Below, one piece after another: positions 1-64,000 of a stretch of 64,000 bases of DNA. The notes below the pieces were generated by a model. The model made no database searches. It saw only the letters and a program-made list of their open reading frames with translations, and was not told the origin of the DNA. The position numbers and the translations under genes are program-made. Position 1 is the first letter of the stretch; each line of letters starts with the position of its first letter. The DNA comes from Neptunicoccus cionae (GTDB lineage Bacteria; Pseudomonadota; Alphaproteobacteria; Rhodobacterales; Rhodobacteraceae): NCBI RefSeq assembly GCF_014643735.1, contig NZ_BMKA01000003.1, forward strand, positions 540,000 through 603,999. The letters are read 5' to 3'.

Positions 1-247
1 GAGCGAACGGCATAAGAGAATTTATGCGTATTTTGAGTTGGCCTATACGGTCGTCGATGTTTCCGCAGCGCTTTTATTCGTGGTGGGCAGCATTCTGTTT
101 TTCAATGAATCCACAACCTATTCCGGCACATGGCTTTTCCTGATCGGCTCAATCTTGTTTGGTCTGCGACCGACCTTGAAACTTATTCGGGAATACGCCT
201 ATCTGCGGGTGGGCGACTATGAGGACGTTGCCATCAAGCGCCCTTAG
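1..247 (+). CDS. YrhK-like small membrane protein (5' end missing)
   Basis: The reading frame is open from the first complete codon (base 2) to the stop at 245-247, so the gene starts outside the window; the TTG at 38 is an internal codon, not a believable start. About 81 residues are visible. They contain two hydrophobic stretches separated by a short turn rich in N, S and T, and a charged tail. The pattern YEIAYT-like, then VVDVSAALLFVVGS, then FLIGSILF resembles the YrhK domain found in small alphaproteobacterial inner-membrane proteins. The function of this family is not established. The downstream gene olsB is convergent. Confidence 0.6.
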   Translation, partial: SERHKRIYAYFELAYTVVDVSAALLFVVGSILFFNESTTYSGTWLFLIGSILFGLRPTLKLIREYAYLRVGDYEDVAIKRP

Positions 248-263
248 CAAAACGCTAGTACCC

Positions 264-1034
264 TCACCGCGCGTCTGCCCTTAACAACTCCGCCCGCCGC
301 TGTGGGATCTTTGCGATCTCTACCCCTGTGAAGACGTGAAACGTGCCGAGGGTGCGGTCTATGACGGCGTGGTCGGACACCCAGCCCCCCATGCCAAGGT
401 AGGTGCGCAGAAGGCTTGGCATTGGTGTGCGGCAGTCTCTCGGCCCGTGATCATCGTCTGACACCAGCGGGCGGGTCTCGGCGGCTTTGGGGCGCGGGGC
501 CCATTTCACAGGCGCGAGATGGCGTCTGTGGAGCAAGGCGAGTGCTGCGCCATAGGGCGCTGTGTCATTGCCTGGAAAGGACGAGCAGCCAAACATCATA
601 CCGATACTATGGGCATCCACATAGCGGGTCAGCATCGCCCAGCCGAGCCTTATCACATCAGGGTCGCTCACCCCCTCTGCCGTGCAAAAGCGGCCGATTT
701 CCAGCATAGGATCGGGATAGGCGTGCAGGTTCTCAAGATCGTAGAACTGCGCGGAATAGCTGATGCCGATGTCCGCCCCGCTGTCCAGATGCAGGAACCG
801 GAAGCAGGCAAGGATCGCGCCGCTTTGCGTGTCTTCTACCAATACATGCTGGCACTTGGGATCAAACCCGTCCGCATCAAGCGCGCCGGACTGTGCGGCC
901 TGACCACCGGAAAACATCTTATGGCGCAACCGCTGTGCCGCTTCCAGATCACCAGCGCCTGTTGCCATACGCGCCTGCAAGCTGCCCCTGCATACGGCTG
1001 GAACAGACGTGATCCTGTTGTCAAATGCGGTCAT
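264..1034 (-). CDS. olsB: L-ornithine N(alpha)-acyltransferase (ornithine lipid synthesis)
   Basis: Predicted to transfer a 3-hydroxyacyl group from acyl-ACP to the alpha-amino group of ornithine, the first step in ornithine-lipid synthesis at the inner membrane. The 256 residues show the family pattern: an N-terminal GNAT-type segment with A-R-M-A and L-R-H-K-M-F (about residues 21-41), a central EIGRFC block (about 112-117), and FGCSSFPG (about 148-155). The length matches stand-alone OlsB proteins. The partner O-acyltransferase olsA is not in this window. The gene diverges from msrB, with about 100 bases between the starts. The family assignment is firm; exact acyl specificity cannot be seen. 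Confidence 0.85.
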   Translation of the reverse strand: MTAFDNRITSVPAVCRGSLQARMATGAGDLEAAQRLRHKMFSGGQAAQSGALDADGFDPKCQHVLVEDTQSGAILACFRFLHLDSGADIGISYSAQFYDLENLHAYPDPMLEIGRFCTAEGVSDPDVIRLGWAMLTRYVDAHSIGMMFGCSSFPGNDTAPYGAALALLHRRHLAPVKWAPRPKAAETRPLVSDDDHGPRDCRTPMPSLLRTYLGMGGWVSDHAVIDRTLGTFHVFTGVEIAKIPQRRAELLRADAR

Positions 1035-1138
1035 CCATCACCATTCGTTGATCGGACTGCTTGCAGCCGCCCTGTTTCACTATATCTATGGGACCAAGTA
1101 TAAAACGACAACGTCGATATTCGATGAAGGAGCATGAT

Positions 1139-1534
1139 GTGGTAGACAAGATTGAAAAGAGCGATGCGGAATGGCGCGCGCAACTGTCTGATCTCGCCTA
1201 TAAGGTTACCCGCAAGGGCGGAACGGAACGGGCTTTCAGCAATGACAATTACCCCAAGGCCCCCGGCACCTTTCGTTGCGTTTGCTGCGATGCCCCCCTG
1301 TTTGACGCAGACACCAAGTTTGACAGTGGCACCGGATGGCCGTCTTTTTACGAACCTGCAAGCACTGAAGCGGTGGAAGAGCGGGAAGACAACGGCTGGT
1401 TCATGCGCCGCACGGAAGTGGTCTGCGCGCGCTGTGATGCTCATCTTGGTCACGTGTTTCCGGATGGGCCGCAACCCACTGGTCAGCGCTATTGCATGAA
1501 CGGGGCGGCCCTGACGTTTGATCAGGAGGATTAA
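1139..1534 (+). CDS. msrB: Peptide-methionine (R)-S-oxide reductase
   Basis: Reduces the R epimer of methionine sulfoxide in proteins, a cytoplasmic oxidative-damage repair step. With a GTG start the protein has 131 residues: zinc ligands in CVCC (47-50) and CARC (96-99), the GTGWPSF block (64-70), and the catalytic cysteine in RYCMN (C119). GTG at 1139 was chosen because a strong ribosome binding site GAAGGAG (1126-1132) lies 6 bases upstream and the protein then begins like other MsrB proteins ([12 protein letters not shown]). The in-frame ATG at 1124 lacks such a site. An out-of-frame ATG at 1134 opens only a three-codon frame. A strong terminator follows at 1573. Confidence 0.93.
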
Positions 1535-1572
1535 CCCCCTGCTCTTATCCACTGATAATGCTTAATAAAGCC

Positions 1573-1604
1573 GGCCCGCCTATCAAACGGCGGGCCTTTT
1601 TTTT
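1573..1604 (+). terminator. Rho-independent terminator of msrB
   Basis: A perfect 8-bp stem (GGCCCGCC / GGCGGGCC) with an 8-base loop is followed by eight T residues. It lies 38 bases after the msrB stop codon. It abuts the 3' end of the convergent bamE gene. Confidence 0.93.
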
Positions 1605-1611
1605 GGTGGGA

Positions 1612-2073
1612 TCACTCGTCGAGCAGTTGTTCCGCACTGATGTTACCAAAGTTGCCAATCAGCTGGCGGAAAATGCCGGTTCCCTGCACGCCGCTGTCAG
1701 TGACACGGCGGGTGAAGGTAATCACACGCCCGTCTTCCAGACCGAAGCGTTCAATATTACTGACCTTATCATTGGCATCAAAAGACACAGCAAGAACAGT
1801 GCGTTCGATTGTTTCGGGCCGGTGGTACGTGTAATATTTGATCCGACTGGAGATATAATACCACGCCCCGTCGGACAGAACGCCGGTAGAAGACGGCTGG
1901 CCGATAATCTCTGCAACAGTGGTGCGAGTGTCCGTTCCGACAACGATATTCTCGAGCTCGAGATCAGTCGGTACGTAACCGTGATTGGTATAAGTCGCTG
2001 CACAAGCGACAGTCACGGACAGGCCGAGAATCGCGAGTGTGTTTCTGATCTTTCTCGCATGCTTGAATTGCAT
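1612..2073 (-). CDS. bamE: Outer membrane protein assembly factor BamE (SmpA/OmlA family)
   Basis: Predicted lipoprotein subunit of the BAM complex, which folds beta-barrel proteins into the outer membrane. The 153-residue product has a basic start, a hydrophobic segment (about 12-22) and a cysteine at about 24 preceded by TVA, a slightly atypical lipobox. The SmpA/OmlA domain follows (about 37-120): G-Y-V-P, the turn VGTDTRTTVAEIIGQPS, and the WYYISSR strand. It is transcribed toward msrB. The upstream gene on the opposite strand is the yceD homologue, giving a divergent arrangement that is common in alphaproteobacteria. Assignment rests on the family pattern and length. Confidence 0.85.
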   Translation of the reverse strand: MQFKHARKIRNTLAILGLSVTVACAATYTNHGYVPTDLELENIVVGTDTRTTVAEIIGQPSSTGVLSDGAWYYISSRIKYYTYHRPETIERTVLAVSFDANDKVSNIERFGLEDGRVITFTRRVTDSGVQGTGIFRQLIGNFGNISAEQLLDE

Positions 2074-2184
2074 GTTGCCTGCGCCTCGTTTCTTATGTCA
2101 CTGGCGTGTCATAGCTTGCTCTCGCCCGACAATCAAATATCTTATGGAAGAGAGCAACGCAAAACTGATGATGTGAGGGGTCCA

Positions 2185-2775
2185 ATGGCCAATTCCGACG
2201 GCAAATCGACAGGTAAATCCGGCAAAACACCAAAGCGGGTCGACACCCGCGCGCAGATCCCTGTGGCTGATATGCCATCAGGGCGCATCGTAACCTTTGA
2301 TCTGGTATTTGATGAGGAAGCGCTGGCCGCCGCTGCCAATGAACTGGATATTCTCGGCGTCCAGAAACTGCGCCTGAGCGGTACCCTGTCCCCGAAAGGG
2401 CGCAGCGACTGGTCACTGGAGGCAGAGCTTGGCGCGACGATCACGCAGGCCTGTGTTGTTTCGCTTGATCCGGTCAAGACGCGGTTAGACGAGACTGTCA
2501 CCCGCAGTTTTGTGACCGACTGGCATGAACCGGACCCCGACACTGTGATCGAAATGCCAGAAGACGTGGATGAGGAGCCGCTTGGTACTTTGATCGATCT
2601 GCAAAGCATTGCTATCGAATCTGTTGCGCTCGCCATGCCGGATTATCCGCGCAGTGACAGTGCAGCGCTGGAACAGACCGTTTTTTCAGAGCCAGGCGTC
2701 AAGCCAATGAGCGACGAAGACGCAAAACCCTTTGCAGGGTTGGCGGCTTTGAAAGAAAAAATGGACAAATCGTAG
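2185..2775 (+). CDS. yceD: YceD family (DUF177) protein upstream of rpmF
   Basis: A 196-residue DUF177/YceD protein. The family is linked to 23S rRNA accumulation and almost always sits directly upstream of rpmF, as here. The ATG at 2185 was chosen because GAGGGG (2175-2180) precedes it and the protein then starts at the expected point; the open frame runs much further upstream only by chance. Visible family features are the core GTLSPKGRSDWSLEAEL, a cysteine in the Q-A-C-V-V-S-L-D-P block, an acidic stretch (DVDEEPL), and the C-terminal PFAGLAALKEKM motif typical of alphaproteobacterial members. The molecular activity is not known from sequence. Confidence 0.88.
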   Translation: MANSDGKSTGKSGKTPKRVDTRAQIPVADMPSGRIVTFDLVFDEEALAAAANELDILGVQKLRLSGTLSPKGRSDWSLEAELGATITQACVVSLDPVKTRLDETVTRSFVTDWHEPDPDTVIEMPEDVDEEPLGTLIDLQSIAIESVALAMPDYPRSDSAALEQTVFSEPGVKPMSDEDAKPFAGLAALKEKMDKS

Positions 2776-2794
2776 AAACACAGGGAAAAGGGGG

Positions 2795-2822
2795 TTGCGA
2801 AGACACAGTATCTTTGTATTTT
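2795..2822 (+). promoter_or_regulatory. Possible sigma-70 type promoter for rpmF-plsX-fabH
   Basis: TTGCGA (2795-2800) and TATTTT (2817-2822) are 16 bases apart, just downstream of the yceD stop and about 110 bases upstream of rpmF. The match is moderate. Readthrough from yceD is equally possible. Confidence 0.3.
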
Positions 2823-2853
2823 CGCGGCTCTTATCTTCAGGCGGGAAATGACG

Positions 2854-2876
2854 CCTTGTTCTTGCGACGAACAAGG
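2854..2876 (+). promoter_or_regulatory. Perfect hairpin in the rpmF leader
   Basis: CCTTGTTC (2854-2861) and GAACAAGG (2869-2876) form a perfect 8-bp stem with a 7-base loop. No T-tract follows, so it does not look like a classical terminator. It lies in the 156-base gap between yceD and rpmF and could be an RNA processing or control element; that role is inference. Confidence 0.5.
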
Positions 2877-2931
2877 GTTACATCACCGCGCATCCGGGTA
2901 GTGTTTACCCGCCATATCTTGAGGTTGTGAC

Positions 2932-3138
2932 ATGGCTGTCCCACAGAATAAAATTACCCGCTCCCGTCGCGGAAACCGTCGGTCCCACGATTCGCTCGTT
3001 GCGGATAACCCGAACGAATGCCCGAACTGCGGTGAGCTGAAACGCCCTCACCACGTTTGTGGTGCATGCGGCCACTATGCCGACCGTGAAGTTGTTGCCG
3101 TTGTTGACGACGTCGAAATCGACGAAGACGCAGCCTGA
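2932..3138 (+). CDS. rpmF: 50S ribosomal protein L32
   Basis: A 68-residue basic ribosomal protein of the large subunit. It starts with [20 protein letters not shown], the usual L32 N-terminus, and carries the zinc-ribbon pairs CPNC (about 34-37) and CGAC (about 48-51), so this is the zinc-binding form. The C-terminal tail is acidic, as in other Rhodobacterales. It sits between yceD and plsX, the conserved ribosome-lipid synthesis cluster. A purine-rich sequence about 8-12 bases upstream supports the ATG. Confidence 0.97.
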
Positions 3139-3163
3139 GCAAGAGAGATTGAGCTGACCAGAC

Positions 3164-4270
3164 ATGCAAACCAGCGTAACTGTCGGCTCTGATTCTGCTT
3201 CTAAAACAGTCATTTCCATTGACGCGATGGGCGGCGACCTCGGGGTCGCCGTTGTTGTTGATGGGATGGCTAAGGCAGCTGGTGAAAATGCCGGCATCTC
3301 CTTTGTTGTGCACGGGGACCAGCCCACGCTGGAGCCTCTGATCAAGCGCAAGCAAGTGCTTGAAGGTCGGGTCAGCATCCGCCACGCTGAAGGCGTTGTG
3401 GACATGCACGACCGTCCAAGCCACGTTATGCGCAACGGCAAAGGCACCTCTATGTGGTCCGCGCTCGAATCTGTGCGCACCAAAGAGGCCAGCGTTGCGG
3501 TTTCTTGTGGCAACACCGGCGCGCTGATGGCGCTCTCGATGATTCGTCTCCGCAAGGCCCCCGGTGTAAAACGCCCCGCTATTGCGATTCTCTGGCCTTC
3601 CCTCAATCCGCAGAACTTTAACGTCATGCTAGACGTGGGGGCGGATATTCGTGCCGATGCGCAGGATCTGAAGGTATTTGCGCTGATGGGCGCATCTTAT
3701 GCCCGCAATGGTCTGGGGCTGGAACGTCCACGGATCGGGCTGCTGAATGTGGGCACCGAAGAACACAAGGGCCGCCCCGAACTGCACGAAGCCAATGACA
3801 TCATCGAAGAAGATGCGGCGCTGAACGGATTCGAATACGTCGGCTTTGTTGAAGGCGGCGATATTCACTCCGATAAGGTTGATGTGATCGTCACTGACGG
3901 GTTCACCGGCAATATCGCGCTGAAAACCGGCGAAGGAACGGCAGGTCTGATTTCGCTGCGGATGCGCGAATCCTTCAAGAACAGCGTGCTGTCGCGCCTG
4001 TCAGCCGTTTTCGCCTACCCGAGCCTGCGTCGCTTGCAAGACCGCATTGATCCCCGCCGCGTTAACGGCGGCGTGTTTCTGGGGCTGAACGGCACTGTGA
4101 TCAAATCCCACGGCGCCGCCGATGCCACCAGCGTTGCCGCTGCGATCCGACTGGCCCAACAGCTTGCCCAATTGCGCTTTACCGAAAAACTGGCAGCGCG
4201 TGTTGCATCCGGCATGCAGAACAGACAAGATGAGGATGACTCCAAAGGCTCCTCTGCCGACGGCTCCTAA
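3164..4270 (+). CDS. plsX: Phosphate acyltransferase PlsX
   Basis: Peripheral inner-membrane enzyme that converts acyl-ACP to acyl-phosphate, which feeds PlsY in phosphatidic acid synthesis. The 368 residues show the family hallmarks: SIDAMGGDLG near the N-terminus, SCGNTGALMA, GVKRPAIA, and VTDGFTGNIALKTGEG. The N-terminus carries about 15 extra residues before the first conserved strand; a later start is possible but no good internal ATG is present. It follows rpmF by 25 bases and precedes fabH by 23 bases, so co-transcription is likely. The C-terminus ends in a charged tail. Confidence 0.95.
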   Translation: MQTSVTVGSDSASKTVISIDAMGGDLGVAVVVDGMAKAAGENAGISFVVHGDQPTLEPLIKRKQVLEGRVSIRHAEGVVDMHDRPSHVMRNGKGTSMWSALESVRTKEASVAVSCGNTGALMALSMIRLRKAPGVKRPAIAILWPSLNPQNFNVMLDVGADIRADAQDLKVFALMGASYARNGLGLERPRIGLLNVGTEEHKGRPELHEANDIIEEDAALNGFEYVGFVEGGDIHSDKVDVIVTDGFTGNIALKTGEGTAGLISLRMRESFKNSVLSRLSAVFAYPSLRRLQDRIDPRRVNGGVFLGLNGTVIKSHGAADATSVAAAIRLAQQLAQLRFTEKLAARVASGMQNRQDEDDSKGSSADGS

Positions 4271-4293
4271 AAACCACCGGGAAATTCTGAATA

Positions 4294-5271
4294 ATGACGA
4301 CGATCCGATCAGTTGCAATTGGCATTGGACACTATCTGCCCGAACGTGTTGTTCCAAACGAGGAATTTGCAGCGAAACTGGATACGTCGGATGAGTGGAT
4401 CCAGTCCCGCTCCGGCATCCAGCGCCGCCATTTCGCTGCCGAAGGGGAATTCACCTCTGATCTGGCTGTGAAAGCTGCGGAAAAGGCGCTTTCCCATGCG
4501 GGGCTGTCTGGCAGCGACATTGACGCAATCGTGCTGGCCACCTCCACTCCGGACCAGACCTTTCCGTCTACCGCAACAAAAGTGCAGCACCGGCTGGGTA
4601 TGAAGGGCGGCTTTGCCTTTGACATCCAAGCCGTATGCGCCGGCTTTGCCTTTGCGCTGGCCAATGCGGATGCGTTGATCGTGTCGGGCCAAGCCAAGCG
4701 CGTTCTGGTGATCGGCGCAGAAACCTTCAGCCGAATTATGAACTGGGAAGACCGCACAACCTGCGTTCTGTTCGGGGACGGCGCAGGCGCGCTGATCCTT
4801 GAAGCCCAAGAAGGCACCGGCGAAAGCAGCGATCGCGGCATCCTCGCCACCGATCTGAATTCCGACGGGCAGTATAACGACCTTCTTTATGTGAACGGCG
4901 GCGTATCTTCGACCCAGTCCACCGGTCATCTGGTGATGGAAGGTCGTGAAGTCTTCAAACACGCGGTCTCCAAACTGGCGGCAACTGCAAATGCCTCCCT
5001 GCATAAGGCGGGCCTAACCCATGAAGATGTGGATTGGGTCGTCCCCCATCAGGCCAACCTGCGCATCATCAAAAGCACCGCGAGCAAGCTGGGCGTGCCG
5101 ATGGAAAAGGTCGTGGTCACGGTGCAGGATCACGGAAATACTTCTGCGGCCTCTATCCCGCTGGCGCTGTCAGTGGCTGTTGAAAAGGGTATGATCGAAA
5201 AGAACCAGATTCTGGTGGCCGAGGCCATCGGCGGCGGTCTTGCCTGGGGTTCGGTGGTCCTGCGCTGGTGA
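4294..5271 (+). CDS. fabH: Beta-ketoacyl-ACP synthase III
   Basis: Catalyses the first condensation of fatty-acid synthesis, acetyl-CoA plus malonyl-ACP. The 325-residue protein contains the complete C-H-N triad: C115 in AVCAGF, H252 in VPHQANLR, and N282 in DHGNTSAAS. The N-terminal SRSGIQRRH and the C-terminal [13 protein letters not shown] are also standard for FabH. It is the last gene of the rpmF-plsX-fabH run; the next gene, ihfA, has its own apparent promoter. No anomalies were seen. Confidence 0.97.
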
Positions 5272-5381
5272 TTCGCTCTGCGCATTGGGCTTTTCCCTTG
5301 GTGATCAGATGCTTGCCCGCCGCAGTCAAACTCCTTTCCCCAAAAGGACTTTCCACCGACCCAAGCTAATTATTTCTTATC

Positions 5382-5394
5382 TACCAATGCGTTG
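5382..5394 (+). promoter_or_regulatory. Near-consensus IHF binding site upstream of ihfA
   Basis: TACCAATGCGTTG matches the IHF consensus WATCAANNNNTTR at 12 of 13 positions; the only mismatch is C for T at position 3. It ends 3 bases upstream of the candidate -35 element of ihfA. The position suggests negative autoregulation, as known for enterobacterial himA. Occupancy is inference. Confidence 0.5.
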
Positions 5395-5397
5395 CAG

Positions 5398-5427
5398 TTG
5401 ACAGGTAAATCTGATTTCTCCTAGTGT
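5398..5427 (+). promoter_or_regulatory. Candidate ihfA promoter
   Basis: A consensus -35 TTGACA (5398-5403) is followed after 18 bases by TAGTGT (5422-5427), a weak -10. The ihfA ATG is 26 bases further on, with GGGAGA as the ribosome binding site. The -35 is convincing and the -10 less so. Confidence 0.45.
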
Positions 5428-5452
5428 TCGTGAATAGAACAGGGAGACAGTT

Positions 5453-5755
5453 ATGGGCGGTAAGACCTTAACACGTATGGATCTGAGTGAATCCGTGTTT
5501 CGCGAAGTTGGACTTTCACGCAATGAATCAGCCGATCTGGTGGAAAGCGTGCTGGATAATATCTCTGACGCTTTGGTCAGCGGCGAAAACGTAAAGATTT
5601 CGTCATTCGGCACCTTCAGCATCCGAGACAAGACGGAACGGATCGGTCGCAACCCGAAAACCGGCGAAGAGGTGCCAATTCGGCCCCGCCGCGTGTTGAC
5701 CTTTCGGCCCTCTCACCTAATGAAGGACCGTGTGGCCAACGGTAACAAGTCCTAA
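5453..5755 (+). CDS. ihfA: Integration host factor subunit alpha
   Basis: DNA-bending protein that pairs with IhfB and acts in the nucleoid, in transcription and in recombination. The 100 residues cover the whole HU/IHF fold: the N-terminal helices, SSFGTFS (about 50-56), the RNPKTGE arm (66-72) with the intercalating proline P68, and the [12 protein letters not shown]-terminal segment that distinguishes IHF-alpha. The ATG at 5453 has GGGAGA upstream. The partner ihfB is not in the window. A MerR-family gene follows after 15 bases, an order conserved in many proteobacteria. A candidate IHF site lies in its own promoter region. Confidence 0.95.
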
Positions 5756-5770
5756 AGGGACCAAGTGTAA

Positions 5771-6649
5771 ATGAGTAAATCTCCAGACGCGTTTCGCACC
5801 ATTTCAGAGGTTTCTGAATGGCTTGACACGCCAACATATGTCCTGCGTTTCTGGGAAAGTCGTTTTCCCCAGATCAAACCGGTAAAGCGTGCCGGCGGTC
5901 GGCGGTATTATCGCCCCGAGGATATGATGCTGTTGGGGGGCATCAAGAAACTTCTGCATTTTGACGAACTGACAATCAAGGCAGCCAAGGCGCTGTTGAA
6001 AGACAAGGGCGTCAAACATGTGATGGAACTGTCGCCCGATCTTAACACGCCAGTGGTGACGCCCCTGTCCACTGCGGATGCAGCGGATAAGGCGGACATT
6101 GCCAAAATGGTTAAAGAAACCTCGCAAGAGGCGCCCAAGCCCGCCGTAGAGGTACGTGTGGTCAAAAAAGCCAAACGCGCAGAACCGGAACAAGAGCCCG
6201 TCGCGGATACCGCTTCGGAACCGGTTACAGAATCAGCCCCTTCCCCAGAGGAAACGCCGATGACCCAAGACACGCCAAAAGAAGAGATTAAAGCCGCTGA
6301 CGGCAACGCGGATGCACCCGAGCCCGAAGCACCCGAACAGGACGCGGTGGAAAGCTCTGACGCTGACGACGTTATTGCCGATCCGGCAATGCAGGCCAAA
6401 GCAACAGAGGCTGAACGTCAGGCTGCCGCACAAGAAGCGGCACAGGCCAAAGCCGCCGCTGACGAAGAAGCCGATGATTGGGCCGGACTGGTGCCTGACA
6501 TGGTGATGAACGCCCCCTACCGGATCGGCACACCGGATGATTACGATTCCAAGACCATGGGCGAAATCGAAATGCTTTATTACAGCCTGCGCATGGCGCG
6601 CAACAAAATGCGCCGCTCCATCAATCAGCACGAAAACCGGCCGTCATAA
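5771..6649 (+). CDS. MerR family transcriptional regulator with acidic low-complexity region
   Basis: The N-terminal 75 residues form a MerR-type winged helix: [19 protein letters not shown], and [10 protein letters not shown], followed by [16 protein letters not shown]. Residues about 120-240 are an unusual acidic, Ala/Glu/Pro-rich stretch that is probably disordered. The last 45 residues are again conserved-looking ([18 protein letters not shown]) and may form a second small helical domain. No metal-binding cysteines are visible, so the inducer cannot be inferred. It sits 15 bases after ihfA, probably in one transcript. The total of 292 residues is longer than classical MerR because of the linker. 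Confidence 0.85.
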
Positions 6650-6716
6650 CTTGCCCGTTCGGTGCAGTTCTGACTTGCAGAGCCGCGCGCAAACCCTTAC
6701 ATGATCGCCAGAGTGT

Positions 6717-6793
6717 CGGGCTATAGCGCAGCTTGGTAGCGCGTTCGTCTGGGGGACGAGAGGTCGCAGGTTCGAATCCTGCTAGCCCGACCA
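6717..6793 (+). tRNA. tRNA-Pro (anticodon GGG)
   Basis: A 77-base cloverleaf with encoded CCA: acceptor stem CGGGCTA / TAGCCCG, discriminator A, D-arm GCGC..GCGC, T-arm CGCAGG-TTCGAAT-CCTGC. The anticodon stem TTCGT / ACGAG encloses the loop CTGGGGG, placing GGG at positions 34-36. The first anticodon-stem pair is a T-G wobble. It stands alone between the MerR gene and dcd. Confidence 0.95.
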
Positions 6794-6868
6794 TTTCCCC
6801 CGCCAAATCTTCCAGACAGACCAGTCCAACTCCGCCACCCGATCGGGGCTGGCGGCCCCGAACCCCGC

Positions 6869-6940
6869 GGATATTTTAACCAAAAAGAGATGCCAGCGGG
6901 TATGGGTCACAGGCTTGGCCTCTTTTTGGGTCAAATATCC
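6869..6940. repeat. Long imperfect inverted repeat between tRNA-Pro and dcd
   Basis: The left arm 6869-6894 (GGATATTTTAACCAAAAAGAG, then ATGCC) pairs with the right arm 6917-6940 (GGCCTCTTTTTGGG, then TCAAATATCC). The arms match over about 20 positions with a few mismatches and enclose about 22 bases. It lies in a 248-base intergenic region with no coding signal. It could be a cruciform, a terminator after the tRNA, or a copy of a dispersed intergenic element. Confidence 0.6.
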
Positions 6941-7041
6941 AAATACCAACCTCTCCCCCAACCGCGCTAAAGGCAAATTTTTAAGTGCAGCGTGGCACAA
7001 AATACGGCATAAGCCTGTAAAATGCAGGGTAAGGGATCGTT

Positions 7042-8121
7042 ATGACAACAAAAGGCGTAGTTTCCAGCCAATCCATCGCAAAGATGCTGGAGCGCGGGGA
7101 AATCCGCACCACGGTTCCCCCTGTCGAAGGGCAAATCCAACCCGCATCGCTGGACCTGCGTCTTGGCACCAAAGCATGGCGGGTGCGGGCCTCTTTTCTG
7201 TCCGGTGCGAATGGCACCGTGGCGCAGCGGCTCGAAGAATTCCAGATGCACGAGATCGACCTGCGTCAGGGTGCGGTGCTGGAAAAAGGCTGTGTTTACG
7301 TGGTGCCCCTGATGGAGTCCCTCAACCTGCCCCCCGAAGTGAATGCTGTGGCGAACGCCAAAAGCTCGACCGGACGGTTGGACCTGTTTACCCGCTGCAT
7401 CACGGATCGCGGCATTGAATTTGACCGGATTGAAAAAGGCTACACCGGCCCGCTTTACGCCGAAATCAGCCCGCGCAGTTTTTCGGTGCTGGTCCGCCCC
7501 GGTATGCGATTGAACCAGATCCGCTTCCGGCACGGTAAATCAGAGCTGTCTGACGATGCTCTGGCCGCCTTGCACGAAGAAATCGGCCTTGTGGACGGTA
7601 TCGCCCAAATCGACAATGGACTGGGCTTCTCGGTGGATCTTAACGGCGACAAGAACGGCTTGGTGGGTTACCGCGCCAAACCGCATACCGGATTGATCGA
7701 TCTGGACCGGATCAACCACTATGATCCGGCAGAGTTTTGGGAACCAGTGACCACCCGTAACGGCGGTATCATCCTTGATCCGGGCGCGTTTTATATCCTT
7801 GTCAGCCGCGAGGCGGTTCACATCCCGCCCAACTGCGCCGCTGAGATGGCACCTTATCTGGCGATGGTCGGGGAATTCCGGGTGCATTACGCTGGCTTCT
7901 TTGACCCCGGTTTCGGCCATTCTGCGGCGGGCGGCACCGGATCACGGGGCGTGTTGGAAGTACGCTGCCACGAAGCCCCTTTCGCGCTGGAACATGGCCA
8001 GAGCGTCGGGCGTTTGGTGTATGAATATATGTCAGAGGTGCCGGATGTGCTGTACGGCGCGGATTTGAAATCCAACTATCAGGGTCAGGGTTTGAAACTG
8101 TCCAAACACTTCCGGATGTAG
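7042..8121 (+). CDS. dcd: 2'-deoxycytidine 5'-triphosphate deaminase, long (two-domain) form
   Basis: Predicted to deaminate dCTP to dUTP, supplying dUMP for thymidylate. At 359 residues it is nearly twice the length of enterobacterial Dcd (about 190) and matches the alphaproteobacterial two-domain form. The N-terminal half carries QPASLDLRLG (33-42) and KSSTGRLDLFTR (107-118), related to the nucleotide-binding motif of the Dcd/dUTPase fold. The second half has a similar set (EPVTTRNGGIILDPGAFYIL, GVLEVRCHE). Whether one or both halves are active cannot be decided here. It ends in a hairpin that also holds the stop codon of the facing gene. Confidence 0.85.
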   Translation: MTTKGVVSSQSIAKMLERGEIRTTVPPVEGQIQPASLDLRLGTKAWRVRASFLSGANGTVAQRLEEFQMHEIDLRQGAVLEKGCVYVVPLMESLNLPPEVNAVANAKSSTGRLDLFTRCITDRGIEFDRIEKGYTGPLYAEISPRSFSVLVRPGMRLNQIRFRHGKSELSDDALAALHEEIGLVDGIAQIDNGLGFSVDLNGDKNGLVGYRAKPHTGLIDLDRINHYDPAEFWEPVTTRNGGIILDPGAFYILVSREAVHIPPNCAAEMAPYLAMVGEFRVHYAGFFDPGFGHSAAGGTGSRGVLEVRCHEAPFALEHGQSVGRLVYEYMSEVPDVLYGADLKSNYQGQGLKLSKHFRM

Positions 8122-8135
8122 CGCCCTACATCCGG
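8112..8135. terminator. Perfect hairpin spanning both stop codons of convergent genes
   Basis: CCGGATGTAG (8112-8121) and CTACATCCGG (8126-8135) form a perfect 10-bp stem with a CGCC loop. The dcd stop (8119-8121) and the stop of the facing gene (8126-8128) lie at the inner ends of the stem. Both proteins therefore end in Arg-Met encoded by CGG-ATG-TAG. There is no long T-run, so strength as an intrinsic terminator is uncertain. Confidence 0.65.
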
Positions 8136-8374
8136 TCTATCGGATCATTCTTGCGCTTTTGCTTTTCGGCCTGTTTGCGCGCCAGTTTCTTCTGGCGCTT
8201 GAACTCCAAAAACTCTGCTTCTTCTTCGGGGGACATTTGCGCGCGGCTGGCTTTGGGCTGATTGCGGGACTTGTTGCCGCCCCGCGCCATTCCCATGCCT
8301 TTGTTGATCCCCGCGTTAATGCCACGCCGCATGATCATCCGGATGATCAGGTTTACAATCTGGTTTACATTCAT
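8126..8374 (-). CDS. Small basic protein of unknown function downstream of scpB
   Basis: I do not recognise a named family. The 82-residue product begins MNVNQIVNLIIRMIMRRG, an amphipathic or weakly membrane-associated segment, followed by a Gly/Met/Asn-rich part (INAGINKGMGMARGG) and a highly charged Lys/Gln/Glu C-terminal half predicted to be helical or coiled coil. The ATG at 8374 was chosen because GGAG and AAGG precede it; the longer open frame upstream overlaps scpB and looks non-coding. It follows scpB by about 73 bases on the same strand and may belong to that transcript. Its composition suggests nucleic-acid or membrane binding, which is speculation. Confidence 0.7.
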   Translation of the reverse strand: MNVNQIVNLIIRMIMRRGINAGINKGMGMARGGNKSRNQPKASRAQMSPEEEAEFLEFKRQKKLARKQAEKQKRKNDPIDRM

Positions 8375-8447
8375 TGCCTTGGCTCCTGCCCGCTTTATGC
8401 CTTTGTCAGAGTATAGTCCTTCGCGGCCCATATTCCAATTGGCCGGA

Positions 8448-9104
8448 TCAGCCGAACATGTCGTCCTGCTCTTCAGCTGTATCGGGATCGTCGCTCGGGA
8501 TGTGCAGCGCACCGGGGGGCGGACGGTTGTCCAGCAGCCCCGCATCGCGCAGTTCCTTGACACCAGGAAGATCGCGTGCGTTTTCAAGGCCAAAATGATC
8601 GAGGAACACCTGCGTCACCACAAACGTCACCGGACGCCCCGGTGTCATGCGGCGGCGGCCGAGTTTGATCCAGTCCAGTTCCATCAACATATCAATCGTA
8701 CCTGAGGACACGGAAACACCGCGGATTTCTTCGATCTCGGCGCGTGTAACGGGCTGGTGATAGGCGATAATGGCAAGGGTTTCGATCGCAGCACGGCTCA
8801 GCTTGCGGGTCTCTACCTGTTCCTTTTGCATCAGGAAGCCCAGATCGGCGGCAGTGCGAAAGGCCCAAGCCTCCCCAATGCGCACCAGATTAACTCCACG
8901 CCCGTCATAGCGTTTGCGCAGGCGGGTCATTGCCTCGGTCACGTCAGAACCGTGGGGCATCCGGTTTTCGATCTGCAGCTTGGTTTGCGGCGTGCTTGTG
9001 GCGAAGAGGATCGCTTCGATCATCCGCTCTTGTTCGGCCAAGGGCGGCGCTTCAAACAGGCTTTCGGTGATGTTGGCGGGTTGTTCCGGCTTGTCATCAG
9101 ACAT
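8448..9104 (-). CDS. scpB: Segregation and condensation protein B
   Basis: Subunit of the Smc-ScpAB condensin that organises and segregates the chromosome. The 218 residues contain two winged-helix units: the first starts at ERMIEAILFAT, and the second at LSRAAIETLAIIAYHQPVTRAEIEEIRG, followed by the diagnostic IDMLMELDWIKLGRR and PGRPVTFVVT. A strong AGGAGG ribosome binding site precedes the ATG, and only two bases separate it from the scpA stop codon. The acidic C-terminal tail (DDPDTAEEQDDMFG) is common in alphaproteobacterial ScpB. Confidence 0.95.
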   Translation of the reverse strand: MSDDKPEQPANITESLFEAPPLAEQERMIEAILFATSTPQTKLQIENRMPHGSDVTEAMTRLRKRYDGRGVNLVRIGEAWAFRTAADLGFLMQKEQVETRKLSRAAIETLAIIAYHQPVTRAEIEEIRGVSVSSGTIDMLMELDWIKLGRRRMTPGRPVTFVVTQVFLDHFGLENARDLPGVKELRDAGLLDNRPPPGALHIPSDDPDTAEEQDDMFG

Positions 9105-9106
9105 GC

Positions 9107-9907
9107 TCAGACCTCCTTTTTGCGCAATTGGATGGGCGCGAAAGTGTCGGACTGGCGGATTTCCAGCGACCCGTTTTTGACCAGTTCCAGCGCCGCCGCG
9201 AAAGAAGCCGCCGTGGCAGAGCGCCGTTTTTTGGGGTCATCGGACCAGCCATCGGGCAGGAATTGCGACAGGTCGGACCATTCCAGCGCATGTCCCATCA
9301 GGGATTTCATGCGTTCCAGCGCCTGTTCCATCGTCAGAACGCTGTCCCGTTCAGCGTAGTGGAGCGGGGCGAAACTGTCTTTGGTTTTCAGTCGGGCATA
9401 GGCCTGCATCAGGTCCAGCACAGTCGCTTTATACACAACAGTTTTCTTAACGCCGGTGTCTTCGGACACACCGCGTGCAAAAAAGTCCCGCCCCAGCTGG
9501 TCCCGTGCCATCAGCTTGGCCGCCGCGCGGCGCATGGCCTCTAGCCGTTCCAGTTGGAATGCCAGATGGGCGGCGAGTTCTTCGCCCGAGGGTCCGTCCT
9601 CTTGTGGGTCGGCAGGCAACAACAGGCGGGACTTCAGGAAAGCCAGCCAAGCCGCCATCACCAGATAATCCGCAGCAAGTTCGATCCGCAGGGTTTTAGC
9701 GCGATCCACAAAGGAAAGATATTGTTCTGCCAGTGCCAGAACCGAAATCTTGCGCAGGTCCACTTTTTGCGTGCGTGCCAGTGTCAACAGCAGGTCGAGC
9801 GGTCCCTCATAGCCGTCCACATCAATCAGCAGTGCCTCGGACGCGATCCGCGCCTGTGTGGCGTCCATCGCGTCGTCTGACCCGTCGGGGGGCGTTTGTT
9901 CAGCCAT
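9107..9907 (-). CDS. scpA: Segregation and condensation protein A
   Basis: Kleisin subunit of the bacterial condensin; bridges the Smc heads and binds ScpB. The 266-residue protein has the family opening YEGPLDLLLTLARTQKVDL, the ADYLVMAAWLAFLKSRLLLP helix, and a C-terminal winged helix ending near the stop. The ATG at 9907 (MAEQTPPDG) is preferred to the one three codons upstream because it gives an 8-base overlap with the end of nagZ, typical of translational coupling. The operon order is SPOR protein, nagZ, scpA, scpB. Confidence 0.95.
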   Translation of the reverse strand: MAEQTPPDGSDDAMDATQARIASEALLIDVDGYEGPLDLLLTLARTQKVDLRKISVLALAEQYLSFVDRAKTLRIELAADYLVMAAWLAFLKSRLLLPADPQEDGPSGEELAAHLAFQLERLEAMRRAAAKLMARDQLGRDFFARGVSEDTGVKKTVVYKATVLDLMQAYARLKTKDSFAPLHYAERDSVLTMEQALERMKSLMGHALEWSDLSQFLPDGWSDDPKKRRSATAASFAAALELVKNGSLEIRQSDTFAPIQLRKKEV

Positions 9908-10907
9908 GAACCGCATCTTCCATCAACAGCGCCAGTGCCTCTTCAGCCTGTGTCGCGTCGAACGGTTCAGGTGTATGCCGCAGTTCCAGCGCGGCTTGGG
10001 CGCGGGTTGCCGCCAGACCGGACAGTTCGGGTGTCTCGCTTAGGATCGGTTCCATCTCTGCGCGCTCTCCGTTGCAGTGCAGGATCACATCGCAGCCCGC
10101 AGTCAGCGCGGTCGCGGTGCGGGCTTCAAAACTACCCGATAGCGCCTTCATCGACAGATCATCCGTCATGAGCAAGCCGCCAAAGCCGATGTCCTGCCGG
10201 ATCACCTCGATCACTGCAGGGGACAGCGTGGCGCAGTTTTGCGGGTCGATGGCGGAATAGATGATATGGGCGGTCATGGCCATTGGCAGGTCCGACAGCC
10301 GCGAGAAAGGCACAAAATCAGAGGCCTGAAGATCCGCCAGCGGTGTGTCCAGCTTTGGCAGATCAAAGTGACTGTCGAGCGATGCGCGACCGTGGCCTGG
10401 AATGTGTTTTATGATCGGCAGCACGCCGCCCGCCAGTTGCCCTTCTGCAAGCGCACGCCCATTGACGGCGACTGTTTCGGGATCATGGCCATAACAGCGG
10501 TTCAGGATAATATCGTGGCTGTCGTCCGTGGCCACATCCAGCATCGGTGCGCAATTCACGTCGATCCCCAGATCGTGCAATTCGGCGGCAATCATCCGCC
10601 CCCGCAGATGCATGGCTTGTGGTGCGTTGGCCCCTGCCCTTTGCGCAAAATCAAGCGCTGCGTCCCATTCCCGCCAGTGCGGTGGACGCAGACGCGCAAC
10701 ACGGCCGCCTTCCTGATCAATCAGGATCGGGGCATCACGGCCCACAGCATCCCGCAATTGTGCGGTCAACTTGCGCAATTGGTCCGGTGTTTCGATGTTG
10801 CGGGCAAAGAGGATGAACCCCCAAGGGTCCGCATCCCGAAAGAAGGCGGTTTCTTCGGCTGACAGCACAGGGCCAAGACAGCCGAATATGGCAGCGCGCG
10901 GCGCCAT
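9900..10907 (-). CDS. nagZ: Beta-N-acetylhexosaminidase NagZ (glycoside hydrolase family 3)
   Basis: Cytoplasmic enzyme that removes GlcNAc from anhydro-muropeptides during cell-wall recycling. The 335 residues contain IDQEGGRVARL (63-73), the GH3 signature KHIPGHGRASLDSH (167-180) with its catalytic His, and MTDDLSMKAL (247-256) with the nucleophilic Asp. The start codon at 10907 shares one base with the TAA stop of the upstream SPOR gene, which argues for coupling and against the longer frame. Pairing with a peptidoglycan-binding SPOR protein makes biological sense. Confidence 0.95.
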   Translation of the reverse strand: MAPRAAIFGCLGPVLSAEETAFFRDADPWGFILFARNIETPDQLRKLTAQLRDAVGRDAPILIDQEGGRVARLRPPHWREWDAALDFAQRAGANAPQAMHLRGRMIAAELHDLGIDVNCAPMLDVATDDSHDIILNRCYGHDPETVAVNGRALAEGQLAGGVLPIIKHIPGHGRASLDSHFDLPKLDTPLADLQASDFVPFSRLSDLPMAMTAHIIYSAIDPQNCATLSPAVIEVIRQDIGFGGLLMTDDLSMKALSGSFEARTATALTAGCDVILHCNGERAEMEPILSETPELSGLAATRAQAALELRHTPEPFDATQAEEALALLMEDAVHG

Positions 10908-11875
10908 TAACGGGCGGTCACTGGAATACAGGGTGTGCCGACGGCCAGTAGCGCAGAACACAGCGCGCGGGATTCATCAAGGGAGTCAAACCCAGCCGCC
11001 CGCAGACGGTAGAACTTGCGCCCGCCGGATTTTGCCGCAATTACCAACCGTTTTTTGTCTTCCAGCAGGTGGTTATGTTGCTTCAACAGCTTCAACCAGT
11101 CTGCCTTGGCCAGTTCGGCACTGTCGTATGCGCCAAGTTGGATCAGACGTGTGCCAACGGGAACGGAGTCGACGCTTTGGAATTCCGGCGCGGCATCCGC
11201 TTGCGAGGATGTCGGCTGCACGCGGGTGATCTGGGTTTCCAGATCCCTCGGGCGTCCTTGCGGGCGGGAGGAGGCTGACGGGGAATATTGTGTGCCGCGA
11301 ATATTGCTGCGCGGAATGGTGGCGGGGTCCACGTTGGCCTGCTCCCGCGCGGCAAGCTGTTCGGCCACATCTTCAGCAATTTCAAGCGCGTCGAGATCGG
11401 CCTCTGCGGCTTCCCCCTCGCTGCTTTCGATTTCAACGTCGATGTCTGTTTCTTCGTTCAGTGCCTTTGCGCTGGTGTCATCTTCCGCTTTGGCAGACAC
11501 ACGAGTGACGTTCGCAGCTTCCCCGGCGGGCAGATCTTCTTGTCGCAGACGTGCCGGTTCAGGTGCCAGCACTACGGTGTTAGCAGGGGCTGCAACGCCC
11601 CCTTCTGCCTGCACCGAATTTACCGCCAACCCTTGATGGGACGCTTGCATCCCGCCCGGATCGGCAGGGGCCACACGGGAAGGGCCAACCATTGCGCGGA
11701 TGATCGGAACGTCGTGGGGGTCACGGGTGCCAAGGCTGACGGTCCAGTATACAAAGCCGCCGATCACAGCCACCGACAGGCCGGCCACACCCCAATTGAC
11801 CGCTGTTCGCACAACCCCCAAGCCCCCGACACCTGCCGCCGGTTGGGATTTCGACTCCGTTTTCTTCTTGGACAT
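10907..11875 (-). CDS. SPOR domain-containing inner-membrane protein
   Basis: A bitopic protein of 322 residues: a short Lys/Ser-rich cytoplasmic N-terminus, one transmembrane segment (about 28-48), a long acidic and Ala/Pro-rich periplasmic linker (about 50-240), and a C-terminal SPOR domain (about 243-320; RLIQLGAYDSAELAKADWLKL begins it). SPOR domains bind denuded peptidoglycan at the septum, so a division-site role is likely. It is the first gene of the nagZ-scpA-scpB set and follows argS after 173 bases. The linker is low-complexity and would vary between species. Confidence 0.88.
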   Translation of the reverse strand: MSKKKTESKSQPAAGVGGLGVVRTAVNWGVAGLSVAVIGGFVYWTVSLGTRDPHDVPIIRAMVGPSRVAPADPGGMQASHQGLAVNSVQAEGGVAAPANTVVLAPEPARLRQEDLPAGEAANVTRVSAKAEDDTSAKALNEETDIDVEIESSEGEAAEADLDALEIAEDVAEQLAAREQANVDPATIPRSNIRGTQYSPSASSRPQGRPRDLETQITRVQPTSSQADAAPEFQSVDSVPVGTRLIQLGAYDSAELAKADWLKLLKQHNHLLEDKKRLVIAAKSGGRKFYRLRAAGFDSLDESRALCSALLAVGTPCIPVTAR

Positions 11876-12048
11876 CAGCTTCGCCTCTTTACTCGCACAG
11901 GCTATCGCATGTGCTTAACTGCTCACCCCCGAAACAAGCGGTTTATCCGCCTTATATTTACGTTTCGGGGCCGTTACTTCTGGACCCACCCGAAGCATTG
12001 CGCCCCGGTGCCTGTGGTGTCTTATGTTTTATACTTCAATCGCCCGCG

Positions 12049-13791
12049 TTACATCTCTGTCATCGGGGTTACGCCCAGAATACCCAGACCAGCGGATAAA
12101 ACAACCGAAACGGCGCGGGTGAGGGCAATTTTAGACAGAGACAGGTCTGTGTTGTCCGCCTGCCAGAAGCGCAACTGCGGCTCGGCTTTGCCCAGATTGT
12201 GCAGCGAGTGGTACTCTGCCGCCAGTTCATACAGATAAAAAGACACGCGGTGCGGCTCGTTGTGTTTAGCGGCCAGCTCCAGCAAACGCGGCCATTCTGC
12301 CAGCTTGCGTGCCAGTGCCAGTTCTGCCGGATGAGTGTTCGCACCCATATCCGCTGCTGCAAGGATCGCGTCGGATGTGTCTACACCGGCCTCGTTCGCT
12401 TTGCGCATCACGGAACAGATCCGCGCATTGGCGTATTGCACGTAAAACACAGGATTTTCTTTGGATTGCTCCAGCACTTTGTCAAAATCAAAGTCCAGCG
12501 GTGCATCCTGTTTGCGCGTCAGCATGTGAAAGCGGGTCACATCGGGGCCGACCTGTTCGACCACATCGCGCAGGGTGATAAAGGTCCCTGCCCGCTTGGA
12601 CATCTTGAACGGCTCGCCATCCTTGAACAGCTTCACCAGTTGGGTCAGCTTGATGTCGACAGGCACCTGACCGTCAGACAGGGCCGAAACCGCCGCCTTC
12701 ATCCGTTTGACATAGCCGCCGTGATCGGCGCCGAAAATGTCGATCAGTTCGTCAAAGCCACGGGAAATTTTATCGTAGTGATAGGCGATATCCGGCGCAA
12801 AATAGGTCCATGACCCGTCTGATTTCTTCACCGGACGGTCCACATCGTCCCCGTGTTCGGTGGATTTGAACAGGGTTTGCTCGCGCGGCTCCCAATCCTC
12901 GGGCTTCTTGCCTTTGGGTGGCTCCAATACGCCCTCATAGATCAGACCCTTGTCTTTCAGACTGTCAATCGCAGCTTCGATCCGGCCCGTGCCGTAAAGC
13001 GACTTCTCGGAATAGAATACATCCATTTCAATGTTGAGCGCCTTCAGGTCAGCGCGGATCATATCCATCATCGCCTCTGTGCCAAAGGCCCGCAGATCGG
13101 CGAGCCATTCGGATTCCGGCTTGCCCACGAGGGAATCGCCGTATTTCTCTTTCAGCGCCTGCCCCACGGGGATTAGATAATCGCCCGGATAGGTGCCGTC
13201 TTCAAAGGCGACTTCCTGTCCGTTGGCTTCGAGATACCGCAGATAGGCCGAACGGGCCAGCACATCGACCTGCGCCCCGCCATCATTGATGTAATATTCG
13301 CGCGTCACATCATAACCGGCAAAATCCAACAGGCTGGCCAGCGCATCCCCGAACACAGCGCCCCGTGTGTGTCCCACATGCAGCGGGCCGGTCGGGTTGG
13401 CGGACACGTATTCCACGTTCACCTTCTTGCCCTGCCCCATGTCAGAGCGGCCAAAATCCGCGCCCGATTTAATCGCTTGTGGCACAATCGCGGTCCAGCT
13501 TGCAGGGTCGAGCGTCAAGTTCAGGAACCCTGGCCCAGCCACATCCGCCGCTGTAATCCGCGCGTCTTGCAACAGCTTGGCGGCCAGCGCCTCGGCAATA
13601 TCGCGGGGCTTGGATTTGGCAGGCTTTGCCAGCACCATCGCCGCATTGGTAGCCATGTCCCCGTGCAAAGCATCGCGGGGCGGCTCTACCGCTACATTGG
13701 TGAAGTCCAGACCCGCCGGAAGCACCCCTTCGGACTGAAGGGCTGTCAGGCTGTCGAGCACAAGAGTTCTGATGTCTGCAAAAAGGTTCAT
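12049..13791 (-). CDS. argS: Arginyl-tRNA synthetase
   Basis: Class I synthetase that charges tRNA-Arg. The 580-residue protein carries the N-terminal Add-1 domain, the HIGH-type motif within [12 protein letters not shown] (133-144; HVGH), the KMSKR motif preceding AGTFITLRD, and the C-terminal DALR anticodon-binding domain that ends [19 protein letters not shown]. The length is normal. It lies between dgt, 48 bases upstream on the same strand, and the SPOR gene. No anomalies were seen. Confidence 0.97.
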
Positions 13792-13839
13792 GGCGCTTTC
13801 CTATATATCAAGCGCGGTTTAGCATGTTGGCGCAAAGGG

Positions 13840-14970
13840 TCAACTCACCGCGCCCCACTCCTTGTGCAATTTCAGCGCAAATCGGTCTGTCATGCCCGAC
13901 ACGTAATCCGCCACCAGTCGGGCGCGGGCGAAATCATCGCTGTAAGGGGTCCAGCCCTCGGGCAGCAGTTCGGGGTTATCCATGAAACGGTGGAACAGAT
14001 TGCGCAGCACAGCGGTCATTTCCTCGCGCACCACCAGAACGTCCGCGTGGCGGTACATATTGGCGTAAAGAAACTCTCGGATCGCGTTCAGGCCGGACAG
14101 CAGTTCGTCCGAAAAGGCAATCACCGGATGGTCCAGATTGCGAATGTCCTGTGCGGTTTGCGCCCCCGATTTATCAAGCCAGATACGGCTTTCGGTCAGC
14201 AAATCCTCAACCATCAGGCCAAACACACGGCGCAAAGCCTCGTGTCGGCGGCGGTCGGGATCCAGATTGGGGTACTTGCGATCCACCTCTGCAAAGCAGG
14301 GTTTGACCAGCGGCAGATGCAAAATGTCATCAATGGTGAACAGACCAGCCCGCAGCCCGTCATCAAGATCGTGATTGTTATAGGCGATGTCATCGGACAG
14401 GGCGGCGACCTGTGCCTCCGCACTCGCGTGGGTGTGCAGTTCCAGATCGTGTTTGGCGTTATATTCCGCCAGCGCAAATGGGATATCCTCCAGCACCGGA
14501 CCATTGTGTTTGGCGATGCCTTCCAGACACTCCCACGTCAGGTTCAGACCGTCAAATTCCGCATAATGGCGCTCCAGATCGGTGACGATCTTGATGGCCT
14601 GCGCGTTGTGGTCAAACCCGCCGAAAGGCGCCATACACTCATCAAGTGCATCCTCGCCTGCATGGCCGAACGGCGTGTGACCCAGATCATGGGCCAGCGC
14701 CACCGCCTCCGTTAGTTCGACGTTCAGGCCCAGCGCACCGGAAATTGTGCGCGCCACCTGCCCAACCTCAATGGAATGGGTCAGACGGGTGCGGTTGTGA
14801 TCGCCCTCATGCTCCACAAAAACCTGCGTCTTGTGCTTTAGGCGGCGGAATGCAGTGGAATGGATGATCCGGTCCCGATCCCGCTGAAAGGCCGAGCGGT
14901 GGGCCGAATGGCCTTCATCCACAAGCCGACCCCTGCTATTCGCAGGATTACTGGCATAATTCGATAACAT
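13840..14970 (-). CDS. dgt: dGTP triphosphohydrolase-like protein (HD domain)
   Basis: HD-superfamily nucleotide hydrolase that splits dNTPs into nucleoside and triphosphate. The 376 residues have RDRDRIIHSTAFRRLKHKTQV near the N-terminus, the first metal-binding His in RLTHSIEV (H65), and the HD pair in AHDLGHTPFGHAGE (H94-D95). This is the shorter type usually annotated as deoxyguanosinetriphosphate triphosphohydrolase-like, so dGTP specificity is not certain. It is divergent from erpA with 102 bases between starts and probably co-transcribed with argS. Confidence 0.93.
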   Translation of the reverse strand: MLSNYASNPANSRGRLVDEGHSAHRSAFQRDRDRIIHSTAFRRLKHKTQVFVEHEGDHNRTRLTHSIEVGQVARTISGALGLNVELTEAVALAHDLGHTPFGHAGEDALDECMAPFGGFDHNAQAIKIVTDLERHYAEFDGLNLTWECLEGIAKHNGPVLEDIPFALAEYNAKHDLELHTHASAEAQVAALSDDIAYNNHDLDDGLRAGLFTIDDILHLPLVKPCFAEVDRKYPNLDPDRRRHEALRRVFGLMVEDLLTESRIWLDKSGAQTAQDIRNLDHPVIAFSDELLSGLNAIREFLYANMYRHADVLVVREEMTAVLRNLFHRFMDNPELLPEGWTPYSDDFARARLVADYVSGMTDRFALKLHKEWGAVS

Positions 14971-15072
14971 TTGATTGAGGCCCCGATCTAATCGTCTGTC
15001 TTGTCCTTGATGCCGCGTTTATCGCAGCCTATGTTTAGGGAAACCTTACACGATTGATGTGGACGTTAACAG

Positions 15073-15408
15073 ATGGACTTGTCCCTACCCCCCAAAGTAA
15101 CCGACCGCGCGTTTGAACGGCTTGCCGAGATCAACGAAGGCGCAACTGCGACCCAATGCCTGCGCGTCGCCGTTGAAGGCGGCGGCTGTTCGGGCTTTCA
15201 GTACGAAATCAAGCTGGAAGACACGGCTGCCGATGACGATCTGATCCTTGAAAAGGACGGACAGAAGGTGCTGGTGGACAGTGTGTCCCTGCCCTTTTTG
15301 ACCAATGCGGTGATTGATTTCAGTCAGGAACTGATCGGCGCACGCTTTGTGATCGAAAACCCAAATGCCAGCAGCTCTTGTGGCTGTGGCACAAGCTTCA
15401 GTATGTAA
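15073..15408 (+). CDS. erpA: Iron-sulfur cluster insertion protein (A-type carrier)
   Basis: A-type Fe-S carrier that delivers clusters to apo-proteins. The 111-residue protein has the three invariant cysteines: C39 in GGGCSGFQY and C103, C105 in SSCGCGTSF. The short C-terminal tail after CGCG and the missing suf/isc context favour ErpA over IscA or SufA. The gene faces away from dgt. Fe-S enzymes elsewhere in the window (CysI, CysH, IspG) are possible clients. Confidence 0.93.
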   Translation: MDLSLPPKVTDRAFERLAEINEGATATQCLRVAVEGGGCSGFQYEIKLEDTAADDDLILEKDGQKVLVDSVSLPFLTNAVIDFSQELIGARFVIENPNASSSCGCGTSFSM

Positions 15409-15450
15409 ACCGCCCTGCTCGGGTCCGGTTTGCGCTTGTTCTCTGACAGG

Positions 15451-15475
15451 ATTGCCGCGATATTTGTGCGGCAAT
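15451..15475 (+). promoter_or_regulatory. Hairpin just upstream of xthA
   Basis: ATTGCCGC (15451-15458) and GCGGCAAT (15468-15475) form a perfect 8-bp stem with a 9-base loop, ending 16 bases before the xthA ATG. No T-tract follows. It may be a weak terminator for erpA or a structure limiting xthA translation. Confidence 0.45.
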
Positions 15476-15491
15476 CAAAGGACCAGCCCAC

Positions 15492-16274
15492 ATGAAAATC
15501 GCCAGCTTCAATATCAACGGGATCAAAGCCCGCCTGCCTGCCCTTTTGCAGTGGCTGGAAGAGGCGAAACCGGATGTGGCCCTGTTGCAGGAAATTAAAT
15601 CGGTGGATGAAAACTTCCCCCGCGAACCGATTGAGGATCTGGGCTACCGTGTGGAAACCCACGGGCAGAAATCCTTTAACGGTGTGGCGATCCTGTCCAA
15701 ACTCCCGCTCGAAGACATCACCCGCGGGTTGCCGGGTGACGACGAAGACGACCATGCCCGCTGGATTGAGGCTACGGTCATCGGCGACAAAACCGCCGTG
15801 CGGGTCTGCGGGCTGTATTTGCCCAACGGCAATCCGGCCCCCGGACCGAAATACGACTACAAACTGGCTTGGATGGAACGCCTGCACGCCCGCGCCCGCG
15901 ATCTGATGAATGCCGAAGAACCGGCACTGATGGCTGGCGATTACAACGTGATCCCCCAGCCCGAAGATTGCTGGGATGTGAAACCGTGGCTGGACGATGC
16001 GCTCTACCTGCCCCAGTCCCGTGCGGCGTTTGAGCGGATCAAGAACCTCGGCTTTACCGAAGCCTTCCGCGCCCGCAATCAGGCGCCGATGAATTACACC
16101 TTCTGGGATTATCAGGCGGGCCGCTGGAACAAAAACCACGGCATCCGCATAGACCACTTTCTGCTAACCCCGCAATGCGCCGACCTGCTGCTGGACTGCC
16201 AGATCGACCGCGATACGCGGGGCCGCGAGAAACCTAGCGATCACGTTCCGATCTGGGTTGAACTGGACGCGTAA
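15492..16274 (+). CDS. xthA: Exodeoxyribonuclease III
   Basis: Apurinic/apyrimidinic endonuclease and 3' exonuclease of base-excision repair. The 260-residue protein contains the EEP-fold active site in order: SFNINGIKAR (N7), LLQEIKS (metal-binding Glu), CGLYLPNGNP, AGDYNV (Asp-Asn pair), YTFWDYQAG, RIDHFLL and the terminal SDHVPIWVEL. It has the usual family length. The ATG at 15492 is preceded by AAAGGA. A hairpin lies just upstream. The neighbour downstream is convergent. Confidence 0.95.
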   Translation: MKIASFNINGIKARLPALLQWLEEAKPDVALLQEIKSVDENFPREPIEDLGYRVETHGQKSFNGVAILSKLPLEDITRGLPGDDEDDHARWIEATVIGDKTAVRVCGLYLPNGNPAPGPKYDYKLAWMERLHARARDLMNAEEPALMAGDYNVIPQPEDCWDVKPWLDDALYLPQSRAAFERIKNLGFTEAFRARNQAPMNYTFWDYQAGRWNKNHGIRIDHFLLTPQCADLLLDCQIDRDTRGREKPSDHVPIWVELDA

Positions 16275-16280
16275 GGATCC

Positions 16281-17039
16281 CTACACGTAAGCCGGATAGC
16301 CGAGTTGCTGGAACAGGAACCATTCCCGTTCCTGCACGGCCCGCAGCAGATCGTCTGACAAGACGTCTTTGGCCTCGCTCCGGTTTGATGCGTTCACGCG
16401 GGCGTCAGATGTTATCAATTCGTTCACCGCTGCAACTGCATCCGACAGATACGGGCCGAGATGTGATTTAATCAAATCCGCAAGGTCCGCATTGAGGCTT
16501 TCGTTGCGGATCACCGCTTGGGGCAGTCCCTTGTTTTTGTAGCGCCGGACCACCTGATCCCGATCCTTGAACCCGTTAAGTTCTTTGTGTTTTCCAGGCA
16601 GCGCAAGGGTCAGGTAGCGATAGGTCATATAGCCAAACATCCCTGAATGGGTATCGGCATAGGGTGCTTCATAGAAATGGGCGTTCTGCGGGTCGAGCAT
16701 GAATTCCAGCCATTTCGGAAATCCGGCCGGACCGTCCGCGTAAAGACTGTCTCCACCACTAAAATGCGCATCCAGACGGCGGCGGATCGGGCTGCCGGTT
16801 TTGGTCAGGCCAAAATAATAGAGGCTTTTATACTGATCGAGAGGGTCACGCGCGGTGATGAAATAAAACGTTGCTTGATCCTGTTTGGCCCTTTTGAATG
16901 ACACCCGACGATGTTTAACAAACTTCACCGGCTCTTCGCTGGCGTGGCGTCCAAGGAAGTCGACAATAAAGCTCGATCCGGTCTTCTGGACATCGAGGTA
17001 ACAAAACGAACCATAATCGAGCATAAGATTTCCTGCCAT
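16281..17039 (-). CDS. Sulfotransferase-like protein
   Basis: A 252-residue protein with the two PAPS-binding signatures of sulfotransferases. The 5'-phosphosulfate loop is DVQKTGSSF (16-24). The 3'-phosphate region is FITARDPLDQYKSLYYF (60-76), with Arg and Ser at the expected spacing. The remainder is poorly conserved and the acceptor (polysaccharide, lipid or protein) cannot be inferred. An alternative start lies five codons in (MLDYGS). The next gene in the same direction encodes a kinase-like protein, suggesting a two-gene set, possibly for a cell-surface molecule. Functional assignment is at fold level only. Confidence 0.65.
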   Translation of the reverse strand: MAGNLMLDYGSFCYLDVQKTGSSFIVDFLGRHASEEPVKFVKHRRVSFKRAKQDQATFYFITARDPLDQYKSLYYFGLTKTGSPIRRRLDAHFSGGDSLYADGPAGFPKWLEFMLDPQNAHFYEAPYADTHSGMFGYMTYRYLTLALPGKHKELNGFKDRDQVVRRYKNKGLPQAVIRNESLNADLADLIKSHLGPYLSDAVAAVNELITSDARVNASNRSEAKDVLSDDLLRAVQEREWFLFQQLGYPAYV

Positions 17040-17110
17040 TTGCGCCGGACCGGACCGAGTTTTACCCCGTCCGGCATTCTTCTAACCTGTCTCAGCTTCT
17101 TGAAACAGGT

Positions 17111-18073
17111 TTACACAGAACTCGCAAGGCCTTGCCCCGCGCGCGTTTCTGGCAGTTTTCCCAGAAAGGCGCGCATCCGTTGTCGGGCGCATTTCTGTTT
17201 CTCTGCGTCGGATTCCCGCGCCACGTAAACACGGACCATTTGTTCAGCGATAAAATACCGGACCACACGCTTTTGTCGCAAAGCTACACCGGCATGCTTT
17301 AAAAACATCCGCGCCTCTGCGGCAGTCAGACCGTGAAACAACTCCTGCCCGTCGCAAGGCGAGAAGAAATCCTTCATCACAAGGAAACGCGCCGCCATCC
17401 GCATCAAGGGCAGCCAGCGTTCCTTGTTGATGTCGATAGCATAAAGCTCGCCGTTCCAGATTTTCAAATTCACCAGCGTCATGTCGTCATGCGCGCTGGT
17501 ATGGATCACGGGCTTGGCTTCGATCCCTTCGGCCAGTGCGGCCATCTCAGCCAGCATGGCGTTAAGTAGAGCACGTTCTTCGCTGGTTAGGGTATCGTTA
17601 TCTGCAACGTCCAGACGTGCCACAAAATGCGCTGCCCGCAGCGGTTTTTCCTTGCTGCGCAGATCGGCACAAGCCTTTAGCCAGCCCGCCACCTGCAACA
17701 CGATAGCTCCCCTCTCCCGCTCTTCTGCCTGATTGTAAAGAGATCGCACCGTGTCCCCATCGACCCATTTCAGGATCACAACCCCCAGATCGGGAAGGCT
17801 CTCAATGCAGTTATTGACGTGATAAGGTTCCGGCAGGTTCGTTTCCAGAAACCGCAGCTCTGCACAGGCTTTCTCTGCGCGTGCGGCAGCTTTGTCACGG
17901 GGGTATTGTTTGAAAATAACCCGCTGCCCCTTGTACGAACCAGTAACAACGATGGAGCGTTCCTCGATCTTTCTGACCCGCAGCCCCCTAACCGCAAACA
18001 GGCCCAGTCTAGCGCACAATTGCACCCGAAGTTTCAGTGTAAGCGCGATTTTCTTCAGCCGCGTTGCGATCAT
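17111..18073 (-). CDS. Kinase-like phosphotransferase (APH / LPS-kinase fold)
   Basis: The 320-residue product looks like a small-molecule or LPS kinase of the protein-kinase-like fold. The candidate nucleotide-binding lysine is K55 (RVIFKQY), the catalytic loop is HDDMTLVNL (195-203) with Asp and Asn five residues apart, and the metal-binding Asp is in YAIDINKE (about D214). The N-terminus is basic with a hydrophobic face (LKKIALTLKLRVQL) and could associate with the membrane. The product contains many Arg and Lys residues. The gene lies upstream of the sulfotransferase-like gene on the same strand. The substrate is unknown; LPS-core phosphorylation is one possibility. Confidence 0.6.
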   Translation of the reverse strand: MIATRLKKIALTLKLRVQLCARLGLFAVRGLRVRKIEERSIVVTGSYKGQRVIFKQYPRDKAAARAEKACAELRFLETNLPEPYHVNNCIESLPDLGVVILKWVDGDTVRSLYNQAEERERGAIVLQVAGWLKACADLRSKEKPLRAAHFVARLDVADNDTLTSEERALLNAMLAEMAALAEGIEAKPVIHTSAHDDMTLVNLKIWNGELYAIDINKERWLPLMRMAARFLVMKDFFSPCDGQELFHGLTAAEARMFLKHAGVALRQKRVVRYFIAEQMVRVYVARESDAEKQKCARQRMRAFLGKLPETRAGQGLASSV

Positions 18074-18135
18074 AAAAGTCCCCTCTTAGGCCGGATTCTG
18101 GCCAAGAGAACACTATGAGCAATAATCAGGCAAAT

Positions 18136-18212
18136 TGGTAGGCCCGGTAGGACTCGAACCTACGACCAAAGCGTTATGAGCGCTCTGCTCTAACCAACTG
18201 AGCTACAGGCCC
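18136..18212 (-). tRNA. tRNA with CAU anticodon (probably Ile2, else elongator Met)
   Basis: A 77-base cloverleaf with encoded CCA. Acceptor strand GGGCCTG pairs with CGGGCCT, D-arm GCTC/GAGC, anticodon stem GAGCG / CGCTT, loop CTCATAA (anticodon CAU), T-arm GTAGG-TTCGAGT-CCTAC. The first acceptor pair is G1-U72, which is unusual. The anticodon arm and variable loop (GCTTTGGTC) resemble bacterial tRNA-Ile2, whose C34 becomes lysidine, more than elongator Met. The identity is inferred. Confidence 0.85.
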
Positions 18213-18264
18213 CCTTAGGGTGCGCAAAGCGATACCCAAGCCCCGCGTCAGGGTCAAGCATCTT

Positions 18265-19164
18265 TCAGACGCTCTTGCGGTACAATTGCTGTTCGCGGAA
18301 GATAACATAGAGCCCCGCCCCGATGGTGATGCAAATCCCAAGGGTCGCCAGCGGATTGGGCAGATCGCTAAAGATCAGATAGCCCGCAATCGTCGCCATA
18401 GGGATTTCCAGATATTGCATCGGGGCCAGTGTGGCCGAGGGGGCAAAGCGCAGGGACCACGTCATCAGCAGATGGGCCACCGTACCCAGCACACCAATCG
18501 CTACCAGCAGGTTCCATTCATAGGTGTTCGGGTTGATAACGCCGAGCATGGCGACCTCGCTGCCCGAAAAGACCAGCAGAACCACCAGCAAGAGCACTGT
18601 GGCAATGACACCCGACTGCGCCTGCAGGTTCATCGCGTCAACCTCTTTGGCCACTTTACGTGTCACCAGCATGAACAATGCGAAATCGACCGCCACTACT
18701 AGGGGCAGCAGCGCAGGCCACCCCACCGCGGCAAAGCTAGGCTGGATCACCAGAAGCGTGCCGATAAAGCCCACAAAACAGGCCATCAGCCGGTGCGGGC
18801 CGACTTCCTCGTCCAGTACAAATTTACCCAGCAGCAGCATGATAAAGGGCATCACGAAAGCAATCGCAATCGCATCGGCCAAGGGCAAATAGCGTAGGGA
18901 TGTGAACATCGCGCCGATCCCGATGATGTGCAGAACCGTGCGTATCACCATCAGCCAGAACAACCGGCGCGGCATACGTACAGGCAGACGGGCGAACCAG
19001 ATAATCGGCCAGAGCAACACAACCTGCGCCACAAACCGAACCAGCAGCAATTGCACAAGAGGGATCGAATCCCCCAAAATCTTGGCAATCGAATCCCCGA
19101 GCGGGGCAAGAATGCAAAAACCGGTCATGAAGGCTATGCCAAGGAGGGGGCGATCTTGTGTCAT
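18265..19164 (-). CDS. DMT superfamily (EamA) transporter
   Basis: A 299-residue integral membrane protein with about ten hydrophobic helices arranged as two EamA repeats, the second beginning near [17 protein letters not shown]. Typical EamA features are the A-D-A-I-A-I-A-F and P-F-I-M-L-L-L-G-K block after helix 4 and the A-P-M-Q-Y-L-E-I-P block in helix 9. The family exports or imports metabolites, amino acids or nucleotides; the substrate cannot be deduced. It diverges from purM, whose start is 94 bases away, so the promoters share that gap. Confidence 0.85.
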
Positions 19165-19258
19165 GGCGGCACTCTATTGCAGTGCGTGGGGGGCGCAATG
19201 GCTGTTTTCAACGAAGCGCCCTTGCGTTACAGGGATGCAAGAGATTCTGGAGGCCCAC

Positions 19259-20302
19259 ATGAATGATCGCACAAACAGCCTGACCTACGCCGATGCCGGT
19301 GTTGATATTGACGCCGGTAACGCGCTGGTGGACCGCATTAAACCCGCCGCAAGCAGCACCAAACGCCCGGGCGTTATGGACGGGCTTGGCGGATTTGGCG
19401 CGATGTTCGACCTTAAGGCAGCAGGCTTCAAAGATCCGGTCCTTGTCAGCGCCACAGACGGTGTCGGGACCAAGCTGCGGATCGCGATTGATACGGGTCA
19501 CGTGGGCACTGTGGGCATTGATCTTGTGGCCATGTGCGTCAACGATCTGATCTGTCAGGGCGCGGTGCCGCTATTCTTCCTCGATTATTTCGCCACTGGC
19601 AAACTGGACGTGGACAGCGCGGCCAAAGTGATTGAGGGCATCGCCGAGGGGTGCCGTCAGGCCAATACTGCGCTGGTAGGCGGCGAGACCGCCGAGATGC
19701 CGGGCATGTATGAAGCGGATGATTTCGATCTGGCAGGCTTTTCCGTCGGTGCAATGGAACGGGGCGCGATGCTGCCCGCCAATGTGTCCGAAGGTGATGT
19801 TCTGATCGGGATGCCGTCAAGCGGCGTGCATTCCAACGGCTATTCGCTGGTGCGCAAGATTGTCGAACAGTCCGGCCTTGGCTGGGATGCCCCTTGCCCG
19901 TTCGGGGACGGCACACTTGGCGAGGCGCTGCTGGAGCCGACTAAAATTTACGTCCGCCCTGCGGTGGCTGCGCTGGAAACCGGCGGACTGCACGGGTTGG
20001 CCCATATCACAGGCGGCGGTCTGACAGAAAACCTGCCCCGCGCTCTGCCCGAGGGACTGGGCGCCGAGATTGATCTGAACGCATGGACGCGCCTGCCGGT
20101 GTTCAACTGGCTGATTAAAGGTGCGGGTCTGGATCAGGCCGAAGCGTTAAAAACCTTCAACTGCGGGCTTGGCATGATTGCCATCGCAGCGGCGGATCAG
20201 GCGCAGGACGTGCTGGACGCTTTGAAAGCTGAAGGGGTTGAAGCCATGACCATCGGACAGGTGGTTGCTGGCAGTGGAGTATCCTACTCCGGTTCGCTCT
20301 GA
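19259..20302 (+). CDS. purM: Phosphoribosylformylglycinamidine cyclo-ligase (AIR synthetase)
   Basis: Fifth step of de novo purine synthesis, ATP-dependent ring closure to AIR. The 347-residue protein contains [48 protein letters not shown] and [15 protein letters not shown], all diagnostic. The ATG at 19259 has TGGAGG upstream at good spacing; the frame extends far upstream without coding character, so earlier starts were rejected. Its TGA overlaps the purN ATG by one base (TGATG), indicating coupling. Confidence 0.97.
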
Positions 20303-20874
20303 TGAAGCGGGTTGCCATTTTCATCTCGGGCGGCGGCTCTAACATGCTGTCGCTTCTCGATGCGATGGACGATCCGTCTTTCGGGGCGGAACCTGTGCTG
20401 GTGCTGGCCAATTCCGCGCAAGCGGGAGGGCTGGCCAAAGCTGCGGCACGCGGCGTGCCAACCGCCGCAGTAGATCACCGCGATTATGCGGATCGCGCCG
20501 GTTTTGAAGCGGAAATCACCAGAGTTCTGGATCAGCACGCACCGGATGTGATTTGCCTTGCTGGGTTCATGCGGGTGCTGACCCCTGAATTTACCGCCCG
20601 CTGGGAAAACCGGATGCTGAACATCCACCCCTCCCTGCTGCCAAAATACAAAGGTTTGCACACCCACCAACGCGCCCTTGATGCAGGCGATACCGAAGGC
20701 GGTTGTTCCGTCCATCTGGTGACAGCCGCGCTGGATGATGGTCCGACACTGGGACAGGCCCGCGTGCCGATCCTTGCGGGTGATACGGCCAGTGACCTTG
20801 CCGCGCGCGTTCTGGTGGAGGAGCATAAGCTTTACCCTGCCGCCTTGCGGAACTTCATCGCTCAGGTGGGTTAA
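20302..20874 (+). CDS. purN: Phosphoribosylglycinamide formyltransferase
   Basis: Uses 10-formyl-tetrahydrofolate to formylate GAR in purine synthesis. The 190 residues contain the phosphate-binding GGGSNM (10-15), LAGFMRVL, and the catalytic Asn-His pair in NIHPSLLPKYKGLHTH (N107, H109), with DDGPTLGQ downstream. The start codon overlaps the purM stop. A 7-bp hairpin (20892-20898 with 20910-20916) lies downstream and could end the transcript. Confidence 0.96.
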   Translation: MKRVAIFISGGGSNMLSLLDAMDDPSFGAEPVLVLANSAQAGGLAKAAARGVPTAAVDHRDYADRAGFEAEITRVLDQHAPDVICLAGFMRVLTPEFTARWENRMLNIHPSLLPKYKGLHTHQRALDAGDTEGGCSVHLVTAALDDGPTLGQARVPILAGDTASDLAARVLVEEHKLYPAALRNFIAQVG

Positions 20875-21191
20875 AAAGCCGCTTTTTTGGCCACGGATCA
20901 GAAACAGTTATCCGTGAAAAAGGCTTGTCTGTTTCCCTGCTGGAAAAAGCACTGTTCTGCGTCATTTGGAATGTGCGTAAAATGTGACAATTCTCGGACA
21001 ATTACACCTTAATCCGCACAACCTTAAGATGACTTTGCGTAAAGCTATTTTAAATTGCTTATTTACAAGCACTTACCAACAACCGCCAAATATTGAAAAT
21101 AATCTTCTTCCGGCGTTTTTCACCCTCTTCTTACCGCAATTGGCCGCCAAATTAGGGGTACCCAAACTATTAGCCAGAAGGGAAGTTCGAC
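20875..21191. other. Intergenic region between purN and the tadE-like gene
   Basis: This 317-base gap is AT-richer than its surroundings. It holds a 7-bp hairpin, CACGGAT (20892-20898) with ATCCGTG (20910-20916), and T-rich and A-rich tracts that suggest a promoter for the tad-like pair. A purine-rich ribosome binding site AGAAGGGA lies at its end. I saw no convincing gene: the 84-codon frame through it has no family resemblance and enters the tadE gene out of frame. Confidence 0.55.
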
Positions 21192-21596
21192 ATGCGCTCC
21201 AACTTTTCCAAATTAATAAAACGGACCCGTCACAATGAAGACGGCGGGGTGAGTGTGGAGTTCATGCTCTGGGTGCCGGTCTTTGTCGCCCTCATGACGG
21301 GCGCCGTCGATGTGGGCACAATCTTTGCCTATAAAACAAACTACTGGGGCGTTGCACGGGATACAGCCCGACAAGTCGCCCGCCACGCCATGAGCGCGAG
21401 CGAAGCAGAAGCCTACGCCAGAGAGATGGCCACCTACTCCGGTGTTGAACCTGACACAGAGGTGGAAATTACCGCGAATGACGTAACCGTCCGACTTATC
21501 GGTTACGCCGACACAATCGCGTCCTTTGGCATTTTCAAGGTCCTTCAAGGAACCGAAATCTCTGCCGAAGTCACCTATGCGCTAGAGCCGATTTAA
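21192..21596 (+). CDS. TadE-like pilus assembly protein
   Basis: A 134-residue pseudopilin-like protein: a short basic N-terminus (KLIKRTRHNEDGG), then VSVEFMLWVPVFVALMTGAVDVG, the TadE transmembrane signature with the conserved Glu, and a small periplasmic domain. TadE and TadF proteins are minor pilins of Flp/Tad systems and are cleaved by prepilin peptidase near the G before the hydrophobic stretch. The AGAAGGGA site upstream fixes the start. A TadG-like gene follows after 10 bases, but no other tad genes (cpaB to cpaF, flp) are nearby, so the pair is orphaned. Confidence 0.8.
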   Translation: MRSNFSKLIKRTRHNEDGGVSVEFMLWVPVFVALMTGAVDVGTIFAYKTNYWGVARDTARQVARHAMSASEAEAYAREMATYSGVEPDTEVEITANDVTVRLIGYADTIASFGIFKVLQGTEISAEVTYALEPI

Positions 21597-21606
21597 GGAT
21601 AGACCC

Positions 21607-23115
21607 ATGACCCATAAAAAACACCTAATTTCCGAATTTCTGCGCGACGAAGATGGTGGCGCGACCGGCTGGAACCTTGCGTGGTTTGCCGTTCTGGCAG
21701 CCGGAAGCGGCTTTGCTATCGACGTATCGAACGCCCGCAACGCCAAAGAACATCTGACAGTAACCGCAGAAGCCGCCTCCCACGCCGGATTGGTCGCGCT
21801 GATGAACACCGGATCGACCGGTGATGCACGGGCTGCGGCCATCGCATCGGTTCAGCAAAATTATCCCAGCGATGTCTTTGGTCCGGTAATTGCGGACTCC
21901 ACGTCCGATATTGTGGTGGCCAATTATAACGCCGAGGAGTCCTCATGGAGCGACTCCGGCATGGCAAACGCGGTTGGCGTAACCCTGCGGCGCGACGAAT
22001 CCACCAAGAACGGTGTATCGACCTTTCTGCTAAACTGGGTCGGACTGGAAGAGTGGACCTTTTCAGCATCAGCCGCCACCGCAATGGCAGGCACCCAGCG
22101 GTGCAGCAACACCGAAGGCCTGTTTGCACAGGGCAACATTCAGCTCCGGTCCCACAACGGGTTCGGGACGGGCATTTGTCTGCACAGCGACGAATATGTA
22201 ACCATGTCAAACCACAACGTGTTTGATGACGGGGCCTATGTCAGCATGCCAGACCTGAGCCTGTGTGAAAAATGTGATGACGACGACAAAAACCCCGGCA
22301 TTGTCGATGCGGCCTATGAAACCAAATACATCATGCCAGATATCGCCGACTGGATCGAACAGACCGAACTGTCCTTTATGGGGTCCGGCGACAGCGCAAT
22401 CAAAGATGCCTTCTTTGAAGGGCGCGCTTTGGATCGCGACCTGTCCAGCCTGTCAGAGCTGGATTACGACACCAGATATCTGGAACGGGGCTCCGTCGTC
22501 GAAATCTCCGCGACTGAGTTTTACCTGATGGAAGACGTCCCCGAAGGCCTGACCTACAACGTAAGCTGCGCGGTTTCCGCCACTTCCACGGGCACCAGCA
22601 ACGGGAACGGGCGCGGTAAAAGTAACGGGAATGGTAATGGAAACGGCAAGAACAAGTCGAGCAGCGACGTGACCTCTGTGTCATCGCTCGATTTTTCCAA
22701 CGCCCCTTTGAAGGATCTTGCAGTCATCACCGATTGTCCGGTCGACTTTAGCAGCGAAGCCGATTTGCTGGGCGTTATGATCGTTACCTCCAGTGACAGC
22801 GGGATTTCGGGGTCTTCCGGCACCACCATCGGCGCGTCAAATTATTCTTGCGACCCGCTGGATCGGGTAACAATCATGACCAATGCCGATGTGCATATGG
22901 CGGCAAAGTTTCTGGCCACCAACCTGACGCTGGTGATTGACGGTGCAATCCACCTTGCCTCCGGCGGGTCCGGCAATTCGGATCACTACGGCGTGGGCAT
23001 CCATACGTCCGGCGACATTGATGTAACAACCCACCACAATTATTACAGCTGCGGAAATTCCAACACCGAGGTAGCACCGGTCATGGGCGTGATCCGCCAC
23101 GTCTCAGCCGACTGA
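21607..23115 (+). CDS. TadG-like secreted or pilus-associated protein with Asn/Gly-rich insert
   Basis: A 502-residue protein. The N-terminus (LRDEDGGATGWNLAWFAVLAAGSGFAIDVSNARNAK) is a TadE/TadG-type transmembrane anchor. A large exported region follows with several cysteines (CSN, CLHSDEY, CEKCDD, CAV, CPVD, CDPLD, CGNS) that may form disulfides. Residues about 335-355 are a low-complexity Asn/Gly/Lys run in which S-N-G-N-G is repeated. No von Willebrand A domain is visible, unlike classical TadG. The function of the exported domain is unknown. The gene ends before a strong bidirectional terminator. Confidence 0.7.
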   Translation: MTHKKHLISEFLRDEDGGATGWNLAWFAVLAAGSGFAIDVSNARNAKEHLTVTAEAASHAGLVALMNTGSTGDARAAAIASVQQNYPSDVFGPVIADSTSDIVVANYNAEESSWSDSGMANAVGVTLRRDESTKNGVSTFLLNWVGLEEWTFSASAATAMAGTQRCSNTEGLFAQGNIQLRSHNGFGTGICLHSDEYVTMSNHNVFDDGAYVSMPDLSLCEKCDDDDKNPGIVDAAYETKYIMPDIADWIEQTELSFMGSGDSAIKDAFFEGRALDRDLSSLSELDYDTRYLERGSVVEISATEFYLMEDVPEGLTYNVSCAVSATSTGTSNGNGRGKSNGNGNGNGKNKSSSDVTSVSSLDFSNAPLKDLAVITDCPVDFSSEADLLGVMIVTSSDSGISGSSGTTIGASNYSCDPLDRVTIMTNADVHMAAKFLATNLTLVIDGAIHLASGGSGNSDHYGVGIHTSGDIDVTTHHNYYSCGNSNTEVAPVMGVIRHVSAD

Positions 23116-23138
23116 AAACAACCTCACCCGCTGAACAC

Positions 23139-23165
23139 AAAAAAGGGCCCAAAGGGGCCCTTTTT
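23139..23165. terminator. Bidirectional terminator between tadG-like gene and ndk
   Basis: A G+C stem GGGCCC / GGGCCC flanked by A-tract (23139-23144) and T-tract (23161-23165) can terminate transcription from both converging genes. Confidence 0.88.
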
Positions 23166-23205
23166 CATTGGGGCGGAATGAACCCGCCCCAAAAAGAACT
23201 TTGGC

Positions 23206-23628
23206 TTAGCCAACCAGTTCGAGACCGGCGAAGAAATATGCGATTTCTTCAGCAGCTGTTTCTGGCGCGTCGGACCCGTGGATGGAGTTTTCACCCAAGG
23301 ACAGCGCGTGTGTTTTGCGGATTGTGCCTTCTTCAGCATCAGCCGGGTTTGTTGCGCCCATGATTTCACGGTTGCGCAGGATAGCGTTTTCGCCTTCCAG
23401 AACCTGAACAACGATCGGCTCGGATACCATGAATTCGCACAGTTCGTCGTAGAAAGGACGCTCGGCGTGGACAGAGTAGAACTCTTGCGCTTGGGCCAGA
23501 GTCAGCTGGATGCGCTTTTGCGCGATGATGCGCAGGCCACCGTCTTCCAGCATGGCACAGATCTTGCCAGTCAGGTTACGTTTTGTTGCGTCTGGTTTAA
23601 CGATAGAGAAAGTGCGTTCGAGAGCCAT
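23206..23628 (-). CDS. ndk: Nucleoside-diphosphate kinase
   Basis: Transfers gamma-phosphate between nucleoside triphosphates and diphosphates. The 140 residues are a complete Ndk: [15 protein letters not shown] at the N-terminus, the GAT-NP loop, and the phospho-accepting histidine in NSIHGSD (H117). The ATG at 23628 was chosen because the protein then begins as all Ndk do ([13 protein letters not shown]); the frame extends upstream only into non-coding sequence. It diverges from the ABC-F gene with about 115 bases between starts. Confidence 0.97.
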
Positions 23629-23743
23629 GAGGACTGTCCTTTGGGTTGGTGAATTTGGCGGTGCGATAGCATGGAACATCCTTATTGGAAAGCACCCATT
23701 CAGCCCCTGTTGACAGTATCGGGCCACTGGGGCATTGCGAGGC

Positions 23744-25618
23744 ATGCTAAAGCTGACAGATATATCCTATTCGATTTCGGGCCGTCCCTTGTTTGACGGC
23801 GCTTCCGCAACGATTCCGACGGGCCACAAGGTGGGCTTTGTCGGGCGCAACGGGACAGGCAAAACCACGCTGTTCCACCTGATCACCGGAAAACTGGCGA
23901 TGGACGGGGGCACGGTTGAAATTCCCCGTGGCGCCCGCATCGGCGGCGTCGCACAAGAAGCACCTGCCTCGGACGACAGCCTGCTTGATACAGTGCTGAT
24001 GGCCGATACGGAACGGGCCGCCTTGCTGGAGGAAGCCGAAACCACCACCGATCCGGTCCGCATCGCAGAGGTCCACGCACGACTGGGCGATATTGACGCC
24101 TATTCCGCCGAAGCCCGCGCCGCTGCCATTCTGCACGGTCTGGGGTTTGACAAAGAGGCCCAAGCCCGCCCCTGCGCCGATTTCTCCGGTGGCTGGCGGA
24201 TGCGCGTGGCCCTTGCGGCTGTGCTGTTCTCCGAACCTGATGTGCTGCTGCTCGATGAGCCGACCAACTACCTTGATCTTGAAGGCACGCTCTGGCTTGA
24301 AGGGTATCTGGCTAAATATCCCCATACGGTGCTGGTCATTTCCCACGACCGGCAGTTGCTGAACCGCTCGGTCAATTCGATCCTGCATCTGATGGACCAG
24401 AAACTGACGCTCTATCAGGGCAACTACGACACGTTTGATGCGGTGCGCCGTGCGAAACTGGCGGAACTGGCTGCGGCGGCCAAAAAACAAGCGGCAGAAC
24501 GCGCCCATATGCAAAGCTTCGTGGACCGTTTCCGTGCCAAAGCCTCCAAAGCGAAACAGGCCCAATCCCGTCTGAAGATGCTGGAGCGGATGGAACCGAT
24601 TGCAGCCGCTACGGAAAACAACGTGGCTTCATTCAACTTCCCCTCCCCCGAGCAACTGTCCCCGCCGATTATGAAGCTGGACGGAGTAGACGTTGGCTAT
24701 GACGACACCACGATTCTGCGCAGCCTGAACCTGCGGATTGATCAGGACGACCGGATCGCGTTGCTGGGCGCCAACGGTCAGGGTAAATCCACCCTGTCCA
24801 AACTGTTTGCCAATCGTTTGGCACCGCAGAAAGGCGATACCATCGCGTCTTCCAAGCTGCGGATTGGCTATTTTGCCCAGCATCAGGTGGACGAACTGCA
24901 TCTGGATGAAACCCCGCTGCAACATCTGGCGCGCGAACGTCCCGAAATGCCACCCGCCAAGCTGCGTTCCAGATTGGCACAGGGCGGCGTCGGGCCGGAA
25001 CAGGCCGAAACGCTGGTGGGTAAACTGTCGGGGGGGCAAAAAGCACGCCTGTCCATGCTGCTCGCCACGCTTGATGCGCCCCATCTGGTGATCCTTGACG
25101 AGCCGACAAACCACCTTGATATCGAAAGCCGCGAGGCACTGGTCCGCGCCTTAATGGACTATGACGGTGCGGTGATCCTTGTCAGCCACGACCCCCATCT
25201 GGTGGGCATGGTCGCGGACCGGCTGTGGCTGGTGAAAGACGGCAGCGTCAAACCCTTTAACGAGGATCTGGACGCCTATCAGAAACTTCTGCTGAGCGAA
25301 CGGGGCGGCGGCGGTGTTGCAGCAGCCCCCGAAAAGAAGAAACCCCGCGAGAAACGCAAACCCGCTGCCGAACAGCGCAAGGCGATCGCGCCCTTGCAGG
25401 CGGAAGTGTCCAAATGCGAAGCCCGTGTCGCGAAGCTAGAAGAGTTGAAAGCCAAAATCGAGGAACGCCTTGCCGATCCCGATCTCTACACCCCTGTTTA
25501 CCGCGATAAACTGATGCTATTACAGGGCAAAGCCCGCGAGATTAACGACGGTTTGAAGCGGGCCGAGGAACTGTGGATGGCCGCATCCGAAGAACTGGAG
25601 GGCGCCAAGGCCCAATGA
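23744..25618 (+). CDS. ABC-F family ATPase, YheS-like
   Basis: A soluble tandem ATPase of 624 residues. The first Walker A is GRNGTGKTT (about 34-42), with signature FSGGWRMR and [12 protein letters not shown]. The second Walker A is GANGQGKST (about 342), with signature LSGGQKAR and [11 protein letters not shown]. The linker [23 protein letters not shown] is nearly diagnostic for the YheS group of ABC-F proteins. A C-terminal Lys/Glu coiled-coil domain follows. ABC-F proteins act on the ribosome; YheS function is not fully settled. The ATG at 23744 is used rather than the TTG at 23735. Its stop overlaps the marC start (ATGA). Confidence 0.9.
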
Positions 25619-26232
25619 CGTTTGATCTGTTTGTCACTGCTTTCGTTACGATTTTCCTCGTCATCGACCCGATCGGGTTGCTGCCGTTTTACATCGCGCT
25701 GACCAGTGATCATACAAAGATCGAACGCCGTGGCATTGCCCTGCGCTCTACCGGCATTTCATTGGTGGTGCTGCTGTTGTTTGCCTTTGCGGGGGATCAA
25801 ATCCTGCAAGGCATCGGCATCGGTATGCCTGCCTTCCGCATTGCGGGGGGCGTGTTGTTGTTCATGACTGCGGTGGACATGCTGTTTGAAAAACGCGCGG
25901 AACGGCGGGGCAACCAGACCGAAGCCTCTGACCGGCCTGATCCGTCCGTTTTCCCGCTGGCCACGCCCCTGATCGCGGGGCCGGGTTCTATCGCGGCTGT
26001 GATCTTGTTGGCGGGTGACGGCACCGATCGGGTAGAGGCGTTGTCCATAACCCTTGGGGCACTGTTTCTGGTGCTGGCCCTTGTGCTGGCGCTGTTCTTT
26101 CTGGCCGGCCCTGTGGAGCGCCTTCTGGGCAAAGTCGGCATCAACGTGGTAACGCGGCTGCTGGGTATGCTCTTGGCGGCACTGGCGGTGCAATTCGTTG
26201 TGGACGGAATGCACGGGTTGGGCGTGATATGA
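25615..26232 (+). CDS. MarC family membrane protein
   Basis: A 205-residue protein with six hydrophobic helices. It begins [29 protein letters not shown] and has AGGVLLFMTAVDML and FPLATPLIAGPGSIAAVILL, the patterns of MarC (UPF0056). The family was once linked to multiple antibiotic resistance, but that is not supported, and function remains unknown. Its ATG lies within the ABC-F stop region (ATGA) and its own end overlaps the next start the same way, so three genes are coupled. Confidence 0.88.
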   Translation: MTFDLFVTAFVTIFLVIDPIGLLPFYIALTSDHTKIERRGIALRSTGISLVVLLLFAFAGDQILQGIGIGMPAFRIAGGVLLFMTAVDMLFEKRAERRGNQTEASDRPDPSVFPLATPLIAGPGSIAAVILLAGDGTDRVEALSITLGALFLVLALVLALFFLAGPVERLLGKVGINVVTRLLGMLLAALAVQFVVDGMHGLGVI

Positions 26233-26807
26233 GCGGTGACGAACGGGCCTATTTCTTTTATCTGACCCTGCTGCTGTTGTTTGTCGGCAGCGGCTTTCTG
26301 TTCGGCTACCGCCAGAAACTTGGTAAAAGCCTGCAACAAGCTGCCATCTGGGGGCTGATTTTTGTCGGTGTCGTCATTGCCTACGGCTTTTCGGACACGC
26401 TGAAACAGCAGATCATGCCGTCCCGTGCGGCCCAAAGCTCTGAAGGTTATGTGGTGCAGCGCGCGCGGGATGGTCATTTCTACCTCGCACTGGAAGTGAA
26501 CGGGAAAACTGTTCCATTTGTAGTAGATACGGGCGCAACTTCCATCGTTCTGAGCCGTCAGGATGCGGAAAAAGTTGGCATTGACCCTGACAGCCTCAGC
26601 TATCTGGGGCGGGCAAATACGGCCAACGGAGTTGTTGAAACCGCCTCTACCGTGCTTGACCGTGTCGCGCTGGGGGATCTGGTGGATTACGATGTGCGGG
26701 CATCTGTGAACGGCGGAGAGATGAACGGATCCCTTTTGGGAATGGCCTATCTGAACAGATTTTCCGAGATTTCCATGCGCGGGGATCGCATGATCCTGCG
26801 GCCTTAG
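26229..26807 (+). CDS. Retropepsin-like aspartic protease, membrane-anchored
   Basis: The 192-residue protein has two N-terminal transmembrane segments (about 9-26 and 38-55) and a C-terminal single-domain aspartic protease fold with catalytic VVDTGATSIVLS (D100) and a later GMAYLNRF. It belongs to the TIGR02281-type clan AA family found in alphaproteobacteria, which would work as a dimer like retroviral proteases. The periplasmic placement of the protease domain is inferred from the topology. The start overlaps marC (ATGA). It ends at a junction carrying a repeat also present at 46575. Confidence 0.88.
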   Translation: MSGDERAYFFYLTLLLLFVGSGFLFGYRQKLGKSLQQAAIWGLIFVGVVIAYGFSDTLKQQIMPSRAAQSSEGYVVQRARDGHFYLALEVNGKTVPFVVDTGATSIVLSRQDAEKVGIDPDSLSYLGRANTANGVVETASTVLDRVALGDLVDYDVRASVNGGEMNGSLLGMAYLNRFSEISMRGDRMILRP

Positions 26808-26809
26808 GG

Positions 26810-26833
26810 TTTGAGTATTTTTGGAACATTGAA
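26810..26833. repeat. 24-bp intergenic repeat, copy 1
   Basis: TTTGAGTATTTTTGGAACATTGAA lies between the stop codons of two convergent genes. It is identical to positions 46575-46598 at 23 of 24 bases (T for C at the twelfth base). Confidence 0.75.
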
Positions 26834-26844
26834 ACAGGCTGGGG

Positions 26845-27312
26845 TTAGCTGGCGGCTTTTTCTGCTTTCTTGATCCAGCGTCCGTCTTCTTGTGCCCAGT
26901 ATTGCGCGGCGATGCCTGCCCCTGTGAGGGCTTTCCAGTCTTCCCGCGCAGCAGTCAGTTCTTCGGTATTGTTACCATCAAACATCAGGCAGACGCGGGC
27001 GTAGCGGGCGACTTCTTCGGCGGTGGTTTTTGCCCCGTCCGTCAGCAGTAATATTTCGGCATTGTTGGGATTATCCTCTGACAGGGTCAGCAGGATCGGT
27101 TGGTCGCTGTCATTGGGTCCTCCGGCAATGCCGTGGGGCAGAAAAGATTCCTCGCGGTATTGCCAGAGTGCTGCATCCAGATGTTGCAGTTTGCCTTCTT
27201 CCCTGCCCCGCACCAGTGCGCGCCACGGTTTAGCGCGCACTTTCTCCAGCAGATCAGGCAGGGCCTGTTCCAAACGGGAGCGGGTCAGGTGATAGAAGAA
27301 AACCTCAGCCAT
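26845..27312 (-). CDS. holC: DNA polymerase III subunit chi
   Basis: Clamp-loader accessory subunit that links DNA polymerase III to SSB. The 155-residue protein begins MAEVFFYHLTRSRLEQALPDLLEKV and has the chi pattern of a central hydrophobic core with QPILLT and AEILLLTDG, then RVCLMFDG. It ends with a C-terminal WIKKAEK helix. The start at 27312 gives an 8-base overlap with the end of pepA, supporting coupled translation; holC next to pepA is a widespread arrangement. Confidence 0.9.
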   Translation of the reverse strand: MAEVFFYHLTRSRLEQALPDLLEKVRAKPWRALVRGREEGKLQHLDAALWQYREESFLPHGIAGGPNDSDQPILLTLSEDNPNNAEILLLTDGAKTTAEEVARYARVCLMFDGNNTEELTAAREDWKALTGAGIAAQYWAQEDGRWIKKAEKAAS

Positions 27313-28780
27313 CGGCCTGTTCGTAATTGTCCGCAATCAGACGATCGAGCGCGCGAACACCCCAGCCTGTCGCACCCGCAGGGGCCAGTGCCGTTGCAGA
27401 TTTGATCGAGGCCACACCCGCGATATCAAGGTGAATCCACGGCATACCCGGTTCCACAAAGCGTTGCAGGAACTGGCCCGCCGTGATCGAACCAGCCGCG
27501 CGTCCGCCGGTGTTTTTGATATCTGCAATGCGGGATTTGATCAGCGTGTCATACGCATCCCCAAGCGGCATCCGCCATGCGCCTTCGGATTCGTCACCGG
27601 CAGCTTTGAGGAAGCGGTTGCACAGTTCGTCGTTGTTAGAGAACACACCGGCGTTTTCATGGCCCAGCCCGATGATGATCGCACCGGTCAGTGTCGCAAG
27701 GTTGATCATGCCCACAGGCGCGTATATTTTTTGCGCGTACCAGAGCACATCTGCCAACACCAAACGCCCTTCGGCATCGGTGTTGATCACCTCAATCGTG
27801 TCGCCCTTCATAGAGGTCACAACATCGCCGGGACGTTGTGCTTTGCCATCGGGCATGTTTTCCACCAGCCCAACAAGACCGACGACATTGGCCTTCGCCT
27901 TACGCAGCGCCAGTGTTTTCATTACACCAGCGACAACGCCTGCGCCGCCCATGTCCATTGTCATGTCTTCCATGCCGCCAGCGGGTTTCAGGCTGATGCC
28001 ACCGGTGTCAAAGACAACGCCCTTGCCCACCAGCGCGAAGGGTTGTTCGTCCCCACCGCCGGTCCATTCCATCACAACAATCTTGGATGGGCTGACAGAT
28101 CCCTGCCCCACACCGAGCAGTGCGTGCATGCCGAGTTCTTCCATCTTGGCCTCTTCCAGCACAGTGACTTTCAGACCAAGCGCTTCCATTTCGCTAAGAC
28201 GATTGGCAAATTCTGTGGTGGTCAGCACGTTTGCAGGCTCGTTCACCAGATCGCGTGTCATGAACACGCCCTCGTTCGCGGCCTGACGGGAGGCATAGGC
28301 GGCTTTGGTCTCTTCGACATTATTCACCAGAACGGTCAGCCCGCCCTGATCGGTCTTCTCGCCCGATTTATGATCATTGAAATCATACGCCCGCAGCACG
28401 TAGCCCTGCACCACATCCCCAGCGGCGCGGTTTGCGCCTGCCAGCAGCATTGCGTCGGATTTGCCGACCGCTTTGGCCGCATCTGCACCGGCTTTACGCG
28501 CTACAGCCGCATCCGCCTTACGACCGAGTTTTACGATGACGATGGCTTTGGCAGCGATATTGGCGGGGAAGTCCATCACCTGAACCGCGCCGGCTTTCAT
28601 GTTTTCAAAGGCCTCTGATTCGGAGAAACGCGCCAGCACGCCTTTGGCCAGTTTGTTCACCCGGCGGGACAGCGGGTCCAATCCGCCCGCAGGCGTGAGG
28701 AAACAAACGATTTTGCCTTCGAATGCGTCGATCCGGTCCAGATCGGTTTCCACAAAGTCAGGAGAGATGGGAGAAGTCAT
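27305..28780 (-). CDS. pepA: Leucyl aminopeptidase (M17)
   Basis: Dinuclear zinc or manganese aminopeptidase of the cytosol. The 491-residue protein has an N-terminal macro-like domain and the C-terminal catalytic domain, with the signature NTDAEGRLVLAD (metal ligands Asp and Glu), GKGVVFDTGGISLKP (Lys and Asp ligands) and MDMGGAG. The length is standard. It diverges from lptF with about 130 bases between the starts. holC overlaps its 3' end. Confidence 0.96.
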   Translation of the reverse strand: MTSPISPDFVETDLDRIDAFEGKIVCFLTPAGGLDPLSRRVNKLAKGVLARFSESEAFENMKAGAVQVMDFPANIAAKAIVIVKLGRKADAAVARKAGADAAKAVGKSDAMLLAGANRAAGDVVQGYVLRAYDFNDHKSGEKTDQGGLTVLVNNVEETKAAYASRQAANEGVFMTRDLVNEPANVLTTTEFANRLSEMEALGLKVTVLEEAKMEELGMHALLGVGQGSVSPSKIVVMEWTGGGDEQPFALVGKGVVFDTGGISLKPAGGMEDMTMDMGGAGVVAGVMKTLALRKAKANVVGLVGLVENMPDGKAQRPGDVVTSMKGDTIEVINTDAEGRLVLADVLWYAQKIYAPVGMINLATLTGAIIIGLGHENAGVFSNNDELCNRFLKAAGDESEGAWRMPLGDAYDTLIKSRIADIKNTGGRAAGSITAGQFLQRFVEPGMPWIHLDIAGVASIKSATALAPAGATGWGVRALDRLIADNYEQADG

Positions 28781-28912
28781 TGAACGCCCTTTTCGTTTTG
28801 CGTGTTTTTCCCCGATTTAACGTTTTTCAGCCGATTTGACCACCTGCGTCTGTTGCCTGCCGAAAAAATGCGTTAGATCAGGTGGACTTGGAGAAACCAG
28901 AGGTCTGCACAG

Positions 28913-30022
28913 GTGAAACGCATCGACAGGTATGTTCTGCGCCAGTTGTTGGGGCCGTTTCTGTTTTTCATGGTGATCTTCGGCGGTATTTTATGGCTGA
29001 ACCAAGCACTGCGTATTGTCGATGTGGTGATCAGCAACGGGCAATCGGGGCGCGTGTTTGCAGAACTGTCGCTGTATCTGCTGCCTAAAGTACTGGAGAC
29101 GGTTGTCCCTGTCGCTGCCTTTGCCTGCGCAATTTACCTGACCAACCGGCTTTATGCAGAATCCGAACTGGTGGTGTTCATGGGGGTTGGCCACGGTCCG
29201 GCCAATGCGACAAGGCCCTACTTTGTTTTTGGCATGTTCTGTTTCCTTTTGATGAGCCTTCTCACCCATTTGGCTACGCCATGGTCGCTCTCGACTTTTC
29301 AGGATCGTCAGTATGAGATCAGCAAGGAGTATCTGACACAGTTTATCGTCGCGGGGGAGTTTGCCAGTCCGGCCGACGGCGTCACGATCTTTTTCGGGGA
29401 CACCACGCCAGAGGGCAATTTGCGGGATGTTCTGATCAATGACCGCCGCGACGAAACTGTCATCGTGACCCATACGGCGGCTTCGGGACAGCTTATTTCG
29501 TCTGAAAACAAACCCAAGCTGGTGCTGTTTGAGGGATCGATCCAACAGTTCGAACCAGAGCCACGCACGCTCAGCACCATACAGTTTGACAGTCTGAGTT
29601 ATGACCTCAGCCAGTTTGCCAAAACCATCGGCGCACGCTCGGTTTCGGCGCGCGAACAATACAGCTGGAACCTGTCGGAGGCCCGAACCGAAGGCGCGAT
29701 GCTGGAATTCCACGACCGTTTGGTGAAGTCCCTGCTGGCAATTATCGTTCCCGTTCTTGGCGCGGTCGTCCTGCTGTCCGCAGGCTTCAGTCGCAGTGGC
29801 TTTTTCCTGCGTATCGCGCTTGGTGTTGTATTTATGGTGGCGATCAACTCTGCCAGAGGCGTCTTTCAGGGGATGGTTGAGGAAACACCTGATGCATGGC
29901 CGCTGCTATATGTGCCGGTGCTCGTCGCGTTTCTTGCGGTTCTATTCATGATCCGCATGGGTCAGGCACCGTGGAAATCGGGCCTGCGCGGTTTGTTGTT
30001 TCCAAACAGAGGCCTGTCATGA
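28913..30022 (+). CDS. lptF: LPS export permease LptF
   Basis: Inner-membrane permease subunit of the LptB2FG transporter that extracts LPS from the inner membrane. The 369-residue protein has the YjgP/YjgQ layout: three N-terminal helices, a periplasmic beta-jellyroll domain (about 125-265), and three C-terminal helices. The beginning KRIDRYVLRQLLGPFLFFM is typical. It starts with GTG; AGAGG at 28899-28903 is the ribosome binding site. Its stop overlaps the lptG start (ATGA). It is first in a run of outer-membrane biogenesis genes. Confidence 0.93.
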   Translation: MKRIDRYVLRQLLGPFLFFMVIFGGILWLNQALRIVDVVISNGQSGRVFAELSLYLLPKVLETVVPVAAFACAIYLTNRLYAESELVVFMGVGHGPANATRPYFVFGMFCFLLMSLLTHLATPWSLSTFQDRQYEISKEYLTQFIVAGEFASPADGVTIFFGDTTPEGNLRDVLINDRRDETVIVTHTAASGQLISSENKPKLVLFEGSIQQFEPEPRTLSTIQFDSLSYDLSQFAKTIGARSVSAREQYSWNLSEARTEGAMLEFHDRLVKSLLAIIVPVLGAVVLLSAGFSRSGFFLRIALGVVFMVAINSARGVFQGMVEETPDAWPLLYVPVLVAFLAVLFMIRMGQAPWKSGLRGLLFPNRGLS

Positions 30023-31119
30023 CCCTTTACCTCTATTTCGCCAAACGGTTTTTGGGAGCATTTGTGCGCGTCTTTGCGGTGCTGGCGTTGTTGATCTTTG
30101 TGCTGGAAACCCTTGAAAACATTCGCGGGTTGTCCAAGCACGGAGTTGATTTCGCCCATGCAGCATGGCTCGCGGCATTCAGTTCGCCCGAACTGGTTTT
30201 GCAGGCGATGCCGATCATCGTCATGCTTGGCGGGCTGACTTTTTGCGTCGGGCTGGCGCGTTCGAACGAATTTGTGGTCACGCGCGCTGTGGGGGTTTCG
30301 GCCCTTAAGGCGATGGTGGCACCCGCCCTGAGCGCCTTTGCGCTCGGGCTGGCGGCGATGCTGGTTCTGAATCCGCTGTCGGCATTTTTTGCGATCCAGC
30401 ATGACAGTTTGGAGGACGCTTTCACCAACGCCGGCACGAAAACAGTTTCCTTTAGCGAGGACGGTTTCTGGCTGCGGCAAAAGGATGTGGACGGCCATAC
30501 CGTGATCCACGCCGAAAGTGCTAATTCGCGGGGCACCAGCCTGCGTGGTGCAACAGCGTTGGAGTTTGACGCCGAGGGGCAGATCGTGTCGCGGCTATAC
30601 TCCCGCACAGCGATCCTTAGAGAAGGTGAATGGGTCTTTACCAACGGTAAATACTGGCGCACGGACCGTAGCACCGCCAACCCCGAAAGCACCTCGGAGG
30701 TTTTTGAAATCAAGCGGTTTGCGACAGACATCACGCCGGAACAGATATTGGAAGGATACCCCAAGCCCGAAGCCGTGCCGTTGTGGGACAAGTGGCGCAC
30801 CATCCGCGTTATTGGCGATGCGGGCTTTTCGACCCTGCCCCACCGGATCCACCTGAATATGGAACTGGCGCGCCCGCTGATGTTGATGGCAATGATGATT
30901 ATCGGCGCCGCATTTACCTTGCAAAATGCCCGAATGGGCAACCTCGGGGTTTCTGTGTTTATTGCGCTAATTTGTGGTTTTTCACTCTACTTCCTACAAA
31001 ATCTTGCTATGACTTTGGGAGAAGCGGGGGAGATTCCCGTTTTCGCGGCGGCGTGGGCGCCTCCGCTTGCTGCTAACTTGTTTGCCGTGGGGTTGTTCCT
31101 CAGTTTTGAGGACGGGTAA
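30019..31119 (+). CDS. lptG: LPS export permease LptG
   Basis: Second permease of the LPS extractor. The 366-residue protein shows the same six-helix plus jellyroll architecture as LptF: MTLYLYFAKRFLGAFVRVFAVL at the start, the periplasmic domain about 130-270, and helices containing LMLMAMMIIGAAFTL near the end. The start codon overlaps the lptF stop; the frame extends further upstream only as an artefact. lptD begins three bases after its stop. The ATPase lptB is not in this window. Confidence 0.93.
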   Translation: MTLYLYFAKRFLGAFVRVFAVLALLIFVLETLENIRGLSKHGVDFAHAAWLAAFSSPELVLQAMPIIVMLGGLTFCVGLARSNEFVVTRAVGVSALKAMVAPALSAFALGLAAMLVLNPLSAFFAIQHDSLEDAFTNAGTKTVSFSEDGFWLRQKDVDGHTVIHAESANSRGTSLRGATALEFDAEGQIVSRLYSRTAILREGEWVFTNGKYWRTDRSTANPESTSEVFEIKRFATDITPEQILEGYPKPEAVPLWDKWRTIRVIGDAGFSTLPHRIHLNMELARPLMLMAMMIIGAAFTLQNARMGNLGVSVFIALICGFSLYFLQNLAMTLGEAGEIPVFAAAWAPPLAANLFAVGLFLSFEDG

Positions 31120-31122
31120 GTC

Positions 31123-33300
31123 ATGATACGTTGGGCATTGTTGTTTCTTTTTGCCACTAGCGCGCCTATCGCCCTGACGGGTGTTCCGGCCGCCAAAGCA
31201 CAGACCGCGGGCCTTGGGATTTCCCCGAATGCTGAAACCAGTCGCCCGATTTCTTTAATTGCTGACACGGTAAGTTTCGACCCTACCACAGGCGTCCTGA
31301 CCGCTTCGGGCAATGTACAGGTATTCCGGGGCACTCAGGTTCTGGCAACCGAGCGACTGATCTATGACCAGCGCAATCGCCACCTTTCCGTTCCGGGGTC
31401 AATGACCCTGACAGACGGTGAAGATGTGGTCACCCGCGCTACGGGTGCGGAATTGGATACCGATCTGGAAAACGGATTGATTGAAGGTGCCGAGCTGTTG
31501 ATCCAGCAGCAATTGCAACTGGTCAGCGAGCGGATGCACCGTCAAAACGGTGCGTTCAAAGTGCTTGATAAAGTGGTTGCCACAAGCTGTCAGGTTTGTG
31601 CCAAATACCCTGTTCCATTCTGGAAAATCCGCTCCCGTCGGGTGATCCACGACGAAGAAGCCCGCCAGCTTTACTTTGAAAATGCCACACTCGATGTGGT
31701 AGGGATACCGGTGGCCTATGTGCCGAACCTGCGGGTGCCTGAACCGGGCGTCAACCGAGCCAAAGGGATGCTGGTGCCCAAATTCTCCTCCTCCAACACG
31801 CTCGGCTACGGGATGGAAATTCCCTATTACTGGCCGCTTGGGGATCATGCGGATCTGACGCTGACCACACAGGTTTATTCCAAAGGCGCGTTTCTGGTTA
31901 ACCCCGAATATCGCCGCTACGTGAAAAACGGCTATTTTGAAATTGATTCCTACCTGACGCTGGCCGACGATCTAGAGGATACCACGACACGTTCTTCCCT
32001 GACGGCGACTGGCCTGTTCCAGCTGCCAAACGAGATCGAGCTGGAGTTTCAGGTTGATGTCGCCTCGGACAATGATTTTCGCGACGACTATGGGATCGGA
32101 AAGGATGACGAAGACCGCCTGACATCCTTTGTTACCCTGCGCCGGACCCGCAAGAACTCTTTCGCCAGCATAAGCGCGTCTTATATCCAAAGCTTGCGCA
32201 CGAATGAGATCGATCAGGAAATTCCGCTGGTCTTCCCCGAAATATATGGTCGCAAAACGTGGCGTGATCCGGTGTTTGGCGGCAAACTGGCGCTGACCGC
32301 GCAATCCGTAACCTTGCTGCGCGAAGACGACAGCCGGTTCGCCCGCGCCGGAATTGTGGCGGAGTGGAGCAATGACTGGTACCTGCGCAACGGCCTTATC
32401 GTATCCGCCTATACCGGTGTCGCCGCCAGCACATACCTGACCGAGAACATCACCGGTTACAGCGATGGCACCCTCACAGAGACAATCCCCACCGCAGCCA
32501 TAGACCTGCGCTGGCCTCTGTCCCGTCAGAATGGGTCTGTAACCCATGTGATCGAACCACGGGTGCAACTGGTCTGGTCCCCGGATGAGGCACGCTCGAA
32601 CCCCAATGAGGACAGCGTGCAGCTGAACTTTGAGGAAACCAACCTGTTTTCATACAACCGCTTTCCGGGGTTTGATGAATCCGAACGGGGATTGCGTGCG
32701 AATGTGGGCGTGTCCTACACCCGCTACAATCCCAAAGGCTGGTCTTATGGTCTGACCCTTGGGCGGGTCTACCGCTTGAAAGATTTAAACCAGTTCGGTT
32801 CGGGCACAGGGCTTGATGGTCGCCACTCTGATTACGTCAGTGCAATTTCCCTATCCTATCAAGACCATTTCGATTTCAGCAACCGTACGCTTTTTGACAA
32901 CGATTTCAGTGTGTCAAAGAACGAAGCCACACTGGAGATGGACTTTGACCGCGTTTCAACTGCGGCCACTTATATCTATCTGGAGCAGGATGTGGTCGCA
33001 GGCGCTTCGGACCGCAGCCATGAGGCATCTATGGAGCTGAGCTACCGGCGGAACGATTACTGGACCTACTCTGGTGAATGGCGGCAAAATCTGGAAACCG
33101 GCCATGCTACCAGCGGTGAATTCGGCGTGCGCTACGAGAACGAATGCGTCGCTGTGAACCTTTCGCTCTCGCTTGATTACGATAATGATGATGCGGTAAG
33201 CACAACGCGCGAGGTCGGCCTGACAGTGGAACTGGCCGGACTGGGCAATAAAAAGAGAAACACAAAATATGCACGCAGATGTGCGGCATTAAGCGGGTAG
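31123..33300 (+). CDS. lptD: LPS assembly outer-membrane protein LptD
   Basis: Outer-membrane beta-barrel that inserts LPS into the outer leaflet. The 725-residue precursor has a Sec signal peptide ending near PAAKA (residue 26), an OstA-type periplasmic domain (about 30-150; ADTVSFDPTTGVLTASGNVQVF), and a large barrel. A C-x2-C pair is present (SCQVC), consistent with disulfide-linked assembly. It ends with an Arg/Lys-rich tail. surA follows directly, and lptF and lptG precede it. Confidence 0.93.
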   Translation: MIRWALLFLFATSAPIALTGVPAAKAQTAGLGISPNAETSRPISLIADTVSFDPTTGVLTASGNVQVFRGTQVLATERLIYDQRNRHLSVPGSMTLTDGEDVVTRATGAELDTDLENGLIEGAELLIQQQLQLVSERMHRQNGAFKVLDKVVATSCQVCAKYPVPFWKIRSRRVIHDEEARQLYFENATLDVVGIPVAYVPNLRVPEPGVNRAKGMLVPKFSSSNTLGYGMEIPYYWPLGDHADLTLTTQVYSKGAFLVNPEYRRYVKNGYFEIDSYLTLADDLEDTTTRSSLTATGLFQLPNEIELEFQVDVASDNDFRDDYGIGKDDEDRLTSFVTLRRTRKNSFASISASYIQSLRTNEIDQEIPLVFPEIYGRKTWRDPVFGGKLALTAQSVTLLREDDSRFARAGIVAEWSNDWYLRNGLIVSAYTGVAASTYLTENITGYSDGTLTETIPTAAIDLRWPLSRQNGSVTHVIEPRVQLVWSPDEARSNPNEDSVQLNFEETNLFSYNRFPGFDESERGLRANVGVSYTRYNPKGWSYGLTLGRVYRLKDLNQFGSGTGLDGRHSDYVSAISLSYQDHFDFSNRTLFDNDFSVSKNEATLEMDFDRVSTAATYIYLEQDVVAGASDRSHEASMELSYRRNDYWTYSGEWRQNLETGHATSGEFGVRYENECVAVNLSLSLDYDNDDAVSTTREVGLTVELAGLGNKKRNTKYARRCAALSG

Positions 33301-33314
33301 TTCAGGTGGTAGAT

Positions 33315-34526
33315 ATGAAATCAGTGGCAGTGGCTCTAATGGCAGGTCTGATGGCGGTTGCTTCCCCCGCATCTGCACAAAGCAGCAACCCTTACGGCGT
33401 GGCCATCAGGGTGAACGACAGCGTTGTCACCAACTTTGAGATCAATCAGCGGGTTCTGCTGCTACAGGCTTTTGGGACCACTGGCGACCTGCGTAAGACC
33501 GCTGAAGAACAGCTGATCGAGGACCGGCTGCGGCTGCAAGCAGCCAAACAGGCTGGCCTGACCGTGACCGAAGATGAGATCGAAGCCGGTGTCGCCGAAT
33601 TTGCTGGCCGCGCCAATCTGACCGGCGAGCAGCTTTACCAGTTTGTGGCCCAACGGGGCGCGGCGCGGGAAAGCATGCAAGATTTTGTGCGCGCCGGATT
33701 GTTATGGCGCAATCTGGTTCAAGCCCGCTTTGCAGGGCGCGCCAGCGTCAGCGACAGTGAAATTGACACCACGCTGAACCTGATCGTGGTGCGGCCTACC
33801 CAATCCATCCTATTCTCGGAAATCCGGCTGCCGCTGAACCAGCAAACCGATGCGCAGACGCTGGAGCTCGCCGATAGCCTGTCAAAGTCCATTCGAACCG
33901 AAGCCGCTTTTGCTGCCGCCGCACGCCGTTATTCCCGCGCGCCAAGCCGGGCCCGCAGTGGCCGCCTTGACTGGCTGCCCGTTGCACAGCTGCCCGCTGC
34001 ACTGGCCGGACAAATCATGGCGCTGCAACCGGGCGAAGTAACGGCCCCTGTCACACTAGGCGCGACCGTTGGCTTGTTCCAGCTGCGCGGCGTTCGCAAC
34101 GATCCTGCTTCTGCGGAACAAGTGATCTCTGTCAGCTATACCACCGTCAATATACCCGGCGAACCCGGTTCAGAACGCCTGCTGGCCGAAGCCACAGACC
34201 TGATTAACGACGTTGATACCTGCGATGACTTGCGGGCGGAATCCGAACGCTTTGCCGTGCCGGGGTATACAGATCACACCCAGACCATCGGCACAGTGCC
34301 GGATCATATTGCCGTGACACTCGCCAACCTCGACCGGCATGAAGCGAGTTATTACACCAACACAGCAGGCACGCTGAGCGTTGTGATGCTGTGTGACCGG
34401 ACCCGTGATTTGCCTGAAGGCACGCGCGACAATATCCGCAGCGGGTTGTTCAACCAACGGGTCAGCGCGCTTGGTCAGGGGTATCTGCAAGAGCTGAAAG
34501 GCGATGCGGTCATCGTTCGCCCATGA
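33315..34526 (+). CDS. surA: Periplasmic chaperone / peptidyl-prolyl isomerase SurA
   Basis: Chaperone for outer-membrane proteins such as LptD. The 403-residue precursor starts at the ATG at 33315 (MKSVAVALMAGLMAVASPASA signal peptide), followed by the SurA N-domain (VAIRVNDSVVTNFEINQRV), a parvulin-type PPIC region (about 150-255; ARRYSRAPSRARSGRLDWLP) and a C-terminal helix. The upstream in-frame ATG at 33279 lies inside lptD and would spoil the signal peptide. The stop overlaps pdxA (ATGA). Confidence 0.92.
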   Translation: MKSVAVALMAGLMAVASPASAQSSNPYGVAIRVNDSVVTNFEINQRVLLLQAFGTTGDLRKTAEEQLIEDRLRLQAAKQAGLTVTEDEIEAGVAEFAGRANLTGEQLYQFVAQRGAARESMQDFVRAGLLWRNLVQARFAGRASVSDSEIDTTLNLIVVRPTQSILFSEIRLPLNQQTDAQTLELADSLSKSIRTEAAFAAAARRYSRAPSRARSGRLDWLPVAQLPAALAGQIMALQPGEVTAPVTLGATVGLFQLRGVRNDPASAEQVISVSYTTVNIPGEPGSERLLAEATDLINDVDTCDDLRAESERFAVPGYTDHTQTIGTVPDHIAVTLANLDRHEASYYTNTAGTLSVVMLCDRTRDLPEGTRDNIRSGLFNQRVSALGQGYLQELKGDAVIVRP

Positions 34527-35512
34527 CCCAGTCCAGCCTACGGCCTATCGCGCTGACCAGCGGTGACCCTGCGGGTGTCGGACCGGAAATTACCCGCGCG
34601 GCATGGTCCGCGCTGAAGGACGAACTGTCCTTCTTTGTGATCGGTGACCCGCGCCATTTCCCAAGCGCCATAGAAATTTCCGCACCAGCGGAAGCACCCG
34701 CAGCAATGGCCGACGGCGTGCCTTTGCTGCCGTTGTCGTTTGCCGCCCCTGTGATCCCCGGACAACCGGACCACGCCAATGCGGCAGGCGTAATCGCGTC
34801 TATCGAACAGTCGGTCGCCTTCGCGAAGAACGGTAGTGCCAGCGCTGTGTGTACCAATCCGATCAGCAAGCAAGTCCTGATCGAAGGTGCTGGCTTCCCC
34901 CACCCCGGGCATACGGAGTTTCTGGCCGAACTCGGCGGTGTTGATCGTTCTGTGATGATGCTGACCGCACCGGAATTGTCTGTGGTGCCGGTCACGATCC
35001 ACATTCCGCTGGAGCAGGTAAAAACGGCGCTGACGGCTGCGCTGCTGGAAGACACCATCCGCATCACCCGCGCCGCCCTGATCCGCGATTTCGGCCTGAC
35101 TGCGCCGCGCATCGCGATTGCAGGTCTGAACCCCCACGCGGGTGAAGGCGGTGTTATGGGGCGCGAGGAGATCACCCTGATCGAACCCGTACTACAAAAG
35201 CTGCGCGCCGAAGGGATGGAAATCACCGCCCCCCTGCCTGCGGATACCATGTTCCATCCGGCAGCCCGCGCCAGCTATGATGTGGCGGTCTGCATGTATC
35301 ACGATCAGGCGCTTATCCCGATCAAAACACTGAATTTTTCGGCTGGCGTGAACGTGACACTCGGCCTGCCGTTCATCCGCACCTCCCCCGATCACGGCAC
35401 CGCCTTTGGCATCGCCGGACAGAGCATTGCGGATGCCACATCATTGATAGAGGCCCTGCGCCGTGCGCGCGATATGGCCCAAGCGAGGGCGCTTTATGAC
35501 GCTGAGCATTGA
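34523..35512 (+). CDS. pdxA: 4-hydroxythreonine-4-phosphate dehydrogenase
   Basis: NAD-dependent oxidation step in de novo pyridoxal phosphate synthesis. The 329-residue protein shows the PdxA patterns: [28 protein letters not shown]-like [21 protein letters not shown] with metal-binding His, [16 protein letters not shown], and [14 protein letters not shown]. The last 17 bases overlap the rsmA start, and the start overlaps surA. PLP made here is the cofactor of HemA and the aminotransferase further along. Confidence 0.95.
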
Positions 35513-36341
35513 CGGACTCCCGCCCCTGCGGGAGGTGATCAACACCCATGACCTACGCGCCAAGAAATCGCTGGGGCAGAACTTTCTGCTGGATCTGAAC
35601 CTGACTGCAAAGATTGCGCGGCAGGCTGGCAATCTGACCACCTGCGATGTGCTTGAAGTCGGTCCGGGTCCGGGTGGTCTGACGCGGGCTTTGCTGTTGG
35701 AAGGCGCACGCAATGTTGTGGCGATCGAACAGGACCCACGCTGCCTGCCGGCCCTTGCCGAAGTGTCAGAGCATTACGACGGAAAGCTGACAGTGATTCA
35801 AGGCGATGCGCTGCAAATCAATCCTTGGGACCATCTGACGGCGCCTGTGCGGATCGTGTCGAACCTGCCCTACAATGTAGGCACAGAACTGCTGACCCGC
35901 TGGCTTTCGCCACCGGAATGGCCACCCTATTGGCAGTCTTTGACGCTGATGTTTCAAAAGGAAGTGGCGCAGCGGATCGTGGCAAAACCGGGCAGCAAAA
36001 CCTACGGCCGCCTGTCGATTCTCTCCCAGTGGCGCACGGATGCGCGGATCGTGATGGAGTTGCCGCCAGAAGCGTTCACGCCGCCCCCGAAGGTCACATC
36101 GTCTGTGGTGCATCTGGAGCGACTGGAAGAACCGAGATACCCTGCCGATCCGGTCTGGTTGTCGCGCACTGTTGCCAAGGCATTCGGCCAGCGGCGCAAG
36201 ATGTTGCGCGCCAGCCTGAAAGGGCTGGCACCGGATCTTGAGGACAGAATTGTGGCTGCGGGAATTAAACCGACGCAACGGGCCGAAGAGATCGACCTCG
36301 CCGGTTTTTGCGCCCTTAGCGAACAGCTTCGGGCGCAGTAG
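35496..36341 (+). CDS. rsmA: 16S rRNA (adenine1518/1519-N6) dimethyltransferase
   Basis: Also known as KsgA; dimethylates two adjacent adenosines of 16S rRNA. The 281-residue protein has [13 protein letters not shown], the SAM-binding [14 protein letters not shown], the catalytic [10 protein letters not shown], and [13 protein letters not shown]. The ATG at 35496 gives the expected N-terminus [14 protein letters not shown]. It overlaps the pdxA end by 17 bases, completing the lptF-to-rsmA transcription unit. The facing DUF4167 gene starts its stop codon three bases later. Confidence 0.95.
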
Positions 36342-36344
36342 CCT

Positions 36345-37052
36345 TTATTCGGCGGCTTTGGTGTCTTCTGGAGCGGCGGCTGCCGGGTCGGACGGCGCAT
36401 CAACAGGTTCAGCCGCTGGTTTTGCCTTTGGCTTGGCAGGAGCACGCTTGCGCGGGGCAGCTTTCTTCACAGGTTTAGCGGGTTTGCTTTCCGGTGTTTC
36501 AACCAGATTGCTTTCGTCTTCCTTCCCTGGAAACAGATCATCGCTTTGCGGAATGGACGGTTGGTCACCTGACGGGTCAACCGCTGCTGGCGCGGCTGCG
36601 TTGTTCCCGCCACCGTTGCCATTGGCGTCCTGCGCAGGTTTCTTGTCCTGCTGCTGGTTGTTCTGCTGACCGTTGTTTTGGTTGTTCTGTTGGTTCTGGC
36701 CCTGATTTTGGCCACCACCCTGATTGTTGTTCTGCTGGTTTTGGTTGTTGTTTTGCTGGTTCTGGCGCTGCGCTTCCTGTTGTTCGCGGCGCTGATCCAT
36801 TTCCTTCTGGGCCTCGCCCAACAGGCGGACATAGTGCTCGGCATGCTGGAGGAAATTCTCCGCTGCAACACGGTCACCCGAAAGTTGGGCATCGCGGGAC
36901 AGGGTCTGGTATTTCTCGATAATCTGCTGGGGCGTTCCGCGCACCTTACCGTCGGGGCCGGAACTGTCGAACACCCGATTTACCACATTCCCGAGATTGG
37001 AACGGTTGGAACGGTTTTTGTTGCGCGAGCGCGATTTGCTAGAAGATCTCAT
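36345..37052 (-). CDS. DUF4167 protein with long Asn/Gln-rich tract
   Basis: The 235-residue protein has a very basic Ser/Arg/Asn N-terminus (MRSSSKSRSRNKNRSNRSN) and a conserved DUF4167 domain (about 20-90; VFDSSGPDGKVRGTPQQIIEKYQTL, then AENFLQHAEHYVRLL). It continues with a tract of about 55 residues made almost entirely of Gln and Asn with some Gly (about 92-148), then a Lys/Ala/Pro-rich tail. The composition suggests RNA binding and possible phase separation. Function is not established for the family. It follows prmC on the same strand after about 210 bases. Confidence 0.85.
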   Translation of the reverse strand: MRSSSKSRSRNKNRSNRSNLGNVVNRVFDSSGPDGKVRGTPQQIIEKYQTLSRDAQLSGDRVAAENFLQHAEHYVRLLGEAQKEMDQRREQQEAQRQNQQNNNQNQQNNNQGGGQNQGQNQQNNQNNGQQNNQQQDKKPAQDANGNGGGNNAAAPAAVDPSGDQPSIPQSDDLFPGKEDESNLVETPESKPAKPVKKAAPRKRAPAKPKAKPAAEPVDAPSDPAAAAPEDTKAAE

Positions 37053-37261
37053 ATGATCCGAGTACCTTTTTCGTCTTTGATTTTGAGCAGTCTTCGGAAA
37101 GACCTAAAGTCCAGATGCCTATTTGGATGCTAGGGGATGAGAACCGACCGGTTCCATCATCCGATAGGCCAAAGTACAATGGCAAAGGTTCCTATGACAA
37201 GCGGAAATGCGGCATAATCGGGCGCTATAGCATTATTTTTATGCATTTTGCCGATTTTCGC

Positions 37262-38095
37262 CTAGGAAACGGCAACAATCCGGTCGTGACCAGCCAAATC
37301 CTTGTGAAGGTTAACCTCTTTGAAACCCGCATCCTTGAATATAGCCGTAACATCGGGTCCCTGTTTGTATCCGATCTCAAACAGTGCCCGTCCTTCGGGG
37401 GCCTTAAAACCGGCTAAACCTTCGGCAATGATCCGATAGGCGGACAGTCCATCCCCCCCCGGCGTCAGCGCCATGTGGGGTTCGTAATCGCGCACGTCTG
37501 ACGACAATTCATTCATTTCGGCAGCGGTAATATAGGGCGGATTACTAACGATCAGATCGAACGCCCCCTCCAGCCCGTTGAACCAGTCCGCAGTAGCGAA
37601 GCTGGCACGTTCGGTCAGGCCTAGCGTGTTCGCGTTCTCCTGCGCGACTTCCAATGCCTTTTCAGACATATCCGTCCCCAAACCTACAGCATCGGGAAAT
37701 TCCGCCAGAAGCGACAGCAGTATACAGCCCGAACCGGTGCCTAGGTCCAGAATACGACGCGGCGCAGTCCCCTGCAGGGCCAGTTCGATCAGCGTTTCGG
37801 TGTCCGGACGAGGGTCGAGAACATCCGCGGTGACCTTGAAATCGTGTTTCCAGAACGCCCGTTTGCCAATGATGTGGGACACCGGTTCATGAGCGGCGCG
37901 ACGTTTAATCATATGCTCGAAGTGAGACACCTGCGTCGGCGTAATCGTGCGTGACAGCTCCAGTGTTAACCGGTCAGTTTCAACGCCAAGCATATGGGCC
38001 ATCAGTATACGGGCGTCGCGGCTGGCGCCCTCTCCGATCGCCCCATTCAACAAACGCGTGCCGCTGCGCAGTACCATAGATGCGGTCTGAATCAT
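37262..38095 (-). CDS. prmC: Release factor glutamine methyltransferase
   Basis: Methylates the GGQ glutamine of RF1 and RF2. The 277-residue protein has an N-terminal helical domain, the SAM motif [15 protein letters not shown] and the catalytic NPPY ([11 protein letters not shown]). The prfA stop overlaps the start by four bases (ATGA), so enzyme and substrate are translationally coupled, a widespread arrangement. No unusual features. Confidence 0.96.
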
Positions 38096-39147
38096 GGGTC
38101 CATCTCTGCCAGTTTTGCCGCCTGATCGTCAGCGATCAGCGCGTCAATAATCTCGTCAAGATCCCCCTGCATCACCTGATCCAGCTTATAAAGTGTCAGG
38201 TTAATACGGTGATCCGTCAGCCGTCCCTGCGGGAAGTTATAGGTGCGGATACGTTCGGACCGATCCCCCGACCCGACTTGCCCCTTTCGGCTGGCGGCCC
38301 GTTCTTCGTCAGCCTGCTGGCGTTTAAGATCATAAAGCCGCGTGCGCAGAACCTGCATGGCAATCTCGCGATTGCGATGCTGGGATTTCTCGGCACTGAC
38401 CACCATGATGTTGGTGGGAATATGCAAGATACGCACAGCGGAATCTGTGGTGTTCACGTGCTGCCCGCCGGACCCCGACGCCCGCATGGTATCAATGCGG
38501 ATATCCGTGGCGGGGATGTCGATGTCCACCTCCTGCGCTTCGGGCAGAACCGCAACTGTCGCCGCAGAGGTATGCACGCGGCCGCCACTTTCCGTAACAG
38601 GAACCCGCTGCACACGGTGCACACCGCTTTCAAATTTCAGGCGTGCAAACACCCCCTGCCCTTTAACGTTTATGACCGCTTCTCTTAACCCGCCAAGCTC
38701 GGTCGCGCTTTCCTCCATCACCTCAAACTTCCAGCCCGCCCCTTCGGCGTAACGTTGGTACATGCGCAGAAGATCACCGGCAAACAAGGCCGCTTCATCC
38801 CCGCCAGTACCGGCACGAATTTCCAGAATGGCAGAGCGTTCGTCCGCTTCGTCCTTGGGGATCAGTGTCAGCTGCACCGCATGTTCCAGCGCTGGCAAAC
38901 TGTCCTGCAAAGCTGGCAATTCCTCGGCTGCGAGTTCGCGCATTTCGGGGTCTGCCATCATATCCTCGGCCTCTGCAATATCTTGCAAAAGCGTCTGGTA
39001 TTGCACGATCTTTTCCACCACAGGGCGCAGATCGGCGTATTCTTTGGACAGGGCCGCAAAGTCATCGCTGGCGCCACCATCAGACATCTTGGCTTCCAGA
39101 AAAGCAAAGCGCTGTTTTATCTGTTCGAGTTTTTCTATCGGGATCAT
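38092..39147 (-). CDS. prfA: Peptide chain release factor 1
   Basis: Terminates translation at UAA and UAG. The 351-residue RF1 has the codon-recognition tripeptide PVT (in RVPVTESGG) and the peptidyl-hydrolysis GGQ (in [14 protein letters not shown]). The ATG at 39147 ([14 protein letters not shown]) was chosen because it matches the family N-terminus; the upstream extension runs through the divergent small gene and has no coding character. prmC overlaps its end. Confidence 0.96.
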
Positions 39148-39224
39148 AGAGGTGAAATCACCCGCGTCAGGCCGCAGGTCAAGCAGTAAGTGACAAATCG
39201 GCGGAAATCCCGTATAATCAGGGG

Positions 39225-39518
39225 ATGAGAACCGCTTTGATGACCGGTTTGCTCGTTTCGGCCCTCGGGTCGGCCGCACTTGCGCAACATGCCGATGTGA
39301 CATGGCCCGACTGTTATTGCACCGATAAAACCGGGGCACGGGTGGAATTGGGCGAAGTCATCTGCCTGCGGGTTGACGGGCGGGATTTTCAGGCCCGCTG
39401 CGAAATGTCCCTTAACAACCCCATGTGGCGGGACACCGGACAGGGGTGCCTGTCATCGCGCAACGACATTCCGCAATTGTCCAAGCCAGTCTTTCACGCG
39501 GGCCTTGTTCACCCCTAG
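39225..39518 (+). CDS. Small secreted cysteine-containing protein, unknown
   Basis: I do not recognise a named family. The 97-residue precursor has a clear Sec signal peptide ([20 protein letters not shown]) and a short mature domain with five cysteines (PDCYC, ICLRV, RCEMS, GCLSS). Its motif [17 protein letters not shown] looks structured. The gene diverges from prfA and its last 66 bases are antisense to the DUF1499 gene. Signal peptide, cysteines and good coding character support it being real. Disulfide-stabilised periplasmic protein is the safest description. Confidence 0.72.
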
Positions 39519-39908
39519 ATCAGACCGGCCAAAGCGCGAGCGAGAATAGACCAGCAGCGCGGATTTATTTGCGTCAACCGGTTCGATCCGGATGGAAATA
39601 TAATCGGGATACCCCATCAATTTGCTGCGCTGCACATAGGTGATCCAGTAGTCATTATCCGCTTCTGTCAGAACGCTGACCCGAGGCTGGGACATAGCCA
39701 CCTTATGAAACGCAGTGGCGAGTTTGGCTGGCGAAATGTCAAAGATTTCCGCCGCAGCATCTCCCCCATCGCGCATCAGAAACTGGTTGGGCTTGGCGGT
39801 CTTTTGCACGATAGCAGGATCTTTATGCCACACCGACGGATCGCTTGGCGCGAAGCGGAACCACAACAAGGCCGCGACAATCACTGCAATCAGAAACCAA
39901 CTCAGCAT
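39453..39908 (-). CDS. DUF1499 membrane-anchored protein
   Basis: A 151-residue protein starting MLSWFLIAVIVAALLWF (one transmembrane anchor), then a DUF1499 domain: SDPSVWHKDP, AAAEIFDISPAKLATAFHKVA, and YWITYVQRSKLMGYPDYISIRIEP. The N-terminal eight codons of the longer frame were dropped because the hydrophobic anchor fits the later ATG. Function is unknown. It lies 25 bases upstream of nothing else on its strand except ispG, whose stop lies near the start of this gene; the 3' end overlaps the facing small secreted gene. Confidence 0.78.
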   Translation of the reverse strand: MLSWFLIAVIVAALLWFRFAPSDPSVWHKDPAIVQKTAKPNQFLMRDGGDAAAEIFDISPAKLATAFHKVAMSQPRVSVLTEADNDYWITYVQRSKLMGYPDYISIRIEPVDANKSALLVYSRSRFGRSDLGVNKARVKDWLGQLRNVVAR

Positions 39909-39933
39909 CACGACTCCTCTTTTGTATGGCACC

Positions 39934-41061
39934 CTATTCGGCAGCCTTGGTTAATTCTTCGGATTCAATCTGCGCAGCACGGTTTTCGACCTGCTCTACA
40001 ATATGTTCAACCATCTGATCGTTGGACATCTTATGGCTCTGTGCACCAGCCAGATAGACCATTCCCGATCCGGCACCGCCGCCCGTGAAACCCACATCCG
40101 TCATCAGCGCCTCCCCCGGTCCGTTAACAACACAGCCGATAATCGACAGGCTCATCGGGGTTTTGATATGTTCGAGCCGCTTTTCAAGGATTTCAACGGT
40201 TTTAATCACGTCAAACCCCTGCCGCGCGCAGGACGGGCAGGAAATGATGTTCACACCGCGATGCCGCAACCCGAGCGATTTCAGAATTTCAAACCCGACT
40301 TTGACCTCTTCCACCGGATCGGCAGACAGGCTGACCCGCAGGGTATCGCCGATGCCCATCCACAAAAGATTGCCCAGTCCGATGGCAGATTTAATGGTGC
40401 CGGATGTCAGCCCCCCTGCCTCGGTGATGCCAAGATGGATCGGCGCGTCGGTGGCTTCGGCCAGCCCCTGATAGGCCGCAGCCGCCATGAACACATCCGA
40501 CGCCTTCACGCTGATCTTATATTCGCGGAAATTGTTGTCATCGAGGATACGCATGTGATCGAGACCGCTCTCGATCATCGCATCAGGACAAGGTTCGCCG
40601 TATTTGTCGAGCAAGTGTTTCTCAAGCGAACCGGCATTCACACCGATCCGAATGGAACACCCGTGATCGCGCGCAGCAGCGACGACCTCGCGCACCCGTT
40701 CGGGGCTGCCGATGTTGCCCGGATTGATCCGCAGACAGGCTGCACCTGCCTCGGCCGCTTCGATCGCGCGCTTATAGTGGAAATGGATATCCGCCACCAA
40801 AGGCACAGGACTTTCCCGTACGATATCGTGCATGGCTTTCGTGCTGGCCTCATCCGGACAGGACACGCGCACAATATCGGCCCCTGCGTCTGCACAGGCC
40901 TGAATCTGATTGATCGTCGCCGCCGCGTCATGGGTCAGCGTGTTGGTCATGGTTTGCACCGAGATCGGCGCATCGCCCCCGACAGGCACAGACCCCACAT
41001 GGATCTGGCGGGATTGACGGCGGTAAATATTGCGCCACGGGCGCACGGCATTCAGGGACAT
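39934..41061 (-). CDS. ispG: 4-hydroxy-3-methylbut-2-en-1-yl diphosphate synthase
   Basis: Fe-S reductase of the MEP isoprenoid pathway (GcpE). The 375-residue protein contains [12 protein letters not shown] near the N-terminus, [21 protein letters not shown], and the cluster cysteines in [13 protein letters not shown] plus [10 protein letters not shown]. The shorter bacterial form lacks the plant-type insert. It is followed on the same strand by the DUF1499 gene and preceded by the RodZ-like gene after 79 bases. Confidence 0.96.
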
Positions 41062-41140
41062 AGGATTTCCTGACGTGTATTCGGTTTCTACTGCATATAG
41101 GGTGTTTTACATGCAGCGACGAGTGCTGCAATGCCGCAGA

Positions 41141-42322
41141 TCAGTTTGATCCGCTTGCGTCGGCCACAGGGTTCATCCCGTTAAGGGGCGGTGCCAGTGG
41201 CGTGGTGAACAAATCGGTGGCCAAGGCCATAGTTTCGCTCACATTATCTTTACCCAATGCCACATCGCGCACGACCCCACCGCGGTTCCCGACCGGACCA
41301 TAGGTGTTGTCCCCGACCATCACAAAAACCGCACCGGCATTACCAGCACGCAGCTTGGCGCCGTCCACATCGCTCGGGATGCGGTAGCGTTCGCCAGCGT
41401 CGAGGATCTTTTCGAACAGGACAGAGCCGTCGTCAAAATAGACGCGAATCCACGCCGGTTTCAGCGCGACCACATCCACAGGGGGCGGGCCCTCGGCAAC
41501 CACACGCGGCGCAACTTCTTCTACCTGTTCCACCACAGGGGGATGCACATTGTGTATTTGCAGATCGGCATAAGCCCCGAGGCTACCGGCATTGAAGGAC
41601 GAAATCGGTGCGTCCCGCGCCACCATTTGGGGCACTTCCAGTTCGGTCGGGCGGTAAAGCTGATCCAGATTTGAGGTCTGGAAATCCGATGTCGGGTTCA
41701 ATGCCACCACGTTATCCCGCTGGGACGTAGGTTCAATCGGCAGGGTCGCCACTTCGGAAGTGACGCCGGGGGTCTGGTTCACCGGAACGAACTGCACGCG
41801 CTGGACTTCTTGCAGGACTGCCCAACTGCCATAGCCGAGCCCCCCGACCAAAAGAGCCAAAACCAGAACCGAGCCGAGCGCAGAGGGTGAGATATTGCTC
41901 AGGAAACCGGCGGATTGCGGGGTCATTGGAATGCGGGGCCGCGCAATCGGATCCGCAGTAGCAGGCCGTACCGGCGTATGGAGCAAGGCTGCGGATTTAT
42001 TGGCCAGTGAATTGGGCTTCAGTTCTGAATGCACACCGCTAAAGCCGCTTTCTTCACAAAAGCGAACGAAACATTCATCCGGATCCATCTCGAGATAGCG
42101 GGCGTAGGACCGCACGTAGCCGGCAATAAACCCTTGGGTCTGAAAGACCGAAGGGTCACAATTTTCGATGGCAGAAATGTAGGTGGCTTTGATCCGCAGA
42201 TCCCGTTGGACATCCAGCAGGGATTTGCCAAGTGTGGCTCGCTCTCCGCGCATTTGATCCCCGAGTGTTACCTCGAACGTATCAAAGCCGCGTGGCTGTT
42301 GTTTCCCAAAGCCCTTGTCCAT
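41141..42322 (-). CDS. RodZ-like helix-turn-helix membrane protein (HTH_25 / DUF4115)
   Basis: Bitopic protein of about 393 residues: an N-terminal cytoplasmic HTH_25 domain (GDQMRGERATLGKSLLDVQRDLRI, then KATYISAIENCDPSVF and GFIAGYVRSYARYL), a transmembrane segment near VLVLALLVGGLGYGSWAV, and a periplasmic C-terminal DUF4115 domain (AWIRVYFDDGSVLFEKILDAGERYRIP). This is the architecture of RodZ, the MreB-linked shape factor. ATG at 42322 is favoured by AGG sites upstream; an ATG 18 codons earlier remains possible. Its place next to ispG is the usual rodZ-ispG neighbourhood. Confidence 0.85.
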   Translation of the reverse strand: MDKGFGKQQPRGFDTFEVTLGDQMRGERATLGKSLLDVQRDLRIKATYISAIENCDPSVFQTQGFIAGYVRSYARYLEMDPDECFVRFCEESGFSGVHSELKPNSLANKSAALLHTPVRPATADPIARPRIPMTPQSAGFLSNISPSALGSVLVLALLVGGLGYGSWAVLQEVQRVQFVPVNQTPGVTSEVATLPIEPTSQRDNVVALNPTSDFQTSNLDQLYRPTELEVPQMVARDAPISSFNAGSLGAYADLQIHNVHPPVVEQVEEVAPRVVAEGPPPVDVVALKPAWIRVYFDDGSVLFEKILDAGERYRIPSDVDGAKLRAGNAGAVFVMVGDNTYGPVGNRGGVVRDVALGKDNVSETMALATDLFTTPLAPPLNGMNPVADASGSN

Positions 42323-42517
42323 CCAACCTGCCTGACCCCTTGCGTCCGGATATTGATTTTGCGGTTGCCCCCGCATCGGACGATTCGTTCATCCGTTGTT
42401 ATATTGCATCTCTACCACAGGATACGATTTTTGTGCACCCCCGTGCATAAAAATTGTTGCATTTTGGAAGGTGGCGAAAAACCGCTCAATACTTAAGAGT
42501 TTTGGACAGCCGGAAGG

Positions 42518-43741
42518 TTACCCAACCATATCCAAACGATTAAGCGCGCAATGCCCCCACAACCCGTCGAGCGCCGAAACCAGAGTGTTGATCATGGCAT
42601 CGGTGTGGACCGGCGATGGCGTAAAGCGCAAACGCTCTGTCCCGCGGGGAACAGTGGGAAAGTTGATAGGCTGGACGTAAATACCATGGTTTTCCAACAG
42701 CATATCCGACAGCATCTTACACTTCACCGGATTGCCCACATGAACAGGAACAATGTGGCTGCCCTGATCATCAAGCGGCAGGTTCAACGCGCGCAGGCGG
42801 GATTTCAACAAAGCCGCCTTTTCCTGATGCAGACCACGCAAAGCGTTGTCTGTTTTAAGGTGTTTGACCGAAGCTGCCGCAGCGGCGGCAACAGCGGGTG
42901 GCAGGGACGTGGTAAAGATAAAGCCCGGCGCATAAGAACGTACCGCATCCGCCAGACGATCAGAGGTTGCAATATACCCCCCCATGACACCATAGGCCTT
43001 CGCCAGAGTGCCATTGATAATGTCGATCCGCCCCGCGAGATTGTCCCGCTCTGTGACGCCCCCCCCGCGCGGACCATAGAGCCCGACGGCGTGAACTTCG
43101 TCGATATAGGTAAGGGCGTTGAATTCATCCGCGAGATCGCAAATTTCTTCGATCGGGGCGAAATCCCCGTCCATCGAGTAAAGCGATTCAAATGCGATCA
43201 GCTTTGGCGTATCGCGAGGCAGCTTTTCCAACAGGCTGCGCAGGTGGTTCACGTCATTATGGGCGAAAACATGTTTCTCGCCAAAGCCGTGGCGGATACC
43301 TTCGATCATGGAGGCGTGGTTCAGCTCATCCGACAGGATAACCAGTCCGGGAAACAGTTTAGGCAACACGGAAAGCGTTGCCTCATTTGCGTTATAGGCA
43401 GAGGTAAACAGCACCGCGCGTTCCTTGCCGTGCAAGTCTGCAAGTTCTAACTCCAGATCGTGGTGATAGGCTGTATTGCCGGAAATATTGCGGGTGCCGC
43501 CCGAACCGGCGCCAGCTTCGTCAGCGGCTGCTTTCAACGCTTCAAGCACCACCGGATGCTGTCCCATACCAAGGTAATCGTTGCCACACCAGACGGTAAT
43601 TTCCGCTTCGCTGCCATCAGGTTTCGACCAGATCGCACGGGGGAACTGCTGGTTCATCCGGCGAATGTTCTGGAACACGCGATACCTGCCTTCGTCATGC
43701 AGGCGGTTCAAAGCGTCGTCGATATGTTGGTCATAATCCAT
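42518..43741 (-). CDS. hemA: 5-aminolevulinate synthase
   Basis: PLP enzyme that joins glycine and succinyl-CoA to give 5-aminolevulinate, the C4 (Shemin) entry to tetrapyrroles typical of alphaproteobacteria. The 407-residue protein contains [37 protein letters not shown] and the PLP lysine in [13 protein letters not shown] (K248). The ATG at 43741 gives the standard N-terminus [14 protein letters not shown]. No FNR-type box (TTGAT-N4-ATCAA) was seen upstream. Siroheme made by CysG further along draws on the same tetrapyrrole pathway. Confidence 0.97.
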
Positions 43742-43958
43742 AGGTGGCACCCAAAAACTGCGGCCCGAACGTCGGGTCGATACCGAGATACGGCATTCTA
43801 ACATGGACAGTTAGACCACAAAACGCCGCATGTGTCAGCCGTTTTTCGAGTTTGGAGCACCCCAAGATCGGCCTGCATACCCTTGGTAAAGATACCTTAT
43901 CCAGCATTTGCCACTTTCAGCACCCTCAACAATTCCGACAACACCTACTGCGGCCTTT

Positions 43959-44468
43959 TCAGTAGATATACCGAATCTGGTCGGTCCAGTACCGTTCCAC
44001 CCGTCGCAGCACCGTATTGATGTTCTGCAATCCGACCTCTCCTATGACATCGTGTCCGCTCATACCACCGGCGTGACGCTCAAACAGATCTGTCACAATA
44101 GACCGGATCTCGCGCCCGCGCTCTGTCAAGCGAACCCGCACCGCACGCCGGTCGATTTCGCAGCGGTGATGGTGCATATACCCTGCTTCCACCAGCTTTT
44201 TGAGATTATAGGACACGTTAGAGCCCTGATAATACCCGCGGGATTTCAGCTCCCCTGCGGTCACTTCATTATCGCCGATGTTAAACAACAACAGCGCCTG
44301 AACGGAATTAATATCCAACAGGCCCAACCTTTCAAATTCATCCTTGATCACATCAAGCAGCAACCGGTGGAGCCGCTCCACCATCGAGAGGGTTTCCAGA
44401 TAGGAGCCGAGAAAATCCCTGCCCTTTTTGTCTGCTTCAGTTGTGTCTACAGTTGCATGAATGCTCAT
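43959..44468 (-). CDS. MarR family winged-helix regulator
   Basis: A 169-residue regulator with a helical dimerisation region, the wing around LKSRGYYQGSNVSYNLKKLVEAGYMHHHRCEIDRRAVRVRLTERG, and C-terminal helices. HRCEIDRRAVRVRLTE is the MarR wing; the recognition helix is GSNVSYNLKKL. The ligand is unknown. It lies upstream of hemA on the same strand, separated by about 217 bases, and has its own upstream region. Regulation of hemA is possible but only inferred from position. Confidence 0.85.
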   Translation of the reverse strand: MSIHATVDTTEADKKGRDFLGSYLETLSMVERLHRLLLDVIKDEFERLGLLDINSVQALLLFNIGDNEVTAGELKSRGYYQGSNVSYNLKKLVEAGYMHHHRCEIDRRAVRVRLTERGREIRSIVTDLFERHAGGMSGHDVIGEVGLQNINTVLRRVERYWTDQIRYIY

Positions 44469-44559
44469 TTTTATTCTCCGCCATTAGCCATTCACAGGCA
44501 GAATCGCGGAAAAGTTCGAACAACTCGTTAAACAGAAGCTATTTTTTTCGAAATTACGA

Positions 44560-44838
44560 CTATCTTACTGACAAATTGTCTAAAATTCGCGTCAATGCGG
44601 GTTTAAATTCGTCCGGAGTGGGGGCAGCACCACTAATCCAAGAATAAAGCACCTGATCCGGCTGGTTCATAAAATGCTCGTGCGCGTCAAGCGCATCTGC
44701 ATCCAGATTGGCCAGTTCCGTATCGGCGAAACGGCCCAAAATCAGGTCCATTTCTTTCATTCCACGCCGCCATGATCGCATCCGCAGTCTGCGCAGGCGG
44801 GTTTCATGGGGTTCGTCTTTGGGGTGCATCTGTTCCAT
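44560..44838 (-). CDS. sdhE: FAD assembly factor SdhE (succinate dehydrogenase flavinylation)
   Basis: A 92-residue protein of the DUF339 family that helps attach FAD covalently to SdhA. The diagnostic RGMKEMDLILGRF motif is at about 25-37, preceded by RRLRMRSWR, and followed by the all-helical core ending in ILDNL. The length matches. The start is either MEQMHPK at 44838 or the ATG three codons later; the first is used. No sdh genes are in the window. Confidence 0.9.
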   Translation of the reverse strand: MEQMHPKDEPHETRLRRLRMRSWRRGMKEMDLILGRFADTELANLDADALDAHEHFMNQPDQVLYSWISGAAPTPDEFKPALTRILDNLSVR

Positions 44839-44948
44839 ACCGCCTTCTAGAGCGGGGGTGCGAGACAGGCAAGACCCGCATTAACAGGGTTTTCCTTGCA
44901 CCCTGCGCAGCGCCCTCCTAAGACAGTGCGGAACACAAGAAGGGGTAA

Positions 44949-46157
<1,209 letters not shown>

Positions 46158-46165
46158 GATTACTT

Positions 46166-46564
46166 ATGGCCGACCTGCAAAACCTGTTCTTTCGTGTTCG
46201 CGAAAATGGCGCGGCGGTGTACCGTGTCGATGCGGAGAACCGCCAGCGCCGTCTGGACATGCAACAAATCGCCGTGGTGAACATTCGGTCCGGCGAAGTG
46301 AAACCGCAAGGGGATCAAATCCCCACTGCAGCAGAGCGCAACGAGATCGACGCTTGGGTTGTGGCACGACGCAAGATTATCGAAGAACGCCGCATCGACG
46401 ATCTGCTGCGCACCACGGACCATCTAAACCTGACCGCGCAATGGGTGCAGACCCGCGCCACGGATGAACAGATCGCGATGTTTGCTGATGATCTTCTGAT
46501 GGCGATGCACGATCTGCGCACAGTGATTGTGCGGCGCAAAGCGGATGGGTTGTCGAAGAAGTAG
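46166..46564 (+). CDS. Conserved-looking hypothetical protein downstream of aminotransferase
   Basis: I recognise no domain. The 132-residue product begins MADLQNLFFRVRENGAAVYRVDAENRQRRLDM, a likely beta-rich segment, and continues with helices rich in Arg, Asp and Glu (EIDAWVVARRKIIEERRIDDLLR). It is soluble, with no signal peptide or membrane segment. It starts eight bases after the aminotransferase stop codon and is probably co-transcribed. Good coding composition and an intact frame argue that it is real. It ends at the repeat shared with position 26810. Confidence 0.75.
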   Translation: MADLQNLFFRVRENGAAVYRVDAENRQRRLDMQQIAVVNIRSGEVKPQGDQIPTAAERNEIDAWVVARRKIIEERRIDDLLRTTDHLNLTAQWVQTRATDEQIAMFADDLLMAMHDLRTVIVRRKADGLSKK

Positions 46565-46574
46565 CCATCCGCTT

Positions 46575-46598
46575 TTTGAGTATTTCTGGAACATTGAA
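46575..46598. repeat. 24-bp intergenic repeat, copy 2
   Basis: TTTGAGTATTTCTGGAACATTGAA, one mismatch from the copy at 26810-26833. It also lies between the stop codons of two convergent genes. The flanks share no further long identity. Confidence 0.75.
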
Positions 46599-46618
46599 GC
46601 CGGATTGGGCTGCGCTGC

Positions 46619-47080
46619 CTAAACTGGGAGAATCGTTGTGCTCTTGATTTCTTCCATTGAAAGTAATGCGGTGACGTTGAAAATTTTCACCTCTGAAATC
46701 AGCGCCTGATAGAAGGTGTCATAGGCTTTCGCGTTGGTAACACGCACTTTCAGGATATAGTCGATGTCCCCTGCAAGACGATGGGCCTCCATCACTTCGG
46801 GGCGTTCCAGCAGGGTTTTCAAAAAGGCGTCTTGCCAGCTCTGATCGTGCTCGGACGTGCGGATAAGCACGAAGAAACAAGCCTCTAGCCCCAACATCTC
46901 GGCATCGACCAAGGTTGTCTGACCACGGATCAACCCCGCCTCGCGCATTTTGCGGATACGGTTCCAGACCGGCGTCTTACTGGCCCCGACTGTGCGGGCG
47001 ATGTCGTCGAGCGACTGGGAGGCATCCTTTTGCAATTCCGCAAGGATTTTCCGGTCCAGAGGGTCTAGGGCGATGGACAT
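46619..47080 (-). CDS. Lrp/AsnC family regulator divergent from the cysG operon
   Basis: A 153-residue feast/famine regulator. N-terminal HTH: LDPLDRKILAELQKDASQSLDDIARTVGASKTPVWNRIRKM; C-terminal RAM domain: HRLAGDIDYILKVRVTNAKAYDTFYQ. Start at 47080 (MSIALDPLDRK) is preferred to an ATG five codons upstream. It faces away from cysG across about 150 bases that hold an inverted repeat, so control of sulfite-reduction genes is a reasonable inference. The effector could be an amino acid such as cysteine, but nothing in the sequence shows this. Confidence 0.87.
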   Translation of the reverse strand: MSIALDPLDRKILAELQKDASQSLDDIARTVGASKTPVWNRIRKMREAGLIRGQTTLVDAEMLGLEACFFVLIRTSEHDQSWQDAFLKTLLERPEVMEAHRLAGDIDYILKVRVTNAKAYDTFYQALISEVKIFNVTALLSMEEIKSTTILPV

Positions 47081-47114
47081 TTTGTCATTCCTCACATTAT
47101 GCGTCGTTTATTCC

Positions 47115-47136
47115 GACTTCTTTCGGTACGGAAGTC
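47115..47136. promoter_or_regulatory. Inverted repeat in the lrp-cysG divergent region
   Basis: GACTTC (47115-47120) and GAAGTC (47131-47136) form a dyad with a 10-base centre; TTCCG (47111-47115) and CGGAA (47129-47133) give a second overlapping dyad. It lies about midway between the divergent starts, a likely operator for the Lrp-type regulator. Confidence 0.4.
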
Positions 47137-47231
47137 ATATATTCCTATTTCACGCCGAAACTGCTTTGTAAATGGAATTTCTTCCTTCAAACCGCTATAT
47201 CGAACCTAACGAATTGAAAGTGGACTGGACG

Positions 47232-48635
47232 ATGAAGCATTTTCCGATCTTTGTGAATCTTGTGAACCAGCGGGTTTTGCTGGCAGGCGGTGGCGAAACC
47301 GCCGTGGCGAAACTGCGCCTGATCCTCAAGACTGAAGCTGAAATTCATGTCTTTGCGCAGGACGCAGAGGACCAGGTCGTGGCTTGGGCTGAAGCTGGTC
47401 GCATTACGCTGCATCACCGCGAGATGATAGCAGGCGATGTTTACGGCGCACGTCTGGTCTATGCGGCGCAGGATGACGATGCGGCGGATGCGCGTGTTGC
47501 GGCCTTGGGGCGTGCCGGCGGTGCGCTGGTCAATATCGTGGACAACTTGCAAGACAGCCAATTCATAACCCCCGCCATTGTAGACCGCGATCCCGTGACG
47601 GTTGCCATCGGCACCGAAGGCGCGGCCCCTGTGCTGGCCCGTCATATCAAGGCACAAGTGGAAGAGGCCCTGCCCCCGTCCCTTGGCGCACTTGCCCGTC
47701 TGGGGCAGGCGTTTCGCAGCGCGGTTGAGGTTCTTCCCATGGGTCGCAAGCGGCGGGATTTTTGGACGCGGTTTTACTTTGAGCGTGGACCAAAGGCGCT
47801 GACCTCTGGCGGTGAGCAAGCGGTTCGCGCGGAGTTGAAAGACCTGCTGGCGCAAACAATCGCTGCCAAACGCAGTGCGGGGCGTGTCGATCTGGTTGGG
47901 GCAGGTCCGGGTGATGCGGAACTGCTGACCCTGCGGGCGCGCAAACTGCTGCACGAAGCGGATGTTGTGTTGCACGACCAGATGGTCACCGGCGAAATTC
48001 TGGAACTGGCGCGGCGCGAAGCCATCGTTGTTGAAACCGGCAAGCGCGGGTTTGGCGAAAGCTGGACGCAAGGCGATATCAATGACCTGATGATCTCTCA
48101 CGCGGCGCAGGGCCACCATGTGGTGCGGCTGAAATCCGGTGATCCGGCGATGTTTGCACGGTTGGACGAAGAAATGGATGCGCTTGATGCGGCGGGTGTG
48201 GACTGGGCGATTGTACCGGGCATCACGGCGGCTTCGGCGGCAGCGGCGGGGGCGGGTTTGTCCCTGACGCAACGGGGCCGCAATTCTGCGCTGAAATTCC
48301 TGACCGCCCATGATGTGAACGGTTTTGCCGATCAGGACTGGCGCGATCTGGCCAAACCGGATGCGGTGGCCGCAGTTTATATGGGCAAAAAGGCGGCAAG
48401 TTTCCTGCGAGGGCGTCTGATGATGCACGGCGCAAACGGCGAAACACCTGTGACAGTTGTGGAAAACGCATCCCGCGCAAACCAGCGTATTTTGCAGGCA
48501 ACGCTGTTGAGCTTGCCAGAAACCCTCAACGCCTCGGATGTGTCCGGTCCCGCAGTGATGCTGCTGGGTCTGGCAGCGCGGGCGGCAGCGCAAGTTGCGC
48601 TTGACCTTGATATTGACGAAATGGAGCAAGCCTGA
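47232..48635 (+). CDS. cysG: Siroheme synthase CysG (dehydrogenase/ferrochelatase plus SUMT)
   Basis: A 467-residue bifunctional enzyme. The N-terminal part (about 1-205) is precorrin-2 dehydrogenase and ferrochelatase: HFPIFVNLVNQRVLLAGGGETAVAKL and TPAIVDRDPVTVAIGTEGAAPVLAR. The C-terminal part (about 217-460) is uroporphyrinogen-III methyltransferase: VDLVGAGPGDAELLTLRARKLLHEADVVLHD and VPGITAASAAAAG. The GGDP element reads SGDPAMF. Start 47232 (MKHFPIF) matches the family; the frame upstream enters the promoter region. Siroheme is needed by CysI downstream. Its stop overlaps the next start (TGATG). Confidence 0.95.
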   Translation: MKHFPIFVNLVNQRVLLAGGGETAVAKLRLILKTEAEIHVFAQDAEDQVVAWAEAGRITLHHREMIAGDVYGARLVYAAQDDDAADARVAALGRAGGALVNIVDNLQDSQFITPAIVDRDPVTVAIGTEGAAPVLARHIKAQVEEALPPSLGALARLGQAFRSAVEVLPMGRKRRDFWTRFYFERGPKALTSGGEQAVRAELKDLLAQTIAAKRSAGRVDLVGAGPGDAELLTLRARKLLHEADVVLHDQMVTGEILELARREAIVVETGKRGFGESWTQGDINDLMISHAAQGHHVVRLKSGDPAMFARLDEEMDALDAAGVDWAIVPGITAASAAAAGAGLSLTQRGRNSALKFLTAHDVNGFADQDWRDLAKPDAVAAVYMGKKAASFLRGRLMMHGANGETPVTVVENASRANQRILQATLLSLPETLNASDVSGPAVMLLGLAARAAAQVALDLDIDEMEQA

Positions 48636-48937
48636 TGGCCAAGAAATTTACCCCGAAGGTTCTGACGGCAAACCATCTGCTGACAGGCGATGTGATCTAC
48701 TGGGACGAAAACGGCGACTGGGCCGATGCGTTCGAGGATGCGCTGTACCTTGATACTGAAAAGCTGGCGAACCACGTGCTGACCCTTGCAGAAAAGCAGC
48801 AGGAGGTGATCGTCGGACCCTACCTTGCAGACGCCGCCCTTGGCCCTGACGACAAACCGATGCCGGCCCACTTCCGCGAGACTTTTCGCATGACCGGACC
48901 CAGTAATTACCACCACGGCAAGCAAGCGGAGGCTTAA
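48635..48937 (+). CDS. DUF2849 protein of the sulfite-reduction operon
   Basis: A 100-residue protein with MAKKFTPKVLTANHLLTGDVIYWDENGDWADAF, the DUF2849 pattern. Members sit between cysG and the sulfite reductase gene in many alphaproteobacteria. The role is unknown; involvement in sulfite reduction or in siroheme delivery is inferred from context alone. The start codon shares one base with the cysG stop codon, and cysI begins 3 bases after its own stop. Confidence 0.88.
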   Translation: MAKKFTPKVLTANHLLTGDVIYWDENGDWADAFEDALYLDTEKLANHVLTLAEKQQEVIVGPYLADAALGPDDKPMPAHFRETFRMTGPSNYHHGKQAEA

Positions 48938-48940
48938 CCC

Positions 48941-50608
48941 ATGTATTCCTACAGCCAGTTTGACAAAGATTTCATTGCCGAGCGCAACAAACAGTTCCGC
49001 GCACAGGTGGAACGGCGCATCGACGGATCGCTGACCGAAGGCGAATTCAAGCCCCTGCGCCTGATGAACGGTCTCTATCTGCAACTGCACGCCTATATGC
49101 TGCGGGTGGCCATACCCTATGGCACGCTGCGCTCTGCCCAGATGCGCCAGTTGGCGATGATTGCCGAGACGTTTGATAAGGGCTACGGCCATTTTACCAC
49201 GCGTCAGAATATCCAGTTCAACTGGCCCAAGCTGCGGGACGTGCCTGATATCCTCGATGCGCTGGCAGAGGTAGAGATGCACGCCATCCAGACCTCTGGC
49301 AACTGCGTGCGCAATGTAACTTCGGACCATTTCGCCGGTGCCGCCGCGGATGAGATCGAAGACCCCCGCCCGACGGCCGAGCTGCTGCGCCAGTGGTCCA
49401 CAGATCACCCTGAATTCGCTTTTCTGGGGCGGAAATTCAAGATTGCCGTGGTTGGCTCTGAAACCGACCGCGCCGTAACCAAAGCCCATGACATCGGCCT
49501 GCGCATGGTGCGCGGTGCGCATGGCGAAGCCGGTTACGAAGTCATCGTGGGCGGCGGTTTGGGCCGCACGCCAATGGTGGGCAAGGTCATCCGTGACTTC
49601 CTGCCAGCCGAAGACCTGCTTCCTTATGTGGAAAGCATTCTTCAGGTCTATAACCGTCTGGGACGGCGCGATAACAAATATAAGGCGCGGATCAAGATTA
49701 CCGTGCATGAAAACGGTCTGGACGTGATCCGCGACGAAGTGGAGAAGGCGTTCGTTCTGCAACGGCAGGCCTTTGGCGGCTATGATCAGGAGCTGTTTGC
49801 GTCGATCAAAGAAGCCTTCGCACCGCCTGCTTTCATTGATGCGCCACTGGATGCTTTTTATGCGGCACAAAACGCTGATGCGTCTTTCCGCTCTTTCGTG
49901 GATACCAATCTGGCGGAACACAAGAACCCTGATTATGCCATCGTCACCATCTCGACCAAAGCCCACGGCAAGACACCGGGCGATGCGACAGCGGACCAGA
50001 TGCGGGTCATGGCGGAACTGGCGGAAACCTACGGCCACGACGAGCTGCGCATCAGCCACGAACAGAACGTGATCCTGCCCCATGTGCATAAATCCCACCT
50101 GCCGGACATCTATGCCCGCCTGCGCGAAGCCGGTCTTGCCACCGCGAACATCGGGTTGATTTCCGATATTATCGCCTGCCCCGGTATGGACTACTGTGCG
50201 CTGGCAACTGCCCGTTCTATTCCTGTGGCTCAACAGATCGCCACACGCTTTGACGAGCTGAAGCTGGAGCATGACATCGGCGCGCTGAAGATCAAGATTT
50301 CAGGCTGCATTAACGCCTGTGGCCACCACCATGTGGGTCATATCGGCATTCTGGGTCTGGATCGGGCTGGTGTTGAAAACTACCAGATCACCCTTGGGGG
50401 CGATCACACCGAAACCGCCGCTATCGGCGAACGGGCTGGTCCGGGCTTTGCCTATGACGAGATCGTGCCCGCGATTGAACGTCTGGTCTACGGATATTTG
50501 GATCTGCGTAATGACGCCGAAGAAACCTTTCTCGAAACCTACCGCCGTTTGGGGGCCGCACCGTTCAAAGCCGTGCTGTATCCCGCCGAACAAATCGCAG
50601 CCGAATAG
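48941..50608 (+). CDS. cysI: Sulfite reductase hemoprotein (siroheme / 4Fe-4S)
   Basis: Six-electron reduction of sulfite to sulfide. The 555-residue protein has two ferrodoxin-like half-domains, the substrate Arg/Lys region (GHFTTRQNIQFNW, SGNCVRNVT), and the cluster motif CPGMDYC (about 414-420) with SGCINACGHH (about 453-462), which binds the 4Fe-4S next to siroheme. No separate NADPH flavoprotein (cysJ) is present, so electrons more likely come from ferredoxin. A nitrite reductase role is possible, but the cysH neighbour favours sulfite. Confidence 0.93.
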   Translation: MYSYSQFDKDFIAERNKQFRAQVERRIDGSLTEGEFKPLRLMNGLYLQLHAYMLRVAIPYGTLRSAQMRQLAMIAETFDKGYGHFTTRQNIQFNWPKLRDVPDILDALAEVEMHAIQTSGNCVRNVTSDHFAGAAADEIEDPRPTAELLRQWSTDHPEFAFLGRKFKIAVVGSETDRAVTKAHDIGLRMVRGAHGEAGYEVIVGGGLGRTPMVGKVIRDFLPAEDLLPYVESILQVYNRLGRRDNKYKARIKITVHENGLDVIRDEVEKAFVLQRQAFGGYDQELFASIKEAFAPPAFIDAPLDAFYAAQNADASFRSFVDTNLAEHKNPDYAIVTISTKAHGKTPGDATADQMRVMAELAETYGHDELRISHEQNVILPHVHKSHLPDIYARLREAGLATANIGLISDIIACPGMDYCALATARSIPVAQQIATRFDELKLEHDIGALKIKISGCINACGHHHVGHIGILGLDRAGVENYQITLGGDHTETAAIGERAGPGFAYDEIVPAIERLVYGYLDLRNDAEETFLETYRRLGAAPFKAVLYPAEQIAAE

Positions 50609-50620
50609 GAGACGCACGCC

Positions 50621-51358
50621 ATGCCATTAGAAGCCGCCTACCTTACTGTTCCCGAACGTGTGGAGATGCTGAACTCCAGCTATCAACACCATGCTGCAAT
50701 CCCTGTGCTGACCGAAGCGCTGAACGATCCTTTGCTCGGAAATGTGGCATTGGTGTCCTCTTTCGGGGCGGAATCAGTTGTTCTGTTGCATATGGTTGCC
50801 ACCATCAAACCGAACACGCCTGTGGTGATGATCGACACGGAAATGCTGTTCCCTGAAACGCTGGATTATCAGGCCGAAGTTGCTGAAAAGCTGGGTCTGA
50901 CCAATATGCGGATCGTGCGGGCAGATGCTGCGGCTGTGGCTGCGGCTGACCCTGAAGGCACGCTGCACCAGAGCGCACCCGATGCCTGTTGCGCCCTGCG
51001 CAAGACCGAGCCGTTGCAAAACGCGCTTGGTGATTACGACGCATGGATCACAGGGCGCAAACGGTTCCAAAGCGGCCAGCGTGCTGTGCTGGACCTGTTT
51101 GAAAGCGAAGACGACATCCGCATCAAGATCAACCCGCTGGCCCACTGGCGTCAGCAGGATCTGATTGCCTATATGGAAAACAACGCCCTGCCCCGCCACC
51201 CGTTGGTGGCCAAAGGCTATCCGTCGATCGGCTGTGCGCCCTGCACCACGCCGGTTGGCCGCAACGAAGACCCACGCTCTGGCCGCTGGCGCGGACAGGA
51301 AAAAGTCGAATGTGGCATCCACTTCGGCGCAGACGGCAAGATCGTCAGAGGAGCCTGA
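50621..51358 (+). CDS. cysH: Adenylyl- or phosphoadenylyl-sulfate reductase
   Basis: Reduces APS or PAPS to sulfite. The 245-residue protein has SSFGAESVVLLHM, VMIDTEMLFPETLDY, ITGRKRFQS and KINPLAHW. It carries the paired CC (DACCALRK) and CAPC (GCAPCTTPVGRNEDPRSGRW) cysteines that hold a 4Fe-4S cluster, plus the catalytic Cys in EKVECGIH. Presence of the cluster cysteines indicates the APS-using group rather than the enterobacterial PAPS enzyme. It follows cysI by 12 bases. Thioredoxin would be the reductant. Confidence 0.95.
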   Translation: MPLEAAYLTVPERVEMLNSSYQHHAAIPVLTEALNDPLLGNVALVSSFGAESVVLLHMVATIKPNTPVVMIDTEMLFPETLDYQAEVAEKLGLTNMRIVRADAAAVAAADPEGTLHQSAPDACCALRKTEPLQNALGDYDAWITGRKRFQSGQRAVLDLFESEDDIRIKINPLAHWRQQDLIAYMENNALPRHPLVAKGYPSIGCAPCTTPVGRNEDPRSGRWRGQEKVECGIHFGADGKIVRGA

Positions 51359-51361
51359 GAC

Positions 51362-51799
51362 ATGACACATACCGTACTTATTCAGGACAGCGGCTTCGTT
51401 AAAGACGACTGGTCCGGCCCCCTGCTGGACTGGGATGTTGCAACACAGGGCGGCGCAGAGCCCACACGCGGCTACGGTTTGGATATTCCCAACACTGTGA
51501 CCGCGCAGCAGTTGCAGCCCTATTTTGAAACCGTGGGCATGATCCGGATCTTCTTCCCCAACGCCCATGATGGTCGCGGTTTTACCATTGCACGCACCCT
51601 GCGTCTGATGGGATATACGGGCCGGTTGCGGGCCTTTGGCCACGTGATCGCCGATCAATACGCTATGGCGCGCCGTGTTGGCTTTGACGAAATCGAGATC
51701 GAACAAAGCCTTGCCGAGCGCCAGCCCGAACCACAATGGCGCGCCCGTGCCAATTGGACCGAACACCGCTACCTAAACCGGTTGCAAAAATCTGCATAA
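51362..51799 (+). CDS. DUF934 protein, probable sulfite-reduction partner
   Basis: A 145-residue DUF934 protein (DWSGPLLDWD, then GRGFTIARTLRLMGYTGRLRAFGHVIADQYAMARRVGFDEIEI). The family is regularly linked to cysH and the sulfite reductase gene; its biochemical role is not established. It starts 3 bases after the cysH stop. It ends inside a perfect inverted repeat that separates it from fpr. Confidence 0.88.
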   Translation: MTHTVLIQDSGFVKDDWSGPLLDWDVATQGGAEPTRGYGLDIPNTVTAQQLQPYFETVGMIRIFFPNAHDGRGFTIARTLRLMGYTGRLRAFGHVIADQYAMARRVGFDEIEIEQSLAERQPEPQWRARANWTEHRYLNRLQKSA

Positions 51800-51819
51800 T
51801 TGTTATTACACTAACAATT
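51798..51819. promoter_or_regulatory. Perfect palindrome upstream of fpr
   Basis: AATTGTTA (51798-51805) and TAACAATT (51812-51819) form a perfect 8-bp dyad with a 6-base centre. It begins within the DUF934 stop codon and lies about 24 bases upstream of the fpr ATG. An operator for fpr or an RNA hairpin are both possible. Confidence 0.5.
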
Positions 51820-51842
51820 GACCTTTCGACAGGAATAAGACA

Positions 51843-52679
51843 ATGACGGATCAGAATCCTATTACCACGACCGAGGCCAAAGCCGTGCCAGTTCTTCCCG
51901 ACGCCCAAACCGTCACCAAAGTGACCCATTACACCGACCGGCTGTTCTCGTTCCGCGTGACCCGTCCGGCCAGCCTGCGTTTTCGGTCCGGCGAATTCGT
52001 GATGATCGGCCTGATGGGCGATCCCGATCCGAAAACCGGCAAGCAGAAACCCCTGCTGCGCGCCTATTCCATCGCCTCCCCCAGCTGGGACGACGAGTTG
52101 GAGTTCTATTCGATCAAGGTTCAAGACGGTCCGCTGACATCGAAATTGCAAAACATTCAGGTCGGCGATGAAGTCATCGTGCGTCCCAAACCCGTGGGAA
52201 CGCTGGTTCTGGATGCACTGCTGCCCGCCAAACGGATGTATTTCGTCGCAACAGGCACCGGCATCGCGCCTTTCGCTTCGCTGATCCGCGATCCGGACCT
52301 CTATGAACGCTACGACGAAGTGATCCTCTGCCACACCTGCCGCGAAACCGCCGAGCTGAAATACGGCGCGGATCTGGTGGCTTCCCTTGCGGATGATCCG
52401 CTGATCGGGGAAGTGGTGGGCGACAAGCTGAAGTATTTCCCGACCACCACGCAAGAACCAAGCGCGCGCATGGGCCGGATCACCCATCTGCTCAAAGACG
52501 GGGAAGTCGCCAAAGAATTCGGGCTGCCGCCGCTCAACCCTGAGACCGACCGCTTGATGGTCTGTGGATCGATGGGGTTGAACGTGGACATCAAAGCCAT
52601 CTGCGAGTCCGCTGGCATGAATGAAGGCTCCAACAGCCAGCCCGCCGACTTTGTGGTGGAAAAAGCTTTCGTCGGTTAA
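51843..52679 (+). CDS. fpr: Ferredoxin--NADP reductase
   Basis: FAD enzyme exchanging electrons between NADPH and ferredoxin or flavodoxin. The 278-residue protein has the FAD motif LLRAYSIASPSWDDELEFYSIKV and the NADP domain VATGTGIAPFASLIRDPDLYE, with the C-terminal FVVEKAFVG typical of the Rhodobacter-type Fpr (ends in V-G). It follows DUF934 after 43 bases including a palindrome, so it may have its own promoter. It can power CysI through ferredoxin, and also supports oxidative stress defence. Confidence 0.93.
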   Translation: MTDQNPITTTEAKAVPVLPDAQTVTKVTHYTDRLFSFRVTRPASLRFRSGEFVMIGLMGDPDPKTGKQKPLLRAYSIASPSWDDELEFYSIKVQDGPLTSKLQNIQVGDEVIVRPKPVGTLVLDALLPAKRMYFVATGTGIAPFASLIRDPDLYERYDEVILCHTCRETAELKYGADLVASLADDPLIGEVVGDKLKYFPTTTQEPSARMGRITHLLKDGEVAKEFGLPPLNPETDRLMVCGSMGLNVDIKAICESAGMNEGSNSQPADFVVEKAFVG

Positions 52680-52708
52680 ACCGCACCTTACAGACCGACA
52701 GGATCAAG

Positions 52709-52732
52709 GCCCCCGCAATCGGGGGCTTTTTT
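52709..52732 (+). terminator. Rho-independent terminator of fpr
   Basis: GCCCCCG (52709-52715) and CGGGGGC (52720-52726) form a 7-bp stem with a CAAT loop, followed by six T residues. It closes the cysG-to-fpr region. Confidence 0.93.
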
Positions 52733-53077
52733 CATTCAACGGAGTTAAAGCGGCCACATCGAGCCAAGTTGCGGTAGCACGCTCTGTTACAAAGCTGGCG
52801 CCCCGCCTTTGCCTTTCGTCTAGCCAAACGCGCGATCCGGGCGGGTGCGACGAAGCGGGCAGCATACAAATTGATTTAATTTCAGGGCATTAACGTGATA
52901 ATTGAACCGAATTTCGCGGCAAACCTTCCCCCTAGGGAATGTTACAACGGCTGAACTACGTGTTATACACATCCATGTGAGTAGCTATTGATCACTTCGC
53001 TTGGCTACGATCATGTTACCGCACCTTGAAGGACTTCTACGGTGCCGCACACAGTTTTCGACAGAGAGGAACCTTAC
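52733..53077. other. Intergenic region upstream of the bufferin operon
   Basis: No gene is visible in these 345 bases. It presumably holds the operon promoter and control sites. Two dyads stand out: CACAT-CC-ATGTG (52968-52979) and TGATC (52989-52993) with GATCA (53009-53013). GGAATG at 52936 and CGTGTT at 52959 have the spacing of an ECF-type promoter, but the match is too loose to assign. AGAGGAA just before the bufA start is a good ribosome binding site. Confidence 0.5.
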
Positions 53078-53380
53078 ATGTCCAATACAGTTAAAACCCT
53101 TGCCGTTGCATCTGCCGTCGCAGCCGCAGTTGTGTCTCACGCCAATACTGCCTCTGCGCAGTCCAAAGAAAAATGCTACGGCGTCTCGCTTGCTGGTCAG
53201 AACGGCTGCGCTGCTGGTCCGGGCACATCCTGCGCTGGTACATCTACAGTAGACTACCAAGGCAACGCTTGGTCACTGGTAGATGCTGGCACTTGCACAG
53301 AAATCAACCTTCCCGAAATGGCTGACGGCTCCGCACGTACCGGTTCCACCGAAGCGCTGGAGCGTGATCTGCCAAGCTGA
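53078..53380 (+). CDS. bufA: Bufferin-type RiPP precursor (DUF2282), secreted
   Basis: A 100-residue peptide precursor. Residues 1-27 are a Sec signal peptide ([20 protein letters not shown], cleavage after TASA). The core carries four cysteines at 33, 44, 52 and 73 in the DUF2282 pattern [30 protein letters not shown] and GTC. Family knowledge: in bufferins the MNIO enzyme oxidatively modifies core cysteines, and the exported product binds copper. The ATG at 53078 was chosen because it opens the signal peptide and has AGAGGAA upstream. The C-terminal 25 residues are polar and may be disordered. Copper binding here is inferred. Confidence 0.92.
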
Positions 53381-53466
53381 TCCGCCCTCACACGATACAT
53401 GTGCTGGCCGCAGCGGTGGCCAGCACACGCCCAACCGACACCCCGTAACTTTTGGGATTTTCTAAA

Positions 53467-54336
53467 ATGCTGGATGCACAGTCAATCAGACCGGATCAGG
53501 TGCCAAATCGCGCCGGCGTCGGCTATAAGGCGCAGCATCTGGACGACATTCTGCAAAACCCCGACAGCATCGGCTGGATTGAAATTCACGCCGAAAACTA
53601 CATGGGTGACGGAGGGCGCCCGATTGCCCAACTGCGCCACCTGCGGGAACGGTTTGCGGTGTCCTGCCACGGTGTTGGCTTGTCTATCGGCGCGGAAGGC
53701 CCGCTGGATCAAGATCATCTGAACCGCCTGAAAAAGCTGGTGGATTGGCTGGAACCGGGGCTGTTTTCCGAACATCTTGCCTGGTCCACCCATGACAGCC
53801 ATTTCCTGAACGATCTTCTACCCGTGCCTTACACACAAGCCACCGTTGATCGCGTCGTGGCCCATATCAATCAGGTTCAAGACACGGTGGGGCAGCAGAT
53901 GTTGCTGGAAAACCCGTCAACTTACGTGGCGTTTGAGGAAAGCGACCGCACAGAGATCGCATTCCTGAGCGAGGTCGCCTCCCGTTCCGGCTGCGGCCTA
54001 CTGCTTGATGTGAACAACGTTTTTGTCTCGGCTACGAACCAGAATTACTCGCCCGAAGGCTACATCGATGCTTTCCCCACCGATCTGGTCGGAGAACTGC
54101 ATCTTGGGGGCCATGAAGAAGATGCGGATGATTTCGGGGCTACTTTGCTGATTGATAGCCATTCCCGCCCTGTGGTCGATCCGGTTTGGGCGCTTTACGA
54201 ATACACGCTGGCCAAGGCGGGCCCCCGCCCCACCTTGATCGAATGGGACAATGACATTCCCGAATGGGATACGCTCGCCACGGAAGCGGCCCGCGCGGAT
54301 CGCTTGTTGTCTTCAGTTGCGGCGCGCGCAGACTAA
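53467..54336 (+). CDS. bufB: DUF692 multinuclear iron oxidative enzyme (MNIO), bufferin maturase
   Basis: A 289-residue TIM-barrel enzyme of the DUF692 family, which uses two or three iron ions to modify cysteines in peptides. Candidate metal ligands are H41 and E43 (EIHAENY), H68 (SCHGVG), E102-H103 (SEHLAW), E149 (LENPST), D181/N183 (LLDVNNV), H212 and H216 (LHLGGHEE), and E259 (IEWD). Substrate is expected to be the bufA peptide. ATG at 53467 is used; a TTG 15 bases earlier is less likely. Stop TAA shares a base with the next start (TAATG). Confidence 0.93.
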   Translation: MLDAQSIRPDQVPNRAGVGYKAQHLDDILQNPDSIGWIEIHAENYMGDGGRPIAQLRHLRERFAVSCHGVGLSIGAEGPLDQDHLNRLKKLVDWLEPGLFSEHLAWSTHDSHFLNDLLPVPYTQATVDRVVAHINQVQDTVGQQMLLENPSTYVAFEESDRTEIAFLSEVASRSGCGLLLDVNNVFVSATNQNYSPEGYIDAFPTDLVGELHLGGHEEDADDFGATLLIDSHSRPVVDPVWALYEYTLAKAGPRPTLIEWDNDIPEWDTLATEAARADRLLSSVAARAD

Positions 54337-55082
54337 TGGCTGCGCAGTCCCAATTTGCACAAGCCCTGCTAGATCCCGCGCAGCCCGTGCCGGAGGGGGT
54401 CATTGATCCCGAGGGTCGGCCCGCAGGCAAAAGGTTCGATGTCTATCGCAACAATGTCGTGGTCAGCCTGCTGGATGCGATGGAGACTGCCTTTCCGGTG
54501 ATCCAAAAACTGATCGGCGCAGAGAACTTTCGCAATCTCGCAGGTCTCTATGTCCGGGAGCACCCGCCCGCATCCCCGCTCCTGATGTTTTACGGCGAGG
54601 ATTTCCCCGCCTTTCTGCAAGGCTTCACACCGCTGTCCCATGTGCCGTATCTCGCTGATGTAGCCCGTCTGGAACTGATGCGGCGCAGCGCTTACCACGC
54701 GGCGGACACAACACCTGTCGCAGCAGATGCGCTGGCACAGGTAGCGCCCGACAAATTGATGGACCTGCGCCTGACGCTCGCCCCGTCCCTTCGCATTCTG
54801 ACCAGCGCCTATCCGGTGGTGGCAATATGGAACTACAACATGCTGCCGGACGCGCCAAAGCCACCGGCAACATCACAAACCACCCTGATTACCCGCCCCG
54901 AACTTGATCTTGAAATGCAGGAAATCAGCCCAGATATGGCAGCGTTTCTTGGCAGTTTACAGGCGGGAAACACCCTCGGGGAGGCTTTGGCAAACGCCAC
55001 TACAAACGACACCGCATTTGATCTGACAGCCGGAATTGTATTGATGCTTCAACACGGCCTGATCATCGACATACTCTCCTAA
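54336..55082 (+). CDS. bufC: DUF2063 protein, partner of the MNIO enzyme
   Basis: The 248-residue protein begins MAAQSQFAQALLDPAQPVPEGV, then has the DUF2063 block RFDVYRNNVVVSLLDAMETAFPVIQKLIG and LPHVPYLADVARLE-like residues (HVPYLADVARLELMRR). In known systems this partner binds the precursor and delivers it to the MNIO enzyme. The C-terminal half (about 165-248) is a second domain ending in a hydrophobic helix. It overlaps bufB by one base and is followed by the DoxX gene after 10 bases, so all are one transcript. Confidence 0.9.
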   Translation: MAAQSQFAQALLDPAQPVPEGVIDPEGRPAGKRFDVYRNNVVVSLLDAMETAFPVIQKLIGAENFRNLAGLYVREHPPASPLLMFYGEDFPAFLQGFTPLSHVPYLADVARLELMRRSAYHAADTTPVAADALAQVAPDKLMDLRLTLAPSLRILTSAYPVVAIWNYNMLPDAPKPPATSQTTLITRPELDLEMQEISPDMAAFLGSLQAGNTLGEALANATTNDTAFDLTAGIVLMLQHGLIIDILS

Positions 55083-55092
55083 AGGACACTCC

Positions 55093-55647
55093 ATGACAGC
55101 AGCAATAAGCTTCTACCACACCCTGATGGCCTCCGTGCTGCGTGCGCTGGAAGGCTGGTTCCTCCCCACTCTGGCACGGTTCAGCTTTGCCGCAGTTCTG
55201 CTGTTTTACTTCTGGAACTCAGCCTTCACCAAAACTGGCGCAGGTTTTTTTGGATTTTTATCCCCGACCGAGAACGCCTATATCCAGATTTTTCCAAAGA
55301 AATTTGAAGCCGCGGGCTACGATATTTCCCAGATGGGTGCGTTTGAATGGTTGGTTGCTGTGGCGGGAACCACGGCGGAGTTTTTGTTGCCGTTCCTGAT
55401 CCTTATCGGCCTGTTCACCCGTCTCGCCGCCCTTGGAATGGTCGGCTTTGTGGTTGTACAAAGTCTTGTGGATATTTACGGCCACGGCGTTGGCGGTGCA
55501 ACACTCGGGGCTTGGTTTGACGGCCCGTCCAACAGCCTGATACTGGATCAGCGCCTGATCTGGATACTGCTGTTGGCGGTGCTGTTCGTCAAAGGCGCCG
55601 GCCCGATTTCACTGGACCGTCTGCTGCGGCGAACTACCGAAACTTAA
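55093..55647 (+). CDS. DoxX-like membrane protein of the bufferin operon
   Basis: A 184-residue protein with four predicted transmembrane helices (about 25-45, 83-105, 112-130, 155-172) in the DoxX pattern: LARFSFAAVLLFYFWNSAFTK, then EWLVAVAGTTAEFLLPFLILIGLFTRLAALGMV. DoxX proteins are common fourth members of bufferin operons; their role is unclear, with redox handling or membrane tethering proposed. Start is preceded by AAAGGACAC. The end overlaps the facing ArsC-like gene by four bases. Confidence 0.85.
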   Translation: MTAAISFYHTLMASVLRALEGWFLPTLARFSFAAVLLFYFWNSAFTKTGAGFFGFLSPTENAYIQIFPKKFEAAGYDISQMGAFEWLVAVAGTTAEFLLPFLILIGLFTRLAALGMVGFVVVQSLVDIYGHGVGGATLGAWFDGPSNSLILDQRLIWILLLAVLFVKGAGPISLDRLLRRTTET

Positions 55648-55967
55648 AGGAATTTTTCCTGAACCGGCTTCCCCCACCCAAGGCTAAGTTCACTGCCTGT
55701 TTCGATCACCGGACGCTTCATCAGCGTTGGGTGATCGCCCAACAAGTCCAACGACGGACGGGCGCGTTCTTCAGTGTCCAACCCCCGCCAAGTGGTAGAC
55801 CGCGTATTCACCAGATCATCGCCGAATGCAGTGTAAAACCGTGACAGGTCTTCGCGGCTCACACCCTCTGCCCGCACGTCTATGAAAGACACGTCATGGC
55901 CTGCGTCAGCCAGTGATTTGAGCGCCTTGCGGCAGGTATCGCAGTTCTTCAACCCGTAGAGTTTCAT
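55644..55967 (-). CDS. ArsC/Spx family protein (YffB-like)
   Basis: A 107-residue thioredoxin-fold protein with MKLYGLKNCDTCRKALKSL, in which C9 and C12 form a CxxC pair, and KRPVIETGSELSLGWG at the C-terminus. It belongs to the YffB/ArsC-like group, which includes glutathione-dependent reductases, not the arsenate reductase ArsC proper. Start at 55967 was chosen at the conserved N-terminus. It lies in the opposite direction to the bufferin operon with a 4-base overlap at their ends, so any link is positional only. Confidence 0.85.
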   Translation of the reverse strand: MKLYGLKNCDTCRKALKSLADAGHDVSFIDVRAEGVSREDLSRFYTAFGDDLVNTRSTTWRGLDTEERARPSLDLLGDHPTLMKRPVIETGSELSLGWGKPVQEKFL

Positions 55968-56118
55968 GGTCTTTTCCTTATGTAATAGGCTGTTTTCTAC
56001 CCGTTCGGCGCAATTTCGCAACCTGTCCACGTCATTAAAGCTTCACTTGCAATATTCAAAAGCGTGAGTCATAGATTCCCCCGTGAGGTTCATCTTTATA
56101 CGATCCGCTCCTTCTTCG

Positions 56119-56157
56119 ATGTAGCAGACGCGACCTAAGACACTGAGCTACACCACC
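56119..56157 (-). other. tRNA-like relic sequence upstream of cspA
   Basis: Read on the minus strand, this starts GGTGGTGTAGCTCAGTGTCT and looks like the 5' half of a tRNA: an acceptor-like start, then the TAGCTCAG core of the D-arm. The second D-stem strand is missing and no anticodon or T-arm can be folded. On the plus strand it forms part of the cspA leader. Likely a degraded tRNA or chance similarity. Confidence 0.3.
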
Positions 56158-56204
56158 AGTCGCAGCACAGTGCGGGCGGCGAAAAACGATAGGAGCGCCA
56201 CATT

Positions 56205-56414
56205 ATGGCAACCGGAACAGTAAAATGGTTTAACTCGACAAAAGGCTACGGCTTCATTCAGCCAGACGCCGGTGGATCCGACGTATTTGTACACGTCTCC
56301 GCTGTTGAGCGTGCAGGCCTGAACGGTCTGAACGACAACCAGAAAGTAACGTTCGAAGTGGAAACAGGCCGTAACGGTCGTGAAGCTGCGACAGATCTGA
56401 AACTGGCTGACTAA
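56205..56414 (+). CDS. cspA: Cold-shock protein
   Basis: A 69-residue OB-fold RNA chaperone. The RNP1 motif is KGYGFIQ (13-19) and RNP2 is VFVHVS (27-32); VKWFNSTKGYG is the standard opening. AGGAG with a 9-base spacer fixes the start. About 235 bases of untranslated leader precede the ATG, as expected for a cold-regulated transcript, and include a tRNA-like stretch. A strong terminator follows. Confidence 0.96.
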   Translation: MATGTVKWFNSTKGYGFIQPDAGGSDVFVHVSAVERAGLNGLNDNQKVTFEVETGRNGREAATDLKLAD

Positions 56415-56435
56415 GCCTGATTTCAAGCAAATTTT

Positions 56436-56470
56436 AAAAGGCCCCGACGCAAAACGCGCGGGGCCTTTTT
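56436..56470 (+). terminator. Terminator of cspA
   Basis: AAAAGGCCCCG is complementary to CGGGGCCTTTTT, and the loop region has further base pairing (CGC / GCG). Five T residues follow the stem, and the A-tract upstream makes it usable from the opposite strand. Confidence 0.88.
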
Positions 56471-56493
56471 CTATGGACCTTTATTCAACATCG

Positions 56494-56811
56494 CTATGTC
56501 GCTTCATCCGTGGTGATCTGTGCGGGACGTTCTACCGGCGCTGCATCGCTCCAGTTGTTGCCCGTGGCCAGCAGGCAAGTCATACCGTTGGGATAGCTTA
56601 GCAATAGGGTGAAGCTGCCGGTCTGTGCCGAGGACCAGAACTCGACCACTCGTGTGGCGCTGCTCAGGCCCGCACCGCGGCGGGTCTCTTGATATTTCTC
56701 GGTCAGATGGGACACCATCTGATCGCGCGGGCCACAGGTTGCCGCCCATGCGGGCGGGGCCAACGCAGCCATACCAAATACCAGTGCTGTGGATGTAAGA
56801 CGTTTAAACAT
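56494..56811 (-). CDS. Secreted hypothetical protein
   Basis: A 105-residue precursor. MFKRLTSTALVFGMAALAPPAWA is a clear Sec signal peptide; the mature part has two cysteines (TCGPRDQ, MTCLLATG) and a motif HLTEKYQETRRGAGLSSATRVVEFWSS. Similar short secreted proteins occur in Rhodobacterales, but I know no function. The ATG at 56811 is preferred over one 11 codons upstream because it begins the signal peptide. It lies convergent to cspA, past the terminator. Confidence 0.72.
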   Translation of the reverse strand: MFKRLTSTALVFGMAALAPPAWAATCGPRDQMVSHLTEKYQETRRGAGLSSATRVVEFWSSAQTGSFTLLLSYPNGMTCLLATGNNWSDAAPVERPAQITTDEAT

Positions 56812-57002
56812 AAGATGCTCCTTCGGGTTAAGCGAAAGGAGCACAGGCCACTTCTGTTCCGACCTGTCACGACATCAGCCGCATGCCCCTCTCGGGGTTT
56901 GGTCTTAGTGTTAATCTGGGGCCAAAACGGCCATCAGACAAGGGGTGTAACGGTATTGTGTCGCGCTTTGATCCCCTGCGAGAGTCCCCGCAGGGCCGCA
57001 AA

Positions 57003-57833
57003 TCAGCTGCGCCAGTCCAGAAGATGACGTTCGATCAGGCCGATGACCGTGCTTAGCACAACGCCCAGCACAGACAGGATCAACACGCCAGCGAACAGCC
57101 GTTCCAGATCATAAAGCGCGCCTGCTTCAAGGATGTAAGCGCCGATGCCGTATTCCGCGCCCAGCATCTCCGCTGCCACCAGCAGGATGATCGCAATGGC
57201 CAGACTGATCCGCAAACCCGACAGAATACCCGGCATCGCACCGGGCAACACGATTTTACGCACGATAGACAGCCACGACAGCCCAAAGCTCTGCCCCATG
57301 CGGATCAGGCTGCGATCGACGTTATCCACCGCGCCGTAGGTAGCGACCACGGTCGGGGTAAAGGTGCCAAAAGCAATCAGCGCGTATTTGGAGCCTTCGT
57401 CGATGCCAAACCAGATCACAAACAGCGGCAGCAGGGCAATTTTGGGGATCGGGAAAATTGCCGCCACCAACGGCACCAGCCCTGCGCGAATATAGGAAAA
57501 CAGGCCAATTAACACGCCAACCCCAACGCCCAAGCTCGCCCCCAGCGCAGCGCCCACCACAAGACGTGACAGGGATGGGGACAGGTGTTTGTACAGCAGA
57601 CCGGACTGATGCAACTCTATCAGTGTCTCCAAAACGTCAGAGGGTTTGGGCAGGGTCAAAGCGGAAATCCATCCCGAACGGGTGCCCCATTCGGCAATTG
57701 CGATCAGCAGCACAAAGACCACGCCGCCAACCCAGCGTTTGCGTTGCGGTGCGAAACCGCCACCGCGAAAGCTGACGGTGCGGGCTTCGGCTCTGGCCTC
57801 TGTGGGGGTGTGGGGCATCGTGGTATCAGACAT
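57003..57833 (-). CDS. ABC transporter permease (SsuC/TauC type)
   Basis: A 276-residue inner-membrane permease of the nitrate/taurine/sulfonate family. The N-terminus is polar, six helices follow, and the coupling EAA region is visible as AAEMLGAEYGIGAYI after the LPGAMPGILSGLRI turn. The start at 57833 overlaps the ATPase gene end by eight bases. The set is permease, ATPase and binding protein in order of transcription from SBP to permease. The substrate is unknown; sulfonate or aromatic-acid type ligands are typical for this family. Confidence 0.85.
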   Translation of the reverse strand: MSDTTMPHTPTEARAEARTVSFRGGGFAPQRKRWVGGVVFVLLIAIAEWGTRSGWISALTLPKPSDVLETLIELHQSGLLYKHLSPSLSRLVVGAALGASLGVGVGVLIGLFSYIRAGLVPLVAAIFPIPKIALLPLFVIWFGIDEGSKYALIAFGTFTPTVVATYGAVDNVDRSLIRMGQSFGLSWLSIVRKIVLPGAMPGILSGLRISLAIAIILLVAAEMLGAEYGIGAYILEAGALYDLERLFAGVLILSVLGVVLSTVIGLIERHLLDWRS

Positions 57834-58593
57834 CAAGCAACTCCGCATCTGCTGCACGGGCTTCGTCCCGCATCAATTGCCAGAGGTGCCTTTGCTGGCG
57901 ATCCAGTTCCGGATCACCGAACTGGCGCTCGGCCAGTGGGGTATCCAGATGCACGATCTCGCGGATTTGGCCGGGCCTGCGGGACAGGACCACGATGGAA
58001 TGACCCAGACGCACGGCCTCGGCCAGATTGTGGGTGACATAAACGGCTGTAAAGGGCGTGCGGGTCCACAAGGACACCAGATCGTCCATCAACAGCTCGC
58101 GGGTTTGACTGTCGAGCGCGGACAAAGGTTCGTCCATCAGCATCACAGCCGGGTTCACAGCCAGTGCGCGGGCAATGGCGACCCGTTGTTTCATGCCACC
58201 AGACAGCTGTTTGGGCAGCGCCTTGGCGAAATCCGTCAGCTTGGTGCGTGCCAGCACGTCGTCTATGATTTCCTTAGCGGCTGCGCCTTTGATGCCGTGA
58301 TCTTCCAGTACCAAAGAGATATTCCCCGCCACACTGCGCCACGGCAGCAGAGCGAAATCCTGAAAAATATAGGTCAAGGGATTGAGACAATCCGCAGGCG
58401 GTGTGCCGACCTGTAGAACACGGCCCTGTTTGGGACGTTCCAGCCCGCCGATGAACCGCAGCAGCGTGGATTTCCCACAGCCCGACGGCCCCACAATGCA
58501 GACGATCCTGCCGTGGGGGATTTCAAGGGATATGTCGCGCATGACTTCGAAATTATCGTAGGAATGGCTGACATTTTCCAGACGGATGTCCAT
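57826..58593 (-). CDS. ABC transporter ATP-binding protein
   Basis: A 255-residue nucleotide-binding subunit. Walker A is GPSGCGKST (about 36-44), the Q-loop is FQDFALLPW, the signature is LSGGMKQRVAIARAL, and Walker B is MLMDEPLSALD followed by the H-loop (VYVTHNLAEA). It belongs with the SsuB/TauB group. GTG three codons upstream is possible, but the ATG at 58593 has GGAG at good spacing. It is part of the permease and binding-protein set. Confidence 0.88.
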   Translation of the reverse strand: MDIRLENVSHSYDNFEVMRDISLEIPHGRIVCIVGPSGCGKSTLLRFIGGLERPKQGRVLQVGTPPADCLNPLTYIFQDFALLPWRSVAGNISLVLEDHGIKGAAAKEIIDDVLARTKLTDFAKALPKQLSGGMKQRVAIARALAVNPAVMLMDEPLSALDSQTRELLMDDLVSLWTRTPFTAVYVTHNLAEAVRLGHSIVVLSRRPGQIREIVHLDTPLAERQFGDPELDRQQRHLWQLMRDEARAADAELLDV

Positions 58594-58671
58594 TGGCACA
58601 GGCTCCGGTAAAGCGGTGCGGGGCGTGCAAATGCCGCCCCGCTTTCGGTGATTTAGTTAAGAAAGACGCGA

Positions 58672-59694
58672 TCAGGCCTTAATGGTGTCCACGTAAGATC
58701 CGTCCACCAGCGTGTCGAGCGTGATATCCGTATCCACCAGACCCTCGGACTGGAACCAGTTCAACTGATCCTCGATCGACGCCGTGTTCAGCGCGGCATT
58801 TTCATTCAGACGCATGGTGCCGTTGATGATCGACGGCGCCGCTTTTTCACGCGGGCGGTCGGTGTAGACGTATTTATGGATCAGATCGACCATCTCGTTA
58901 ACGCCGTCCTCGCCGCCGGATTTCGCGATCATGGCCGCGTTATAATCGGCCACACCTTTGGAATATCCGTTCAGGAAGCCTTCGGTCATGCCCCGTTCGT
59001 CCGCCGCATTCTTGGCCGAAGTGAACACGGTCGTAACCTGATAGTTCGGGATATAATCCGCTACGTCACCAATGATATGCACCGCACCAGAACCCGCAAG
59101 CGGCTTGGCAATATGGGGCACGATGGACCATGCGTCGATCTGGCCGGACTTCAATGCGCCGATGATGGCGCCGACTTTTTGCAGCGGCTTGAAGCTGACG
59201 TTGGCGCCTTCTGCTGCGGCCATTTTGGAGCCCATGTAGTGGAAGGACGAGCCGGCGGTGGAAATCCCGAAGGTTTTCCCGTCCAGCCCCGCTGGTGAGG
59301 TCAGACCGGCTTGAAATGCCGCGTCGGAAGCTAGGATTTTTTGACCGTCGATGCCTTTTTCTTCGGACAGTGCCCCGCCGATCACCTTGATCGCGCCTTT
59401 TTGGGCCAGCGAGATCAGGCCGCCGGACACAGCCGTCACAGCGTAATCCACATCGCCCGAAGCAATCGCCACGGCCATTGGCTGTGCGGCTTGGAAGAAC
59501 TTGAATTCCACGTCCAGACCGGCCTGTGCAAAATATTCGCGCTCATAGGCGACAAAGCTGCCGGAGTGGGATGTGAAGCGCAGCGCGCCAACGGTAATCT
59601 TTTTGTTGCTGGCCAGTGCAGGTGCTGCCAGTGTCGAGGCCGCAGCCGCGCCCCCCATCAAAATCAATGCCTTACGGCGGTTCAGTGTCATCAT
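58672..59694 (-). CDS. ABC transporter substrate-binding protein (SsuA/THI5-like)
   Basis: A 340-residue periplasmic protein with the signal region MMTLNRRKALILMGGAAAAS ending near PALA. A weak twin-arginine motif (NRRKAL) leaves Tat export possible. The body is a periplasmic-binding type II fold of the SsuA/NMT1 group: ITVGALRFTSHSGSFVAYEREYFAQAGLDVEF, GDVDYAVTAV and GKTFGISTAGSSFHYMGSK. Ligand cannot be inferred. A GGGAGGAAACC site precedes the start. The regulator GntR is immediately upstream. Confidence 0.85.
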   Translation of the reverse strand: MMTLNRRKALILMGGAAAASTLAAPALASNKKITVGALRFTSHSGSFVAYEREYFAQAGLDVEFKFFQAAQPMAVAIASGDVDYAVTAVSGGLISLAQKGAIKVIGGALSEEKGIDGQKILASDAAFQAGLTSPAGLDGKTFGISTAGSSFHYMGSKMAAAEGANVSFKPLQKVGAIIGALKSGQIDAWSIVPHIAKPLAGSGAVHIIGDVADYIPNYQVTTVFTSAKNAADERGMTEGFLNGYSKGVADYNAAMIAKSGGEDGVNEMVDLIHKYVYTDRPREKAAPSIINGTMRLNENAALNTASIEDQLNWFQSEGLVDTDITLDTLVDGSYVDTIKA

Positions 59695-59730
59695 GGTTTC
59701 CTCCCAGTGATTTGGTTTCAGTTTAATTTT

Positions 59731-60411
59731 TTAATCGTTCAACGGCTCTGCCCGCAGCTCTGCCGCGATATCCTTGGCCAGCACCGCCAGTGCGGCCTGA
59801 ACGTCCCGTTCCAGCACCGCATCCAGCAGCGCCTGCTGGCGGGCCTTGCGGCGGGCGAAATCAAGACGGCCTTCCCGCAGCAGTGCCAGCCGGAAACGGC
59901 GGGACTGGTTGAAGAATTTCTCTTGCAGGTCAATCAGACGCGGAGAGCCGCAGCTTTCAATCAATGTCGCCGTGAAGGCTTTGCACGCCTCGTCCCACTC
60001 TAGCGCGGTCAGGTCATCCGGCGTCGCGGCAACAGCGGTCTCTGCCTTGCGCAGCCCGTGATGGGCCGCCATCACCCTGCCCTCCCACGGGACATCGCCG
60101 TGCACTATCGCCAGTTCCAGCGCCGCGCTTTCAATCTGGCCGCGCACCATGATGATATCGCGCAGGTCTTCTTCGGTGGCACTGGTGACGCGGAACCCCC
60201 GCTGGGTCGTCGCTTCGACCAACCCTTCGGCAGACAGCAACCGCAGAGTTTCCCGCATGGAGTGATTCGAGCCGCCATAACGCTGGCGCAATTGTTCGAT
60301 CTTGAGCTTCTGATCCGGCATCAGAGCCCCGAACGCAATATCGCGCCGCAAGGCCGATGCCAGCATCGCAACGATTGAATCATCTTCACCAGGGGTGCGC
60401 TTGAAGATCAT
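59731..60411 (-). CDS. GntR family regulator (FadR C-terminal-like)
   Basis: A 226-residue regulator. N-terminal winged helix: LRRDIAFGALMPDQKLKIEQLRQRYGGSNHSMRETLRLLSAEGLVEATTQRGFRVT; C-terminal FCD helical domain with possible metal-binding His and Asp. It lies 36 bases upstream of the binding-protein gene and is very likely the regulator of the importer. Start at 60411 was chosen since the upstream extension lacks coding character. The effector is unknown. Confidence 0.87.
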   Translation of the reverse strand: MIFKRTPGEDDSIVAMLASALRRDIAFGALMPDQKLKIEQLRQRYGGSNHSMRETLRLLSAEGLVEATTQRGFRVTSATEEDLRDIIMVRGQIESAALELAIVHGDVPWEGRVMAAHHGLRKAETAVAATPDDLTALEWDEACKAFTATLIESCGSPRLIDLQEKFFNQSRRFRLALLREGRLDFARRKARQQALLDAVLERDVQAALAVLAKDIAAELRAEPLND

Positions 60412-60557
60412 GATGCCCAGTATTTCCCAAAATGTTGGATATTTTCTGCCCGTTATCCACCAAAACGTCAATGGACTTTGGCGCGGGCCGGTCCCCAGTC
60501 GGCGAATTGCCCGCGCGCGCCTGTCGCTTTGCGGTTGACACATCAACTAAAAGCGAG

Positions 60558-61079
60558 ATGAATGCGATAGATTACATGGATGAGAGACCACCCCCCAAAA
60601 TGGAAGAACGGCTACTTTTGATCGGAAGCGGAAACCGCAAACTGCGGTATTCGGAGATCATTACCTACCGCGTTGCCCAACTACACACGCGGTTCAACGC
60701 ACAATCGACGCGGATTCTTCAGACTGTCAGCGATATTTCTCTGTCCCAATGGCGTATACTTACGGTTGTAAATTCCTCCAATGATGTCACCCATACAAAA
60801 ATCTCGTCGATCTCAAGGATCGACAAGGGCCAGATCAGTCGCGCTGTCAAATCGCTGATCAAAGACGGGTATCTGGAAACAGAGGATGATCTTGACGATC
60901 ACCGCAAATCCTACCTGCGATTGACCCCACAGGCGAGCGAGCTGCTTGCCAAGACACTGCCGCTTATGCAGAAGCGCCACGATGTACTTACAGATTCGCT
61001 TTCGGATGATCAGCGGACTGTCCTGTTTGAGGCTTTTGACACGCTCGACAATTTGACCGAACTCACTGAATTCACTTAG
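60558..61079 (+). CDS. MarR family transcriptional regulator
   Basis: A 173-residue regulator with the winged helix LSQWRILTVVNSS, then SISRIDKGQISRAVKSLIKDGYLETEDDLDDHRKSYLRLTPQ, the MarR wing. It diverges from the GntR gene, so their promoters share about 146 bases. The start is uncertain: ATGs at 60558, 60576 and 60600 are all in frame, and 60558 is used. The function of its regulon is unknown. Confidence 0.85.
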   Translation: MNAIDYMDERPPPKMEERLLLIGSGNRKLRYSEIITYRVAQLHTRFNAQSTRILQTVSDISLSQWRILTVVNSSNDVTHTKISSISRIDKGQISRAVKSLIKDGYLETEDDLDDHRKSYLRLTPQASELLAKTLPLMQKRHDVLTDSLSDDQRTVLFEAFDTLDNLTELTEFT

Positions 61080-61089
61080 TAGGCCAGCC

Positions 61090-61116
61090 CCCAGATGCTC
61101 CGCCGGAACATCTGGG
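61090..61116. terminator. Hairpin between convergent MarR and giant repeat gene
   Basis: CCCAGATG (61090-61097) and CATCTGGG (61109-61116) form a perfect 8-bp stem, extended inside by TCC/GGA. No T-tract follows, so terminator function is probable but not certain. Confidence 0.5.
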
Positions 61117-61138
61117 ACTGATCGATGCCGTCTGTGGG

Positions 61139-64000
61139 TTACGCAGGCGTCAGGTTAAGGTCATCAATGACAACACTCGAACCATCCAGCGCGTAGATTT
61201 CAACCGCATTGATGCCATCGAATTTGCTATCGAAGTCGGCAGAAGGATCGTCAAACAGCGTAGTCCCGAAATCGAGGAGTGTGGCACTTGTAGAGGCATC
61301 AACAACGAAGTCAAAATGATCTACTTCGACGTAATCCGCGTTGTAAGTTTTGAAACTCGAATCGGGGGTCGTGTCGATAAATTCTGCGCGATACGAAACG
61401 ATGCGGATTGTGACGCCATCCAATGCGACCGCGTTCAGTGACAGCCTCTCCAGATTGAATTCCGCGCCATAACCAAAGCTCTCGCCCCCACCTCGCGATG
61501 CCATCGTCGTGCCGCTGGTCGCGAAAGTCGCGTATGACTCCGCGTCCTCTATTCGGACTGTCGCTGCATCGTCATAGATTGCGAAAGGGTTACTGGCGCC
61601 GTCGACCGGCGGCGTGATCAACACGTTGTCACCGCCTGTTGTCGTTTGCCCGTTGGCCACGCCTTCCTGCGCCCGCGAAGGATCTTCGGCATATTCATCG
61701 GTTTCCATCACCGAGGCTTCAGTGTTGAAAATGAAACCGTCCAAGCTATCAATCGAAACTGAATTGCTATCTGCCGAAGAATATTCCTCAAAATCGAACA
61801 CCGATGGTGTGGGGGCAACTGCATCCGCAGGATCGGATACGGCAATGTTAACGCTTGCTTCAACAGATGCATTTTCAGCGCCGGAATCGTCCGTTACGGT
61901 AAAGTTCAACGAAATCGGCACATCTTCACCATCCGCAAGCCCCAGATCCGCAATGTCAAAGGTCAGGATATTGCTCGTCCCGTCAAAACTGCTTGTGATC
62001 GTATCAGGCGTCGCGCCGCCTTCATCGCTACCAAAAGATACTGAAAGATCGGAAAAAGTAAGCCCGTCGCCATCGGAATCACTGACAAACAGGTCCAGAT
62101 CCAAATTGACGGACGTCCCTACAAAATGGTCGCGAGATAGCTCGGTTCGCTCTAGGTTATCAGGATTGTATGAGACCAGATCATGTCCGTCGGTAACAAT
62201 TTCCAACTCGTACAGCGGACCAGCGACGGATGGCGGATTATTCTCGGCAGGCGTTTCGGTATACGGCCCATCCACATTGAGCGTCACCGTCCCGACCACG
62301 GTTGCATTTGTCTCTCCGGTGTTGTCATCCACGGTTACCGCAAACTCGGTCGTGATAGATTGGCCCGCCTCCAAAGTGAAAATATCCGGATCGGTCCAAA
62401 ACACATGCAGATCTGTGCCACGCAGCTCGTACCCTAAGACGGTGCCGCTGTTAATCGTCACGCCGAATGACAAATCATCCAGATCCGCATCCGATGCCAA
62501 AGCCGCAAGGTCGATCACAATATCCCGGTTAGTCGCGTTTTCATCCACAACTGTATCGGTAAACACCGGCTGGTTGTTCGGTGTATCTACCTCCTCTTCC
62601 GGCCCAGCACCATCTTCAATGGTCAGTTGAATGATGCCGGTGTCAAAGCTGTTGGCTTTGCCTTCCCCGTCGTTCACCTCGTAGGAGATTTCCAGAGCAA
62701 TCTCCGGCGCGACACCTGTTTCTTCATCCGGGACAATGTTGAACTGTGCAGGGTCGATCGTCAGCACACCGTCAACCAGTGTATATTCAACCGTCCCGTC
62801 ACGACCGGAGCCCGAAATCGCAATATTTCCAAACGTAAGGACCGTGCCTGCATCCTCGTCTGATGCAAGTTCGTTCAGATCAATGACAATCGGATCGATA
62901 TCACCCTTGCGTATTTCGGCATCCTGCGCCACCGGCGCATTGTTGGTGTTGATTGGCGTTGGATCGTCCGAGCCGTTCACAGTCAGATCAAACGACATCG
63001 ACACAGAACTGTTGGCAGTGCCACTGCCGTCATCTGCTTTAAACGTCATAATCCCGTTGAAAACCTCGCCCGCACCCAAGGCCAGTTCGCTGGGATCAAA
63101 GCTGAACACACTGCCCGTGAAGGCCGTCCCAACCTGTACTGCACGACCTGTGTCAGCATTAATCAAGCTGACGAGAGAGTAGTCCAGATCGGTGGTTTCA
63201 ACATCGCTCGCATAACTGGAGAGATCGAAGCCGAACGCGCCGTCTGCCTCGTTTATAACGGCATCAGCCACTGTTCCGACCAGCACGGGCGCATCATTTA
63301 CGGAAGCGACCTCTACGACCACAGTCTTCGTAACCGTCCCGCCGTTGCCATCGATGACAGAGTAGCTGAAGCTGTCAGTGCCAAAGAAGTTTGCGGCAGG
63401 TTTATAAATGAAGCCACCGTCAGACGCGACTGTCACCGCGCCATTCGCGGCGTCAGTTTCCAGAGCGAAGACCAGACTGTCGCCTTCCACATCCGTAGCC
63501 AGCAAAGTTCCTGTCAGGTCATTGTCTTCCGCCACAGCCGCCTCTGCGGTCAGCGCTTCGGGCGCGTCATTAACGGCGTTCACCGTAAGGTTGACCGTCT
63601 GCGTATCCGACCCGCCGTTTCCATCAGTGACCGTAAAGGTAAAGCTATCCGTGCCATTAAAGTCTGCACCGGGTTTATAGGCATAAGTTCCGTCCGCACG
63701 CAGCGCAACCGCGCCCTTCGCACCGTCTGTTTCAAGGGCAAAGGTCAGGATGTCCCCATCAATGTCACTGGCCACCAGAGTACCGGAGATCAATCCATCC
63801 TCATCACCAACGCCAGAAGCCGCCTGCGCAACCGGCGCGTCGTTTACAGGGGCTACGGTGATATTAACCGTTTGCGTATCTGTGCCGCCGTTCCCGTCAC
63901 TTACGGTGTAGGTGAAGCTGTCAGAGCCGTTAAAATCCGCATTGGGCGTGTAAGAATAGCTGCCATCGCTTGCCATAGCGACGGATCCATTGGCACCATC
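61139..64000 (-). CDS. Giant cadherin/Ig-like repeat surface protein (5' end missing)
   Basis: The frame is open to the right edge, so the start lies outside; 953 C-terminal residues are visible. Residues from the edge to about position 245 are tandem repeats of about 95 residues with FNGTDSFTFTVTDGNGGSDTQTV and VNDAPVA, the VCBS/tandem-95 and cadherin-like pattern. The next part has more divergent repeats (about 115 residues each) and acidic calcium-like Asp/Asn motifs. The last 230 residues are a distinct domain ending in VVIDDLNLTPA. No RTX GGxGxD repeats or PEP-CTERM are seen in the visible part. Adhesion or biofilm is the likely role. Confidence 0.8.
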   Translation of the reverse strand, partial: DGANGSVAMASDGSYSYTPNADFNGSDSFTYTVSDGNGGTDTQTVNITVAPVNDAPVAQAASGVGDEDGLISGTLVASDIDGDILTFALETDGAKGAVALRADGTYAYKPGADFNGTDSFTFTVTDGNGGSDTQTVNLTVNAVNDAPEALTAEAAVAEDNDLTGTLLATDVEGDSLVFALETDAANGAVTVASDGGFIYKPAANFFGTDSFSYSVIDGNGGTVTKTVVVEVASVNDAPVLVGTVADAVINEADGAFGFDLSSYASDVETTDLDYSLVSLINADTGRAVQVGTAFTGSVFSFDPSELALGAGEVFNGIMTFKADDGSGTANSSVSMSFDLTVNGSDDPTPINTNNAPVAQDAEIRKGDIDPIVIDLNELASDEDAGTVLTFGNIAISGSGRDGTVEYTLVDGVLTIDPAQFNIVPDEETGVAPEIALEISYEVNDGEGKANSFDTGIIQLTIEDGAGPEEEVDTPNNQPVFTDTVVDENATNRDIVIDLAALASDADLDDLSFGVTINSGTVLGYELRGTDLHVFWTDPDIFTLEAGQSITTEFAVTVDDNTGETNATVVGTVTLNVDGPYTETPAENNPPSVAGPLYELEIVTDGHDLVSYNPDNLERTELSRDHFVGTSVNLDLDLFVSDSDGDGLTFSDLSVSFGSDEGGATPDTITSSFDGTSNILTFDIADLGLADGEDVPISLNFTVTDDSGAENASVEASVNIAVSDPADAVAPTPSVFDFEEYSSADSNSVSIDSLDGFIFNTEASVMETDEYAEDPSRAQEGVANGQTTTGGDNVLITPPVDGASNPFAIYDDAATVRIEDAESYATFATSGTTMASRGGGESFGYGAEFNLERLSLNAVALDGVTIRIVSYRAEFIDTTPDSSFKTYNADYVEVDHFDFVVDASTSATLLDFGTTLFDDPSADFDSKFDGINAVEIYALDGSSVVIDDLNLTPA

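Follow-up and report, generated by a model that had tools for sequence, protein, structure and literature searches.

The four genes at positions 53078-55647 of the window, the 64-kb stretch of DNA analysed here, very probably form a copper-buffering RiPP operon of bufferin-1 type (captophorin class), which would be transcribed from a sigma-70 promoter with the help of an activator at an upstream operator and tuned by a stem-loop between its first two genes. The gene order, bufA-bufB-bufC-DoxX, is the canonical order of bufferin-1 operons. As a trait the operon is common and ordinary for its family, a further member of a described RiPP class, and the part of the locus worth following is its control region. 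The original prediction had envisioned it as possibly the main unusual system of the window; that suggestion did not survive, since DUF2282 is common in relatives and the class is already in print (PMC12452194). Its reading of the operon as a bufferin system stood up, with protein families, gene order, invariant cysteines, enzyme residues and the fold of the partner protein all in agreement.

All four genes lie on the forward strand. The precursor gene bufA (53078..53380) encodes 100 residues of the DUF2282 (Buf1) family (PF10048, 81 bits; cut-off 22.4), and bufB, from an ATG at 53467 to 54336, encodes a 289-residue MNIO enzyme of the DUF692 family (PF05114, MbnB_TglH_ChrH, 349.9 bits; cut-off 25). 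These are followed by bufC (54336..55082), which specifies a 248-residue DUF2063 partner protein (PF09836, 94.5 bits; cut-off 27.2), and by the gene for a 184-residue DoxX-family protein (55093..55647), whose match to PF07681 is barely above threshold (24.8 versus 23.6 bits). The Pfam scan covered 34 proteins of the window. Coordinates and families thus agree with those predicted for all four reading frames, as does the overlap of the enzyme and partner genes by one base: the bufB stop and the bufC start have position 54336 in common (TAATG). A profile HMM search for DUF2282, DUF692 and DUF2063, proposed with the original prediction as a check, put all three above their cut-offs.

Because the loci used for comparison were picked as the best 80 of 571 by BufB, they are near relatives. 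Within this set all 80 loci have bufA just before bufB and a match to bufC, and 78 have a match to DoxX, the two exceptions (L006 and L056) being short contigs that end soon after bufC; with such counts the association of the genes is not due to chance. BufB itself shares 92% identity with its counterpart in Amylibacter cionae and 88% with the one in Neptunicoccus sediminis, which marks the source as a Neptunicoccus/Amylibacter-like member of the Rhodobacteraceae. One locus, L049, carries a tandem pair of bufA genes. DUF2282 is present in 20 of 31 genomes of a genus-level sample around A. cionae, in 140 of 198 at the level of the family and in 100 of 289 at the level of the class, and MNIO relatives occur in 352 of 72,556 plasmid records.

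BufB passes NF050167 (MNIO_BufB), the curated NCBI model for bufferin maturases, at 374 bits against a cut-off of 310, and passes none of the NCBI models for HvfB, ApyH, MbnB and ChrH; the HvfB equivalog model gave 245.9 of the 360 bits needed, and the MbnB equivalog model, at 45.9 against 325, was far below. This combination groups the operon with the bufferins and not with their sister groups. The candidate metal-site residues H68, E102, H103, E148, N149, D181, N183, H212, H216, D230, H232 and E259 are conserved in 81 of 81 sequences. By hand mapping through a phmmer alignment to 3bww, N183, D230 and H232 align with N175, D242 and H244 of HvfB, each of them essential in that enzyme, where replacement abolishes activity (PMC13419390).

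The PF09836 match on BufC spans residues 3-94 only, and a model of the whole protein (47 of 81 sequences aligned) reached a pLDDT of 93.1. Its three best of 135 PDB matches are TglI 8hci (chain A; E 1.1e-6 over 271 columns, TM-score 0.62, rmsd 7.1), TglI 8hi7 (E 2.4e-5, 272 columns) and NGO1945 3dee (E 9.3e-5, 224 columns, TM-score 0.55, rmsd 5.5); across the three, rmsd runs from 5.5 to 8.4 and TM-score from 0.55 to 0.62. TglI and NGO1945 are themselves partner proteins of MNIO enzymes. Searching the PDB with the BufC sequence did not reach TglI (E 0.81), and the cut-offs of the NCBI HvfC and HvfX models were likewise not reached in the operon (67 versus 142 bits for HvfC). Judged by resemblance of fold, the second half of BufC, outside the Pfam domain, is probably of RRE type; the modelled protein would then have the composition of a PME-type 1 partner, a DUF2063 domain joined to an RRE-type domain. 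As for the last gene, DoxX is common in Buf1 gene clusters and is not universal there.

Translation of the reading frame bears out the predicted precursor of 100 residues with cysteines at 33, 44, 52 and 73, and these cysteines are invariant in 48 aligned precursors (of 81 available), together with many of the residues around them. Read by eye, the N-terminus has an Ala-rich stretch ending in A-S-A and is a probable Sec signal peptide; the predicted structure of BufA (pLDDT 56) was too poor for use. A motif in the C-terminal tail is strong in the aligned set and variable in the class sample. By homology with studied relatives, modification of the cysteines, export and copper binding may be expected of the window's BufA as well.

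Between bufA and bufB lies a stem-loop of 12 pairs (53400..53427, forward strand), without a T-tract. In a set of 80 sequences, from which L049 was excluded for its second bufA, stems of at least 8 pairs occur in 77 of 80 gaps, compared with 146 of 1600 shuffles (9%) and with 30 of 237 length-matched windows from coding sequence. The pairing is kept even though the 5' stem octamers come in 62 distinct forms, and a T-rich stretch follows the stem in only 7 of 77 cases; the element is mostly not a usual terminator. Folding energy falls more than 2 sd below shuffles in 52 of the 80 gaps (median z -2.6), and the fold in the window is only modestly better than its shuffles (z -2.14, a level reached by 6 of the 200). 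In the class sample, where one of 30 loci was unreadable, a stem occurs within 90 nt in 18 of 29, against 117 of 580 shuffles. A role in processing or attenuation is known from other RiPP operons such as that of nisin, and the stem-loop may act likewise.

The original prediction saw no copper regulator or ATPase next to the operon, which holds among the neighbours scanned with Pfam, and the question of control that it raised can be narrowed: no SigF/NrsF pair stands beside the operon, and a conserved operator lies upstream of bufA. Expectation-maximisation on the upstream regions of 80 bufA genes, each of at most 300 bp (79 loci and the window; L065 was excluded because its bufA is cut) yielded a 30 bp tandem-dyad motif, TNACG-N4-CGTGA-N2-CACG-N4-TGTGA, at a median position of -116. 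At a threshold of 11 bits it is present within 140 bp in 70 of 80 upstream sequences, against a top score of 0.9 in 400 shuffles. At width 12 the word TGTAACATT outscored it, with scattered positions; at widths 20 and 30 the operator came first, and TGTAACATT, mostly far upstream, formed a strict SigF-type promoter only in L027, L036 and L063. Over the 70 sequences two further elements are conserved at fixed distance from the operator, TNG (+30) and TANNNT (+54), a layout which suggests a putative sigma-70 promoter whose -35 borders directly on an activator site.

In the window the predicted operator occupies 52952..52981 on the forward strand and the putative promoter 52982..53011, with a weak -35 (TAGCTA, 52982-52987) and a -10 (TACGAT, 53006-53011); a generic sigma-70 promoter scan did not have this promoter among its results. 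Because the first matrix contained the window itself, a second was built from 60 operator sites outside the window's clade. Run over both strands of the 64 kb, it ranked 52952-52981 best at 10.6 bits, with the runner-up at 5.8; as 44.2 bits were possible, the window's operator is a weak copy. Other loci of its clade (L004, L005, L007 and L008) score less than 5 bits with the same matrix. Upstream of the operator, the dyad AACCTTCC-N6-GGAATGTT (52922..52943, no strand assigned) is a possible second cis-element: AACATTYC-N5-7-GGAA, on either strand, occurs at variable positions in 13 of 80 upstream regions versus a mean of 0.06 in shuffles. CueR dyads have a spacing of 7. A CueR/MerR reading of this dyad was dropped, its spacing being 6 and the pattern present in only 13 of 80. 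Among the papers listed by literature searches, none dealt with the operator or the stem-loop; this is weak evidence, with "bufferin" also matching "buffering" and subscription papers mostly outside the searches' reach.

The operator appears to serve a very small set of genes. Across 198 genomes, with at most one mismatch, there are at least 150 matches; among the matches listed, 37 of 42 exact ones, on either strand, precede a DUF2282 domain by 153-205 bp, and 39 of 108 with one mismatch lie near DUF2282, the other 69 lying elsewhere as expected from the looser pattern. Both strands were counted and a few sites appear twice, so that the 76 matches near DUF2282 represent 71 genomes; about half of the 140 DUF2282 genomes thus show a match among those listed. 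A scan of 10 genomes that tolerated one mismatch gave a single site in each and one extra overall. With two mismatches, 19 of 20 genomes had a match, and the 33 matches in total were sorted by hand into 19 bufA sites, 3 reverse-strand readings of these, 1 extra site and 10 others, compared with 11 from a reversed-pattern control. A wider-taxon scan without mismatches, which would miss the window's own weak copy and possibly weak copies elsewhere, hit 2 of 385 genomes; these two, G037 and G116, belong to the family sample. Matches concentrated near bufA, extras at the level of the control and the 2 of 385 wider genomes together make the operator look specific to the family, with almost a single target.

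The genome of L016 has a second exact operator before the gene of a secreted protein (YHS, by eye), with a TetR-like gene nearby. It is one of five exact sites away from buf, the others being those of L095, L123, G231:C22 and G159:C8; the surroundings of the L095 and L123 sites, read by eye, showed no metal gene. Following the matches away from buf in search of a regulator gene gave none that could be named. From the conserved sites themselves we infer an activator that would bind the operator in response to a signal.

In Caulobacter the bufferin operons form part of the SigF regulon, with a GTAACC-N16-CGAA promoter and the anti-sigma factor NrsF, as described in PMC3511200, and in Sinorhizobium control belongs to the ECF16 factor RpoE7 (PMC6180224). 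A search of 29 genomes gave no NrsF in the 19 that have the operator and an NrsF in 4 of the 10 that lack it. Three of these four, L027, L036 and L063, have sigF-nrsF adjoining bufA and a GTAAC-N17-CGAA sequence at -74 to -77 before it, which fits the SigF consensus given in PMC3511200; L056 has neither a strict SigF-type promoter nor an nrsF seen beside buf. Six genomes (L005, L007, L023, L033, L043 and L053) have neither operator nor NrsF. The split gives a Fisher p of about 0.009 (by hand, 19/0 versus 6/4), a value that ignores shared descent in genomes of unstated completeness, and it may follow lineage. Strict SigF-type promoters stand before bufA in 6 of 29 readable loci of the class sample. 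We hold with moderate confidence that SigF and the operator are two alternative control regimes. The chances seem about even that a large part of the Rhodobacteraceae no longer runs its bufferin operon through the ECF16 (SigF/NrsF) circuit and uses instead a nearly single-target activator at a tandem TCACG/CGTGA operator beside a sigma-70 promoter, the two regimes being mutually exclusive; if so, an undescribed metal-responsive regulator would be dedicated to one RiPP.

The path from gene to buffered metal can be envisioned as follows. BufA would carry a Sec signal peptide that doubles as the leader, an arrangement for which PMC13419390 cites earlier work; BufC would present it to BufB, whose iron centre would oxidise the two central cysteines (44 and 52) to 5-thiooxazoles. 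The modified peptide would then be exported by Sec, its outer cysteines (33 and 73) would form a disulphide, and its thiooxazoles would bind excess copper in the periplasm, with DoxX as a probable accessory membrane protein. Modification of the central cysteines with a disulphide between first and last is what PMC12452194 describes for Buf1, and for the Caulobacter peptide it describes thiooxazoles and chelation of copper after Sec export; bufferin-1 peptides are classed as captophorins in PMC13097082. Transcription would rely on the sigma-70-type promoter and an activator on the tandem-dyad operator, in place of Caulobacter's SigF/NrsF, and the stem-loop would secure more precursor than enzyme, probably through processing or partial attenuation.

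Two other accounts of control deserve weighing here. The operator might belong to a core promoter of unusual form, or be an element of DNA structure, and not a regulator site; its fixed distance from the conserved TANNNT and its near-confinement to the bufA promoter in the genomes scanned would suit this, but a block of tandem half-sites of about 29 bp, upstream of a separate -35 and -10, exceeds the length of a core promoter, and the additional exact copy in L016 precedes a different gene. We consider it an unlikely account. SigF and NrsF might also control the operon from a distant locus, as the 64-kb window is a part of the source genome, and L056 has an nrsF that is not seen beside buf. 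Against this, sigF-nrsF was absent among the Pfam-scanned neighbours of the operon, no promoter of the GTAACC-N16-CGAA type was found before the window's bufA, a tblastn search of the window with NrsF and SigF of L063 gave only a 13-residue match (E 0.91), and searches of the three closest relatives' genomes (L001-L003) gave no NrsF, so that distant control of this kind is very improbable.

The remaining alternative accepts the operon and changes its main metal or stress, from copper to gold, cadmium, chromate or thiol stress, with the peptide serving as a general buffer of soft metals or of redox state. The Caulobacter SigF regulon, these genes included, is induced by chromate and cadmium (PMC3511200), and the Cupriavidus gig genes respond to gold as well as copper (PMC10304878). 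In the window, assimilatory sulphate reduction genes adjoin the operon upstream (siroheme synthase, sulphite reductase, PAPS reductase, DUF934 and an FAD/NAD-binding reductase by Pfam), and an ArsC-family gene and a cold-shock gene lie downstream. A link to sulphur is countered by the relatives, in which, with cluster names read by eye, a threonyl-tRNA synthetase (thrS)-like cluster is upstream in 63 of 80 and cys-gene clusters are in 9 of 80 (an ArsC-like cluster is downstream in 67 of 80); the sulphur genes therefore look clade-specific and not part of the bufferin system. The Caulobacter Buf1 peptide, moreover, chelates both Cu(I) and Cu(II) and aids growth in excess copper (PMC12452194). 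A main role other than copper is accordingly doubtful, and copper buffering remains our preferred reading.

The window's operon provides a marine example of a recently described copper-buffering RiPP class, and its operator a handle on stress sensing by bufferin operons that have no adjacent sigma/anti-sigma pair. At 30 bp, the operator is a defined target for pull-down or reporter work, in a family where DUF2282 is present in 140 of 198 genomes.

Among known systems the nearest counterpart is CC3254-CC3257 of Caulobacter vibrioides/crescentus, with DUF2282, DUF692, DUF2063 and DoxX in the order seen here (PMC3511200); that operon is driven by SigF/NrsF, whereas the window's has no such pair adjacent, none in its three closest relatives, and a different cis-element. 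The gigPABT operon of Cupriavidus metallidurans likewise joins a small four-Cys periplasmic precursor to DUF2063 and DoxX-like proteins, but has beside it rpoQ, a divergently oriented gene for an ECF sigma factor, and a gene for an anti-sigma factor (PMC10304878), neither of which has a counterpart beside the operon studied here. Sinorhizobium meliloti SMb20530-SMb20527 is also a four-gene unit with DUF692 and DUF2063, placed, unlike the window's, under RpoE7 (ECF16) (PMC6180224). The oxazolin/fontiphorin systems (HvfABC, FonABC) share the MNIO, the DUF2063-type partner and the 5-thiooxazole (PMC13097082, PMC13419390); their precursor is an EGKCG-repeat peptide and the window's a DUF2282 protein, and the HvfB, HvfC and HvfX cut-offs were not reached in the window. 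Methanobactin MbnABC has an enzyme of the same MNIO family, and differs, as described in PMC12452194, in its precursor without a signal peptide, its oxazolone-thioamide groups and its role in copper acquisition.

The C-terminal tail of the BufA precursor (residues 87-100; window 53336-53377) lies beyond the Pfam match and is almost invariant among the 48 aligned precursors, where its majority form is RMGSLEALxRDLPA, whereas it is variable in the class-level genome sample. At L049, a locus in a relative's genome, a tandem bufA pair (5252-5551 and 5688-5987) stands ahead of a single bufB. Between bufA and bufB, the intercistronic stem-loop (window 53400-53427) is kept across relatives in structure, but not in sequence.

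Upstream of bufA is the dyad AACCTTCC-N6-GGAATGTT (window 52922-52943), and related dyads occur in 13 of 80 upstream regions; in 9 of those 13 the dyad has the opposite orientation and is positioned farther upstream. A second exact copy of the tandem-dyad operator is present in the Actibacterium pelagium genome (that of locus L016), upstream of a secreted-protein gene (locus L125, 1909-2355; also locus L083, 1632-2078). Judged by eye, the secreted protein looks like a YHS-domain protein; TetR-like and ferritin/VIT-like genes, likewise named by eye, lie close by.

Elsewhere in the window are a MerR-family regulator (5771-6649; PF13411), distant from the operon, and a 945-aa protein with repeated Big_9/cadherin-like domains (61139-63976). 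BufB relatives also occur on plasmids, in 352 of 72,556 plasmid records (e.g., NZ_CP110385.1), 129 of them predicted to be conjugative.
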